Of a stretch of DNA of 45,791 bases, positions 1-45,791 are shown one piece after another (position 1 is the first letter of the stretch; every line of letters starts with the position of its first letter). The translations under genes were made by a program, and so were the position numbers. Source of the stretch: Alphaproteobacteria bacterium MedPE-SWcel (GTDB taxonomy: Bacteria; Pseudomonadota; Alphaproteobacteria; Rhodobacterales; Rhodobacteraceae); the NCBI GenBank assembly GCA_001874255.1, contig MPDC01000029.1, forward strand, positions 1-45,791, read 5' to 3'. The notes below the pieces were generated by a model that did not search any database, was not told the origin of the DNA, and saw only the letters and a program-made list of their open reading frames with translations.

Positions 1-232
1 CGGTCTCTACAAAACCGAGCTGGTTCATCGTCAGGGCCCGTGGCGCAACATGCAGGATCTGGAACTGGCCACCCTCGGCTGGGTCGATTGGTTCAACCAC
101 AGACGCCTGCTTGGCCCCATCGGAAACATACCGCCAGCAGAGGCCGAAGAGAACTTCTATGCACAGCGCGACGTACTCGATATGGTCGCGTAAAATGAAG
201 CTATAGGTCTTCGGCAGACCCGGGGCGATTCA
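1..232 (+). mobile_element. Right end of an IS3-family insertion sequence (truncated by window edge)
   Basis: The first 193 bases encode the C-terminus of an IS3-type transposase. About 40 bases later the sequence CCCGGGGCGATTCA ends at 232. Its complement starts TGAATCGCCCCGGG, which resembles the terminal inverted repeats of some IS3-family elements. The element therefore probably ends at 232. The left end lies outside the window, so neither the partner repeat nor a target duplication can be checked. Confidence 0.7.
2..193 (+). CDS. IS3-family transposase (OrfB), C-terminal fragment
   Basis: The reading frame is open from base 2 to a TAA at 191-193 and gives 63 residues of the end of a DDE integrase-type transposase. 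Recognisable features are the stretch WVDWFNHRRL followed by a PPAEAEENFY-type tail, typical of the C-terminus of IS3-family OrfB. The catalytic DDE residues lie upstream, outside the window, so activity cannot be judged. Codon use and GC content do not differ obviously from the neighbours. Confidence 0.8.
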   Translation, partial: GLYKTELVHRQGPWRNMQDLELATLGWVDWFNHRRLLGPIGNIPPAEAEENFYAQRDVLDMVA

Positions 233-448
233 ATGAAACCTAGCGGCTCCTCTTCTCCAGAAACCGTCCCCCTACCGCAGACCAACAGCGCTCCCCGAAA
301 CGATTGCCATCCGGTGCGCCAAAATGATTTCATCTTTTCTGAAATACCTCGGGGGAGGCCGCAGGCCGGGGGCAGCGCCCCATTTGCGATATCTTCCGTT
401 TGTTTCTATGGTCTGCCTCCTGCGCCGCTTCACGAAGGACTATCGGGC

Positions 449-1120
449 ATGAATGACGTGACAGAATGGGTCGAGCGTTTTCCAGGTTTGTCGCAACTCG
501 ACGCGCCCACCAAACAAATGCTGCTGAACAGAAGCGCCGTGGTTCACATGCCCAAAGGGACGACCATCTTCGGTCCGGGCCATTCACCCGAAAATATGCT
601 GTTTCTCCTGGACGGGACCGTCCGGGTTCAGCAAGTCTCCGATACCGGGCATGAAATCGTCCTCTACCGTATTCACGCCGGGCAGAGCTGCGTGCTGACA
701 ACCGCCTGCCTTCTTGCCTATGAGGACTATTCAGCCGAAGGTATTTCAGAAACCGATATTTCGGCTGCCGCGATCCCACGCGACGTCTTCGACACGCTGG
801 TCGCACAGTCCCGACCGTTCCGTGATTTTGTATTTGCCGCATTCTCCAAACGGATCACCGATCTCTTCCTGATGATAGACGAGGTTGCCTTTCAACGAAT
901 GGACGTGCGGCTGGCAAAAAGGTTGATCGATCTGTCTGCCGGGCGCGACGACGTGGATGCGACCCATCAGAACCTCTCGGTCGAGCTGGGAACAGCGCGC
1001 GAGGTGATTTCGAGACAGCTCCAGGAATTCCAGCGTCGCGGCTGGGTCAAACAGGCCCGAGGACGCATCCACATTCTTGAACGCCCCCAACTGCAGCAAT
1101 TGGCGGATCATGACGCATAA
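449..1120 (+). CDS. Crp/Fnr-family transcriptional regulator with two cysteines only
   Basis: The product is 223 residues, normal for the family. An N-terminal cyclic-nucleotide-type beta barrel (about 15-125) is followed by a dimer helix and a winged HTH (about 170-212) with recognition helix TAREVISRQLQ. The start at 449 is preferred because GAAGGAC precedes it; the frame is open back to 233, but that extension has no protein character. The only two cysteines, C81 and C87, lie close together in the effector domain and could form a thiol switch. No FNR-type N-terminal iron-sulfur cysteines are present. Its position before a DUF2892 protein and a sulfur-dioxygenase-like enzyme suggests that it controls them in response to sulfide or persulfide; this role is inferred. 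Confidence 0.85.
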   Translation: MNDVTEWVERFPGLSQLDAPTKQMLLNRSAVVHMPKGTTIFGPGHSPENMLFLLDGTVRVQQVSDTGHEIVLYRIHAGQSCVLTTACLLAYEDYSAEGISETDISAAAIPRDVFDTLVAQSRPFRDFVFAAFSKRITDLFLMIDEVAFQRMDVRLAKRLIDLSAGRDDVDATHQNLSVELGTAREVISRQLQEFQRRGWVKQARGRIHILERPQLQQLADHDA

Positions 1121-1137
1121 CGGAAATCCTGCAGCTT

Positions 1138-1152
1138 GGTGACATTGTCACC
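1138..1152. promoter_or_regulatory. Perfect palindrome, candidate operator of the sulfur cluster
   Basis: GGTGACATTGTCACC is a perfect 7+1+7 inverted repeat lying between the Crp-like gene and the DUF2892 gene, 58 bases before the latter's start. Its core ACATTGTCA recurs at 1521-1529. The half-site resembles GTGA/TCAC Crp-type half-sites, but the spacing is 5 rather than 6. Binding by the adjacent Crp-like protein is inferred. Confidence 0.5.
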
Positions 1153-1209
1153 GTGAAGTCGCGTGTGACGGTGCTATTCAAGGGTAGGCTTTTATGAAGG
1201 AGGCGCGAC

Positions 1210-1428
1210 ATGATCAGGAATATGGGAACATTCGACCGGTTGGCCCGGACAGTGTTGGGGCTGATTTTGCTGGCAGCTCCGTATCTCAGCGGTCTGGCTC
1301 TGCTTGAGGGCCGGATTGCGACGGTATTACTGGTGGCGGTGGGTGTGGTGATGCTGGGCACCGCTGCCCTCGGAAACTGCCCGCTCTATCGCATCCTTGG
1401 CCTGCGGACATGCAAATCCTGCGGCTGA
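1210..1428 (+). CDS. DUF2892 (YgaP-type) small inner-membrane protein
   Basis: This 72-residue protein starts after a strong ribosome site (GAAGGAGG at about 1196). It begins MIRNMGTFDRLARTVLG and has two predicted membrane segments (about 13-28 and 36-54). A C-terminal tail carries the cysteines CPLYRILGLRTCKSCG. This pattern matches the DUF2892 family, which is also found as the membrane part of YgaP rhodaneses. The family is often found near persulfide-handling genes, and the following gene fits that. Biochemical function is not established. The Cys tail could bind metal or persulfide, but that is speculation. Confidence 0.8.
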   Translation: MIRNMGTFDRLARTVLGLILLAAPYLSGLALLEGRIATVLLVAVGVVMLGTAALGNCPLYRILGLRTCKSCG

Positions 1429-1520
1429 TGCCTGCTCGAACCCCAAAAAGGCCGCGCCGCGGTCCAGTGCTTTTTCGCCCCCTATTGACAGGGATCATTC
1501 CAGCGAAAACTTCGCCAACT

Positions 1521-1529
1521 ACATTGTCA
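1521..1529. promoter_or_regulatory. Second copy of the ACATTGTCA operator core
   Basis: ACATTGTCA is identical to the core of the palindrome at 1138-1152 and lies 45 bases before the start of the sulfur dioxygenase-like gene. Only the core is conserved; the outer arms are not. It may be a weaker second site for the same regulator. Confidence 0.3.
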
Positions 1530-1573
1530 GGGCACAAAGAGCTTGTGCATCTGACCCAAAGGAGGATCACAGT

Positions 1574-2455
1574 ATGACCTACCCTGTAAACATGGATGTC
1601 AAACCCGAGGTCTCGGCTCATTTTGACGAGGCGACGAACACCATCAGCTATATCGTCAAGGACCCGGGCAGCACTCATTGCGCGATCATCGACAGCGTGA
1701 TGGATATAGACTATGCCGCCGGCCGGATCACCTATGATCACGCGGATGCGCTGATCGCCGAGGTCAAGGAGCGCGGCCTGACCGTCGACTGGATCATCGA
1801 AACCCATGTTCATGCCGATCACCTGAGTGCTGCGCCCTATCTGCAGGACGCTCTTGGCGGCAAGATCGGCGTCGGCGAGAAAATCATGGTGGTGCAGGAA
1901 ACCTTTGGAAAGATCTTCAACGAAGGCACCGAATTCCAACGGGACGGGTCGCAATTTGACGCTTTGTTCAAGGATGGCGATACCTATATGGTTGGCGGCC
2001 TGCAGGGATTTGCCATGTACACGCCCGGCCACACCCCCGCCTGCATGGTGCATGTGATGGGCAATGCGGCTTTCGTCGGCGACACATTGTTCATGCCGGA
2101 TGGCGGCTCGGCCAGGGCCGATTTCCCGGGCGGCGACGCGGGGCAGCTCTATGACAGCATCCAGAAGGTTCTGACCCTGCCGGACGAGATGCGCCTGTTC
2201 ATGTGCCACGACTATGGTCCCAACGACCGTGCCATCCAGTGGGAGACCACGGTGGCCGAGGAAAAGGCGCACAACATTCACGTCGGGGGCAGCAAGACAC
2301 GGGAAGAGTTCATCAAGTTTCGGACCGAGCGCGACGCCCAGCTGGCGATGCCAAAGCTCATTATCCCCTCGTTGCAGGTGAACATGCGCGCAGGGGAGGT
2401 ACCAAAGGACAAGGATGGCAAGCCGATGCTCAAGGTTCCCGTGAACGGTATCTGA
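1574..2455 (+). CDS. Blh/ETHE1-type metallo-beta-lactamase-fold sulfur (persulfide) dioxygenase
   Basis: The 293-residue product begins after AAAGGAGGATCAC, a strong ribosome site; upstream in-frame sequence is not protein-like. It carries the metallo-hydrolase motif HVHADH (H78, H80, D82, H83), then H153, D170 in GDTLFMPDGGSARADF, and H212 in CHDYGP. Persulfide dioxygenases of the ETHE1/Blh group use such a 2-His-1-Asp iron site to oxidise glutathione persulfide to sulfite. The GSARADFPGGDA loop and HDYGPNDR motif are typical of Blh-like proteins rather than glyoxalase II. Neighbouring DUF2892 and SulP genes support a role in sulfide detoxification. No rhodanese domain is fused to it. Confidence 0.8.
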   Translation: MTYPVNMDVKPEVSAHFDEATNTISYIVKDPGSTHCAIIDSVMDIDYAAGRITYDHADALIAEVKERGLTVDWIIETHVHADHLSAAPYLQDALGGKIGVGEKIMVVQETFGKIFNEGTEFQRDGSQFDALFKDGDTYMVGGLQGFAMYTPGHTPACMVHVMGNAAFVGDTLFMPDGGSARADFPGGDAGQLYDSIQKVLTLPDEMRLFMCHDYGPNDRAIQWETTVAEEKAHNIHVGGSKTREEFIKFRTERDAQLAMPKLIIPSLQVNMRAGEVPKDKDGKPMLKVPVNGI

Positions 2456-2542
2456 CTGTCTCGCAAGGTCACTGGACACGAAGCCCCATGCTCCGGCTGA
2501 CCTCGCCCTGATGCTGTATTGCGATAGAATCGAGCCCTGATC

Positions 2543-5502
<2,960 letters not shown>

Positions 5503-5611
5503 TTAAATCCCTGCAGGTCCAGCCTGTTGGCGTGAAGAAAATGCGCAATTCTTCCTCCTGTGACCGCCCTGAATGCCTCCGTGATTTGTTTTTGTGCATA
5601 TAGCGCACCCC

Positions 5612-8600
5612 TTACGGCCAGGCTGGCAGATCCGGCGCATAGCGGGCGCGGACATAGGCAGAGAGTGATTCGATCTGCGCCTTTGACAGGTCCTCACCAA
5701 AGGCGGGCATATCACGCAGATCCAGATCCATAGGAGCCAGCAACCCGTCGCGGACCACCGTCTGAAGCGCCTCAGACGTCGGCGCCCGTACCGCCATAGA
5801 TTGCCCCAAGGGCACATGTGCGGCCGTCACTGACCCCGCAAGAGCGGGTTCGTGGCACGTCGCGCAGGCGCTCTCGAACAGCCTATGGGTCGCATCGGGC
5901 CGGGCGGGCAACGCGGGCGCAACGGGCGCATGTTCGCCACCCTCGACCCGCGAGGCAAGATACGTCGCCATGGCGCGAATATCCGTATCCGGCAATGCCG
6001 ACAGGCTTGCCACGACATCGGCCATCGGACCAGAGGCCGCTGCCCGACTCGCGGAGACCCCCTCCCGAAGATAGGCATAGAGGCTGTCCTCGTTCCAGCC
6101 GCGCGCCCCGGCCTCTGCCCCCGCGAGGGCCGGAGCAAACCAACCCTTGACCATGGCTCCTGACAAGGCTGCCGTACCAGTGCGTTCCGCCCCGAGGGCA
6201 TTTCGCGGGCTATGGCAGGCGCTGCAATGACCCGTGGCCTCCACCAGATACCGGCCCCGGTTCCAGGCGGCGCTCTGCTCCGGATCAGGCGCCAGCGTGC
6301 GAGAACGATGAAACAGTGCATTCCAGACAACGTTCGCAGGTCGCACATTGGCCGGGAATATCATCTGCGCCTGCGGCGTTTCGACCCGCACCGGCGGCAG
6401 TGTCTGCAGGTAGCCATAGAGCGCATACATGTCCTCACTGCTCATTTTGGCGAAGGCCGTATAGGGAAAGGCCGGATACAGGTTATGGCCGTCCCGACTG
6501 ATCCCCCTGCGCATCGCCCGATCAAAAGCGGTAAAGGACCATTGGCCAAGCCCGGTTTCGGCGTCGGGGGTCAGATTGGTGGTGTAGAGCGTGCCAAAGG
6601 GGGTCTCGACCGGGCGACCGCCCGCGTTGGCACTCCCCCCCTCGGCGGTGTGGCATTCGGCACAGTTCCCGGCGGCAAAGACCTGCGCGCCGCGCTCCAG
6701 CAATGCCTGCGAGAAACTGTCGGCACCGGGGGCGGATGTTGCCGGGATCGCTCGGGCAACAGGCAGGGCCACGGCGCCGACCGTCAGCGCACTGCCAAGA
6801 GCCGCCGCAATCGCCAGCGCGCGCGGACGCAGGCGGCCTGTTCCCCAGGATTTCACAGGCGTCAGGCCCGGCGCATCAGGCGCGGACAGGACCGGAGCGG
6901 AGGCGACCGTCGGCGTGATCCCAAGGGCGGCGCGCATCTTCTCAGGGGTGAACGGCGCCTCTCGCATGCGCACGCCAGTGGCATCGAAGATGGCATTGGC
7001 GATGGCGGCGGCGGCGGGAACGGCTGCGCTTTCACCGACACCCAGCGCCGGGTCGCCGGGACGTTCGATCAGCAGGGTTTCAATCTCGGGTGTTTCGGGA
7101 AACGTCATGATCGGGTAGGTCGCCCAGCTGGTGGGCGTGACCGTGATCTCGTCAAAGCTGACGTCTTCGGTCAGCACCCGGCCTGCGGTCTGGTTGACGT
7201 TGCCATGAATCTGCTGTCGCACCCCGTCCGGATTGATGACCAGCCCCTGATCCTGCCCGACAAAGACGCGCGACAGGGTCACCTCGCCCGTCTCCATATC
7301 CACGGCAACATCGCAGACCCACGCGGCGGAGGCGGCGGCTGTGCCCGGAAAGGCGCCATGGACATAGGTGGCAAAGGCAAAGCCCTGCCCGTAGGCCATC
7401 CGGCCCTCACGCCGCAACGATGGGCGCGTACGCCCTGTCCAGCCTGCGGCCTCGGCTGTCCGACGGATCAAATCCGCGGCGCGGGGATCATCAATGTGCC
7501 GCAGACGGAAATCGACGGGATCTTCGGCCACCTCATGCGCCAGTTCGTCGATGAAGCTTTCATGGGCAAAGGTATTGGGCAGCGCCGAGACGCCTCGCAT
7601 CCAGGCCGCGCGCACGATCGGGGCCATGTCATGGACGGTAATCTGTTTGTGCGGAATGCGGTAGGGCGGCACTGCGGTACGATCGCCCATGTCCGACGGG
7701 CGTGGCTCGGGCGAGATCTGTCCGGTCAGCAGCAAGGAAAGGTTCGGCCCCCGGTTGGAGGGATACCAGGTATCGAGACTGTAGGCGTGAAAATCTCCGT
7801 CACGGAGGCCGCCGCTGACGTCCATCAGTTGCGCAGCGCCTTTTGGCTCCCACAGGTGTTCCTGGGCGCGGGTCAACTGTACCCGCACCGGATGGCCCAC
7901 GGCCCGCGACATCAACAGCGCATCGCCGCAGACATCGTCGGCGCAGTTCCGGCCGTAGCAGCCGGCCGCCTGATAGCGGCGGATCTCGATGTCATCCTCG
8001 GGCAGGCCGGTCAACGTAGACAGGTCATCCCGCAGCATATGCGGGTTTTGGCTGCCGGACCACACCACCGGAGCCCCATCGCGCCAATCCGCAACGGCGC
8101 AGGACGGCCCGATGGAGCCGTGCAGGTGATAGGGCCAGACATAGGTCCGCGAGAGTGTCTGATCCGACTCTTCCAGCCCGCGCAGGAAATCGCCGCTGCG
8201 ATCGAGAGCGCGAGGAGTCGCGGGCTGGTTGCGAATGGCATGACGCAGGTCAGACAGATCGGGCGCAGCAGGGGGCGTGCGCCACCGGACGGGCAGGCGT
8301 TCTGCGATCACCTGCGCCTGATCGGCGCGTTCCGCCACCACGCCAAGGAAATCGCCCTGCCGCACCACCGCGACAAAACCGGGCAGCCTGCGCACTGCGT
8401 CCTCATCCCAGTCGATCAGGCTGTCCCCGATGAACGGACCGCTGTCCCGCCCGGCATAGGGCGGGCGGATCACGTGACCATGCAGCATTCCCGCAACGTC
8501 GACATCATGGATATAGACATGCTGCCCGGTCACCTTGTGGGGCAGATCCTGCCGTGGCGTTCGCTGACCTACGATGCGATAGTTTTCCGGCGCTTTGACG

Positions 8601-9055
8601 GCCACCTCCGGATCGAGGCGCAGCACCTCCTCGCGCCCCTCAATGAGGGTCTCATAGCGGACCGAGGTATCTTTCCAGAAAATGCAGCCGTCACGCACCT
8701 CCACGCCATGTTCGGGCGCGTTGAGGCGGCGCGCGCCGCGCGAGGCCAGAACCTGGCGCAGCTGTGCCGCTGCGGCGCGCAGGGGAACGGCAGCGACCTG
8801 GATCGTCTCTGACGCGATCGTCGGCCCTTGGTCCGGCGTTCGGGCAGTATCGCCGAGCACGACCTGCACCCGGTTCAAAGGCAGCTCGGCCTCCTCAGCG
8901 ACGATCTGAGCCAGCGCGGTCTGGACGCCGGTACCCAGATCGACATGCCCGTTGAAGGCCGTCAGCACACCGGAGGTGTCAAAGGTCACGAAAATATCCC
9001 GACCCTGTTCAGTATCCCGGCAGATCGACAGGGTGCCAAATGTTTCTTTGGTCAT
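5612..9055 (-). CDS. nicB: Nicotinate dehydrogenase subunit B (molybdopterin domain fused to tri-heme cytochrome c)
   Basis: NicB is the large subunit of the membrane-linked enzyme that hydroxylates nicotinate to 6-hydroxynicotinate. The 1147-residue protein starts with a xanthine-dehydrogenase-type molybdopterin region (about 1-715), including the conserved GVGESAAVPAAAA segment near its end, which carries the likely catalytic Glu. A hydrophobic segment (about 745-770) follows and probably anchors or exports the C-terminal part. Three heme c motifs come next: CAECH at 798, CSACH at 944 and CATCH at 1064. Fusion of molybdenum hydroxylase and cytochrome c is characteristic of NicB, whose electrons go to the respiratory chain rather than to NAD. 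Its start overlaps the nicA stop by four bases, so the two are translationally coupled. Confidence 0.95.
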   Translation of the reverse strand: MTKETFGTLSICRDTEQGRDIFVTFDTSGVLTAFNGHVDLGTGVQTALAQIVAEEAELPLNRVQVVLGDTARTPDQGPTIASETIQVAAVPLRAAAAQLRQVLASRGARRLNAPEHGVEVRDGCIFWKDTSVRYETLIEGREEVLRLDPEVAVKAPENYRIVGQRTPRQDLPHKVTGQHVYIHDVDVAGMLHGHVIRPPYAGRDSGPFIGDSLIDWDEDAVRRLPGFVAVVRQGDFLGVVAERADQAQVIAERLPVRWRTPPAAPDLSDLRHAIRNQPATPRALDRSGDFLRGLEESDQTLSRTYVWPYHLHGSIGPSCAVADWRDGAPVVWSGSQNPHMLRDDLSTLTGLPEDDIEIRRYQAAGCYGRNCADDVCGDALLMSRAVGHPVRVQLTRAQEHLWEPKGAAQLMDVSGGLRDGDFHAYSLDTWYPSNRGPNLSLLLTGQISPEPRPSDMGDRTAVPPYRIPHKQITVHDMAPIVRAAWMRGVSALPNTFAHESFIDELAHEVAEDPVDFRLRHIDDPRAADLIRRTAEAAGWTGRTRPSLRREGRMAYGQGFAFATYVHGAFPGTAAASAAWVCDVAVDMETGEVTLSRVFVGQDQGLVINPDGVRQQIHGNVNQTAGRVLTEDVSFDEITVTPTSWATYPIMTFPETPEIETLLIERPGDPALGVGESAAVPAAAAIANAIFDATGVRMREAPFTPEKMRAALGITPTVASAPVLSAPDAPGLTPVKSWGTGRLRPRALAIAAALGSALTVGAVALPVARAIPATSAPGADSFSQALLERGAQVFAAGNCAECHTAEGGSANAGGRPVETPFGTLYTTNLTPDAETGLGQWSFTAFDRAMRRGISRDGHNLYPAFPYTAFAKMSSEDMYALYGYLQTLPPVRVETPQAQMIFPANVRPANVVWNALFHRSRTLAPDPEQSAAWNRGRYLVEATGHCSACHSPRNALGAERTGTAALSGAMVKGWFAPALAGAEAGARGWNEDSLYAYLREGVSASRAAASGPMADVVASLSALPDTDIRAMATYLASRVEGGEHAPVAPALPARPDATHRLFESACATCHEPALAGSVTAAHVPLGQSMAVRAPTSEALQTVVRDGLLAPMDLDLRDMPAFGEDLSKAQIESLSAYVRARYAPDLPAWP

Positions 9056-9561
9056 GCGGAGGCAGGCTTTCCGGTCAGCGTTTTATCAGATGCCAAAAGC
9101 TGTGCGGCGCGCGTGATCGAGGCAATGATTTCCTTGTGGGTCCCGCAGCGGCACAGGTTGTGACGCAGGGCGGCCCGGATCTCCGTCTCGCTCGGGTCCG
9201 GCACTGATGTCAGCAAGGCCACCGCAGTCATCACCATCCCGTTGAGGCAATAGCCGCACTGCGCCCCTTCGGCCTCCACGAACCCCGCCTGCACAGGATG
9301 CAGCGCGCCGGACACGGCGTCCGCCAGCCCTTCGAGCGTTGTGATCTCCCGCCCCACCGCCTTGCCTGCACGCAGAACACATGCGCGGGCCGGTGCACCA
9401 TCAGCCAGCACAGTGCACGCACCGCATTGCGCCTTGCCGCAGCCGTATTTTGGCCCCGTCAGCCCCAACTCCGTCCGCAGGACATCCAGCAGGCTGCGAT
9501 GCGGGTCAATCTGAAGATCATGGCGCAGACCATTGACCTGCAATTGTACTGTCGATGTCAC
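9052..9561 (-). CDS. nicA: Nicotinate dehydrogenase subunit A (2Fe-2S protein)
   Basis: This small iron-sulfur subunit passes electrons from the molybdenum site of NicB to its cytochrome domain. From the GTG at 9561 the protein has 169 residues. C41, C46, C49 and C61 form the plant-ferredoxin-type cluster, and C102, C105, C137 and C139 form the second 2Fe-2S cluster (motifs GCGKAQCGAC, QCGYC and NLCRCGTH). The GTG is chosen because GGGAGG lies just upstream and homology begins there. An ATG at 9624 in frame would add residues of no family character and overlap the proposed operator at 9611-9628. It is first gene of the nicAB transcript. Confidence 0.93.
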   Translation of the reverse strand: MTSTVQLQVNGLRHDLQIDPHRSLLDVLRTELGLTGPKYGCGKAQCGACTVLADGAPARACVLRAGKAVGREITTLEGLADAVSGALHPVQAGFVEAEGAQCGYCLNGMVMTAVALLTSVPDPSETEIRAALRHNLCRCGTHKEIIASITRAAQLLASDKTLTGKPASA

Positions 9562-9610
9562 GTTGACCTCCCTGACCACGTCGAAGTGAAATCTGCATGT
9601 CAGATATATA

Positions 9611-9628
9611 TTGCACGTACACAAACAA
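9611..9628. promoter_or_regulatory. Proposed NicR operator B (nicAB promoter)
   Basis: TTGCACGTACACAAACAA fits TTGTT-N8-AACAA with two mismatches in the left arm. It lies 50 bases upstream of the nicA start. Its segment GTACACAAACA is identical over 11 bases to the site just before nicE (10805-10815). Confidence 0.5.
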
Positions 9629-9724
9629 ATTTACCCTGGGGACGCAATGGCCGAAACACACACCATACCTGTTTTTGCGTACGACGGCCCGCCAATGGCT
9701 GATGCCCGGGACCGGTTGCATATT

Positions 9725-9742
9725 ATGTATGCACGCGAACAA
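9725..9742. promoter_or_regulatory. Proposed NicR operator C (between nicA and nicR)
   Basis: ATGTATGCACGCGAACAA keeps the right arm AACAA and three of five bases of the left arm at the same 8-base spacing. It sits in the nicA-nicR divergent intergenic region, 114 bases from site B and about 115 bases before the nicR start. It could serve autoregulation of nicR or looping with site B. Confidence 0.4.
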
Positions 9743-9856
9743 TATACCCCCAGACGGCACAGCAACTTTCCACAAAGCGGGCTGCGGCACAGGGTTGCCT
9801 CTGTGCTGAACCCATGTAAACGGTGAACACTGTCAGAAACAGCTGAAAGACGCAGG

Positions 9857-10324
9857 ATGGAGCCTCCACGCCCGGACAAAGACAGCAATGGCCCCACGAC
9901 GACGCCCGCCCAGACCTACGTATTGGACGAGCAGGTCGGCTTTCTGTTGCGCAAGGCCTATCAGCGCCACCAGACGATCTTTACGGAACGGATGATTGGC
10001 GGGCTGACCGCCACGCAGTTCTCCATGCTGTTCCGTCTGGTGCAGGTGACCGGACCAATTTCGCAGAATGCGCTCGGGCGATTGGTGGCTATGGACGCAG
10101 CCACAACCAAGGGGGTTGTCTCCCGTTTGCAGAGTCAGGGACTGGTCACCACCGAACGCGACACCGAGGACAAACGCCGATACATGCTACGCTCGACCGA
10201 GAAAGGTCGTGCGCTGATCGCCGAGGCGCTGCCTGTCGTCATGGGAATCTCGGAGGCGACTCTCGCCCCGCTCAATCGCCGCGAAAGCGAGACATTCCTG
10301 CGCCTGCTGTCCAAGCTCTGCTGA
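9857..10324 (+). CDS. nicR: MarR-family repressor of nicotinate degradation
   Basis: The 155-residue protein has a MarR winged-helix fold, with HTH around residues 66-95 and a basic wing around RDTEDKRRYMLRST. The segment YVLDEQVGFLLRKAYQRH is like that of NicR proteins. In P. putida, NicR represses the nic operons and is released by 6-hydroxynicotinate and 2,5-dihydroxypyridine, the products of NicAB and NicC. Here the gene lies between the divergent nicAB and nicEDXF groups, near several copies of a shared inverted repeat. It probably regulates itself as well as both operons. The N-terminal 20 residues are low in conservation and the start could be slightly downstream. Confidence 0.88.
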   Translation: MEPPRPDKDSNGPTTTPAQTYVLDEQVGFLLRKAYQRHQTIFTERMIGGLTATQFSMLFRLVQVTGPISQNALGRLVAMDAATTKGVVSRLQSQGLVTTERDTEDKRRYMLRSTEKGRALIAEALPVVMGISEATLAPLNRRESETFLRLLSKLC

Positions 10325-10420
10325 ACCTCCCGCTGCAACTGCGCCCTCGGGGTCCCAGAACCGAAGGGACGGTCCGCGCCTTCCGGGGCCAGAACCGGGC
10401 ACACAGCCGGAGGCCCCTGC

Positions 10421-10460
10421 CCAGTGCCCTTTTACCCTGCCCAGTGCCCTTTGACCCTGC
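10421..10460. repeat. Two-copy tandem repeat, 20-base unit
   Basis: The unit CCAGTGCCCTTTTACCCTGC (10421-10440) is followed directly by a copy with one changed base (10441-10460). It lies in the noncoding gap downstream of nicR. It looks like a recent slippage duplication; no function is apparent. Confidence 0.85.
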
Positions 10461-10763
10461 CGCGAAACGACACATCCGTGCGCCTGGCGCTGTACTGCCA
10501 TTCCTGAGCCTGACCTGAGCCATCCCTGAGGCATCCTTGGGCCATGGCAATCTCAAGCTCTGGAAAGCGTTTCTGGCAGCTCCCTGCCTGGTCATGCTGA
10601 CCGATCCCATCCGAGTCGACGACCGGACGGTTGACTTGACAACCGAGGTCGAAAAAGAGGCGTATCTGGATCACTCCAGGCGACTTCGAGATGCAAGGCA
10701 GCAGTTTTATCCACCTCAACCACATGTAATTTCATCATTTTTCAAAACGTATATTTTTTAAAC

Positions 10764-10781
10764 TTGTTTCTGTACGAACAA
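10764..10781. promoter_or_regulatory. Proposed NicR operator D (nicE operon promoter)
   Basis: TTGTTTCTGTACGAACAA has perfect TTGTT/AACAA arms with 8-base spacing, as in site A. It lies 44 bases before the nicE start. TTGTTT (10764) and TAAACA (10787), 17 bases apart, could be the -35 and -10 elements, so a bound repressor would cover the promoter. Confidence 0.6.
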
Positions 10782-10798
10782 AAAATTAAACAGGTGAC

Positions 10799-10816
10799 TA
10801 ATTAGTACACAAACAG
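10799..10816. promoter_or_regulatory. Proposed NicR operator E (weak, at nicE leader)
   Basis: TAATTAGTACACAAACAG is a weaker match, with AACAG as the right arm, but it contains the 11-mer GTACACAAACA found in site B. Its centre is 35 bases from that of site D, so a tandem arrangement on nearly the same DNA face is possible. Confidence 0.35.
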
Positions 10817-10825
10817 GTGCAGCGC

Positions 10826-11575
10826 ATGAAACCCTATCGGATCGGCCAGATCGTCCCCAGTTCGAATGTTACGATGGAAACCGAAATTCCCGCTCTGCTG
10901 CGCGCCCGGGAAGCAATCGCTCCGGAACGGTTCACCTTTCACTCCTCGCGCATGCGGATGAAGCACGTCACCAAGGAAGAACTGGCCAAAATGGATGGCG
11001 ACAGCGACCGTTGCGCGCTGGAGCTGTCGGACGCCCGCGTGGATGTGATGGGCTACGCTTGCCTGGTTGCGATCATGTCGATGGGACACGGCTATCACAA
11101 AGTGTCGCAAGAGCGGCTGCACGCTGTCACCGTATCAAACGATGCCGCCGCCCCCGTTGTGACCTCAGCCGGGGCGTTGGTTGAAGGGATCAAGGCGATC
11201 GGCGCCAAAAGGGTCGCGGTCGTCGCCCCCTACATGAAACCTCTGACCGAAATGGTGGTGGAGTACATCCGCAACGAAGGCATCGAGGTGGTGACCTGGC
11301 GGGCGCTGGAAATCTCCGACAACCTTGCTGTCGCGGCGCATGATCCGATGAACCTGCCCGGGATCGTGTCAGGCATGGACACAAGCGACGTTGACGCTGT
11401 GGTGCTGTCAGCCTGTGTGCAGATGCCCTCATTGCCGGCTGTTTCGACGGTAGAAGCGCAGGTCGGCAAGCCGGTTTTGACGGCAGCGATTGCCACCACA
11501 TGGCAGATGCTGAAGGCGCTGGATCTTGACACCCGGGTCCCCGGTGGCGGCACGCTGCTGTCCGGCGCCTATTGA
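10826..11575 (+). CDS. nicE: Maleate cis-trans isomerase
   Basis: NicE converts maleate to fumarate, the last step of the pathway, feeding the TCA cycle. The 249-residue protein has the Asp/Glu racemase-like fold with its two catalytic cysteines, C79 in GYACLVA and C197 in SACVQM, each at the expected place. The N-terminal segment RIGQIVPSSNVTMETEIP is a family hallmark. ATG at 10826 is taken as start; a GTG at 10817 in frame is possible but would place AGGTG too close. It is first gene of the rightward operon nicE-nicD-nicX-nicF plus transporter genes, only 29 bases from nicD. Confidence 0.95.
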   Translation: MKPYRIGQIVPSSNVTMETEIPALLRAREAIAPERFTFHSSRMRMKHVTKEELAKMDGDSDRCALELSDARVDVMGYACLVAIMSMGHGYHKVSQERLHAVTVSNDAAAPVVTSAGALVEGIKAIGAKRVAVVAPYMKPLTEMVVEYIRNEGIEVVTWRALEISDNLAVAAHDPMNLPGIVSGMDTSDVDAVVLSACVQMPSLPAVSTVEAQVGKPVLTAAIATTWQMLKALDLDTRVPGGGTLLSGAY

Positions 11576-11604
11576 TCCACCACGAAACAGGGAAGGAGCC
11601 GCCC

Positions 11605-12387
11605 ATGGCCCGAGGATACAATGTAAACGCCAATGGCATTCGCCAGCACCTGATCCAATGGCCCGGCCCCGAAGGCGCACCGGAACTGCTGCTGATCCCG
11701 GGGATTACCTCTCCGGCGGTGACCTGGGGCTTCGTGGCCGAGCGTCTGGCGGACCGGTTTGACGTGCATGTGCTGGATGTCCGTGGACGCGGTTTGTCGG
11801 AAACCGGTGATCTGGATTACACGCTGGATGCACTGGCAGACGATGCCATTGCGCTGGCGAAACAGATGAACAACCCCATCGTGATGGGCCACTCCATGGG
11901 GGCGCGGATTGCCATTCGTGCCAATGCCCGCGACCCGGAGCCCTTTGCCGGTCACATCCTTGTCGATCCGCCGATGTCAGGCCCGATGCGCCGGAACTAC
12001 CCGTCGAAATGGCCCTGGTACGGCGACAGTATCGTGATGGCGGCCAAGGGCTGCACGCCCGAGGACATGCGCGCCTATTGCGCCACATGGACCGAAGAGC
12101 AACTCGCCCTGCGCGCGGAATGGCTGCACACCTGTCATTGGGGCGCGATCCGCATTGCCTTTGACGGTTTTCACACCGACGATATCCATCAGGACCTGCC
12201 AAAGATCAAAAAGCCCGCGCGGCTGGTGATCGCGGGCGGCGCCACGGTGGTCGATGCCGACGACCAGGCCGAGGTCGCAGAGTTGAACCCGCAGATTGAA
12301 CAGCGCATCGTTCCGGGCGCGGGGCATATGATCCCTTGGGATGACCTAGAGGGCTTCCTCGCCGCCGTCCTTGATTTCACAGCATAA
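11605..12387 (+). CDS. nicD: N-formylmaleamate deformylase
   Basis: NicD hydrolyses N-formylmaleamate to maleamate and formate. The 260-residue alpha/beta hydrolase has the nucleophile elbow GHSMG (S97), D121 in VDPP and H241 in GAGHMIPWD. That triad arrangement, with an early Asp, matches P. putida NicD. The start ATG at 11605 follows GGAAGGAG; the frame is open back to 11572, but that part is leader. It lies 29 bases after nicE and 27 before nicX. No formate dehydrogenase gene is seen in the window to handle the released formate. Confidence 0.94.
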   Translation: MARGYNVNANGIRQHLIQWPGPEGAPELLLIPGITSPAVTWGFVAERLADRFDVHVLDVRGRGLSETGDLDYTLDALADDAIALAKQMNNPIVMGHSMGARIAIRANARDPEPFAGHILVDPPMSGPMRRNYPSKWPWYGDSIVMAAKGCTPEDMRAYCATWTEEQLALRAEWLHTCHWGAIRIAFDGFHTDDIHQDLPKIKKPARLVIAGGATVVDADDQAEVAELNPQIEQRIVPGAGHMIPWDDLEGFLAAVLDFTA

Positions 12388-12414
12388 CAAACCACAAACA
12401 CAGGGAACCATTTG

Positions 12415-13446
12415 ATGGACCACGCAAGCTTTACCGAGATCTGCCTGCATCAGCTGAAAATGTCCGGTGTGCAGAAAGACGAACGCCTGATCGTGCTGAC
12501 CCAGGGCAACGAGCGTCTCGACTATGCCGATGCCTTTCTGGCGGCGGGCCGGATGCTGGGCGCGAACATGTACCACATGCGCCTGCCCGCGCCGCCGGTT
12601 GTCGGCTCATGGGCCGTGGGCCAGACCGGCCTTGCGGCGATGCCCGACGCTGTCGAAGCATTGAAAAATTGCGACATGTTGATCGACTGCATCTTCCTGC
12701 TGTTCAGCCCCGAGCAATTTGCCATTCAGGCTGCGGGCACCCGGGTTCTGACAGCGGTGGAGCCACCGGAACTGCTGGCACGGATGCTGCCCAGCCAGGA
12801 GCTACGCGAAAAGGTCGAAATCGGCGCCGAGTATCTGGCAAAGGCTAGTGTGATGCGTATCACCTCGCCCCATGGGACAGATGTGACCTACAAGCTGAAC
12901 ACCTACGAGACAGTGGCCGAATACGCCTGCACTGACGAGCCCGGTCGCTGGGACCACTGGCCCTCGGGATTTGTGTTTACCGGCGGCGACGACGACGGTG
13001 TTGATGGTCAGATCGTCGTGGCGCCGGGCGATATCCTGCTGCCACAGAACATGTATGTGCGCGACCCGATCACCTACACCATCGAAAAGGGCTGGGTGAC
13101 CGACATTCGCGGTGGCCTCGATGCCGAACTGGTGAAATCCTACATGGACGCCTTCAACGACCCGCGTGGCATGGGCATGAGCCATGTGGGATGGGGTATG
13201 AACCCCAACGCCAAATGGCACGGCATGACCCCCGGTGAATTCCCCGGCGGCATGGGCATGGAGCCCCGCAGCTTTTACGGCAACGTGATGTTCTCCACCG
13301 GGCCGAACAACGAGCTGGGCGGGCCGAACGACACGCCGTGCCACCTCGACATTCCGATGCGCGGCTGCTCGTTGTTCCTCGATGACGAAGCGATCGTGAT
13401 CGACGGCGATCTGGTGGTCAAAGAGATGCAATTCGACCGGGGCTGA
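12415..13446 (+). CDS. nicX: 2,5-dihydroxypyridine 5,6-dioxygenase
   Basis: NicX is the ring-cleavage enzyme: mononuclear Fe(II) and O2 open 2,5-dihydroxypyridine to N-formylmaleamate. The 343-residue protein has H257 (SHVGWG), H310 and D312 (CHLD). The recalled iron ligands of P. putida NicX are H265, H318 and D320, so all three keep a constant offset of 8. This supports a working iron site. Start is the ATG at 12415 after CAGGGA; the TTG three bases earlier is a less likely alternative. An imperfect hairpin follows the gene before nicF. Confidence 0.95.
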   Translation: MDHASFTEICLHQLKMSGVQKDERLIVLTQGNERLDYADAFLAAGRMLGANMYHMRLPAPPVVGSWAVGQTGLAAMPDAVEALKNCDMLIDCIFLLFSPEQFAIQAAGTRVLTAVEPPELLARMLPSQELREKVEIGAEYLAKASVMRITSPHGTDVTYKLNTYETVAEYACTDEPGRWDHWPSGFVFTGGDDDGVDGQIVVAPGDILLPQNMYVRDPITYTIEKGWVTDIRGGLDAELVKSYMDAFNDPRGMGMSHVGWGMNPNAKWHGMTPGEFPGGMGMEPRSFYGNVMFSTGPNNELGGPNDTPCHLDIPMRGCSLFLDDEAIVIDGDLVVKEMQFDRG

Positions 13447-13454
13447 CCCGTCTT

Positions 13455-13491
13455 GACCGAAGGCGGAGGGTGAAACGCCCCTCCTTCGGTC
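13455..13491 (+). other. Imperfect stem-loop between nicX and nicF
   Basis: The outer stem GACCGAAGG pairs with CCTTCGGTC, and further G-C pairing is possible inside (GGAGGG with CCCCT, or GGCG with CGCC). No T run follows, so it is not a classical terminator. It could stabilise the nicEDX part of the transcript or lower nicF expression. Confidence 0.5.
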
Positions 13492-13524
13492 CTCAGGCCA
13501 CAGCATCAGCACAGAGCGAGACAG

Positions 13525-14148
13525 ATGTCACAGGAACAGGTTTACACAGAGGCGGGCTTTGGCCAGTCGGTGCCACGCGGCACCCGGCCCGCGATTGTGG
13601 TGGTGGATTTCTCCTACGGGTTCACCGACACGCAATACCCCACCGCCGCCAACATGTCAGCCGAGATGGCAGCCACTCGGCGGTTGACCGACAAGGCCCG
13701 CGCCATGGGGCTGCCGGTCATCTATACCACCATCGCCTTTCACCCATCGGAGCGCGAGGCTCTGCCCTGGCTGAAAAAGTCAACCGGCATGGCCGCGCTG
13801 ATGGTGGGCAGCAGGCTGGTCGAGATCGACGCAGCTACGGGAATTACGGCCAGTGATCCGGTGTTGGTGAAACACGGCGCCTCTGGTTTCTTCGGAACCA
13901 ACCTCGCTGCCCTTCTGACCGGCGCAGGCACCGATACGGTGATTGTCACCGGGGCCACGACCTCGGGCTGCGTCCGGGCGACGGTGGTGGATGCGGTGCA
14001 GGCCGGCTTCAACGTGCTGGTTCCGCGCGATTGCTGCGCCGACCGTGCACAGGCCCCGCACGAGGCCAACCTTTACGACATGCAACAGAAATACGCGGAT
14101 GTCACCGACGCCGACGATATAGCAGCCTGGCTCGACAGCCTCGGCTGA
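13525..14148 (+). CDS. nicF: Maleamate amidohydrolase
   Basis: NicF releases ammonia from maleamate to give maleate, the step before NicE. The 207-residue protein belongs to the cysteine-hydrolase (isochorismatase-like) family, with the triad D28 (VVVDFSYGF), K116 (VLVKHGASGFFGT) and C149 (TTSGCVRAT). These motifs match maleamate amidases rather than nicotinamidases, which have different metal-binding histidines. Start is the ATG at 13525, preceded by GAGCGAGACAG. It is 78 bases after nicX with a stem-loop in between, and 123 bases before the small membrane gene. Confidence 0.93.
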   Translation: MSQEQVYTEAGFGQSVPRGTRPAIVVVDFSYGFTDTQYPTAANMSAEMAATRRLTDKARAMGLPVIYTTIAFHPSEREALPWLKKSTGMAALMVGSRLVEIDAATGITASDPVLVKHGASGFFGTNLAALLTGAGTDTVIVTGATTSGCVRATVVDAVQAGFNVLVPRDCCADRAQAPHEANLYDMQQKYADVTDADDIAAWLDSLG

Positions 14149-14159
14149 GGTGTGGCACT

Positions 14160-14229
14160 AGGGGGCGCGGCCGACCCGCCCCTCAGACAACCGCAGCGAC
14201 AAAGAACCAACAAGTGGTGCTGAAGCACC
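14160..14229 (+). other. Two small hairpins between nicF and the transporter genes
   Basis: A bulged GC hairpin (AGGGGGCG with CGCCCCT, 14160-14183) and a perfect 5-bp hairpin (GGTGC-TGAA-GCACC, 14216-14229) occupy the gap. Neither has a T run. They may mark a processing or partial-termination point between catabolic and transport genes. Confidence 0.35.
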
Positions 14230-14271
14230 CTCCTCACTCAAACTCAACGATCCAACGGGAGCGAATTTTTC

Positions 14272-14457
14272 ATGCTACGAACTGTATCCCTATGGCTGGT
14301 GGGGCTGGTCATTCTGGCCTGCTACGCCGTGCCCTATGGCTTCCTCAGCGACACACCGTCCTGGACCGGAGCCTTTCTTTTCTGGTCCCTCGCGGGCCTC
14401 GCCATCATCGTGCTGAATGCACTGGCGACCGCCTCTTTCTCGGAGGACGAAGAATGA
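14272..14457 (+). CDS. Small membrane protein paired with a sodium:solute symporter
   Basis: This 61-residue protein has two membrane segments (about 4-24 and 32-53) and an acidic end SEDEE. It starts after GGGAGCG, and its stop overlaps the symporter start (ATGA, four bases). The arrangement resembles other symporters preceded by a small two-helix partner of about 60-100 residues. It is therefore probably an accessory subunit of the next gene. No closer family assignment can be made from sequence alone. Confidence 0.7.
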   Translation: MLRTVSLWLVGLVILACYAVPYGFLSDTPSWTGAFLFWSLAGLAIIVLNALATASFSEDEE

Positions 14458-15935
14458 GCCAATCGTTCATCTGGTGGGGCATTGCCGCCTATGTGGTGAT
14501 CTCCATTGCCGTCGCGATGATGTCGCGGGCGGGCAAATCAACAACCATGTCCGACTATTTTCTGGGCGGGCGCAGCATGGGCGGTGTGGTCTCGGCGCTG
14601 AGCTATTCCGCCACCACCTATTCCGCCTTCATGATGGTCGGACTTGCGGGCCTGACTTACAAGGGCGGCGTCGGCGCTCTGGGCTTTGAAATCGTCTATT
14701 TCGCCGGTGTTTCGCTGGTCGCGATCTTCGGGCCGCGCTTTTGGGCGGCGGGCAAGAAATATGGCTTTGTCACCCCATCCGAGATGCTGGGCGCGCGCTA
14801 CGGCAGCCGCTATGTCGCGGTCGCGGCCGCAGTGGTGAGCTGTATCTTCCTGATCCCCTATTCCGCAGTTCAGCTGTCGGGTGTCGGATATCTCCTGTCG
14901 GGCATGTCCGGCGGCGCCATCCCCTTTGGCACCGGCCTGCTGATTGCCACCGCGCTGGCGATTTTCTTCTCCTACGTGGCGGGCATCCGATCCGTGATGT
15001 GGACCGACAGCCTGCAGGCGCTGGTGATGATCGTCGCCTCGACCGTTGTTGCGGTGCTGGTAGTCAGCGAACTCGGTGGTTTCACCGGCCTGTTTGCCAC
15101 CGTGGCAGAGCGCAAACCCGAAATGCTGACCGTGCCGGGTCCGGGGCTGTTCAGCCTGCAGACCTTTATCGGGCTGACCATTCCTTGGTTCTTCTTCTCG
15201 ATCTCCAACCCGCAGGTTAGCCAGCGGTTGTTCATGCCGGAATCCAAAAGCGCGCTGCGCCGGATGCTGCTGATCTTCCTGTGCTTTGGCCTGATCTACA
15301 CGCTGGTCTCCGTGATCTGGGGCTTCTCGGCCTTCGTCGCCTTCCCCGAACTGGAGCGCGCGGATCTGGCGACATCGGTGCTGCTGGCGTCTGACTTTGT
15401 GCCGCCGGTGCTGGGCGTGATCGTCATGGTGGGCATCTTGGCCGCCGCGGTTTCGACCATCGACTCGATCCTGCTGACCCTGTCGTCCATGGTGGCGCGG
15501 GATGTCTACGGCAACGTCAGCGGTGACACCTCGGATCATCGTCAACTGTGGATCGGCAAGCTGGTGATCCCGGTGATTTCGGTCCTGGCGCTGGGGTTTG
15601 CCGCGCTGGAGCTGAGCCTGATTTCCATCCTCTCCGTCGCGGCCTCCGCGGGCCTCGTGGTCACCGTTCCCGCCATCGTCGGCACCTTCTTCTGGAAGCG
15701 TGGCACGGCGGCAGGCGCCCTGACCTCGATCGCGGGCGGTGGACTGTTTGTCATCGTGATGTACATGACCGGCAACAAACTGTTCGGCTATAACGCGGGC
15801 ATCCTCGGTCTGCCCTTCTCCACCTTGCTGTTTGTCGGCGTCAGCCTGCTGACCCGTCCCGGCAATGAAGTCACAGAGGGCTTTGTCTCCTCTGGCGACT
15901 CTGCGGTGGCCTCGGGCACCGTCAAGGCGGGCTGA
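14454..15935 (+). CDS. Sodium:solute symporter (SSS family), candidate nicotinate importer
   Basis: The 493-residue product has about 13 membrane helices and SSS family features: YFLGGRSMGG (35-44), an early AxSYSATTYSAFM-type sodium-site helix and the later helix with AAAVSTIDSILLTLSS. It is coupled by ATGA overlap to the small membrane gene, and both follow nicF in the same direction. Co-location implies import of nicotinate or 6-hydroxynicotinate. In P. putida the known importer is NicT, of the MFS family, so an SSS protein here would be a replacement. Its substrate is inferred from context only. Related family members carry proline, pantothenate or other carboxylates. Confidence 0.85.
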   Translation: MSQSFIWWGIAAYVVISIAVAMMSRAGKSTTMSDYFLGGRSMGGVVSALSYSATTYSAFMMVGLAGLTYKGGVGALGFEIVYFAGVSLVAIFGPRFWAAGKKYGFVTPSEMLGARYGSRYVAVAAAVVSCIFLIPYSAVQLSGVGYLLSGMSGGAIPFGTGLLIATALAIFFSYVAGIRSVMWTDSLQALVMIVASTVVAVLVVSELGGFTGLFATVAERKPEMLTVPGPGLFSLQTFIGLTIPWFFFSISNPQVSQRLFMPESKSALRRMLLIFLCFGLIYTLVSVIWGFSAFVAFPELERADLATSVLLASDFVPPVLGVIVMVGILAAAVSTIDSILLTLSSMVARDVYGNVSGDTSDHRQLWIGKLVIPVISVLALGFAALELSLISILSVAASAGLVVTVPAIVGTFFWKRGTAAGALTSIAGGGLFVIVMYMTGNKLFGYNAGILGLPFSTLLFVGVSLLTRPGNEVTEGFVSSGDSAVASGTVKAG

Positions 15936-16106
15936 GGCCCCTCCCTCCCCACCCAAAGCCACCACTCATGGCCTTTCAAACCCGCCCTCTGCACCTTCTG
16001 GTGCGGGGGGCATCGTTTCGGCAGCCCCCGCGCGCCTTTGCAAAAAGGCCCTGTCGGCGGCGCGGTCCCTCGCTTCAGTATCGAACCGGAGCATCGCCGC
16101 CCTGTC

Positions 16107-16285
16107 TCAGCGCCTCAGCCCGGCCTTTTCGGCGCAGTAGAGCGCGATATCCGCATGGGTCGCGATCCAGCAATCCCCCTGCGCGGCGACATGGCTCAAC
16201 AGCTCCTCAAGGATGAAGACGCGCGCGCGGTAGCCGCGCAAGAGACAAACCGGCAGCGAAAATTTCTTCTGGCTGGCCGGGCCCT
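16107..16285 (-). pseudogene. C-terminal relic of a polysaccharide-deacetylase (NodB/PuuE-like) protein
   Basis: Read leftwards to a TGA at 16107-16109, the frame gives a tail including YRARVFILEELLSHV, then QGDCWIATHADIALYC. This is the usual ending of NodB-fold deacetylases and related allantoinase-like proteins. Upstream, the similarity in this frame stops near 16285 and the open frame is a different one. No start codon or NodB catalytic motif is present. It is probably the remains of a deleted gene. The assignment rests on a short stretch. Confidence 0.5.
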
Positions 16286-16447
16286 GGGGTGTGAATGCCG
16301 TTCAGGATGATCCCCGGTCTTTCAGTGCCAAAGGCAGTCCACTGGCGCGCGGTTGACGGGGGCAAGATTGCAAACCCCGGCGCAATGGAACGGATGTACT
16401 TCGATGCGGCGTCAGGCAGAAACCACAGGCCAGGAACAGACGGCGAA

Positions 16448-16461
16448 TTGAGCGAAATCAA
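16448..16461. promoter_or_regulatory. FNR/FixK-type box upstream of the nitroreductase gene
   Basis: TTGAGCGAAATCAA fits the FNR/FixK consensus TTGA-N6-TCAA exactly. It lies 58 bases before the nitroreductase start. The regulator at 17566-18240 has the matching FNR-type recognition residues. Confidence 0.6.
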
Positions 16462-16519
16462 ATCCACATTGGCGCAACCGACTACGCTGGGGCAGCAAAT
16501 CTGTGAGCAATAGAAGCCA

Positions 16520-17557
16520 ATGCAACGCGACGATGACGACCCATGGATGCATCCGCATGAGAATCTCATCACAGGTGAGGTTCTTGAAAAAAGCATTCGG
16601 TTTCTCGCCGGATGTGCAATTCTGGCGCCGTCAGGTCACAATACACAGCCCTGGTTGTTCGCATCCGGTCCGAACTGGCTCGATGTCATTGCCGACCGGA
16701 CGCGGGCCCTTGCGGTTGTCGATCCCGACGACCGGGAACTGACAATCAGCTGCGGAGCGGCGGTCGGGACCTTTGAGACGGCGGCCCGCCGCCTGTCCCT
16801 GCAAACCTCCGTGGCCCGCTGCCCTGATCCCGGCTTTCCTGATCACCTTGCGCAAATCACGGTCGAGGACGGCCCGCCGCCGGATGAGCTTGAGGTGACG
16901 ATGTTCGACGCGATCGCAAGGCGGCGCACCGATCGCAGTGCATATTTCCTGGAAGAATTGCCCGACGGCCTGAAATGCGACTGTCGCAAGATAGCGGACC
17001 CTCTCGGGGTGAACGTTGAATTCTTCAGCGATGGCAGCGGCCTCAAGACCATTGCGGACCTCGTGGCAGAGGGGGATCGGATTCAGTTCGAGGACCCCGA
17101 TTTTCGCCACGAACTGGCATCATGGGTGCATTCGTCACGGCGCGGGAGCCGGGACGGAATGTCCGGCGCCTCTTTTGGCCTGCCCGATATTCTTGCCCCT
17201 GCTGCCAGATTTGTGATCCGCACCTTCGATCTGGGCGAGAATATCGCTGCTGCCGATGCCAAGAAGATATTGGCAGGCTCGCCCACGTTGGCCCTGCTGT
17301 CCAGTACCTCGGACACTGTTGAAGACTGGCTGGACACAGGGCGGGCGCTCGCGCGGATGCTGCTGTTGCTGACGGCCAGAGGTTTCACCGCCTCCTACTT
17401 GAACCAGCCGATTGAAATCGCGACGCTGCGCTCCGAACTCCGTCAGGCTGCGGGGGCCACCACCCAGCCACAGATCCTCTTGCGGATCGGCCGGTCAGAG
17501 CGGCCCCCGCCGCCAACGATGCGCAGAGCGCTTTCGGACGTCATGATCACCACATGA
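16520..17557 (+). CDS. Acg-type nitroreductase-family protein
   Basis: This 345-residue protein has two half-domains of the nitroreductase fold. Recognisable parts are LAPSGHNTQPWLF (about 36-48), typical of the FMN-binding start, RRRTDRSAYF (about 134-143) and a second half with ASYLNQPIE. The layout matches Acg-like proteins, described in mycobacteria as hypoxia- and NO-induced. The active-site lid is usually divergent in this group, so nitroreductase activity is doubtful and flavin storage has been suggested. The FNR box upstream and the adjacent FixK-type regulator suggest induction at low oxygen. The ribosome site is weak. It converges with the regulator, with 8 bases between stops. Confidence 0.75.
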   Translation: MQRDDDDPWMHPHENLITGEVLEKSIRFLAGCAILAPSGHNTQPWLFASGPNWLDVIADRTRALAVVDPDDRELTISCGAAVGTFETAARRLSLQTSVARCPDPGFPDHLAQITVEDGPPPDELEVTMFDAIARRRTDRSAYFLEELPDGLKCDCRKIADPLGVNVEFFSDGSGLKTIADLVAEGDRIQFEDPDFRHELASWVHSSRRGSRDGMSGASFGLPDILAPAARFVIRTFDLGENIAAADAKKILAGSPTLALLSSTSDTVEDWLDTGRALARMLLLLTARGFTASYLNQPIEIATLRSELRQAAGATTQPQILLRIGRSERPPPPTMRRALSDVMITT

Positions 17558-17565
17558 GCCAATGC

Positions 17566-18240
17566 TCACGCGGCCATGTCGTGCAGAGCCTCCTGGTCAA
17601 GAACGACTACCGATTTCGAATTTTCCAGCGCAATCAGGTTCGATTTGCGCAGCATGGTCAGGGTCCGGCTCACCGTCTCGACGGTCAGGCCCAGAAAATC
17701 GGCGATATCTGCCCGGTTCATCGGAAACTCAAAATGAGTATAGGCGCCCATCGATATGCCGGTACGCTCCATCAGGACGGACAGGAAAGACGCGGTCTTT
17801 TCCCGCGCCGATTTCCGTCCCAGCATCATGAAATGATCCTGCATTGCCCCGATCTCCTTGAGGGCCGCCTGCACGAGTCTCCGGTGCAGCTCGGGATTGC
17901 GGTCGCCACTCTCCAGATCGGACACGCTGTAGGCAACGACTTCGGCCGTTGAAATTGCGTCGCATTCCGCGTGATACAGACCATCCTGTGGAAAGCCGAC
18001 GATATCGCCGGGATACCCGAAGGCGATAACCTGACGGCGCCCGTCCTCAAGCACTTTGGTCAGCCGAAGAACGCCGCGGGTCACCTCATAGATCTGCCGC
18101 ACCTCATCGCCCTCGCGGAACAGGTTTTGCGAGGCCTTGAGTTCCCGGCTTGGCACAGGCTTCACGCTGCGCCCCGCAAGGGGATTGGACCTGACCGGCA
18201 CTGCCGAAGTATCGAAATCAGTTGCGTTGGAAATATACAT
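17566..18240 (-). CDS. FixK/FNR-type Crp-family regulator
   Basis: This 224-residue Crp-family activator has a sensor barrel (about 38-120) and a winged HTH whose recognition helix reads ETVSRTL (E188, S191, R192). E-xx-SR is the FNR pattern that contacts TTGAT half-sites. There is only one cysteine (C93), so it has no FNR iron-sulfur cluster and should be FixK-like, controlled by its expression level or by another signal. Start is the ATG at 18240 after GGGAGACGG; a longer frame to 18360 is not supported. It is divergent from the response regulator gene. Likely target: the nitroreductase promoter with its TTGA-N6-TCAA box. Confidence 0.85.
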   Translation of the reverse strand: MYISNATDFDTSAVPVRSNPLAGRSVKPVPSRELKASQNLFREGDEVRQIYEVTRGVLRLTKVLEDGRRQVIAFGYPGDIVGFPQDGLYHAECDAISTAEVVAYSVSDLESGDRNPELHRRLVQAALKEIGAMQDHFMMLGRKSAREKTASFLSVLMERTGISMGAYTHFEFPMNRADIADFLGLTVETVSRTLTMLRKSNLIALENSKSVVVLDQEALHDMAA

Positions 18241-18384
18241 GACCCGTCTCCCTGTTCTGTTGGGACGACCATGAGCAATCAATGTAAGTGGGGGTTCTGA
18301 TGTATTGTAAAGTTTTGTAGTCTTTTGCCATGCCGTTGATCTACAATGCACATGCGGCAAGGCGTGGTCATTCGCGCAGTGAAT

Positions 18385-19152
18385 ATGGCAAGGGGCACGC
18401 TGGTGCGTTCAAACACAATCCTTATCGTGGATGATGAACCGAAGGTCAGGCTGCTCCTCAAGCGATGTCTGGAGAGTGACGGTTTCACTGTCGTCGAAGC
18501 CGAAGACGAAGTCGGCACACTTGCGGCGCTCCGCTCCCAGAGCATCAAACTGGTGACATTGGATGTCAATCTGGGCGGCGAGAACGGTCTGGAAATCGCC
18601 AAGACGATCCGGCATCACTCCAACGTGCCGATCATCATGGTCTCTGGTCGCGATGACGTCATCGACCGCGTCGTCGGTCTGGAGGTCGGTGCCGATGACT
18701 ATATCACCAAGCCGTTTCACGTCCGCGAGGTTCTGGCCCGGGTCCGCACCGTCCTGCGCCGCACCACTCATACCGAAGCCGCACCGCCGCGCGCGTCAGA
18801 AACGCCACAGGATCCGCCAACTGCAGAAGAGGCCGTGATCTTTGACGGGCTGACGGCCTATCTCGACCGGTTTGAGCTGATCGACCGCAACGGCGACCCG
18901 ATTGAAATGACCAGCGGAGACTTTCGGCTTCTTGCGATCTTTCTTCGCAACCCGAAACGGATGTTGTCCCGGGATCGGATCATGGACTTGCTGCATGGGG
19001 TGGAATGGTCCCCTCTGGACCGGTCGATTGACAACCATGTGGCCAAGCTGCGCAAGAAAATCGAGCGCGATCCGGCGACACCGGTGCTCATCAAGACGGT
19101 CCGGGGGATCGGCTACATGTTTGCGACCGACGTAAAGAGCCCCGGCCCCTAG
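18385..19152 (+). CDS. OmpR-type response regulator
   Basis: From the ATG at 18385 the protein has 255 residues. An N-terminal receiver carries the acidic pair in LIVDDE, phospho-acceptor D60 in TLDVNLGG and the conserved Lys in YITKPF. A linker follows, then a C-terminal winged helix (about 160-250) ending in KTVRGIGYMF, typical of OmpR/PhoB. The start is uncertain: in-frame ATGs at 18346 and 18352 and a GTG at 18364 are possible, and no site has a clear ribosome sequence. The stop codon directly abuts that of the convergent hybrid kinase, its likely partner or cross-talk source. Confidence 0.88.
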   Translation: MARGTLVRSNTILIVDDEPKVRLLLKRCLESDGFTVVEAEDEVGTLAALRSQSIKLVTLDVNLGGENGLEIAKTIRHHSNVPIIMVSGRDDVIDRVVGLEVGADDYITKPFHVREVLARVRTVLRRTTHTEAAPPRASETPQDPPTAEEAVIFDGLTAYLDRFELIDRNGDPIEMTSGDFRLLAIFLRNPKRMLSRDRIMDLLHGVEWSPLDRSIDNHVAKLRKKIERDPATPVLIKTVRGIGYMFATDVKSPGP

Positions 19153-20703
19153 CTAGGCGTCCAAAACAGCATTGATCGCCTCGGCCAGATCGATCTGGCG
19201 ATAGGGTTTGCGCAGCAGTCTCAGGTTACGATCCGCGAGTTTCTCGCCATTCATCAGCTCTTCCGCATAGCCGGACGTCAGCAGAACCCGCACCTCGGGG
19301 CGCGTTTCCTGCACATGTTCCGCCACTTCATATCCGGACATGCCTCCAGGCATCACAAGATCGGTGAAGACCAGGTCGATACCGGTGTTTTCGGCAAGAA
19401 CGGCAATCGCCGCGGGGCCGTGGATGGCCTCCAGCACGATATGCCCCAGTGCTTCAAGCCGCGCTCTGGTCAGCCGCCGGACGCGGTCGTCATCCTCGAC
19501 CACAAGGATCGTGCGTCCGGTCGCGGAATGCTGCACGGTCTCTGTCACCTTTTCTTCCGTCCCCGCCGGGCTGTCGCGATGCCGAGGAAGATAGAGATTG
19601 ACGGTCGTCCCTTTCAGCAGCTCGCTGTAGATCGTCACATGACCGCCTGACTGCTTGCCAAACCCGTAGACCATCGACAAGCCGAGACCGGTGCCTTCGC
19701 CAACCTCCTTGGTGGTATAGAAGGGCTCAAAAACGCGTCGGATGACCTCCTCTGTCATGCCCGATCCGGTGTCCGTCACCGAGACCTGAACATAGTCGCC
19801 ACGGGGCAGGCCGAGTTCATCCGCCAGATAGTCCTCATCCAGTGCAACATTGCATGTTTCGACCATCAACCGCCCGCCCTCCGGCATGGCATCGCGGGCA
19901 TTGACCGCCAGGTTCACGATGGCGCTTTCAAACTGGGTGGGATCAACCCTGACCACCCACGGATCGCCGCACAGAACGGTTTTCAGCTCGATCGTGGCGC
20001 CAAGCGTGCGTTGCAGCATATCCGTCAGCCCACTCACCAGCCCGTTCAATTCGACCACATGCGGCTCCAGCGGGCTGCGGCGTGCAAAGGCCAGGAGCCG
20101 TTCTGTCAGCCGGGCTCCCAAATCGGCAGCTTCCAGGGCTTCCTTCAGCAGGTCAGAGTGCTCGAACGCACCCATTTGCATCTCCATCAACTCCAGATTT
20201 CCAACAATGACAGTCAGCAGATTGTTGAAATCATGCGCCACACCGCCCGTCAGCTGGCCGATGGCATCCATTTTCTGCGCCTGGAGCAGCGCCCGTTCCG
20301 CATCCTTGCGCAAAGACAGATTGTGGATGATTCCGGTGTAGTATTTGCGTCCGTTGTCCATGAATTCACCCACGGACAGATGCATCGGAAACACCGTGCC
20401 ATCCTTGCGTTGTCCGCTGACTTCGCGGCCAATTCCGATGATCTTGCGATGACCGGTGGTATTGTAATTGTGCAGGTATTCATCATGCCTGGACCCATGG
20501 GTCTCAGGCATCAGGAATTTGACATTCTGCCCCGGGAAGTCCTCGATGTCATACTGAAACAGATCAGCCGCGGCCTCGTTGGCGGTCTCGATGACGCCAT
20601 CATGTCGGATGATTATGATCGCATCCACAGCGGAAGACAGGATGGCCTGAAGGCTCGCCTCGAGGTTGCCGATACGGGGTCGCGTTGCTGGTGTGTTCGC
20701 CAT
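19153..20703 (-). CDS. FixL-like PAS hybrid sensor histidine kinase
   Basis: The 516-residue protein has a PAS domain (about 20-130), HisKA with H157 (GGVAHDFNNLL), HATPase with N268, D311 and GTGLGLS (337-343), and a C-terminal receiver with D448 and K499. No membrane segment is seen, so it is cytoplasmic. The PAS domain matches FixL closely in LMPE, RHD and IIGIGREVSGQRKDGTVFPM. H73 and R93 align with heme-ligating H200 and R220 of Bradyrhizobium FixL (numbering from memory), while the R206 and H214 positions are N and K. It may therefore bind heme and sense O2 or NO. The hybrid receiver without an HPt domain implies an external phosphotransfer partner or autoregulation. The start follows GGAGAGC. 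Confidence 0.85.
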   Translation of the reverse strand: MANTPATRPRIGNLEASLQAILSSAVDAIIIIRHDGVIETANEAAADLFQYDIEDFPGQNVKFLMPETHGSRHDEYLHNYNTTGHRKIIGIGREVSGQRKDGTVFPMHLSVGEFMDNGRKYYTGIIHNLSLRKDAERALLQAQKMDAIGQLTGGVAHDFNNLLTVIVGNLELMEMQMGAFEHSDLLKEALEAADLGARLTERLLAFARRSPLEPHVVELNGLVSGLTDMLQRTLGATIELKTVLCGDPWVVRVDPTQFESAIVNLAVNARDAMPEGGRLMVETCNVALDEDYLADELGLPRGDYVQVSVTDTGSGMTEEVIRRVFEPFYTTKEVGEGTGLGLSMVYGFGKQSGGHVTIYSELLKGTTVNLYLPRHRDSPAGTEEKVTETVQHSATGRTILVVEDDDRVRRLTRARLEALGHIVLEAIHGPAAIAVLAENTGIDLVFTDLVMPGGMSGYEVAEHVQETRPEVRVLLTSGYAEELMNGEKLADRNLRLLRKPYRQIDLAEAINAVLDA

Positions 20704-21040
20704 GAAATGCTCTCCGGTGACCGATTTTGCCCGACGCTTGCAGCCAGGAGCGACCTGTTCAGAACTGGTAATATCTTCATATGTCGGAGATATTTACCGA
20801 TGAAAGCGACCACGCTGCAAGCCTGAATGGATTGTGAGGGCGCTACTGGCCTGACAAACCGCCGCTCGGTGCTGCTGTCGGTGACGGTCAGCCCGGCAGT
20901 GCCAGACGACTGCGACACCCCGCCAGAGCGGGATGCCCATCCGCTCCCGTGCAGCATTGTCCGGTCCCAACCTGTCCTGTGGCAGGGTCGGGCTGCGCTC
21001 TGCGGGGCGGTTTCTGCCGCAGGTAATGCCGGGCCTGCGC
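20704..21040. other. 337-base gap between hybrid kinase and iron-uptake ATPase
   Basis: No gene is supported on either strand. The part nearest the kinase holds an imperfect inverted repeat (20767-20798) within an AT-richer segment. The rest is GC-rich and featureless. Confidence 0.5.
20767..20798. promoter_or_regulatory. Inverted repeat upstream of the hybrid kinase
   Basis: GGTAATATCT (20767-20776) is mirrored by AGATATTTACC (20788-20798), identical except for one unpaired base, around an 11-base centre. It lies 64-95 bases before the kinase start. It is a reasonable operator candidate, but no matching regulator can be named. Confidence 0.4.
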
Positions 21041-21856
21041 TCAGTCCGGGTCTGCACCCGACAGGACACCGTGCCGCCCGATCGGGATCATCATCGGACG
21101 GTGCGACACCGGATCGCGCATCACCCGGCTTTCCAGGCCAAAGACACGGCGCACCAGCTCCGGCGTCAGGATCGCCTCGGCCGGGCCCGTCGCGGCCACC
21201 TGTCCGTCAACCATCGCCGCCAGCCAATCGCAATAGCGCGCCGCCAGGTTCAGGTCATGCAACACCATGACAATCGTGGTGCCCCGGTGCTGATTGAGAT
21301 CGCGCAGCAAATCCAGCACTTCGATCTGATGGTTGATATCCAGAAAAGTCGTCGGCTCGTCCAGCAGGAGGATACCCGTCTCCTGCGCCAAGGCCATTGC
21401 AATCCAGACACGCTGTCGCTGGCCACCGGACAGTTCGTCAACGTCCCGATCCGCCAGATCCGCAGTCCCGGTCGCAGCCAGTGCCGCCGCGACGGCGGTC
21501 TCGTCGCGCGACGACCACCGCGACAACAGTCCCTGATGCGGATGCCGTCCGCGTCCTACCAGATCCAGCACCGTGATGCCATCCGGCGCAATCGGGCTTT
21601 GCGGCAGCAATCCCAGCTCGCGTGCCAGCGCCTTGGGTGCCATCGCGTGGATCGACGCGCCCTCCAGAAGCACCTGCCCCCGCGCGGGCTTCAGCAACCG
21701 GGAAAGGCTGCGCAACAGGGTTGATTTGCCACAGGCATTGGCGCCGACGATGCCCGTGATCTGCCCAACCGGAACCTCGAAGTCGAGCCCGCGCAGCACC
21801 GCCCGCTCGCCGTAACCGGCGTCCAGCCCCATCGCCTTCAGGGTCTTTTGGCTCAT
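21041..21856 (-). CDS. Iron-siderophore ABC transporter, ATP-binding protein
   Basis: This 271-residue FecE/FhuC-type ATPase has Walker A GANACGKST (about 34-42), signature LSGGQRQRVWIA and Walker B ILLLDEPTTFLD followed by the H-loop. It energises uptake of ferric chelates through the two FecCD permeases encoded just upstream, whose stop codon overlaps its start by four bases. All four genes (binding protein, permease, permease, ATPase) form one leftward operon with four-base overlaps. Whether the substrate is a siderophore, heme or cobalamin cannot be decided from the ATPase alone. The TonB receptor next door favours a siderophore. Confidence 0.92.
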   Translation of the reverse strand: MSQKTLKAMGLDAGYGERAVLRGLDFEVPVGQITGIVGANACGKSTLLRSLSRLLKPARGQVLLEGASIHAMAPKALARELGLLPQSPIAPDGITVLDLVGRGRHPHQGLLSRWSSRDETAVAAALAATGTADLADRDVDELSGGQRQRVWIAMALAQETGILLLDEPTTFLDINHQIEVLDLLRDLNQHRGTTIVMVLHDLNLAARYCDWLAAMVDGQVAATGPAEAILTPELVRRVFGLESRVMRDPVSHRPMMIPIGRHGVLSGADPD

Positions 21857-22902
21857 GACAGGGCTCCTTTGCGGTGAATGCGGGCGATCAGGTACAGAAG
21901 ATAGGGCGCGCCAAGGGCCCCGGTGACGATGCCCACCGGATAGCGCGCCGGCAGCAGGAATTGACCGACGTAATCCGCAGCCACGACCAACACAGCGCCG
22001 GTCAGCGCCGAGAGCAGTAACAATGGCCCACCGCCCCTACTGATCCGGCTGGCAAGGGGGCGCGCGAGAAAGGCGACAAAGGCAATCGGCCCGCAAACCG
22101 CCGTCGCCACCGCAATCACCGCCACCGCCGACAGCACCACAAGAATACGCGTCCGCGCCACCGGCACACCGATGGCCGACGCTGCGTCATCCCCCATCTG
22201 CAACGCCGCCAGGGCGCGGCTCTGCGCCAGCAATACCGCTCCGCAGATCACAAGCGCCACCAACAGCGGTCCGACCTGCCCCAATGTTGCGCCATTCAAC
22301 GTCCCGCTGAGCCAGCGCAGCGCCTCCTGCAGCCCCCAGGTCGGCGCTTTCGACAGGCTATAGGCCACGACGCTCTGCAGCATTGCCGCCACGCCAATGC
22401 CGACGAGGATCAACCGACCGCTTGCCACCCCATCCCGCCATGCCAGCACATAGACCAAAACCGCCACACCAAGCGCAGCCAGGATCGCAACGGCCGAGAC
22501 CAGCGGCCCGGAGACCCCGAAGAACACGATGGCGCAGACTGCCGCCGCGCTGGCGCCTGTAGAAATGCCGATGATATCGGGGCTGGCCAGTGGATTGCGC
22601 AGCAGCACCTGAAAGGCGCTCCCCGCCAGTCCGAAACACATCCCCGCCACAGCCCCCATCACGGCCCGAGGCAGGCGCAACTCGCGCACGGTAAAGATAT
22701 CGCCCGGCGCGCCGTCACCCAAAAGCACTCGGATCACATCCATCGGTGCGGTCACGGATTGGCCGACCGACAAGGTCAGGGCAAGGCCTGCCACCAGCAC
22801 CACAAGGAACAGTAGCGTGAACCGGCGCACCTTGCGGGCATTGCGCGCGCGCAGCCTTCGCTGATCCCGGATCTGTTCGGCTGGAACGGGGGCCTCGATC
22901 AC
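21853..22902 (-). CDS. FecCD-family iron-siderophore permease (second)
   Basis: The 349-residue protein has about nine to ten membrane helices. It contains the FecCD family landmarks LRLPRAVMG, GSAFQVLLRNPLASPDIIG (the cytoplasmic loop contacting the ATPase) and ICGPIAFV. The N-terminus is a basic cytoplasmic extension. Four-base overlaps with the preceding permease and the following ATPase show translational coupling. It probably forms a heterodimer with the other permease, as in FecCD. Confidence 0.9.
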   Translation of the reverse strand: MIEAPVPAEQIRDQRRLRARNARKVRRFTLLFLVVLVAGLALTLSVGQSVTAPMDVIRVLLGDGAPGDIFTVRELRLPRAVMGAVAGMCFGLAGSAFQVLLRNPLASPDIIGISTGASAAAVCAIVFFGVSGPLVSAVAILAALGVAVLVYVLAWRDGVASGRLILVGIGVAAMLQSVVAYSLSKAPTWGLQEALRWLSGTLNGATLGQVGPLLVALVICGAVLLAQSRALAALQMGDDAASAIGVPVARTRILVVLSAVAVIAVATAVCGPIAFVAFLARPLASRISRGGGPLLLLSALTGAVLVVAADYVGQFLLPARYPVGIVTGALGAPYLLYLIARIHRKGALS

Positions 22903-23966
22903 AGGTCACGGATCCTTTTTCTGCGCACGATCGCGATAAAGACCGGCGCGCCGACAAAGGCGGTTATCACCCCGGCTTCCAGCTCGGCGGGCCGCGCCAC
23001 CAGCCGTCCGGCGACATCGGCCACTGTCAGCAAAACCGCGCCTCCTAGGGCGCTCAGCGGCAGCAATACCCGGTGATCGACCCCCGCCATCAGCCGACAG
23101 GCATGCGGCACAACCAGCCCGACAAAGCCGATGGGGCCGCAGATCGCCGTGGCGGCGCCACAAAGAAGCACCGCCCCAAGCGCCGCCATCAGGCGTGCAA
23201 ACCGCACCCGTTCCCCCATTGCGGCGGCGGCCTCATCCCCAAGCGCCAGCATGTTGAGACTGCGCGCGGACAGCAGCGAAACCACGCCACCAACGGCCAG
23301 AAAAGGCAGCATTGGCCAGATCGCATCAAAGGTCGCACCCCCGACGCCCCCTATCTGCCAAACCTGAATGCCACCGGCCACATCAGCGCGCGGCAGGATG
23401 ATCGCCGTGGACAGGGAACTGAGCGCAACCGCTGTTGCCGCCCCTGCCAGCGCCAGTTTCAGCGGCGTCGCCCCGCCTCGCCCGAGACTGCCAACGCCAT
23501 AAACGAAACAGGCAGCCCCCGCAGCGCCGCAACTGGCCACCCAAAGAAACCCGGTCAGCGACTGCATGTCGAACCACGCCACCGCAATCACCACGGCCAT
23601 GGCGGCCCCCGCATTGACCCCGAGGATACCGGGATCCGCCAGCGGATTGCGCGTGACCCCTTGCATGACCGCGCCCGATATTCCCAGCGCCGCTCCGGAC
23701 AGGACCGCCAGCACCGTGCGCGGTATCCGCATCTGCACCACCGCCTGCCCCAGCGTGTCGTTCAGCCCCTGCAGGCCGCCCCGGATATCGCTCCAGCCCA
23801 CGTCCCGGGCGCCAAGGCCCAGCGACAAGGCCATCGCACAGATCAGTGCCAGCGCCAGAAAAGGTCCGGTCAGCATCCCTCCAAAGCGGCCGCTCCTGCG
23901 CCGGGCCGGCGGGGCATGGCCGCTGTCGGATTGCTGAGCCGTCGGGACAGAGGCCGGGCGGGTCAT
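22899..23966 (-). CDS. FecCD-family iron-siderophore permease (first)
   Basis: The 355-residue protein has the same fold as its neighbour, with MRIPRTVLAVLSG, GAVMQGVTRNPLADPGILG and ICGPIGFVGLVVPH. Its first 35 residues are polar and basic and probably cytoplasmic. It overlaps the binding-protein gene by four bases and the second permease by four. The pair are paralogues encoded in tandem, as in fec- and fep-type systems. Confidence 0.9.
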   Translation of the reverse strand: MTRPASVPTAQQSDSGHAPPARRRSGRFGGMLTGPFLALALICAMALSLGLGARDVGWSDIRGGLQGLNDTLGQAVVQMRIPRTVLAVLSGAALGISGAVMQGVTRNPLADPGILGVNAGAAMAVVIAVAWFDMQSLTGFLWVASCGAAGAACFVYGVGSLGRGGATPLKLALAGAATAVALSSLSTAIILPRADVAGGIQVWQIGGVGGATFDAIWPMLPFLAVGGVVSLLSARSLNMLALGDEAAAAMGERVRFARLMAALGAVLLCGAATAICGPIGFVGLVVPHACRLMAGVDHRVLLPLSALGGAVLLTVADVAGRLVARPAELEAGVITAFVGAPVFIAIVRRKRIRDL

Positions 23967-24982
23967 TGCTGGTTTCGCGCAGCCTCTGCCAGACGTGCGA
24001 CATATGTTTCCAGCACCCAGTCTATGGCCAGCGGCGTCGGGTTGGCCCCGGTTCCCATCGGATCATTCGCCATCATGACCAGCGCATTGTTGGCGATCAC
24101 CGGCATCCGCGCCGTCAGCGGATTGGCCCGCAGGGCGGCCAACAGCTCCGCGCCACCATAGGTGACCGCAATATCCACATCATCAAACTCATCGATGCGT
24201 TCGACGCTGATCTCGCCGGAATACCGCCCGGCCTCGGTCGCATCCACAACGCTCTGGGGAGAGACCATGCCGAGGTCCTCGAAGAATTGCACCCGCAAGT
24301 CATTGGCCGAGTAGAACCTGATCACGCTCAGGTCCCGCGCCCGCAGGTGGGTGACAAACATCGCACGCTTGCCTTGGATCTCCGGGTGTTTGGCGACGGC
24401 AGCGGCAATCTTGCCCTCGATTTCGGCAATCATCGCCTCGCCGTCGGCGGCGCGGCCCATCGCGGTGGAGTTCAACCGGATCACCTCTCGCCAGGTGGTC
24501 GCCCAGGGCCCGACACGATAGGCCACGACCGGCGCGATCTTGCTGAGGATGTCGTAGTCCGACTGGCTGATCCCGGAATAGGCCGCAAGGATCAGATCCG
24601 GTCCGGTCGCCGCCACGGCCTCGAAATCAATCCCGTCGCCCTCGTCAAACAGCGGTGGCATATCCGCCCCCAGCTCCGCCAGACGTGCCTCGACCCAGGG
24701 AAAGACACCATTGTCGTCGTCATCGCCAAAATTCACCTTGGCAAATCCCACCGGCACCACCCCGAGCGCCAGCGGCACTTCGTGGTTGCTCCATCCGATC
24801 GCGGCGATCCGCTTCGGCTGTGACTCGATCACGGTCGTGCCAAGCGCGTGGTCAATGGTCAGCGGAAACTCCTGTGCCTCCGCCGGTCGCGCGACCAGGA
24901 TCATGGCCAGCCCGACCAGCAACAGACTCAGGAACCGGGTGAAACCGACACTGTGACAGGTCGGACGGATCAACGTCATCAT
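23963..24982 (-). CDS. Iron-siderophore periplasmic binding protein
   Basis: FecB/FepB-type binding protein of 339 residues from the ATG at 24982. That start is preferred because GAAGGA lies 8 bases upstream; an ATG at 24991 would overlap that site. A signal peptide with the hydrophobic core FLSLLLVGLAMILVA ends near PAEAQEF, consistent with SPase I cleavage and with no lipobox Cys. The mature part has two lobes of the TroA/FecB type, with KRIAAIGWSNHEVPLALGV at the start and GPDLILAAYSGIS between. It should capture the ferric chelate delivered by the TonB receptor encoded divergently. Confidence 0.88.
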   Translation of the reverse strand: MMTLIRPTCHSVGFTRFLSLLLVGLAMILVARPAEAQEFPLTIDHALGTTVIESQPKRIAAIGWSNHEVPLALGVVPVGFAKVNFGDDDDNGVFPWVEARLAELGADMPPLFDEGDGIDFEAVAATGPDLILAAYSGISQSDYDILSKIAPVVAYRVGPWATTWREVIRLNSTAMGRAADGEAMIAEIEGKIAAAVAKHPEIQGKRAMFVTHLRARDLSVIRFYSANDLRVQFFEDLGMVSPQSVVDATEAGRYSGEISVERIDEFDDVDIAVTYGGAELLAALRANPLTARMPVIANNALVMMANDPMGTGANPTPLAIDWVLETYVARLAEAARNQQ

Positions 24983-25323
24983 CTCAGGCATCCTTCAGGC
25001 AAATTTCGTCCAGCTTGCGGCCCGATTTCCACGTCACACTCGATGCGTCAACAGATCCAGCGGGTAAAAACAGGGTCAACATGATGGTAAATATGAAAAA
25101 ACCGCAGAAACCAACCAAAAAAGTCGAATTTTACAATACGGCCCTCCAAACGACGCGTAGGCCGTGCTTCGAACGAAGGCCTCTGCCCGTCAGCGCCCGC
25201 GACGCTCCCACATCCGCCAGCTTCCTGACGCCTGTTCACCCTTCGCTCCTGTTTTCGCCGCTGTCGGATGCCCTCCGCGCAGCCCGGCGTCAGGACCACC
25301 AACAACCAGACTGGGATACCAGA
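24983..25323. other. 341-base divergent promoter region of the iron-uptake genes
   Basis: The region lies between the leftward binding protein and the rightward TonB receptor. The receptor frame is open back to 25015, but that extension lacks protein character and a signal peptide fits only after 25324. An A-rich stretch around 25095-25135 could hold promoter elements. No convincing Fur, RirA or Irr site and no cobalamin riboswitch box was seen. Confidence 0.5.
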
Positions 25324-27423
25324 ATGAATATTGAACCGCGAACCACCAAAGGCCTGCGCCTGAGCGCCCTGCTGCTGGGTTGCTCGGCGCTGATCGCCGT
25401 CCCTGCCCTTGCTCAGGACCAGGCCAGCGACGACGCCATCGTGCTCGATCCGATCTTTGTCCAGACCGACGATGACAGCCAAAGCCTGGTTGCCAGCCAA
25501 GTCACCTCTGCCTCCGGGCTTGCGACGGATGTGCTCGACACCTCTGCCAGCGTTTCCGTCGTGACCGCGCGTGAAATCGCCCAGCGCGGCGCGCAGACCA
25601 TTGAACAGGTATTGAACTATACCTCCAGTGTCGTCACCGACTATTACGGCGCGGACAATCGGTTCGACTATTTCCAGATCCGCGGATTTGACGCCTATAC
25701 GTATCGCGATGGCCTGCGCGTCGGTGCGCCTTTCGGAGGCATGCGCGAAGAGCCCTATGCCTTTGACCGGGTTGAGGTCGTAAAAGGCGGCAACTCTACC
25801 ACATTCGGCGTCTCCGATCCCGGCGGCTCTGTGAACTATGTCAGCAAGACCCCGAAACAAGGCAGATACGGCGAGGCCTACCTTTCCTTTGGCAGCCACG
25901 ACAAGAAAGAGGTCGGTTTTGACTTCGGCGACGACCTGAATGACGAGGGCACCCTGTCGTACCGGCTGGTGGGGCTGATGCGCGATGCGGATGCGGAATG
26001 GGATTTCTCCCGCGATGACGAGGCCTATCTGGCCGCCAGCCTGGCATGGCGCCCGGCCGAGATGACCAGTCTGGTCTTCAGCCTCGATCAGTTGAACCGC
26101 GATTCCGTTCCCGGCGGCGGCGGTCACCCCGTCGATACCGACTACGAGGCCAGCCGCTATTTCGGGGAGCCGGACTTCAACTATCGCGGCATGAACCGTA
26201 CCACCGCCTCGCTGAAGCTGGATCACGAATTCGACAATGGGCTGCACCTGGGGGTTTCCGCGCGCTACACCGATGTCACCTCTGATTTTGGCTATGTCTA
26301 TCTTGATGACCGCTACAACATTGCGCCCGGCGCCACTGTGGTGGACCGTTTCATGTTCGCCAACGACTCTTCGGGCAATGATTTTGTGATCAATGCCAAT
26401 CTGCAATATGACACCAGCTTTGGCGCCGTGCAGAGCCGCAGCCTGCTGGGCGTCGAGTTCTCGGACAGCACCGAATACAGCACCAGCTGGTGGACCACCG
26501 TCACCCCGATGGACTACGCCAATTTCAGCTACACCGGTGGCGGCTATGATCTGACCGCCATCACCCCCTACCAAAGCCGACGCACCGAGCAGACAACCCA
26601 GAGCCTCTACCTGCAGCAGGAACTGACCTTCAACGATCGCCTCATCGCCAACCTCGGCCTGCGTCACGACAAGGGCGAGACGACACAGATCAATCTGCTC
26701 GATGGCAGCGTGAGTTCCGGCGAATACAGCGAGACCACGGCCCGTGCCGGTCTGACCTACAAGGTGACGCCGGATCTGTCAGTCTACGGCAGCTACTCTG
26801 AATCCGTTGTCCCGGCCAGTCTGACGGTTGAACCGGAACGCGGGCGCCAATTCGAGGCCGGGGTCAAATATCGCCCCGCCGGCGGCCGCGCCTTGCTGAC
26901 CGCTGCGATCTATGACCTGACCAAGCACAATATGACGGTGACCAACCCGACCACATTGCTGGAGGAAACCATTGGCGAATCCCGTGTGCGCGGCCTTGAT
27001 CTGGAGGCAAAGGTGGATTTCTACCGGAACTTCTCCATCATCGCGGGCTACTCGCATCTGGAGTCGGAAATTGTGGACGATGGCAACGGCACCAATGACG
27101 GCAATGAACTGCAATTCGTGCCCAACAATGTCGGCTCGCTCTGGGTGAACTACACGCTCGACGGTGCGGGCAATCGCGGTGACATGGTCTTTGGCCTCGG
27201 CGCGCGCTACACGGGGACCATGTGGTTTGACAATGCCAATACCCGCGAAGGCGACTCCTTCACGGTGCTGGATGCCTCCTTCTCCTACGACATCCGCGAG
27301 AACACCAATCTCCGGATCAACGTCACCAACCTGCTCGACGAAAAGCATGTGACCGGTGGTATCGGGGCCAACTGGTACTCCCCCGGCCGCACGATCAGCG
27401 CAAGCCTGACACGCAGCTGGTAA
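25324..27423 (+). CDS. TonB-dependent siderophore receptor
   Basis: The 699-residue outer-membrane receptor has a signal peptide (core LSALLLGCSALIAVPALAQ), a TonB-box-like DAIVLDPIFVQ just after cleavage and a plug domain (about 55-165) with FDYFQIRGFD and RVEVVKGGNSTTFG. A 22-strand barrel ends in aromatic W (SASLTRSW). Similarity is to FhuA/FpvA-like ferric-siderophore receptors (TIGR01783-type features such as GxxRxEPYAFDRVEVVKG). No N-terminal signalling extension is present, so it does not act through a FecI/FecR relay. It is divergent from the cognate ABC system and convergent with an AraC regulator. Confidence 0.93.
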   Translation: MNIEPRTTKGLRLSALLLGCSALIAVPALAQDQASDDAIVLDPIFVQTDDDSQSLVASQVTSASGLATDVLDTSASVSVVTAREIAQRGAQTIEQVLNYTSSVVTDYYGADNRFDYFQIRGFDAYTYRDGLRVGAPFGGMREEPYAFDRVEVVKGGNSTTFGVSDPGGSVNYVSKTPKQGRYGEAYLSFGSHDKKEVGFDFGDDLNDEGTLSYRLVGLMRDADAEWDFSRDDEAYLAASLAWRPAEMTSLVFSLDQLNRDSVPGGGGHPVDTDYEASRYFGEPDFNYRGMNRTTASLKLDHEFDNGLHLGVSARYTDVTSDFGYVYLDDRYNIAPGATVVDRFMFANDSSGNDFVINANLQYDTSFGAVQSRSLLGVEFSDSTEYSTSWWTTVTPMDYANFSYTGGGYDLTAITPYQSRRTEQTTQSLYLQQELTFNDRLIANLGLRHDKGETTQINLLDGSVSSGEYSETTARAGLTYKVTPDLSVYGSYSESVVPASLTVEPERGRQFEAGVKYRPAGGRALLTAAIYDLTKHNMTVTNPTTLLEETIGESRVRGLDLEAKVDFYRNFSIIAGYSHLESEIVDDGNGTNDGNELQFVPNNVGSLWVNYTLDGAGNRGDMVFGLGARYTGTMWFDNANTREGDSFTVLDASFSYDIRENTNLRINVTNLLDEKHVTGGIGANWYSPGRTISASLTRSW

Positions 27424-27432
27424 AACGCCCCG

Positions 27433-27455
27433 GCCCGACCGCCAGCCGGTCGGGC
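27433..27455. terminator. Stem-loop between the receptor and AraC genes
   Basis: GCCCGACCG pairs perfectly with CGGTCGGGC around a 5-base loop, 10 bases after the receptor stop. The neighbouring gene converges on it. No T run follows on either strand, so efficiency as an intrinsic terminator is uncertain. Confidence 0.55.
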
Positions 27456-27494
27456 AACCCTCCGGGTTCGGTGCAGTGTGCCGCCGCCCCGGGC

Positions 27495-28424
27495 TTACCT
27501 CTCCAGCAGCCTGCGCCAGCTGGCCGGCGTATGTCCGGCCACCCCGCGAAAGACCTTGGTGAAATGCGACTGGTCCGAGAACCCAAGCCGGGCTGCGATT
27601 TCAGCAACGCTCAGATCCGTATCCCGCAACAACCGCTGTGCCGTGTTGATCCGCTGCTGCTTTTGCCACCGGATCGGGGTCTGGCCGGTGGTATTCTTGA
27701 ACACATGCGCGAACCAGCTCTCTGACAATCCGACCAGACGTGACATCTCGGCGATGGACATCCGATGCGCGCCGCGCTTGTCGAAGCCCGCCTTCAGCTT
27801 CATCATCTGGTTCTCGGTCAGCCGCCCGGTCCCCTGCGGCGGCCGGTGCAGCTCGGCGTTCAACGCTGCGACCACCATCGCCCCCGCGAGCGTCTCGAAA
27901 TACAAATCATCATGGAGCGGATCGGAGATCTCGGAAATCAGCAGCTTGGCCAAAGCCTCGACCTGCGGTGAGCCGTGACCTTCGATCAACCGGCCGATCA
28001 GATCGTCAACGGCATCGTCACCGAGAGAGGGCGCCAGCAATTGGCGCAACCAGCTGACATCAAAATGAAGATCCAGATGACGAAAGGCCAGCTCCGCACT
28101 GAAATAGCTGCTCAGGGATTGTCCTGCGGGCACAAACAGAGCCTGCGGAACCGATCGTCCGACCCGGGCTGGCTCGTCATAGCCCTCGCATATCTTCACC
28201 CCGGACATATCATCGAGAAACACCATAAGGCGGGGCACATCCGACCAATAGGAGCCATGGGCCCCGACCCGGCTTCTGGCTTGCCAATGGATGCCCAGAA
28301 GGCGTTCGCAATAGCGCCACTTTGCGGGGACGGTGACATCGATCCCCACCGTTTCACCCTGAAAATTCTGAATCAACCCCACCGCTGAGCCTCCGCTGTC
28401 CCTCGTCAATCCACCGATTACCAC
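27495..28424 (-). CDS. AraC-family transcriptional regulator of iron uptake (inferred)
   Basis: The protein has 309 residues from a GTG at 28424; no ATG lies near the expected N-terminus and the ribosome site is weak, so the start is uncertain. The N-terminal 190 residues form a sensor region. The C-terminus has two HTH motifs, with MSIAEMSRLVGLSESWFAHVF and LSVAEIAARLGFSDQSHFTKVFRGVAGHTP regions typical of AraC. Similar regulators next to siderophore receptors (PchR-, YbtA- or RhrA-like) activate uptake when the ferric siderophore enters the cell. Position next to the receptor suggests the same here. Confidence 0.85.
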   Translation of the reverse strand: MVIGGLTRDSGGSAVGLIQNFQGETVGIDVTVPAKWRYCERLLGIHWQARSRVGAHGSYWSDVPRLMVFLDDMSGVKICEGYDEPARVGRSVPQALFVPAGQSLSSYFSAELAFRHLDLHFDVSWLRQLLAPSLGDDAVDDLIGRLIEGHGSPQVEALAKLLISEISDPLHDDLYFETLAGAMVVAALNAELHRPPQGTGRLTENQMMKLKAGFDKRGAHRMSIAEMSRLVGLSESWFAHVFKNTTGQTPIRWQKQQRINTAQRLLRDTDLSVAEIAARLGFSDQSHFTKVFRGVAGHTPASWRRLLER

Positions 28425-28743
28425 TCGGCTGATGGCATGGCTTTCGCACCTGATCTCTTGATCTCAAGACAAGATGGGATGACGGCGAGCTTTCAGCGAA
28501 ACTGCGGTGTGATCGTACAGGGGGCCACGGGAACTGTCCACTTGGCTGAAGAGATTAACTGGACGCACACAGGGCAACACCGTACGGGGCAACACCGTAC
28601 AGGGCAGCTCTGGGCAGGGCGACATTTGTAGACGCATGAAATATGCGGGTATAGGTGCTACGATCTCGCAGACTCCGAATGCCGTGCCCCGATGGCTTCG
28701 GCAGTTTCATCTCCTGCGGCAAAGAACACGACGAAAGGGTGCA
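28425..28743. other. 319-base divergent gap between araC-type and marC-type genes
   Basis: No supported gene was found. A frame at 28437-28631 ends in a low-complexity THTGQHRTGQHRTGQ run created by the short tandem repeat at 28571-28600 and is not considered real. Promoters for the AraC and MarC genes must lie here, but no clear elements are seen. Confidence 0.5.
28571..28600. repeat. Two-copy tandem repeat, 15-base unit
   Basis: AGGGCAACACCGTAC is followed at once by GGGGCAACACCGTAC, and the next bases AGGGCAG begin a third partial copy. It lies in a noncoding gap. Slippage is the simplest explanation. Confidence 0.8.
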
Positions 28744-29424
28744 ATGACACTATTTTCCATCGACTGGGCTCCTCTCATGCGCGAATTCATCACGCTTTTG
28801 GTGGTGATCGACCCGGTCGGAACGATACCGGTCTATCTTTTCGCGGTCGCAAGCGTGCCTGCCCATCTGCACCGCAGGTTCGCTCTGCGGGCCATTGGCA
28901 TTGCAACCCTGGTCCTGCTGGCCTTTCTGGTTGGTGGTCAGGTTGTTCTGGAAACGCTCGGCCTGCGTCTCGGCTCCTTCCAGATCGCCGGAGGCATCAT
29001 CCTGTTCCTCTTCGCGCTTTCGATGATCTTCGGTGTGTCCAAACCACAATCCGAAATCGCAGAGGCCGAGCGCGACCACCTCTCCGGTGCCGTTTTTCCA
29101 CTCGCCATGCCCTCTATCGCCTCGCCCGGGGCGATGCTGGCCATTGTCATCCTGACCGAGAACAGCTCGAATACGCTCACTGAGCAGGCGACGACCGCGG
29201 CGCTGCTGGTGCTCGTGCTGGTCTTGACGCTGGGCCTTCTGCTTGCGGCAAACTTTGTCCATCGGCTGATCGGGGCCACGGGCGCATCGGTTATTTCCCG
29301 GGTCATGGGTATCATTCTCGCGACGATCGCCGTCGACGCCATTCTCGGTGGGTTCAATACCCTCAATATCCTCGACGTCGCCCCTCCCGAGAACCCCAGC
29401 CCATTGAACGAGGTGACAGACTGA
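28744..29424 (+). CDS. MarC-family integral membrane protein
   Basis: The 226-residue protein starts after GAAAGGGTGCA; the frame is open further upstream, but the family begins at MTLFSIDW. Six membrane helices are predicted. Family motifs include VVIDPVGTIPVY near residue 22-33, PLAMPSIASPGAM in the middle and a final helix with GIILATIAVDAILGG. MarC proteins are six-helix inner-membrane proteins of unknown transport role. The former link to antibiotic resistance was not upheld. No operon partner is evident. Confidence 0.88.
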   Translation: MTLFSIDWAPLMREFITLLVVIDPVGTIPVYLFAVASVPAHLHRRFALRAIGIATLVLLAFLVGGQVVLETLGLRLGSFQIAGGIILFLFALSMIFGVSKPQSEIAEAERDHLSGAVFPLAMPSIASPGAMLAIVILTENSSNTLTEQATTAALLVLVLVLTLGLLLAANFVHRLIGATGASVISRVMGIILATIAVDAILGGFNTLNILDVAPPENPSPLNEVTD

Positions 29425-29517
29425 TCCGGCGCTGCCTTTGCTCTTGCCATGGCCCATGCCATCAGTCGCGCCCCCATGCTATCGTCTTCCCAGGCAAAAC
29501 AGCCCGAGGAGGACATG

Positions 29518-29880
29518 ATGGCACCGGCGATTGGGCGGGTCGTGATCTACACCCGAAGAATTGATCAAATGGCAGAGTTCTATTCGCGGCACTTCGGCTT
29601 TGCGGTGCTGCGATCCCCGACCGATCGCATTGTCGAACTCGTGCCGCAGACCTCCGGCTTGACGATTCTCCTGCATCCTGCGGCCGCGAAACAGAAAGAA
29701 GGCCAAGCCTTGGTGAAGCTTGTTTTTGATGTAGACGACGTCGAAGCCTTCTGCGCCGAGGCCCGAACCGAAGGGCTCGAATTCGGGAAGATCCATCAGG
29801 CAGACGGATACTGTTTCGCCAATGCCAAGGACCCGGCCAAGAACTCCATTCAGATCTCGAGCCGCGCCTCTTCGCGGTGA
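29518..29880 (+). CDS. VOC (glyoxalase/bleomycin-resistance fold) protein
   Basis: This small 120-residue protein has one vicinal-oxygen-chelate module pair, with VVIYTRRIDQMAEFYSRHFG at the start and a second half ending in NAKDPAKNSIQIS. The ATG at 29518 is preferred to that at 29515 because it gives a 5-base spacing to GAGGAGG; upstream in-frame sequence overlaps no other gene but is not protein-like. The metal-binding residues cannot be assigned with certainty. The substrate is unknown, and the neighbourhood (MarC, OxyR) gives no clear hint. Confidence 0.75.
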   Translation: MAPAIGRVVIYTRRIDQMAEFYSRHFGFAVLRSPTDRIVELVPQTSGLTILLHPAAAKQKEGQALVKLVFDVDDVEAFCAEARTEGLEFGKIHQADGYCFANAKDPAKNSIQISSRASSR

Positions 29881-29988
29881 TCAGGTGATGCCCGGCTATG
29901 GGGATGATCCGCCTTGATCGCGCGCCGGCAAACGCGCCAAACGCGCCCCGCCTGCGGCAGGAATAGCGCCCCACCCGGGACCGCTGTA

Positions 29989-30912
29989 TCACGAGGGCAG
30001 CAAGTGCTTGTTTTGGGTTCGAAGCTGTTCGGCTGCCAGCCTGACCACCTCGGCGATTTCCATGAGCTGCGGGGCCAGCGGGCTGGTCTTTCGCCAGACC
30101 ATTCCAATGGTGCGACCCGGTTCCTCCCCTTCAAAGCGCGCCAGCGAGACCGGAGCGGATCGGGTTTCGACAGGGACGGCCATCTCGGGAATCAGAGTCA
30201 CGCCGATCCCGGCGCCGACCATTTGAACAAGCGTCGACAAGGAGCTGCCGTCGAGCCCGTCACTGGGAAGCGTGGAGCGGAAGTTGCAGAAGGACACGGC
30301 CTGATCTCTGAAGCAATGCCCCTCTTCCAGCAGCAGGAGCTTCATTTCCCGCATGCCCTCGGGAGAGGGGACCGGCGCCGAGGCCTCCTGCGCGCTGCGA
30401 ACAAGTACGAATTTCTCGTCAAACAATGCCGTTTCCGCGAGGCCCGGTTCCGATACAGGCAGGGCAACAATCGCCGTATCGAGACGACCATCGAGCAGTT
30501 CCGAGATCAGCTTTTGCGTCATCGTTTCGCGGATATGCACGTCCAGCCCGCTATGAGCCGTGTTCAGCCGCTGGATCAGCGTGGGCAGCAAATACGGGGC
30601 AACGGTGGGGATCACGCCGATCCGAAGGCGCCCAACCATGCGGTCCTTGGCCAGTCGCGCCAGATCCCCAAGCTCGTCAACCGCGCGCAGAATATCGCGG
30701 GCCCGATCGGCAAAATCCTGACCAAAGCCCGTCAAACGGACTTGGCGGGCGCTGCGCTCAAACAGCACCACCCCGAGGTTTTCCTCCAGATCCTTGATCT
30801 GTACCGACAGCGCCGGCTGGCTGATCGCGCAGGCGTCGGCCGCCCGACCAAAATGGCCGTGGCGGGTCAGAGCTTCGAAATAGCGGAGCTGTTTGAGCGT
30901 GATATTGATCAT
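29989..30912 (-). CDS. oxyR: Hydrogen peroxide-sensing LysR regulator OxyR
   Basis: The 307-residue LysR protein has an N-terminal HTH (about 18-40) and an effector domain carrying EEGHCFRDQAVSFC. C200 and C209 correspond to the redox pair C199/C208 of E. coli OxyR, which form a disulfide on oxidation by peroxide. That pair and the divergent katG gene make the identification firm. The ATG at 30912 is the natural start although no good ribosome site is visible. It should activate katG across the 175-base intergenic region and repress itself. Confidence 0.93.
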   Translation of the reverse strand: MINITLKQLRYFEALTRHGHFGRAADACAISQPALSVQIKDLEENLGVVLFERSARQVRLTGFGQDFADRARDILRAVDELGDLARLAKDRMVGRLRIGVIPTVAPYLLPTLIQRLNTAHSGLDVHIRETMTQKLISELLDGRLDTAIVALPVSEPGLAETALFDEKFVLVRSAQEASAPVPSPEGMREMKLLLLEEGHCFRDQAVSFCNFRSTLPSDGLDGSSLSTLVQMVGAGIGVTLIPEMAVPVETRSAPVSLARFEGEEPGRTIGMVWRKTSPLAPQLMEIAEVVRLAAEQLRTQNKHLLPS

Positions 30913-30960
30913 AGGAAAATCTTATCGCGACCATCAAAAAATGCAACTTAGAATAATTCT
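30911..30960. promoter_or_regulatory. oxyR-katG divergent control region, candidate OxyR sites
   Basis: ATAG-N7-TTAT occurs at 30911-30925, resembling half of the OxyR pattern ATAG-N7-CTAT, but the next half-site is poor. A separate inverted repeat AGAATAATTCT lies at 30950-30960. Either could be part of the OxyR footprint; the evidence is modest. Confidence 0.35.
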
Positions 30961-30991
30961 GAATTGTTGTTACACAGGTCAGCGAGAGTAG

Positions 30992-33301
<2,310 letters not shown>

Positions 33302-33327
33302 TCGCTGCCAGACACTGAAGCAAAGAA

Positions 33328-33355
33328 AGGCGCCGCATCCCGCGGCGCCTTTTTT
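33328..33355 (+). terminator. Rho-independent terminator of katG
   Basis: A perfect 9-bp stem AGGCGCCGC / GCGGCGCCT with a 5-base loop is followed at once by a run of T (33350-33355). It lies 26 bases after the katG stop and is the clearest intrinsic terminator in the window. Confidence 0.93.
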
Positions 33356-33394
33356 ATGTCACCCAGCCGATACGCCAATATGTCACCCGGCCGA
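33356..33394. repeat. Imperfect 15-base direct repeat at the thiolase end
   Basis: ATGTCACCCAGCCGA (33356-33370) and ATGTCACCCGGCCGA (33380-33394) are 24 bases apart and differ at one base. The second copy covers the stop codon of the thiolase-like gene, so the tail may have been duplicated. Confidence 0.7.
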
Positions 33395-34492
33395 CGCCTC
33401 AAGAAGCGCGGCTGTGCCGATCCCGCCCGCTGCGGCGATCGCGGCCAGCGCCGGCCCGTCGCCGGGGCGCAGGGCGTGAAATAATTTCACCGCCAGAATC
33501 GCGCCCGAGGCCCCGACAGGATGGCCCTGCGCCAAAGCGCCACCGGCCGGATTGACAATATCGGAGGCCAGCCCGGCCCCCGCACTGCAGGCCAAGGCCT
33601 GAACGGCAAAGGCCTCCATGATCTCGGCGCGGTGCAGATCGGACGGCACAAGCGACTGGCGGGACAGCACGGATTGAACGGCAGCAACAGGGGCGATCCC
33701 GGGCTGTTCAGGATCGGCCCCCAGCGTCACGCCCTGCACCAGCCGCAGCCCCGCCCGGCCAAGACGCGCCGCGATCCGGTCACTGACAATCACGACAAGG
33801 GCGGCCGCATCTGCGGCAACCGCCATATTGGCCGCCGTGATGTCTCCGGCGACCTGTCGCGCGAGGGCACAATGGCGCGGTGTCAGATCGCGGGTAAAAG
33901 CATCCTCGCAGATGCCGTCTATTGGCACGATCTCGGCCCTGCGCTCTGCAGGATGGGACCGTGCATACGCGTGGCTGCGTTGGGCCCAGGCATCCTGTTT
34001 GGTGCGGCTGATGCCCAGCGCCCGACCCAGTCGATCCGCAGCTTTTGCCATATCCGGATCGCGGTCCGCCCATGGGGTGAACCGGGCCTGATCATAGGGC
34101 TCCGGAGGGCGGCCATCGGCAAAGGTACGGGCACGCTCCGGGCGGCGGGAATAGCTCTCGGCACCACCGGCGATCACCACATCGTGCAGCCCCTGTTCGA
34201 TCAGCGCATGTCCGAGCAGGATTGCATCCAGCCCGCCTGCGCATTGCCGGTCAATGCTCAGCCCCGCCACGCGCTCCGGCAGGCCACTGGCCAACGCGGC
34301 AATCCGCGCCGGATTGCCGCCCCCGCCAAGGGCGTTGGACAGGATGACCTCGCCAACGTCATCCGGGCCGATCCCGGCATCCGCGAGGCAGGCCGCGACA
34401 ACAGGTGCTGCCAGCTCATGCGGCTCCATTGCTGCAAAGCCGCCGCCTCTGGGCACGACGGCAGTGCGGCGGGCGGCGATTATCAGGGGCAT
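33383..34492 (-). CDS. Thiolase-like protein lacking the C-terminal catalytic Cys
   Basis: This 369-residue thiolase-fold protein keeps the acyl-accepting C84 (DRQCAGGLDA) and H324 (GGALAQGHPVGASG). The usual C-terminal CxG motif reads AIAAAGGIGTAAL, with Ala353 where the proton-shuttling Cys should be, and the NEAFA motif reads MEAFA. Normal biosynthetic or degradative thiolysis is therefore doubtful; an acyl transferase or decarboxylative condensation role is possible. The start ATG at 34492 follows GCGGAAGA and overlaps the end of the AMP-ligase gene by 10 bases, so the two are coupled. No other fatty-acid oxidation genes lie nearby. It is somewhat shorter than typical thiolases (about 390). 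Confidence 0.75.
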   Translation of the reverse strand: MPLIIAARRTAVVPRGGGFAAMEPHELAAPVVAACLADAGIGPDDVGEVILSNALGGGGNPARIAALASGLPERVAGLSIDRQCAGGLDAILLGHALIEQGLHDVVIAGGAESYSRRPERARTFADGRPPEPYDQARFTPWADRDPDMAKAADRLGRALGISRTKQDAWAQRSHAYARSHPAERRAEIVPIDGICEDAFTRDLTPRHCALARQVAGDITAANMAVAADAAALVVIVSDRIAARLGRAGLRLVQGVTLGADPEQPGIAPVAAVQSVLSRQSLVPSDLHRAEIMEAFAVQALACSAGAGLASDIVNPAGGALAQGHPVGASGAILAVKLFHALRPGDGPALAAIAAAGGIGTAALLEASAG

Positions 34493-35646
34493 TCTTCCGC
34501 CTGCAACAGTCTGGTGAGGGTCAACAAGTCCGGCTTCCCTGCCGCCAGCATCGGGATCAGGGGGACCGATCTGATGTCCTTCGGCACCGCATGATCGCCG
34601 ATATGGTGCCGACAGAGCTGGCGCATCTGGCCGATCTCCGCCCGCCCCTGCACAAGCACCACGATCCGATGTCCGCGCATCGGATCCGGCAGGGCAAGGG
34701 CAACTGCGCACTCGACTCCCTTGACGCCCATCAGCAGGCTTTCGATCTCTTCCGGAAAGACATTCCGGTCGGCGACGGTCACCATCCGATTGCGCCGCCC
34801 TTTGGGAAAGAGGTTGCCCGCGGAATCGAGGCGCCCCATTTCACCGATGGTCAGCCAGCCATCCTGCCAGCGGGTCTCCGTGCTGCTGCCCTCTGCGTAG
34901 CCATCAAAGAGATAGGGGCTGCGCAGCCAGATCTCGCCGACGCCGGTGGCATCGGGGTCGGCAATGCGGATCTCGACGCCGGGATAGGCTCGACCCACCG
35001 ACCCGGGCGGCGTCGCGCCATCGGACAGGGTGATGTAGCTCGTTTCTGACGCGCCGAAGATCTCGTGCAGGTCGGCGCTTGGAAACAGGGCCTCCAATGC
35101 GCCTCTGAGGTCTTCGTCCAGTTTGCCGCCGGAAGAGAAAATCAAGCGGACGGTCGGCAGAGGGCTGCCATCAGCGGCACGCAGCAGAAGCCGGAATTGG
35201 GCAGGCGTGGCATATAGGACCGTCGCCCCCAGCCTCGCCAACCCAGTGATTTGCTTGCGCGGCCCCACCCCGCCCAGCATCGCGAGATCAGCGCCGACGT
35301 GGCAGGCGAAGACGGCGGCGAACAGGGTCAGCGAATGCGACAGGGTGCCAAGGCTCGCGACGACATCCGTTTCGCCAAGGCCAAATACCCGCCGGTCCAT
35401 GTCAAAGCTGCGGATCCAGCTTGCCGGTGTGCGGCGGATGGTCTTTGCATATCCGGTCGAGCCGGAGCTCTGACAATAGAGCCACTGTTCAGCCTCGGAA
35501 ATGGCGGCTATGGGCCTGTCGCCCGGCTGCGCCAGAATGGATTTTCCGCTCAGCAGGGCATGGGTCAGCTCGCTCAACCCGACACCCCCGGGGGTTCGGA
35601 TTTCCGTATGCGGCGAGAGCTGAAACCGGGCGTTGTGCGATGTCAT
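34483..35646 (-). CDS. Short AMP-forming acyl-CoA synthetase-like ligase
   Basis: From the ATG at 35646 the protein has 387 residues, well below the usual 500 or more of the family. The motifs present are the phosphate loop SSGSTGYAKT, FGASETS, the GWLTIGEMGRLD Asp motif, and a late GKPDLLTL with the catalytic Lys. The part normally preceding the phosphate loop is nearly absent, so the N-terminal subdomain is truncated. The frame is open to 35745, but that would run into the RpiR gene end. Coupling to the thiolase suggests that the ligase activates an acid for it. The substrate is unknown. Confidence 0.75.
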   Translation of the reverse strand: MTSHNARFQLSPHTEIRTPGGVGLSELTHALLSGKSILAQPGDRPIAAISEAEQWLYCQSSGSTGYAKTIRRTPASWIRSFDMDRRVFGLGETDVVASLGTLSHSLTLFAAVFACHVGADLAMLGGVGPRKQITGLARLGATVLYATPAQFRLLLRAADGSPLPTVRLIFSSGGKLDEDLRGALEALFPSADLHEIFGASETSYITLSDGATPPGSVGRAYPGVEIRIADPDATGVGEIWLRSPYLFDGYAEGSSTETRWQDGWLTIGEMGRLDSAGNLFPKGRRNRMVTVADRNVFPEEIESLLMGVKGVECAVALALPDPMRGHRIVVLVQGRAEIGQMRQLCRHHIGDHAVPKDIRSVPLIPMLAAGKPDLLTLTRLLQAEECP

Positions 35647-35710
35647 ATACGGATCCGCAGAGAGTGTGTCGGCGCAGAACCTAGCCTGCCTGCTCAGCCG
35701 GGAACAGGCC

Positions 35711-36568
35711 TCATGTGAATTTGCGAAACAGCCGCGTGCGGTCAAAAGCCGCTTCCAATTCGTCGGTCCGCGCTTTGACGGTCTCCCAATGGTCTTCCTG
35801 GATCTTGGCGATCATGCTCTCCACCAACAGCAGGAGCGCGACACCGGAATCCCAGGCCGACGGCACTGCGATACGCGCGGCAAAGGTGTATTTGGCCAGC
35901 TTCTGGATCGGCGAGCGCCATTGATCCGTGAACAGCACCACGCGAACGCCGCGCTCATGCGCCATTTCCGCCAGCAGCAGCGTCGCATTCTCGTAGCGGC
36001 GAATGTCAAAAAGGATCAGCGTGTCACCGGGAAGCAAATCCAGCACGGAGTGCGTCCAGGACGCGCGGGGCGGGATCATGAACACATCGCGGCGGATCAT
36101 CTGAAGGTGCAGATAGAAGGATTGCGCCAATGTACCGCTGAGCCGCCCGCCGGCGATGTGGACCCGATGGCTGGTGTCCGCCAGCAGCGCGCATAGGGTG
36201 TCGAACTCTGCGAGGTTCACGTTTTCAAGCGTCGCCCTGATGTTGTCATACACACCGACTGCATAGCGATTGAGCATATGCGCCTCCGGCAGGGCCGGGG
36301 CCTGCTCGGCACGTTTCTCCACCGGGTTGGAGATTATTTCACGCAGCTCCTCCCTGAGGGCATATTGGAACTCCGGGTAGCCTGAAAATCCCAGTTTCTG
36401 CACCATACGCGCGACGGTCGGCGTAGACACCTCGGCCAGATCTGCCAGCTCGGTGATACTCCCAAGGCCCGGAATCGGATAGTTGTCGAGAATGGCAGCC
36501 GCCAACTGTCGCTCGGCGCGGGTCAGCTCCGGCTCGCGTGATTTCAGTTTCTCGGCAATCGTCGGCAT
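35711..36568 (-). CDS. RpiR/MurR-family transcriptional regulator
   Basis: The 285-residue protein has an N-terminal HTH_6 domain (about 1-75, with ITELADLAEVSTPTVARMVQKLGFSGYPEF-type features) and a C-terminal SIS domain (about 120-260) that would bind a phosphosugar or similar ligand. The start ATG at 36568 follows GCAGGAGGG; the frame is open to 36730 but would overlap the divergent gene. It faces the N-formylglutamate amidohydrolase-TRAP operon across 115 bases, and also heads the ligase-thiolase pair. It probably controls the divergent operon, perhaps through the site at 36622. Confidence 0.85.
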   Translation of the reverse strand: MPTIAEKLKSREPELTRAERQLAAAILDNYPIPGLGSITELADLAEVSTPTVARMVQKLGFSGYPEFQYALREELREIISNPVEKRAEQAPALPEAHMLNRYAVGVYDNIRATLENVNLAEFDTLCALLADTSHRVHIAGGRLSGTLAQSFYLHLQMIRRDVFMIPPRASWTHSVLDLLPGDTLILFDIRRYENATLLLAEMAHERGVRVVLFTDQWRSPIQKLAKYTFAARIAVPSAWDSGVALLLLVESMIAKIQEDHWETVKARTDELEAAFDRTRLFRKFT

Positions 36569-36621
36569 GCACCTGCCCTCCTGCGCAGATTTTCTACACA
36601 TTATTACAGGCCGCCATGTGA

Positions 36622-36637
36622 TGAAAGAATTTTTACA
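36622..36637. promoter_or_regulatory. Candidate RpiR-type operator
   Basis: TGAAAGAATTTTTACA is an imperfect palindrome (12 of 16 positions symmetric) lying between the RpiR gene and the divergent operon. Its shape resembles that of HexR sites (TGTAAT-WWW-ATTACA), HexR being an RpiR-family member. A TTGACA at 36647 could be the -35 element of the rightward promoter. Confidence 0.35.
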
Positions 36638-36683
36638 GAAAACATATTGACAGCGGCAAGGTGACTGAAGAGCATACGACATT

Positions 36684-37448
36684 ATGAGCACTGATACCCT
36701 TGTTGCGTCGTTTGGTCCTGCCTTTGCCAAAACCCCCTCTGCCGCCGATGCGGAGGTGATTGTCGTGTGTGAGCACGCCTCGAATTGGATTCCGCCCGAT
36801 CTGAACGGCCTCGGACTGGCTGCAGCGGCGCGCGAGAGTCATATCGCCTGGGACCCCGGCGCTTTGGGCGTGTCCCGCCACCTGGCCGAACGACTGAGCG
36901 CGCCGATGGTCGAGGGATGCATTTCCCGTCTGGTCTACGACCTGAACCGCCCACCGGAGTCACCGACCGCCATCCCGCCCGTCTCCGAGATTTTTGACGT
37001 TCCAGGCAACCGGAACCTCTCGGATGCGGCGCGCAAGATGCGGGTAGAGGCGGTATACACACCGTTCCGCGCCGCCCTCGAAGAGGAAATCCAACGGCGG
37101 CGCACGGCACTGCGCCTGATGGTCACCGTGCATAGTTTCACCCCGGTCTACAACGGCGAGAACCGGGCCGTGGAGCTGGGACTGTTGCATGGGCGCGATG
37201 ACCGGTTCGCCCGCGCGATGCTGGCGCGGCGCCCCTCGGACAACAGCTGGAACGTGCAGCTCAACGCACCCTATAGCGCCTCCGACGGCGTGGCGCATAC
37301 GTTGGATCTGCATGGGTGTGATAACGGATTGCTGAACGTTATGTTGGAAATCCGCAACGACCTGATTGCGACAGAGCATCAGCAACAGAGCTGGGCGGCA
37401 GCGCTTGCGCCCTGGATACAGGCCACCCTCAAGGAGGCATTTGCATGA
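36684..37448 (+). CDS. N-formylglutamate amidohydrolase-family protein
   Basis: This 254-residue HutG-like zinc amidohydrolase has the family start VVCEHASNWIPP (about 27-38), HIAWDPGALGVSRHLAERL, the basic YDLNRP motif and VTVHSFTPV with a likely metal His. Classical HutG cleaves N-formylglutamate in histidine degradation, but no hut genes are present here. In this operon it is followed by a TRAP transporter, a glutamine-synthetase-like ligase and two dehydrogenases. Its role could therefore be hydrolysis of a gamma-glutamyl amide at the end of that route. No good ribosome site precedes the ATG, so the message may be nearly leaderless. It overlaps the next gene by four bases. Confidence 0.85.
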   Translation: MSTDTLVASFGPAFAKTPSAADAEVIVVCEHASNWIPPDLNGLGLAAAARESHIAWDPGALGVSRHLAERLSAPMVEGCISRLVYDLNRPPESPTAIPPVSEIFDVPGNRNLSDAARKMRVEAVYTPFRAALEEEIQRRRTALRLMVTVHSFTPVYNGENRAVELGLLHGRDDRFARAMLARRPSDNSWNVQLNAPYSASDGVAHTLDLHGCDNGLLNVMLEIRNDLIATEHQQQSWAAALAPWIQATLKEAFA

Positions 37449-38032
37449 TCCGTGCCATGCTGGGATATGTGCGCGTGGTGGATGCGGTGAACTACCGCAT
37501 CGGGCGCGTCATGATGTGGGGACTGTTTGCGATGATGGGGGTCCTGCTGTGGTCTTCCATCTCGAAGACGTTCTTTCTGCCCTCGCTCTGGACGCTGGAA
37601 ATGGCGCAGTTCGCCATGGTCGCCTACTACATCCTCGGCGGGCCATACTCGATCCAGTTGGGTTCCAACGTTCGCATGGATCTATTCTACCACAATTGGA
37701 CCATCCGGCGAAAAGCCTGGTTTGACGCCTTCACCGTGCTGGCGTTGATCATCTACCTTGCGATCCTGTTCTACGGCGGGCTGGGATCTACGGCCTATTC
37801 CCTTGGCTATTGGGGCGATAATCCGTTTGCCTTTTTCTGGGGGCTGCTGACCGGCGCCGAAAGCATCGGACATATCGAGCGCTCCTCGACCGCGTGGCGT
37901 CCCTATGTCTGGCCGATCAAATCCATCATGGTTGTCGGGTTCCTGCTGATGTTGCTGCAGGCCATTTCCGAACTTTTCAAAGACCTCGCCCGCATCCACG
38001 GGCATGACATCCCAAGTGAGCGTGACGCATGA
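37445..38032 (+). CDS. TRAP transporter small permease (DctQ)
   Basis: The 195-residue protein has four predicted membrane segments and the DctQ family region (YILGGPYSIQLGSNVRMDLFYHNW-type, about residues 58-82). It forms the small subunit of a three-part TRAP transporter with the next two genes and uses a sodium or proton gradient, not ATP. Its start overlaps the amidohydrolase stop (ATGA) and its stop overlaps dctM (ATGA). The presence of a long loop (about 125-150) between later helices is common in the larger DctQ proteins. Confidence 0.9.
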   Translation: MIRAMLGYVRVVDAVNYRIGRVMMWGLFAMMGVLLWSSISKTFFLPSLWTLEMAQFAMVAYYILGGPYSIQLGSNVRMDLFYHNWTIRRKAWFDAFTVLALIIYLAILFYGGLGSTAYSLGYWGDNPFAFFWGLLTGAESIGHIERSSTAWRPYVWPIKSIMVVGFLLMLLQAISELFKDLARIHGHDIPSERDA

Positions 38033-39348
38033 GCCAGGAATACATCGCCATCTTCATGTTCGCGTCGATGATGCTGATGCTCTTTACAGGGCAGCGGGTC
38101 TTTGGGGCGATCGGAGCAGTGGGCGCGGTTGCCGCGATGCTGCTCTGGGGGGTGGGTGGCTACGACATACCCTTCTCGGCCGCGATGAAGCTGATGAAGT
38201 GGTACCCGCTGCTGACGCTACCGATGTTCATCTTCATGGGCTACGTGTTGAGCGAAAGCCGTTTGGCGGATGATCTCTACAAGATGTTTCACGTCTGGAT
38301 GGGGCCGATCAACGGCGGCTTGGCCATTGGCACCATCGGGCTCATGGTGCTGGTCTCTGCCATGAACGGGCTGTCGGTTGCGGGCATGGCCATCGGGGCC
38401 ACCATCGCGCTGCCGGAACTGCTCAGGCGGGGCTACGACAAGACGATGGTCACCGGCGTCATTCAGGCCGGATCATCACTCGGGATCCTGGTCCCGCCCT
38501 CGGTCGTGCTGGTTCTCTATGCCATGATCGCGCGCCAGCCTGTGGGGCAGCTGTGGCTGGCCGGAGTGCTGCCGGGGCTGATGATGGCGGCCTTGTTCAT
38601 CCTCTACATCTGGTTGCGTTGCAGGATGAACCCGGATCTGGGTCCCGCCATGGAAGACGCCCACGAGGTGCCAAGGGCGGAAAAACTGCGCCTGCTGGGG
38701 GCCGGGGCGCTGCCCCTGTTGATTTTCGCCGCAATGATGATCCCCTTTGTCAACGGCTGGACATCGCTGGTCGAAAGCTCTGCCATCGGGGCGCTGACGG
38801 CGCTGGCGGCCTCGATCGCAAAACGCCGGATGAGCTGGAAGATCTTTGAATCCTGCACCAAAAGCACGCTGGCGATTTCCTGCATGTTCATGTGGATCAT
38901 CCTTGCCGCCCTGGGGTTTGGGGCCGTGTTCGACGGGCTGGGTGCGGTCAAGGCGATTGACAACCTGTTCACCGATCAGCTGGGGCTGGACCCTTGGGTG
39001 ATCCTGATCCTGATGCAGCTGTCCTTCATCCTCATGGGGACGTTCCTCGATGATACGGCGATGCTGGTGATTGTGGCCCCCCTGTATGTGCCGCTGGTGC
39101 AGGCCCTGGGGTTCGACCTTGTCTGGTACGGCATTCTCTATACGATCACCACGCAGATCGCCTACATGACACCGCCGTTCGGCTACAACCTGTTCCTGAT
39201 GCGGGCCATGGCACCGCCAGAAATCGGGCTGGGCGACATCTATCGTTCCATCGTGCCGTTTGTCGGCATCATGGTGGTGGCGCTGGCCATTATCATGATC
39301 TTCCCGCAGATCGCGCTTTGGCTGCCGCAGACAGTTTACGGACAATAA
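38029..39348 (+). CDS. TRAP transporter large permease (DctM)
   Basis: The 439-residue protein has about 12 membrane helices. Conserved DctM features include GAVGAVAAMLLWG, LPMFIFMGYVLSES near residue 64-77, the GSSLGILVPPSVVLVLYA re-entrant region and the late helix with LDDTAMLVIVAPLYVPL. It conducts the substrate bound by the Tat-exported binding protein encoded next. It overlaps dctQ by four bases. Separate DctQ and DctM proteins, not fused, are present. Confidence 0.93.
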   Translation: MSQEYIAIFMFASMMLMLFTGQRVFGAIGAVGAVAAMLLWGVGGYDIPFSAAMKLMKWYPLLTLPMFIFMGYVLSESRLADDLYKMFHVWMGPINGGLAIGTIGLMVLVSAMNGLSVAGMAIGATIALPELLRRGYDKTMVTGVIQAGSSLGILVPPSVVLVLYAMIARQPVGQLWLAGVLPGLMMAALFILYIWLRCRMNPDLGPAMEDAHEVPRAEKLRLLGAGALPLLIFAAMMIPFVNGWTSLVESSAIGALTALAASIAKRRMSWKIFESCTKSTLAISCMFMWIILAALGFGAVFDGLGAVKAIDNLFTDQLGLDPWVILILMQLSFILMGTFLDDTAMLVIVAPLYVPLVQALGFDLVWYGILYTITTQIAYMTPPFGYNLFLMRAMAPPEIGLGDIYRSIVPFVGIMVVALAIIMIFPQIALWLPQTVYGQ

Positions 39349-39402
39349 CCAGAAGACCCTTCAAAGGGCCCAACACAAACTGACCACAGAGAGGTATACC
39401 CA

Positions 39403-40437
39403 ATGACGACACGTCGTAATTTCCTGAAGACCACGGCCCTCGGTGCCGCCGCTGCGCCGCTGGCCACCCCGGCCCTCGCGCAGGGCAAGATCACCTGGCG
39501 CATGCAGACCTACGCAGGCCCGGCGCTGGCCGCCCATGTGATCGACCCGGCGATCGAGATGTTCAACAAGATCGCAGGCGACCGCATGCAGATCGAACTC
39601 TTCTACGCCGATCAGCTGGTGCCCACCGGCGAATTGTTCCGGGCCCTGCAGAAAGGCACGATTGACGCGGTACAATCGGATGACGATTCCATGGCGTCGC
39701 CGACCGAAGTCACGGTGTTTGGCGGCTATTTCCCCTTTGCCTCGCGCTATTCGCTCGATGTTCCGGTCCTGTTCAACCAGTATGGCCTGAACGAGATCTG
39801 GGACGCGGAATATTCCAAAGTCGGCGTGAAACACATCTCTGCCGGTTCCTGGGATCCGTGCCATTTCGCGACGAAGGATCCGATCAACTCTCTGGCGGAT
39901 CTCAAGGGCAAACGCGTCTTCACCTTCCCGACCGCCGGGCGATTCCTGTCGCAGTTTGGCGTCGTGCCGGTCACCCTGCCGTGGGAAGACATCGAAGTGG
40001 CTGTTCAGACCGGCGAGCTGGACGGGATTGCCTGGTCCGGCATCACCGAGGATTACACCGTCGGCTGGGCGGATGTGACCAACTACTTCCTGACCAACAA
40101 CATCTCCGGCGCCTGGGCCGGTAGCTTCTTTGCGAATATGGATCGCTGGAACGAGCTGCCGGAGGATCTGCAGACCCTGTTCCGTGTCTGCTGTGACCAG
40201 TCGCATTACTACCGCCAGTGGTGGTACTGGGGCGGCGAAGCCTCGCTGCGTGTGAATGGCGACAAGATGAAACTGACCTCGATCCCCGATGCCGAATGGC
40301 AGCAGGTCGAAGATGCAGCAATCACCTTCTGGGATGAGATTGCAGCCGAGTCCGAGACCAAGGCAAAGGTCGTCGAGATCTTCAAGAAGTACAACGCCGA
40401 TATGGCGAAGGCCGGCCGCCCGTATCGCTACGGATAA
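39403..40437 (+). CDS. TRAP transporter substrate-binding protein (DctP) with Tat signal
   Basis: The 344-residue periplasmic protein begins MTTRRNFLKTTALG, a twin-arginine signal ending in PALAQ, so it is exported folded. The mature part has the DctP fold, with ADQLVPTGELFRALQKGTID and the ligand region LADLKGKRVFTFPTAGR. In most DctP proteins an Arg of the KxR motif salts to a carboxylate ligand; here that position appears to be F173, with R180 further on. The ligand may not be a simple carboxylate, and an amine or amino alcohol would fit the operon. The alignment is by eye. It is followed after 75 bases by the glutamine-synthetase-like gene. Confidence 0.9.
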   Translation: MTTRRNFLKTTALGAAAAPLATPALAQGKITWRMQTYAGPALAAHVIDPAIEMFNKIAGDRMQIELFYADQLVPTGELFRALQKGTIDAVQSDDDSMASPTEVTVFGGYFPFASRYSLDVPVLFNQYGLNEIWDAEYSKVGVKHISAGSWDPCHFATKDPINSLADLKGKRVFTFPTAGRFLSQFGVVPVTLPWEDIEVAVQTGELDGIAWSGITEDYTVGWADVTNYFLTNNISGAWAGSFFANMDRWNELPEDLQTLFRVCCDQSHYYRQWWYWGGEASLRVNGDKMKLTSIPDAEWQQVEDAAITFWDEIAAESETKAKVVEIFKKYNADMAKAGRPYRYG

Positions 40438-40512
40438 ACGGGCACGCCAACTCACCACGTTACGGGGGGCGGGGTCTGCCCTGCCCCCTGCCAGAACCAC
40501 AGGGAACGCCAG

Positions 40513-41862
40513 ATGACTTTCGAGGATCTCAGGAAACAGATCGCGGCCGGGCAGATTGACACTGTCCTGACCTGCATTGTGGACATGCAAGGCCGGTTGA
40601 TGGGCAAAAGGTTTCACGCCGAGGCCTTCCTCGAGATGGCAGAGGACGAGACCCATTGCTGCAACTATCTTTTGGCCACGGATCTCGAGATGGCGACGCC
40701 CGACGGCTATGCCTCTACCAGTTGGGAGCGGGGCTATGGCGACTACATCATGAAGCCGGATCTTTCGACGCTGCGGCCGGTGCCGTGGCTCGACGGGACT
40801 GCCATGGTGCTGTGCGATGTGCGGGACCACCACACCCATGGGCCGGTGCCGCATTCCCCCCGCGAGATCCTCAAGGCGCAGGTTGCCCGCTGTACGGCGC
40901 TTGGCTTCACAGCCGTCATGGCGACCGAACTGGAGTTTTTCCTGTTCGAAGGGACCCATGACGAGATCGCCCGAAGCGGTTTCAAATTGACGCCGATCTC
41001 CAACTACAATGAGGATTACAGCATTTTCCAGACCTCCAAGGAGGAACCGGTGATGCGCCCGATCCGCAATCACCTGCGGGCCATGGGTATCCCGATCGAG
41101 GGATCCAAGGGCGAAGCAGAAGCGGGTCAGGAAGAGCTGAACGTGAAATATGCCGAGGCACTGGCGACGGCGGACCACCACACGCTGGCCAAACACGGCA
41201 TCAAGGAAATCGCCCACCAGCAGGGCTATGCCGCAAGTTTTCTGCCAAAGTGGGACAAGGACCGGGTTGGTTCCGCGGCCCATGTGCACCAGTCGCTGTG
41301 GGCGGACGGAAAGAACGCCTTTTTCGACGAGGCCGCGCCACTGGGCAAATCAAAGCTGATGGATCACTACATGGCGGGGCTGTTGAAATATGCCGCTGAT
41401 TATACCTATTTCATGGCGCCCTACATCAACAGCTACAAACGCTTTGCCAAGGGGACCTTTGCCCCCACCCAGACGGTATGGTCGGTGGACAACCGGACGG
41501 CAGCCTTTCGCCTTTGTGGTGAAGGATCAAAGGCGGTACGGGTTGAATGCCGCGTGCCGGGGTCCGACATGAACCCCTATCTGGCGCAGGCCGCGATGCT
41601 GGCGGCGGGGCTCCAGGGGATCGAAGAGAAGCTCGAGCTTCCCGGGCCGTTCCGTGGCGATGCATATGCCGGTGATACGGAACAGCATATTCCGCGCACG
41701 CTGCAAGAAGCGCGTGACGCGCTTGCGGCGTCAGAAATGTTGCGGGCGGCGCTTGGAGAAGAGGTTGTGACCCATTACGTCCGCGCGGCGGATTGGGAAA
41801 TCGAGGAATTCAACCGTGTCGTGACCGATTACGAGATCGCGCGCGGGTTCGAGAAAGCCTGA
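40513..41862 (+). CDS. Glutamine-synthetase-like gamma-glutamyl-amine ligase
   Basis: The 449-residue GS-fold protein has metal ligands E139 and E141 in TELEFFLF, E208 in GQEELNVKY and H257 in GSAAHVHQS, and the ATP/glutamate region ending in DNRTAAFRL. There is no adenylylation Tyr loop of housekeeping GlnA, and the length matches PuuA/GlnT/IpuC-type enzymes. Those attach glutamate through its gamma-carboxyl to amines such as putrescine, isopropylamine or ethanolamine. Here it probably does the same with the amine imported by the TRAP system. Start follows CAGGGAACGCC. The assignment to the amine-ligase branch is by eye; true glutamine synthesis is a less likely alternative. Confidence 0.85.
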   Translation: MTFEDLRKQIAAGQIDTVLTCIVDMQGRLMGKRFHAEAFLEMAEDETHCCNYLLATDLEMATPDGYASTSWERGYGDYIMKPDLSTLRPVPWLDGTAMVLCDVRDHHTHGPVPHSPREILKAQVARCTALGFTAVMATELEFFLFEGTHDEIARSGFKLTPISNYNEDYSIFQTSKEEPVMRPIRNHLRAMGIPIEGSKGEAEAGQEELNVKYAEALATADHHTLAKHGIKEIAHQQGYAASFLPKWDKDRVGSAAHVHQSLWADGKNAFFDEAAPLGKSKLMDHYMAGLLKYAADYTYFMAPYINSYKRFAKGTFAPTQTVWSVDNRTAAFRLCGEGSKAVRVECRVPGSDMNPYLAQAAMLAAGLQGIEEKLELPGPFRGDAYAGDTEQHIPRTLQEARDALAASEMLRAALGEEVVTHYVRAADWEIEEFNRVVTDYEIARGFEKA

Positions 41863-41964
41863 TCCGGCGAGGGTGGCGGGGGCCGGCCCCCGGACCCCCG
41901 AGGTATTTGGAAAAAGATGAAAATGGCGAAGGCCGCGTTTGCACGCCGCCGAGGAGTAGGCCAC

Positions 41965-43347
41965 ATGGGCAAGACATTGAACTGTATCTCACCGATTGAT
42001 GGATCGGTTTTTGCAAGTCGGGAGGCACTGGACCTGGAGGCCGCCCGTAACGCGGTGAAAAAGGCCCGCGCGGCGCAACGATCGTGGGCGGCGCGACCGC
42101 TGCAGGAACGGATAGATCTGGTTATGGCCGGCGTGGCCGAAATCGGTGCCATGAATGACGAGATCGTCCCTGAACTGGCCCATATGATGGGGCGGCCGGT
42201 CCGGTTCGGCGGTGAATTCGGCGGCTTCAATGAACGTGCGTCCCATATGGCGAAGATCGCGTCTGAGTCGCTGGCGGATATTGAGGTCGGTGAAGACGAG
42301 AGTTTCAAGCGGTATATCAAGCGAATTCCACATGGCGTTGTCTTTGTCGTCGCTCCGTGGAATTACCCCTATATGACAGCGATCAACACCGTGGCGCCGG
42401 CACTGATCGCCGGAAATACGGTGGTTCTGAAACATGCCACACAGACGTTGTTGGTCGGCGAACGCATGGCGAGAGCATTCCATGCGGCGGGCGTGCCGGA
42501 GGATGTGTTTCAGAATGCATTCCTCGATCACGAGACCACGTCGGCGCTGATTGCCGAGAGAGCTTTTGATTTTGTGAACTTCACCGGGTCTGTCGGCGGC
42601 GGTCAGGCGATGGAGCGCGCGGCGGCGGGGACGTTTACCGGTGTTGGAACAGAATTGGGCGGTAAAGATCCCGGCTATGTAATGGAGGATGCCGACCTGG
42701 ACGCCGCGGTCGATACGCTGATCGACGGCGCCATGTTCAATTCCGGACAGTGCTGCTGCGGGATCGAGCGGATCTATGTTCACGAGAGCCTGTATGAGGC
42801 GTTTCTTGAAAAGGCCATTGCAGTCGTCCGCGGCTACAGGCTCGGAAACCCGCTGGATAAGGAGACGACCATTGGACCGATGGCGCATGTCCGCTTCGCA
42901 CAGGAGGTCCGGGATCAGATTTCCGAGGCGCTTGCGGCAGGAGCCGAGGCGCATATAGAGACCATGGAGGCTGACGACGGCGGGGCATATCTCACGCCGC
43001 AAATCCTGACCAATGTGACGCATGATATGCGTGTGATGCGCGACGAGAGTTTCGGGCCTGTCGTGGGGATCATGAAAGTGTCCTCGGATGAAGAAGCCAT
43101 TGAATTGATGAACGATAGCGAGTTTGGCCTGACCGCGTCCCTCTGGACCGGAGATATCGCACGGGCGCAGGCGGTCGGAGACCGGATCGAGACGGGAACC
43201 GTGTTCATGAACCGGGCCGACTATCTGGATCCGGGGCTGTGCTGGACGGGATGCAAGAACACCGGGCGCGGCGGCGGGCTCTCTGTCATTGGCTACCAGA
43301 ACCTGACCCGTCCGAAATCCTACCATCTGAAGAAAGTCACTGTCTGA
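41965..43347 (+). CDS. NAD(P)-dependent aldehyde dehydrogenase
   Basis: The 460-residue protein has the ALDH catalytic set: N133 (APWNYPY), E230 (GTELGGKDPG) and nucleophile C264 (NSGQCCCGIER). The start ATG at 41965 follows GAGGAG; the frame is open to 41917, but that is leader. Within the operon it lies between the GS-like ligase and the alcohol dehydrogenase. It could oxidise a gamma-glutamyl aminoaldehyde to the acid, as PuuC does in the putrescine route. Alone, its sequence does not settle the substrate. The region of Cys residues and ELGGK is intact, so it should be active. Confidence 0.92.
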   Translation: MGKTLNCISPIDGSVFASREALDLEAARNAVKKARAAQRSWAARPLQERIDLVMAGVAEIGAMNDEIVPELAHMMGRPVRFGGEFGGFNERASHMAKIASESLADIEVGEDESFKRYIKRIPHGVVFVVAPWNYPYMTAINTVAPALIAGNTVVLKHATQTLLVGERMARAFHAAGVPEDVFQNAFLDHETTSALIAERAFDFVNFTGSVGGGQAMERAAAGTFTGVGTELGGKDPGYVMEDADLDAAVDTLIDGAMFNSGQCCCGIERIYVHESLYEAFLEKAIAVVRGYRLGNPLDKETTIGPMAHVRFAQEVRDQISEALAAGAEAHIETMEADDGGAYLTPQILTNVTHDMRVMRDESFGPVVGIMKVSSDEEAIELMNDSEFGLTASLWTGDIARAQAVGDRIETGTVFMNRADYLDPGLCWTGCKNTGRGGGLSVIGYQNLTRPKSYHLKKVTV

Positions 43348-43421
43348 CTTTCCTTGGGGACGCTGTATCCTTCGGAACTGAACCTATTTCGGCCTATGGC
43401 CATATAAGAAAGGCAACCTTC

Positions 43422-44567
43422 ATGTCTCTCACTGGAAACTGGTCCTACCCGACCGCAATCAAATTCGGTGCAGGCCGGATTGGGGAACTGGCCGAGGCCT
43501 GTACGCAGGCGGGCATAAAAAAGCCTCTGCTTGTCACCGACAAGGGGCTGGCGGATCTGCCCGTGACCCGATCGACACTCGACATCATGGACGCGGCCGG
43601 GCTTGGTCGCGGGATGTTCTCGGAGGTGGATCCAAACCCGAACGAGAAGAACCTGAACGCAGGTGTCGCGGCCTATAGGGCCGGTGGTCATGACGGTGTC
43701 ATTGCCTTTGGCGGCGGCTCCGGGCTCGATCTTGGCAAGATGGTGGCCTTCATGGCCGGTCAGACCCGACCGATCTGGGATTTCGAGGATATCGGCGATT
43801 GGTGGACCCGCGCCGATGCGGATGCCATCGCGCCAATCATTGCGGTGCCCACCACAGCCGGAACCGGATCCGAGGTGGGGCGAGCCTCTGTCATCACCGA
43901 CAGCGTGACCCATCAGAAAAAGATCATTTTCCATCCCAAAGTGCTGCCAACGGTGGTAATTTGCGACCCGGACCTCACCGTGGGCATGCCAAGGTTCATC
44001 ACGGCGGGCACCGGGCTCGATGCCTTTGCGCATTGCGTCGAGGCCTTCTCCTCGCCGCATTATCACCCGATGTCGCAGGGTATCGCGCTGGAAGGCATGC
44101 GTTTGGTCAAGGAGTATCTTCCGCGCGCCTATGAGGATGGAACCGACATTGAGGCCCGCGCGCAGATGATGGCAGCGGCAGCGATGGGGGCAACCGGGTT
44201 CCAAAAGGGGCTTGGGGCGATCCACGCCATGAGCCACCCCATCGGCGCCGTGTTCAACACCCACCACGGCACCACGAATGCAGTCTGCATGCCCGCTGTG
44301 TTGGCGTTCAATGCCGATGCCATTGCGGACCGATTTGACACCGCCGCCGCCTACCTGGGTATCAAGGGCGGATTCGCCGGTTTCCAAAGCTATGTGCAAG
44401 ACCTGAACGACAGCCTCGGCATCCCGCGTCGCCTGTCGGACCTTGGCGTGACCGAGGAGGCCATCCCGGAACTGGTCAAGGGGGCGATCATCGATCCAAG
44501 CTGTGGTGGCAATCCGATCAAGCTGACAGAAGAAAACCTGACACAGCTCTTCAAAGCCGCACTCTGA
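43422..44567 (+). CDS. Iron-containing (group III) alcohol dehydrogenase
   Basis: The 381-residue protein has the NAD(P)-binding GGGSGLDLGK (97-106), PTTAGTGSE (143-151) and the metal ligands D200, H204 (GLDAFAHCVEAF), H268 (GAIHAMSHP) and H282 (FNTHHG). It oxidises a primary alcohol to an aldehyde, which the preceding aldehyde dehydrogenase could then use. Start is the ATG at 43422; AGAAAGG lies upstream. Its stop is separated by a strong hairpin from the convergent LacI gene. In a gamma-glutamylation route the presence of an alcohol dehydrogenase, and not an amine oxidase, points to an amino-alcohol substrate. Confidence 0.92.
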   Translation: MSLTGNWSYPTAIKFGAGRIGELAEACTQAGIKKPLLVTDKGLADLPVTRSTLDIMDAAGLGRGMFSEVDPNPNEKNLNAGVAAYRAGGHDGVIAFGGGSGLDLGKMVAFMAGQTRPIWDFEDIGDWWTRADADAIAPIIAVPTTAGTGSEVGRASVITDSVTHQKKIIFHPKVLPTVVICDPDLTVGMPRFITAGTGLDAFAHCVEAFSSPHYHPMSQGIALEGMRLVKEYLPRAYEDGTDIEARAQMMAAAAMGATGFQKGLGAIHAMSHPIGAVFNTHHGTTNAVCMPAVLAFNADAIADRFDTAAAYLGIKGGFAGFQSYVQDLNDSLGIPRRLSDLGVTEEAIPELVKGAIIDPSCGGNPIKLTEENLTQLFKAAL

Positions 44568-44613
44568 CAGCCTGAGCAGGCATCTCGATTCCTGAGCCTC
44601 GACAGAGGACACA

Positions 44614-44637
44614 TGGCCACGCCCGGCGGCGTGGCCA
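44614..44637. terminator. Hairpin between the alcohol dehydrogenase and LacI genes
   Basis: TGGCCACGCC pairs perfectly with GGCGTGGCCA (10 bp, 4-base loop) between two convergent genes. Lack of a clear T run makes efficiency uncertain, but the position suggests a two-way terminator. A short GGGCCTAT direct repeat follows. Confidence 0.6.
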
Positions 44638-44660
44638 CATACATTGGGCCTATATGGGGC

Positions 44661-45668
44661 CTATGCGGGCACCCGGGCGACGCTGTCGCGACATATCAGT
44701 TCGACTTCGACAATCTGTGACGGCCCGGTCAGGGTCCCGGCTTCGATCATGTCAAGGAGCAGCCGGGCGGCCTGTTCGCCAATCTGAGTGCGGCGCTGGC
44801 GGATCGTGGTCAGCGCCGGAGAGAGGTGACCAACCACCTCAATATTGTCGAACCCCACCAGCGAGACATCTTCAGGCACCCTTATGCCCCGGTGCTGAAC
44901 AACCCCCATAAAGCCGACCGCCATTTCATCTGACGCGCAAAACAGAGCGGTGGGCCGGGTTTCCAACTGGAGCCACTTCTGGGCCGCTGCGGCGCCGGAA
45001 TCCATGCTGAAATCGCCATCGAACACCCAGTCCGGAGGCGTTGACACCCCCCGTTCCGCCAGCGCATCGCGATACCCCGCCAGCCGCGTTTCCGACAGAA
45101 CATTGCCCTGTGGTCCCGTGATATGACCGATCCGTCTGTGACCCATGTCGAACAGGTGGCCAACCGCCAATGCCGCGCCACGGGCGTTTTCCGTACGCAC
45201 CGAGGGGAGATCATCATCCATCCATTCACATGCGAGAACAACGGGCGGACGGCCCGGGTTTTTCAGCGCCTCGGCAGACAGGGTTCCGTCAAACAGGATC
45301 AACCCGTCCGCCATGCTGGACTGGAGATATGCCGATAGCCGATCCTCAGGATTGGGTCCGGCCTGTGTGTCGGCAATCAGGAGGCCATAGCCGACGGGAT
45401 GCAGAACCGAATTGATGCCCGCAAGGATCTGCGAAAAGAATGGATTTGCAAGGTTCGGAATCAACGCGATGACGCTGCCCGTGCGTTGCCTGCGGAGGTT
45501 CGAGGCCGTCGCATTGACGCGGTATCCGGTGCGGTCCACGGCGGCCAATACGGCTTCCCGCGTCGCCTTGGCGACAACGGAAGGTTTCGACAAGGTCCGG
45601 CTGACGGTCGCAGTGGACACCCCCGCACGCGCAGCAACATCTTGAATCGTAGCGATCTTCTTGTCCAT
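44661..45668 (-). CDS. LacI-family transcriptional regulator
   Basis: The 335-residue protein has the LacI HTH (IATIQDVAARAGVSTATVSR, 4-23) with hinge helix, and a periplasmic-binding-protein-like core (about 62-330). The ATG at 45668 follows AAAGGAAGG and begins MDKKIATIQD; the frame is open to 45692, but that part overlaps the ribosome site. The effector is unknown. It lies convergent to the dehydrogenase operon and may control genes beyond the right edge rather than that operon. Confidence 0.88.
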   Translation of the reverse strand: MDKKIATIQDVAARAGVSTATVSRTLSKPSVVAKATREAVLAAVDRTGYRVNATASNLRRQRTGSVIALIPNLANPFFSQILAGINSVLHPVGYGLLIADTQAGPNPEDRLSAYLQSSMADGLILFDGTLSAEALKNPGRPPVVLACEWMDDDLPSVRTENARGAALAVGHLFDMGHRRIGHITGPQGNVLSETRLAGYRDALAERGVSTPPDWVFDGDFSMDSGAAAAQKWLQLETRPTALFCASDEMAVGFMGVVQHRGIRVPEDVSLVGFDNIEVVGHLSPALTTIRQRRTQIGEQAARLLLDMIEAGTLTGPSQIVEVELICRDSVARVPA

Positions 45669-45712
45669 GAACCTTCCTTTGACGGCGCTCATAATGCCTC
45701 AATGAGAAAATG

Positions 45713-45728
45713 TTGTAAACGATTGCGG
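45713..45728. promoter_or_regulatory. Candidate LacI-type operator
   Basis: TTGTAAACGATTGCGG fits the LacI-family pattern TTGNAANCGNTTNCAA at all but the last two positions, and has a central CG as usual. It lies 45 bases upstream of the LacI start, suitable for self-repression. Nothing else is seen between 45669 and the window end. Confidence 0.4.
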
Positions 45729-45791
45729 ATTTTGCAAAACTGGACCTGTCCCTTTCACGTGCCGCCCCAAGTTCTCATTTACGCCGCCTGA

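Follow-up and report, generated by a model that had tools for sequence, protein, structure and literature searches.

The locus at positions 36684 to 44567 of the window (the whole stretch of 45,791 nucleotides that was analyzed, from Alphaproteobacteria bacterium MedPE-SWcel) is, with a probability that we put at about 0.94, an Eto operon for the gamma-glutamylation of ethanolamine. The operon and its pathway are already known, having been published in 2023 for Phaeobacter sp. MED193 (PMC10132767). The basis in the window is gene content, gene order, homology, and a ligand-site signature, together with a genome search that detected no EutB. For this strain, we infer both the regulation and each of the catalytic steps; ethanolamine binding and a rise in protein levels on phosphorylethanolamine were shown by others in relatives.

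Gene content and conservation of the locus

Open reading frames and profile calls (Pfam and NCBIfam) placed seven genes in this interval, all on the forward strand, and bore out the rightward array and the gene order given in a preliminary description of this DNA. The first gene encodes a probable gamma-glutamylglycine amidohydrolase (GGAH) of the FGase family (36684 to 37448; PF05013, 141.8 bits). It is followed by the TRAP small permease EtoV (DctQ; 37445 to 38032; PF04290, 61.5 bits), the TRAP large permease EtoW (DctM; 38029 to 39348; PF06808, 217.9 bits), and EtoX, a probable Tat-exported ethanolamine-binding protein (DctP; 39403 to 40437; PF03480, 75.6 bits), with 4-base overlaps at both junctions among the first three genes. 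The remaining genes encode a GS-fold ligase, probably an ethanolamine gamma-glutamylase/gamma-glutamylethanolamide synthetase (40513 to 41862; PF00120, 341 bits); an aldehyde dehydrogenase (ALDH), probably a gamma-glutamyl-acetaldehydamide dehydrogenase (41917 to 43347; PF00171, 387.5 bits); and an iron alcohol dehydrogenase, probably a gamma-glutamylethanolamide dehydrogenase (43422 to 44567; PF00465, 160.6 bits, and PF25137, 157 bits). For the last of these, a start codon at 43422 is more likely than the mechanically assigned GTG at 43239; the ALDH may have its start at an alternative ATG at 41965 (counted by hand). A divergent gene on the reverse strand, absent from the gene list of the preliminary description, encodes a MurR/RpiR-family regulator (35711 to 36568, with the start codon set at 36568; HTH_6 PF01418 and SIS PF01380).

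The MED193 operon (MED193_10021 to MED193_10056) comprises genes for RpiR, GGAH, EtoV, EtoW, EtoX, ETAGA, GAADDH, and GETADH (PMC10132767). Compared by gene list rather than by sequence, and as far as the available text of that article goes, all eight genes and their order, RpiR included, are shared with the window. By position, the divergent RpiR gene is the counterpart of MED193_10021, which heads the MED193 operon, the ALDH gene that of MED193_10051, and the iron alcohol dehydrogenase gene that of MED193_10056. The enzyme names in the available text fit, and thereby support, the route that had been proposed for the window, with TRAP uptake and conversion of ethanolamine to gamma-glutamylethanolamide, the aldehyde, gamma-glutamylglycine, and finally glutamate and glycine. 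The locus does not hold up as a possible new pathway: that article already describes an operon of matching gene content and order.

Loci were fetched by the ligase alone, and the best 80 of 243 places were used. The eight-gene block was found with identical order and strands in 47 of these 80 loci, indicating that it is not a chance arrangement; ALDH coverage across the 47 complete loci was 0.95 to 1.00. In the 33 loci where the block was incomplete, including 26 with no EtoX match in the fetched DNA, transporter and ligase are evidently not always coupled. Since only 3 of those 26 have less than 3 kb upstream of the ligase, 23 of the 80 loci look TRAP-less within 4.9 to 8 kb upstream. One of the TRAP-less relatives, L069, has an ABC transporter adjoining. 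Among the genomes sampled, an EtoX-type binding protein (E ≤ 1e-90) was detected in 107 of 198 for the family and in 47 of 385 for the class, with the window's genome counted in each case. An in-frame TGA or TAG was flagged in five distant EtoX matches (G165, G230, G302, G358, and G456); tblastn alignment to query residue 342 gave no internal stop in the aligned part, and the flagged codon is probably the terminal stop.

Substrate of the binding protein and ligase

The best PDB match of EtoX was Csal_0678 (4uab/4xf5; 636.6 bits), and the next PDB sequence scored 65 bits. EtoX and Csal_0678 (4UAB) were identical at 265 of 314 aligned residues. Entry 4UAB is Csal_0678 of Chromohalobacter salexigens in complex with ethanolamine; the preliminary description had correctly mentioned a TRAP binding protein of this organism crystallized with that ligand. 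In a profile alignment, EtoX carries Phe173 at the Arg-147 position, where the carboxylate-binding Arg is present in all 13 TRAP paralogues identified elsewhere in the genome. Csal_0678 likewise has Phe at the position of Phe173 and has been reported to lack this Arg. The absence of the carboxylate-selecting Arg from EtoX, as indirect evidence on the ligand, does not point to the carboxylate-only binding that the preliminary description had named as counting against its proposal. Glu216 of EtoX is conserved as Glu throughout the 55 aligned sequences and likely corresponds to the platform residue Glu220 of Csal_0678, assuming a numbering offset of three (printed chain index, 217). The NCBIfam Tat-signal domain was matched at 23.8 bits (cutoff, 16.7), with the Pfam Tat model at 21.1, just below its cutoff of 22.7; EtoX is probably exported via Tat.

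The ligase was 67.5% identical to PDB 5dm3 (694.7 bits), which we take to be the C. salexigens enzyme. It formed a clade with 5dm3 and orthologues, with support of 100/99, in a tree of 29 rows that drew on 20 of the 80 loci; its outer branches are long and its bootstrap values rough. Outside this clade fell E. coli PuuA and five further GS-like proteins encoded by the genome; two of the five are GlnA (L001; 650.8) and a type III GS (L005; 649), and both pass their models. The clustering with ammonia-using glutamine synthetases that had been named in advance as adverse was not seen, the ligase standing apart from the GlnA and type III GS of its own genome.

An ordinary ammonia-using glutamine synthetase lying next to an unrelated organic-acid TRAP transporter would account for the GS fold and for sub-threshold matches to the GlnA and type III GS models. 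However, the ligase fails the cutoffs that L001 and L005 pass (type I, TIGR00653, 245.8 versus 429.15; type III, TIGR03105, 251.6 versus 469.6), EtoX is without the carboxylate-binding Arg, and ligase and transporter occur together in 47 of the best 80 loci, leaving this explanation with almost no likelihood. A Puu-type polyamine pathway, in which the ligase would use putrescine, has the logic of glutamylation, oxidation, and hydrolysis in common with the locus, and the ligase shares 30.2% identity with E. coli PuuA. Yet the score on the PuuA (gamma-glutamylputrescine synthetase) model was 220.7 bits against a cutoff of 650, PuuA itself lies outside the ligase clade, and Pfam calls in the seven-gene block included neither an amine oxidase nor a PuuD-type hydrolase; we regard such a pathway as exceedingly improbable.

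There is a small chance that the pathway serves mainly another amino alcohol, for example 2-amino-1-propanol, and yields some gamma-glutamyl amino acid in place of gamma-glutamylglycine. The Csal_0678 sequence has two PDB entries, 4uab and 4xf5, and the second is reported to hold 2-amino-1-propanol. Ethanolamine, however, is a common lipid headgroup. Moreover, the MED193 counterpart of EtoX binds ethanolamine with a Kd of 7.9 µM, and phosphorylethanolamine raises the levels of five MED193 operon proteins, according to the available part of PMC10132767. While we favor ethanolamine, other small amino alcohols may, judging from sequence, be compatible as substrates.

The amidohydrolase and PDB 2odf (Atu2144) share 52.9% identity across 227 residues. 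Its assignment as the N-formylglutamate deformylase HutG was rejected (TIGR02017 equivalog, 21.4 bits; cutoff, 278.75), and a PADLOC scan of this protein gave no match.

Proposed pathway and comparison with known systems

In the ethanolamine pathway that we propose for this marine-type bacterium, EtoX would catch periplasmic ethanolamine and EtoVW would carry it inside. The GS-fold ligase would couple it to the gamma-carboxyl of glutamate, spending ATP; the iron alcohol dehydrogenase would convert the hydroxyl of gamma-glutamylethanolamide to an aldehyde, the ALDH would convert the aldehyde to gamma-glutamylglycine, and the FGase-type amidohydrolase would release glycine and regenerate glutamate. 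The RpiR protein would govern expression of the operon. Ethanolamine is a fragment of membrane lipids, from phosphatidylethanolamine, and a marine source of nitrogen and carbon, to which the operon would offer a cobalamin-free route. The cobalamin-dependent Eut pathway was rejected for this strain: ethanolamine ammonia-lyase EutB (PF06751) was not found in the one genome searched (0 of 1; 99.68% complete), with E. coli positive among 14 controls, in agreement with the earlier proposal of a route that dispenses with this enzyme. The ecological role of the ethanolamine route has already been published (PMC10132767). The practical gain is confident annotation where family models reach only FGase, DctP, and the GS fold.

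The Csal_0678 cluster of C. salexigens and an Agrobacterium C58 pathway were reportedly described by Vetting et al. in 2015. Compared protein by protein with what is available of these systems, the binding protein (4uab), ligase (5dm3), and amidohydrolase (2odf/Atu2144) are close homologues. The available text of PMC10132767 cites Vetting 2015 for the pathway. The GlnA4 cluster of Streptomyces coelicolor, as the available text of PMC6529630 presents it, resembles the window in its gamma-glutamylethanolamide route, GS-like ligase, and aldehyde dehydrogenase but differs in having a short-chain dehydrogenase, a glutamine-amidotransferase-type hydrolase, and another putative transporter. The E. 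coli Puu pathway likewise glutamylates, oxidizes, and hydrolyzes but has the oxidase PuuB, PuuD, and the symporter PuuP, whereas the window has an alcohol dehydrogenase, an FGase, and a TRAP transporter.

RpiR regulator and promoter region

The promoter region (36620 to 36683, forward strand) contains a -35-like TTGACA box at 36647 to 36652, with possible dyads on both sides; the ATG of the first gene lies 31 bases 3′ of the box. Of 53 divergent intergenic stretches, the window's own included, 47 contain TTGACA, whereas base-shuffled versions gave 2.7 of 53 on average. This conserved box and the ligase relatives without a nearby TRAP binding protein are modest additions to published knowledge.

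Tentatively, and with somewhat less than even odds, RpiR might bind two dyads, the first upstream of TTGACA and the second covering the -10 region, and repress an almost leaderless transcript, to be released when its SIS domain is occupied by ethanolamine or by one of its phosphorylated or glutamylated derivatives; in some relatives, the ligase would have been re-plumbed to other transporters, such as an ABC importer. The dyads flanking the box are suggestive, a lead only. No exact dyad (half-length, 5 to 7) recurred in over 6 of the 53 intergenic stretches, and the 25 dyads listed are all absent from the window. The operator and palindromy tests excluded the 6 of 53 stretches without TTGACA and merged similar ones (47 to 38), the loci being related. 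For two operator copies per locus, a weak test, the mean best 17-mer match was 10.4 within loci, 10.0 across loci, and 9.6 after shuffling, and 8 of 300 random pairings attained the observed mean. Palindromy of the upstream segment was barely above that of shuffles (0.599 versus 0.569 at length 16). In the downstream segment it was not above shuffles at length 17 but reached 0.664 versus 0.569 at length 16, 0.637 versus 0.551 at length 18, and 0.597 versus 0.531 at length 20.

The gene array is very probably an ethanolamine uptake and gamma-glutamylation operon of known type

The preliminary description placed seven genes at 36684-44567 on the + strand and read them as a TRAP-fed gamma-glutamylation route for an ethanolamine-like amino alcohol. 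All seven genes are there, in the families named, and the reading is a correct one of a known system. PMC10132767 (Sci Adv 2023) describes an operon of Phaeobacter sp. MED193 consisting of RpiR, GGAH (the amidohydrolase), EtoV, EtoW, EtoX (the TRAP genes dctQ, dctM, and dctP), ETAGA (the ligase), GAADDH (the aldehyde dehydrogenase [ALDH]), and GETADH (the alcohol dehydrogenase), and the window has these genes in the same order. The regulator encoded divergently at 35711-36568, a MurR/RpiR-family protein that carries a SIS domain, belongs to the same unit as the array. Both junctions among the first three genes of the array are 4-base overlaps, and for the alcohol dehydrogenase gene we prefer a start at 43422 over the mechanical GTG at 43239. 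We conclude that the operon is an already known system. The citing papers differ in the strength of their claims: PMC10132767 credits the pathway in C. salexigens and A. tumefaciens C58 to Vetting et al. 2015 and calls it demonstrated in Agrobacterium, whereas PMC6529630 describes the C. salexigens route as predicted in silico.

Binding protein and substrate

The Tat signal of DctP (EtoX) scores above the NCBIfam cut-off (23.8 versus 16.7) and slightly under that of Pfam (21.1 versus 22.7). DctP matches the sequence of PDB entries 4uab and 4xf5 with 636.6 bits (265 of 314 aligned residues identical), and the next solved sequence scores 65 bits. The crystal of a Chromohalobacter salexigens TRAP binding protein with ethanolamine that the preliminary description mentioned does exist: 4UAB is Csal_0678 with ethanolamine bound, according to PMC12410723. 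PMC4646407 states that in typical TRAP binding proteins an Arg corresponding to SiaP Arg-147 grips the carboxylate of the ligand and that Csal_0678 is without this Arg. The equivalent position is Phe173 in the window's DctP and likewise Phe in the Csal_0678 sequence, whereas the 13 further TRAP binding proteins detected in the genome all carry Arg, one of them (L126) in a shortened frame. We aligned the window's EtoX with 54 EtoX frames from the 80 loci fetched with the ligase (n = 55); position 173 is Phe in 51 sequences and Tyr in 4, and Glu216 is invariant (55 of 55). Glu216 is likely the platform acid, and it would likely correspond to Glu220 of Csal_0678, an equation that depends on an assumed numbering offset of three. 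L126 (G000:C1:228160-228756) lies in a 244-residue open frame and matches the DctP profile only at its ends (1-141 and 224-284), as if the middle part were missing.

Ligase, hydrolase, and the cobalamin route

The top PDB match of the ligase is 5dm3 (694.7 bits, 67.5% identity over 446 positions), followed by 11zs (55.7%); identity is 30.2% to E. coli PuuA and 26 to 34% to the genome's five other GS-like proteins. A maximum-likelihood tree with 29 rows, built with 20 of the 80 loci, places the ligase, its 20 orthologues, 5dm3, and 11zs in a single clade (100/99), with PuuA and the five paralogues outside; the tree has long outer branches and a bootstrap that had not settled. The ligase scores far under the cut-offs of the type I GS, type III GS, and PuuA models. 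Paralogue L001 passes as GlnA (650.8) and L005 as type III GS (649.0), and L003, L004, and L006 pass none of the NCBIfam GS cut-offs. The ligase does not cluster with L001 or L005 in the tree. L003 and L004 lie in tandem (G000:C36:563-3655), followed by a frame that by eye resembles an FAD oxidoreductase; this region is possibly a separate amine gamma-glutamylation cluster.

The first gene of the array had been called HutG-like. Its product belongs to the FGase family (141.8 bits) but falls far short of the HutG model (21.4 bits; cut-off, 278.75). Its sole solved relative at an E value of ≤0.001 is Atu2144 (2odf; 231 bits, 52.9%), by its name an Agrobacterium protein. EutB was not found in the window's genome (0 of 1; completeness, 99.68%), and the E. 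coli control was positive, in agreement with a route lacking a cobalamin-dependent ammonia-lyase.

Conservation of the operon in relatives

Searching genome contigs with the ligase gave 243 confirmed places, of which we retained the 80 best, counting a gene as present at ≥38% identity and >0.1 coverage. The complete eight-gene set, in the same order and on the same strands, occurs in 47 of these 80 loci. An EtoX match is absent from the DNA examined around the ligase in 26 of the remaining 33. Because three of the 26 (L051, L066, and L080) have <3 kb upstream of the ligase, 23 of 80 loci look TRAP-less, and only within 4.9 to 8 kb upstream of it. ALDH and alcohol dehydrogenase genes still follow the ligase in many TRAP-less loci. 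On a Rhodobacteraceae MAG contig (L069:4595-10492), an ABC importer made up of one ATPase and two permeases stands immediately before the ligase in place of the TRAP genes; an alcohol dehydrogenase gene directly follows the ligase, and the window's ALDH has no match in the 17 kb examined. In Tritonibacter multivorans (L068:4002-9359), the amidohydrolase and ligase genes have a gene for a DAO-GcvT oxidoreductase upstream of them, with one extra frame between and no TRAP genes nearby. Among evenly drawn genome samples (E ≤ 1e-90; window's genome counted in both), EtoX matched in 107 of 198 family genomes and 47 of 385 class genomes.

Promoter region and flanking genes

The region between the RpiR and amidohydrolase genes (36569-36683) contains a TTGACA box at 36647-36652, 31 bases upstream of the ATG at 36684. 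The motif occurs in 47 of 53 such stretches, the window included, versus 2.7 expected by base shuffling. This spacing, and the lack of an obvious Shine-Dalgarno sequence by eye upstream of the ATG, suggest that a transcript from the box would be almost leaderless. Dyads possibly flank the box on both sides; the downstream segment is dyad-like with weak statistics. We propose an RpiR operator around the box; among the open papers listed by our keyword searches, no title or abstract opening pointed to work on such an operator of the ethanolamine operon.

A LacI-type regulator gene (44661-45692, minus strand) lies downstream of the array. Two minus-strand genes at 33383-35745 adjoin the RpiR gene; one is AMP-dependent acyl-CoA-synthetase-like, and the other resembles a thiolase by eye, without a family call. 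Of the 80 loci, 7 have a match (≥38% identity) to the first and 6 to the second, including L054, L037, L038, L039, L041, and L042.
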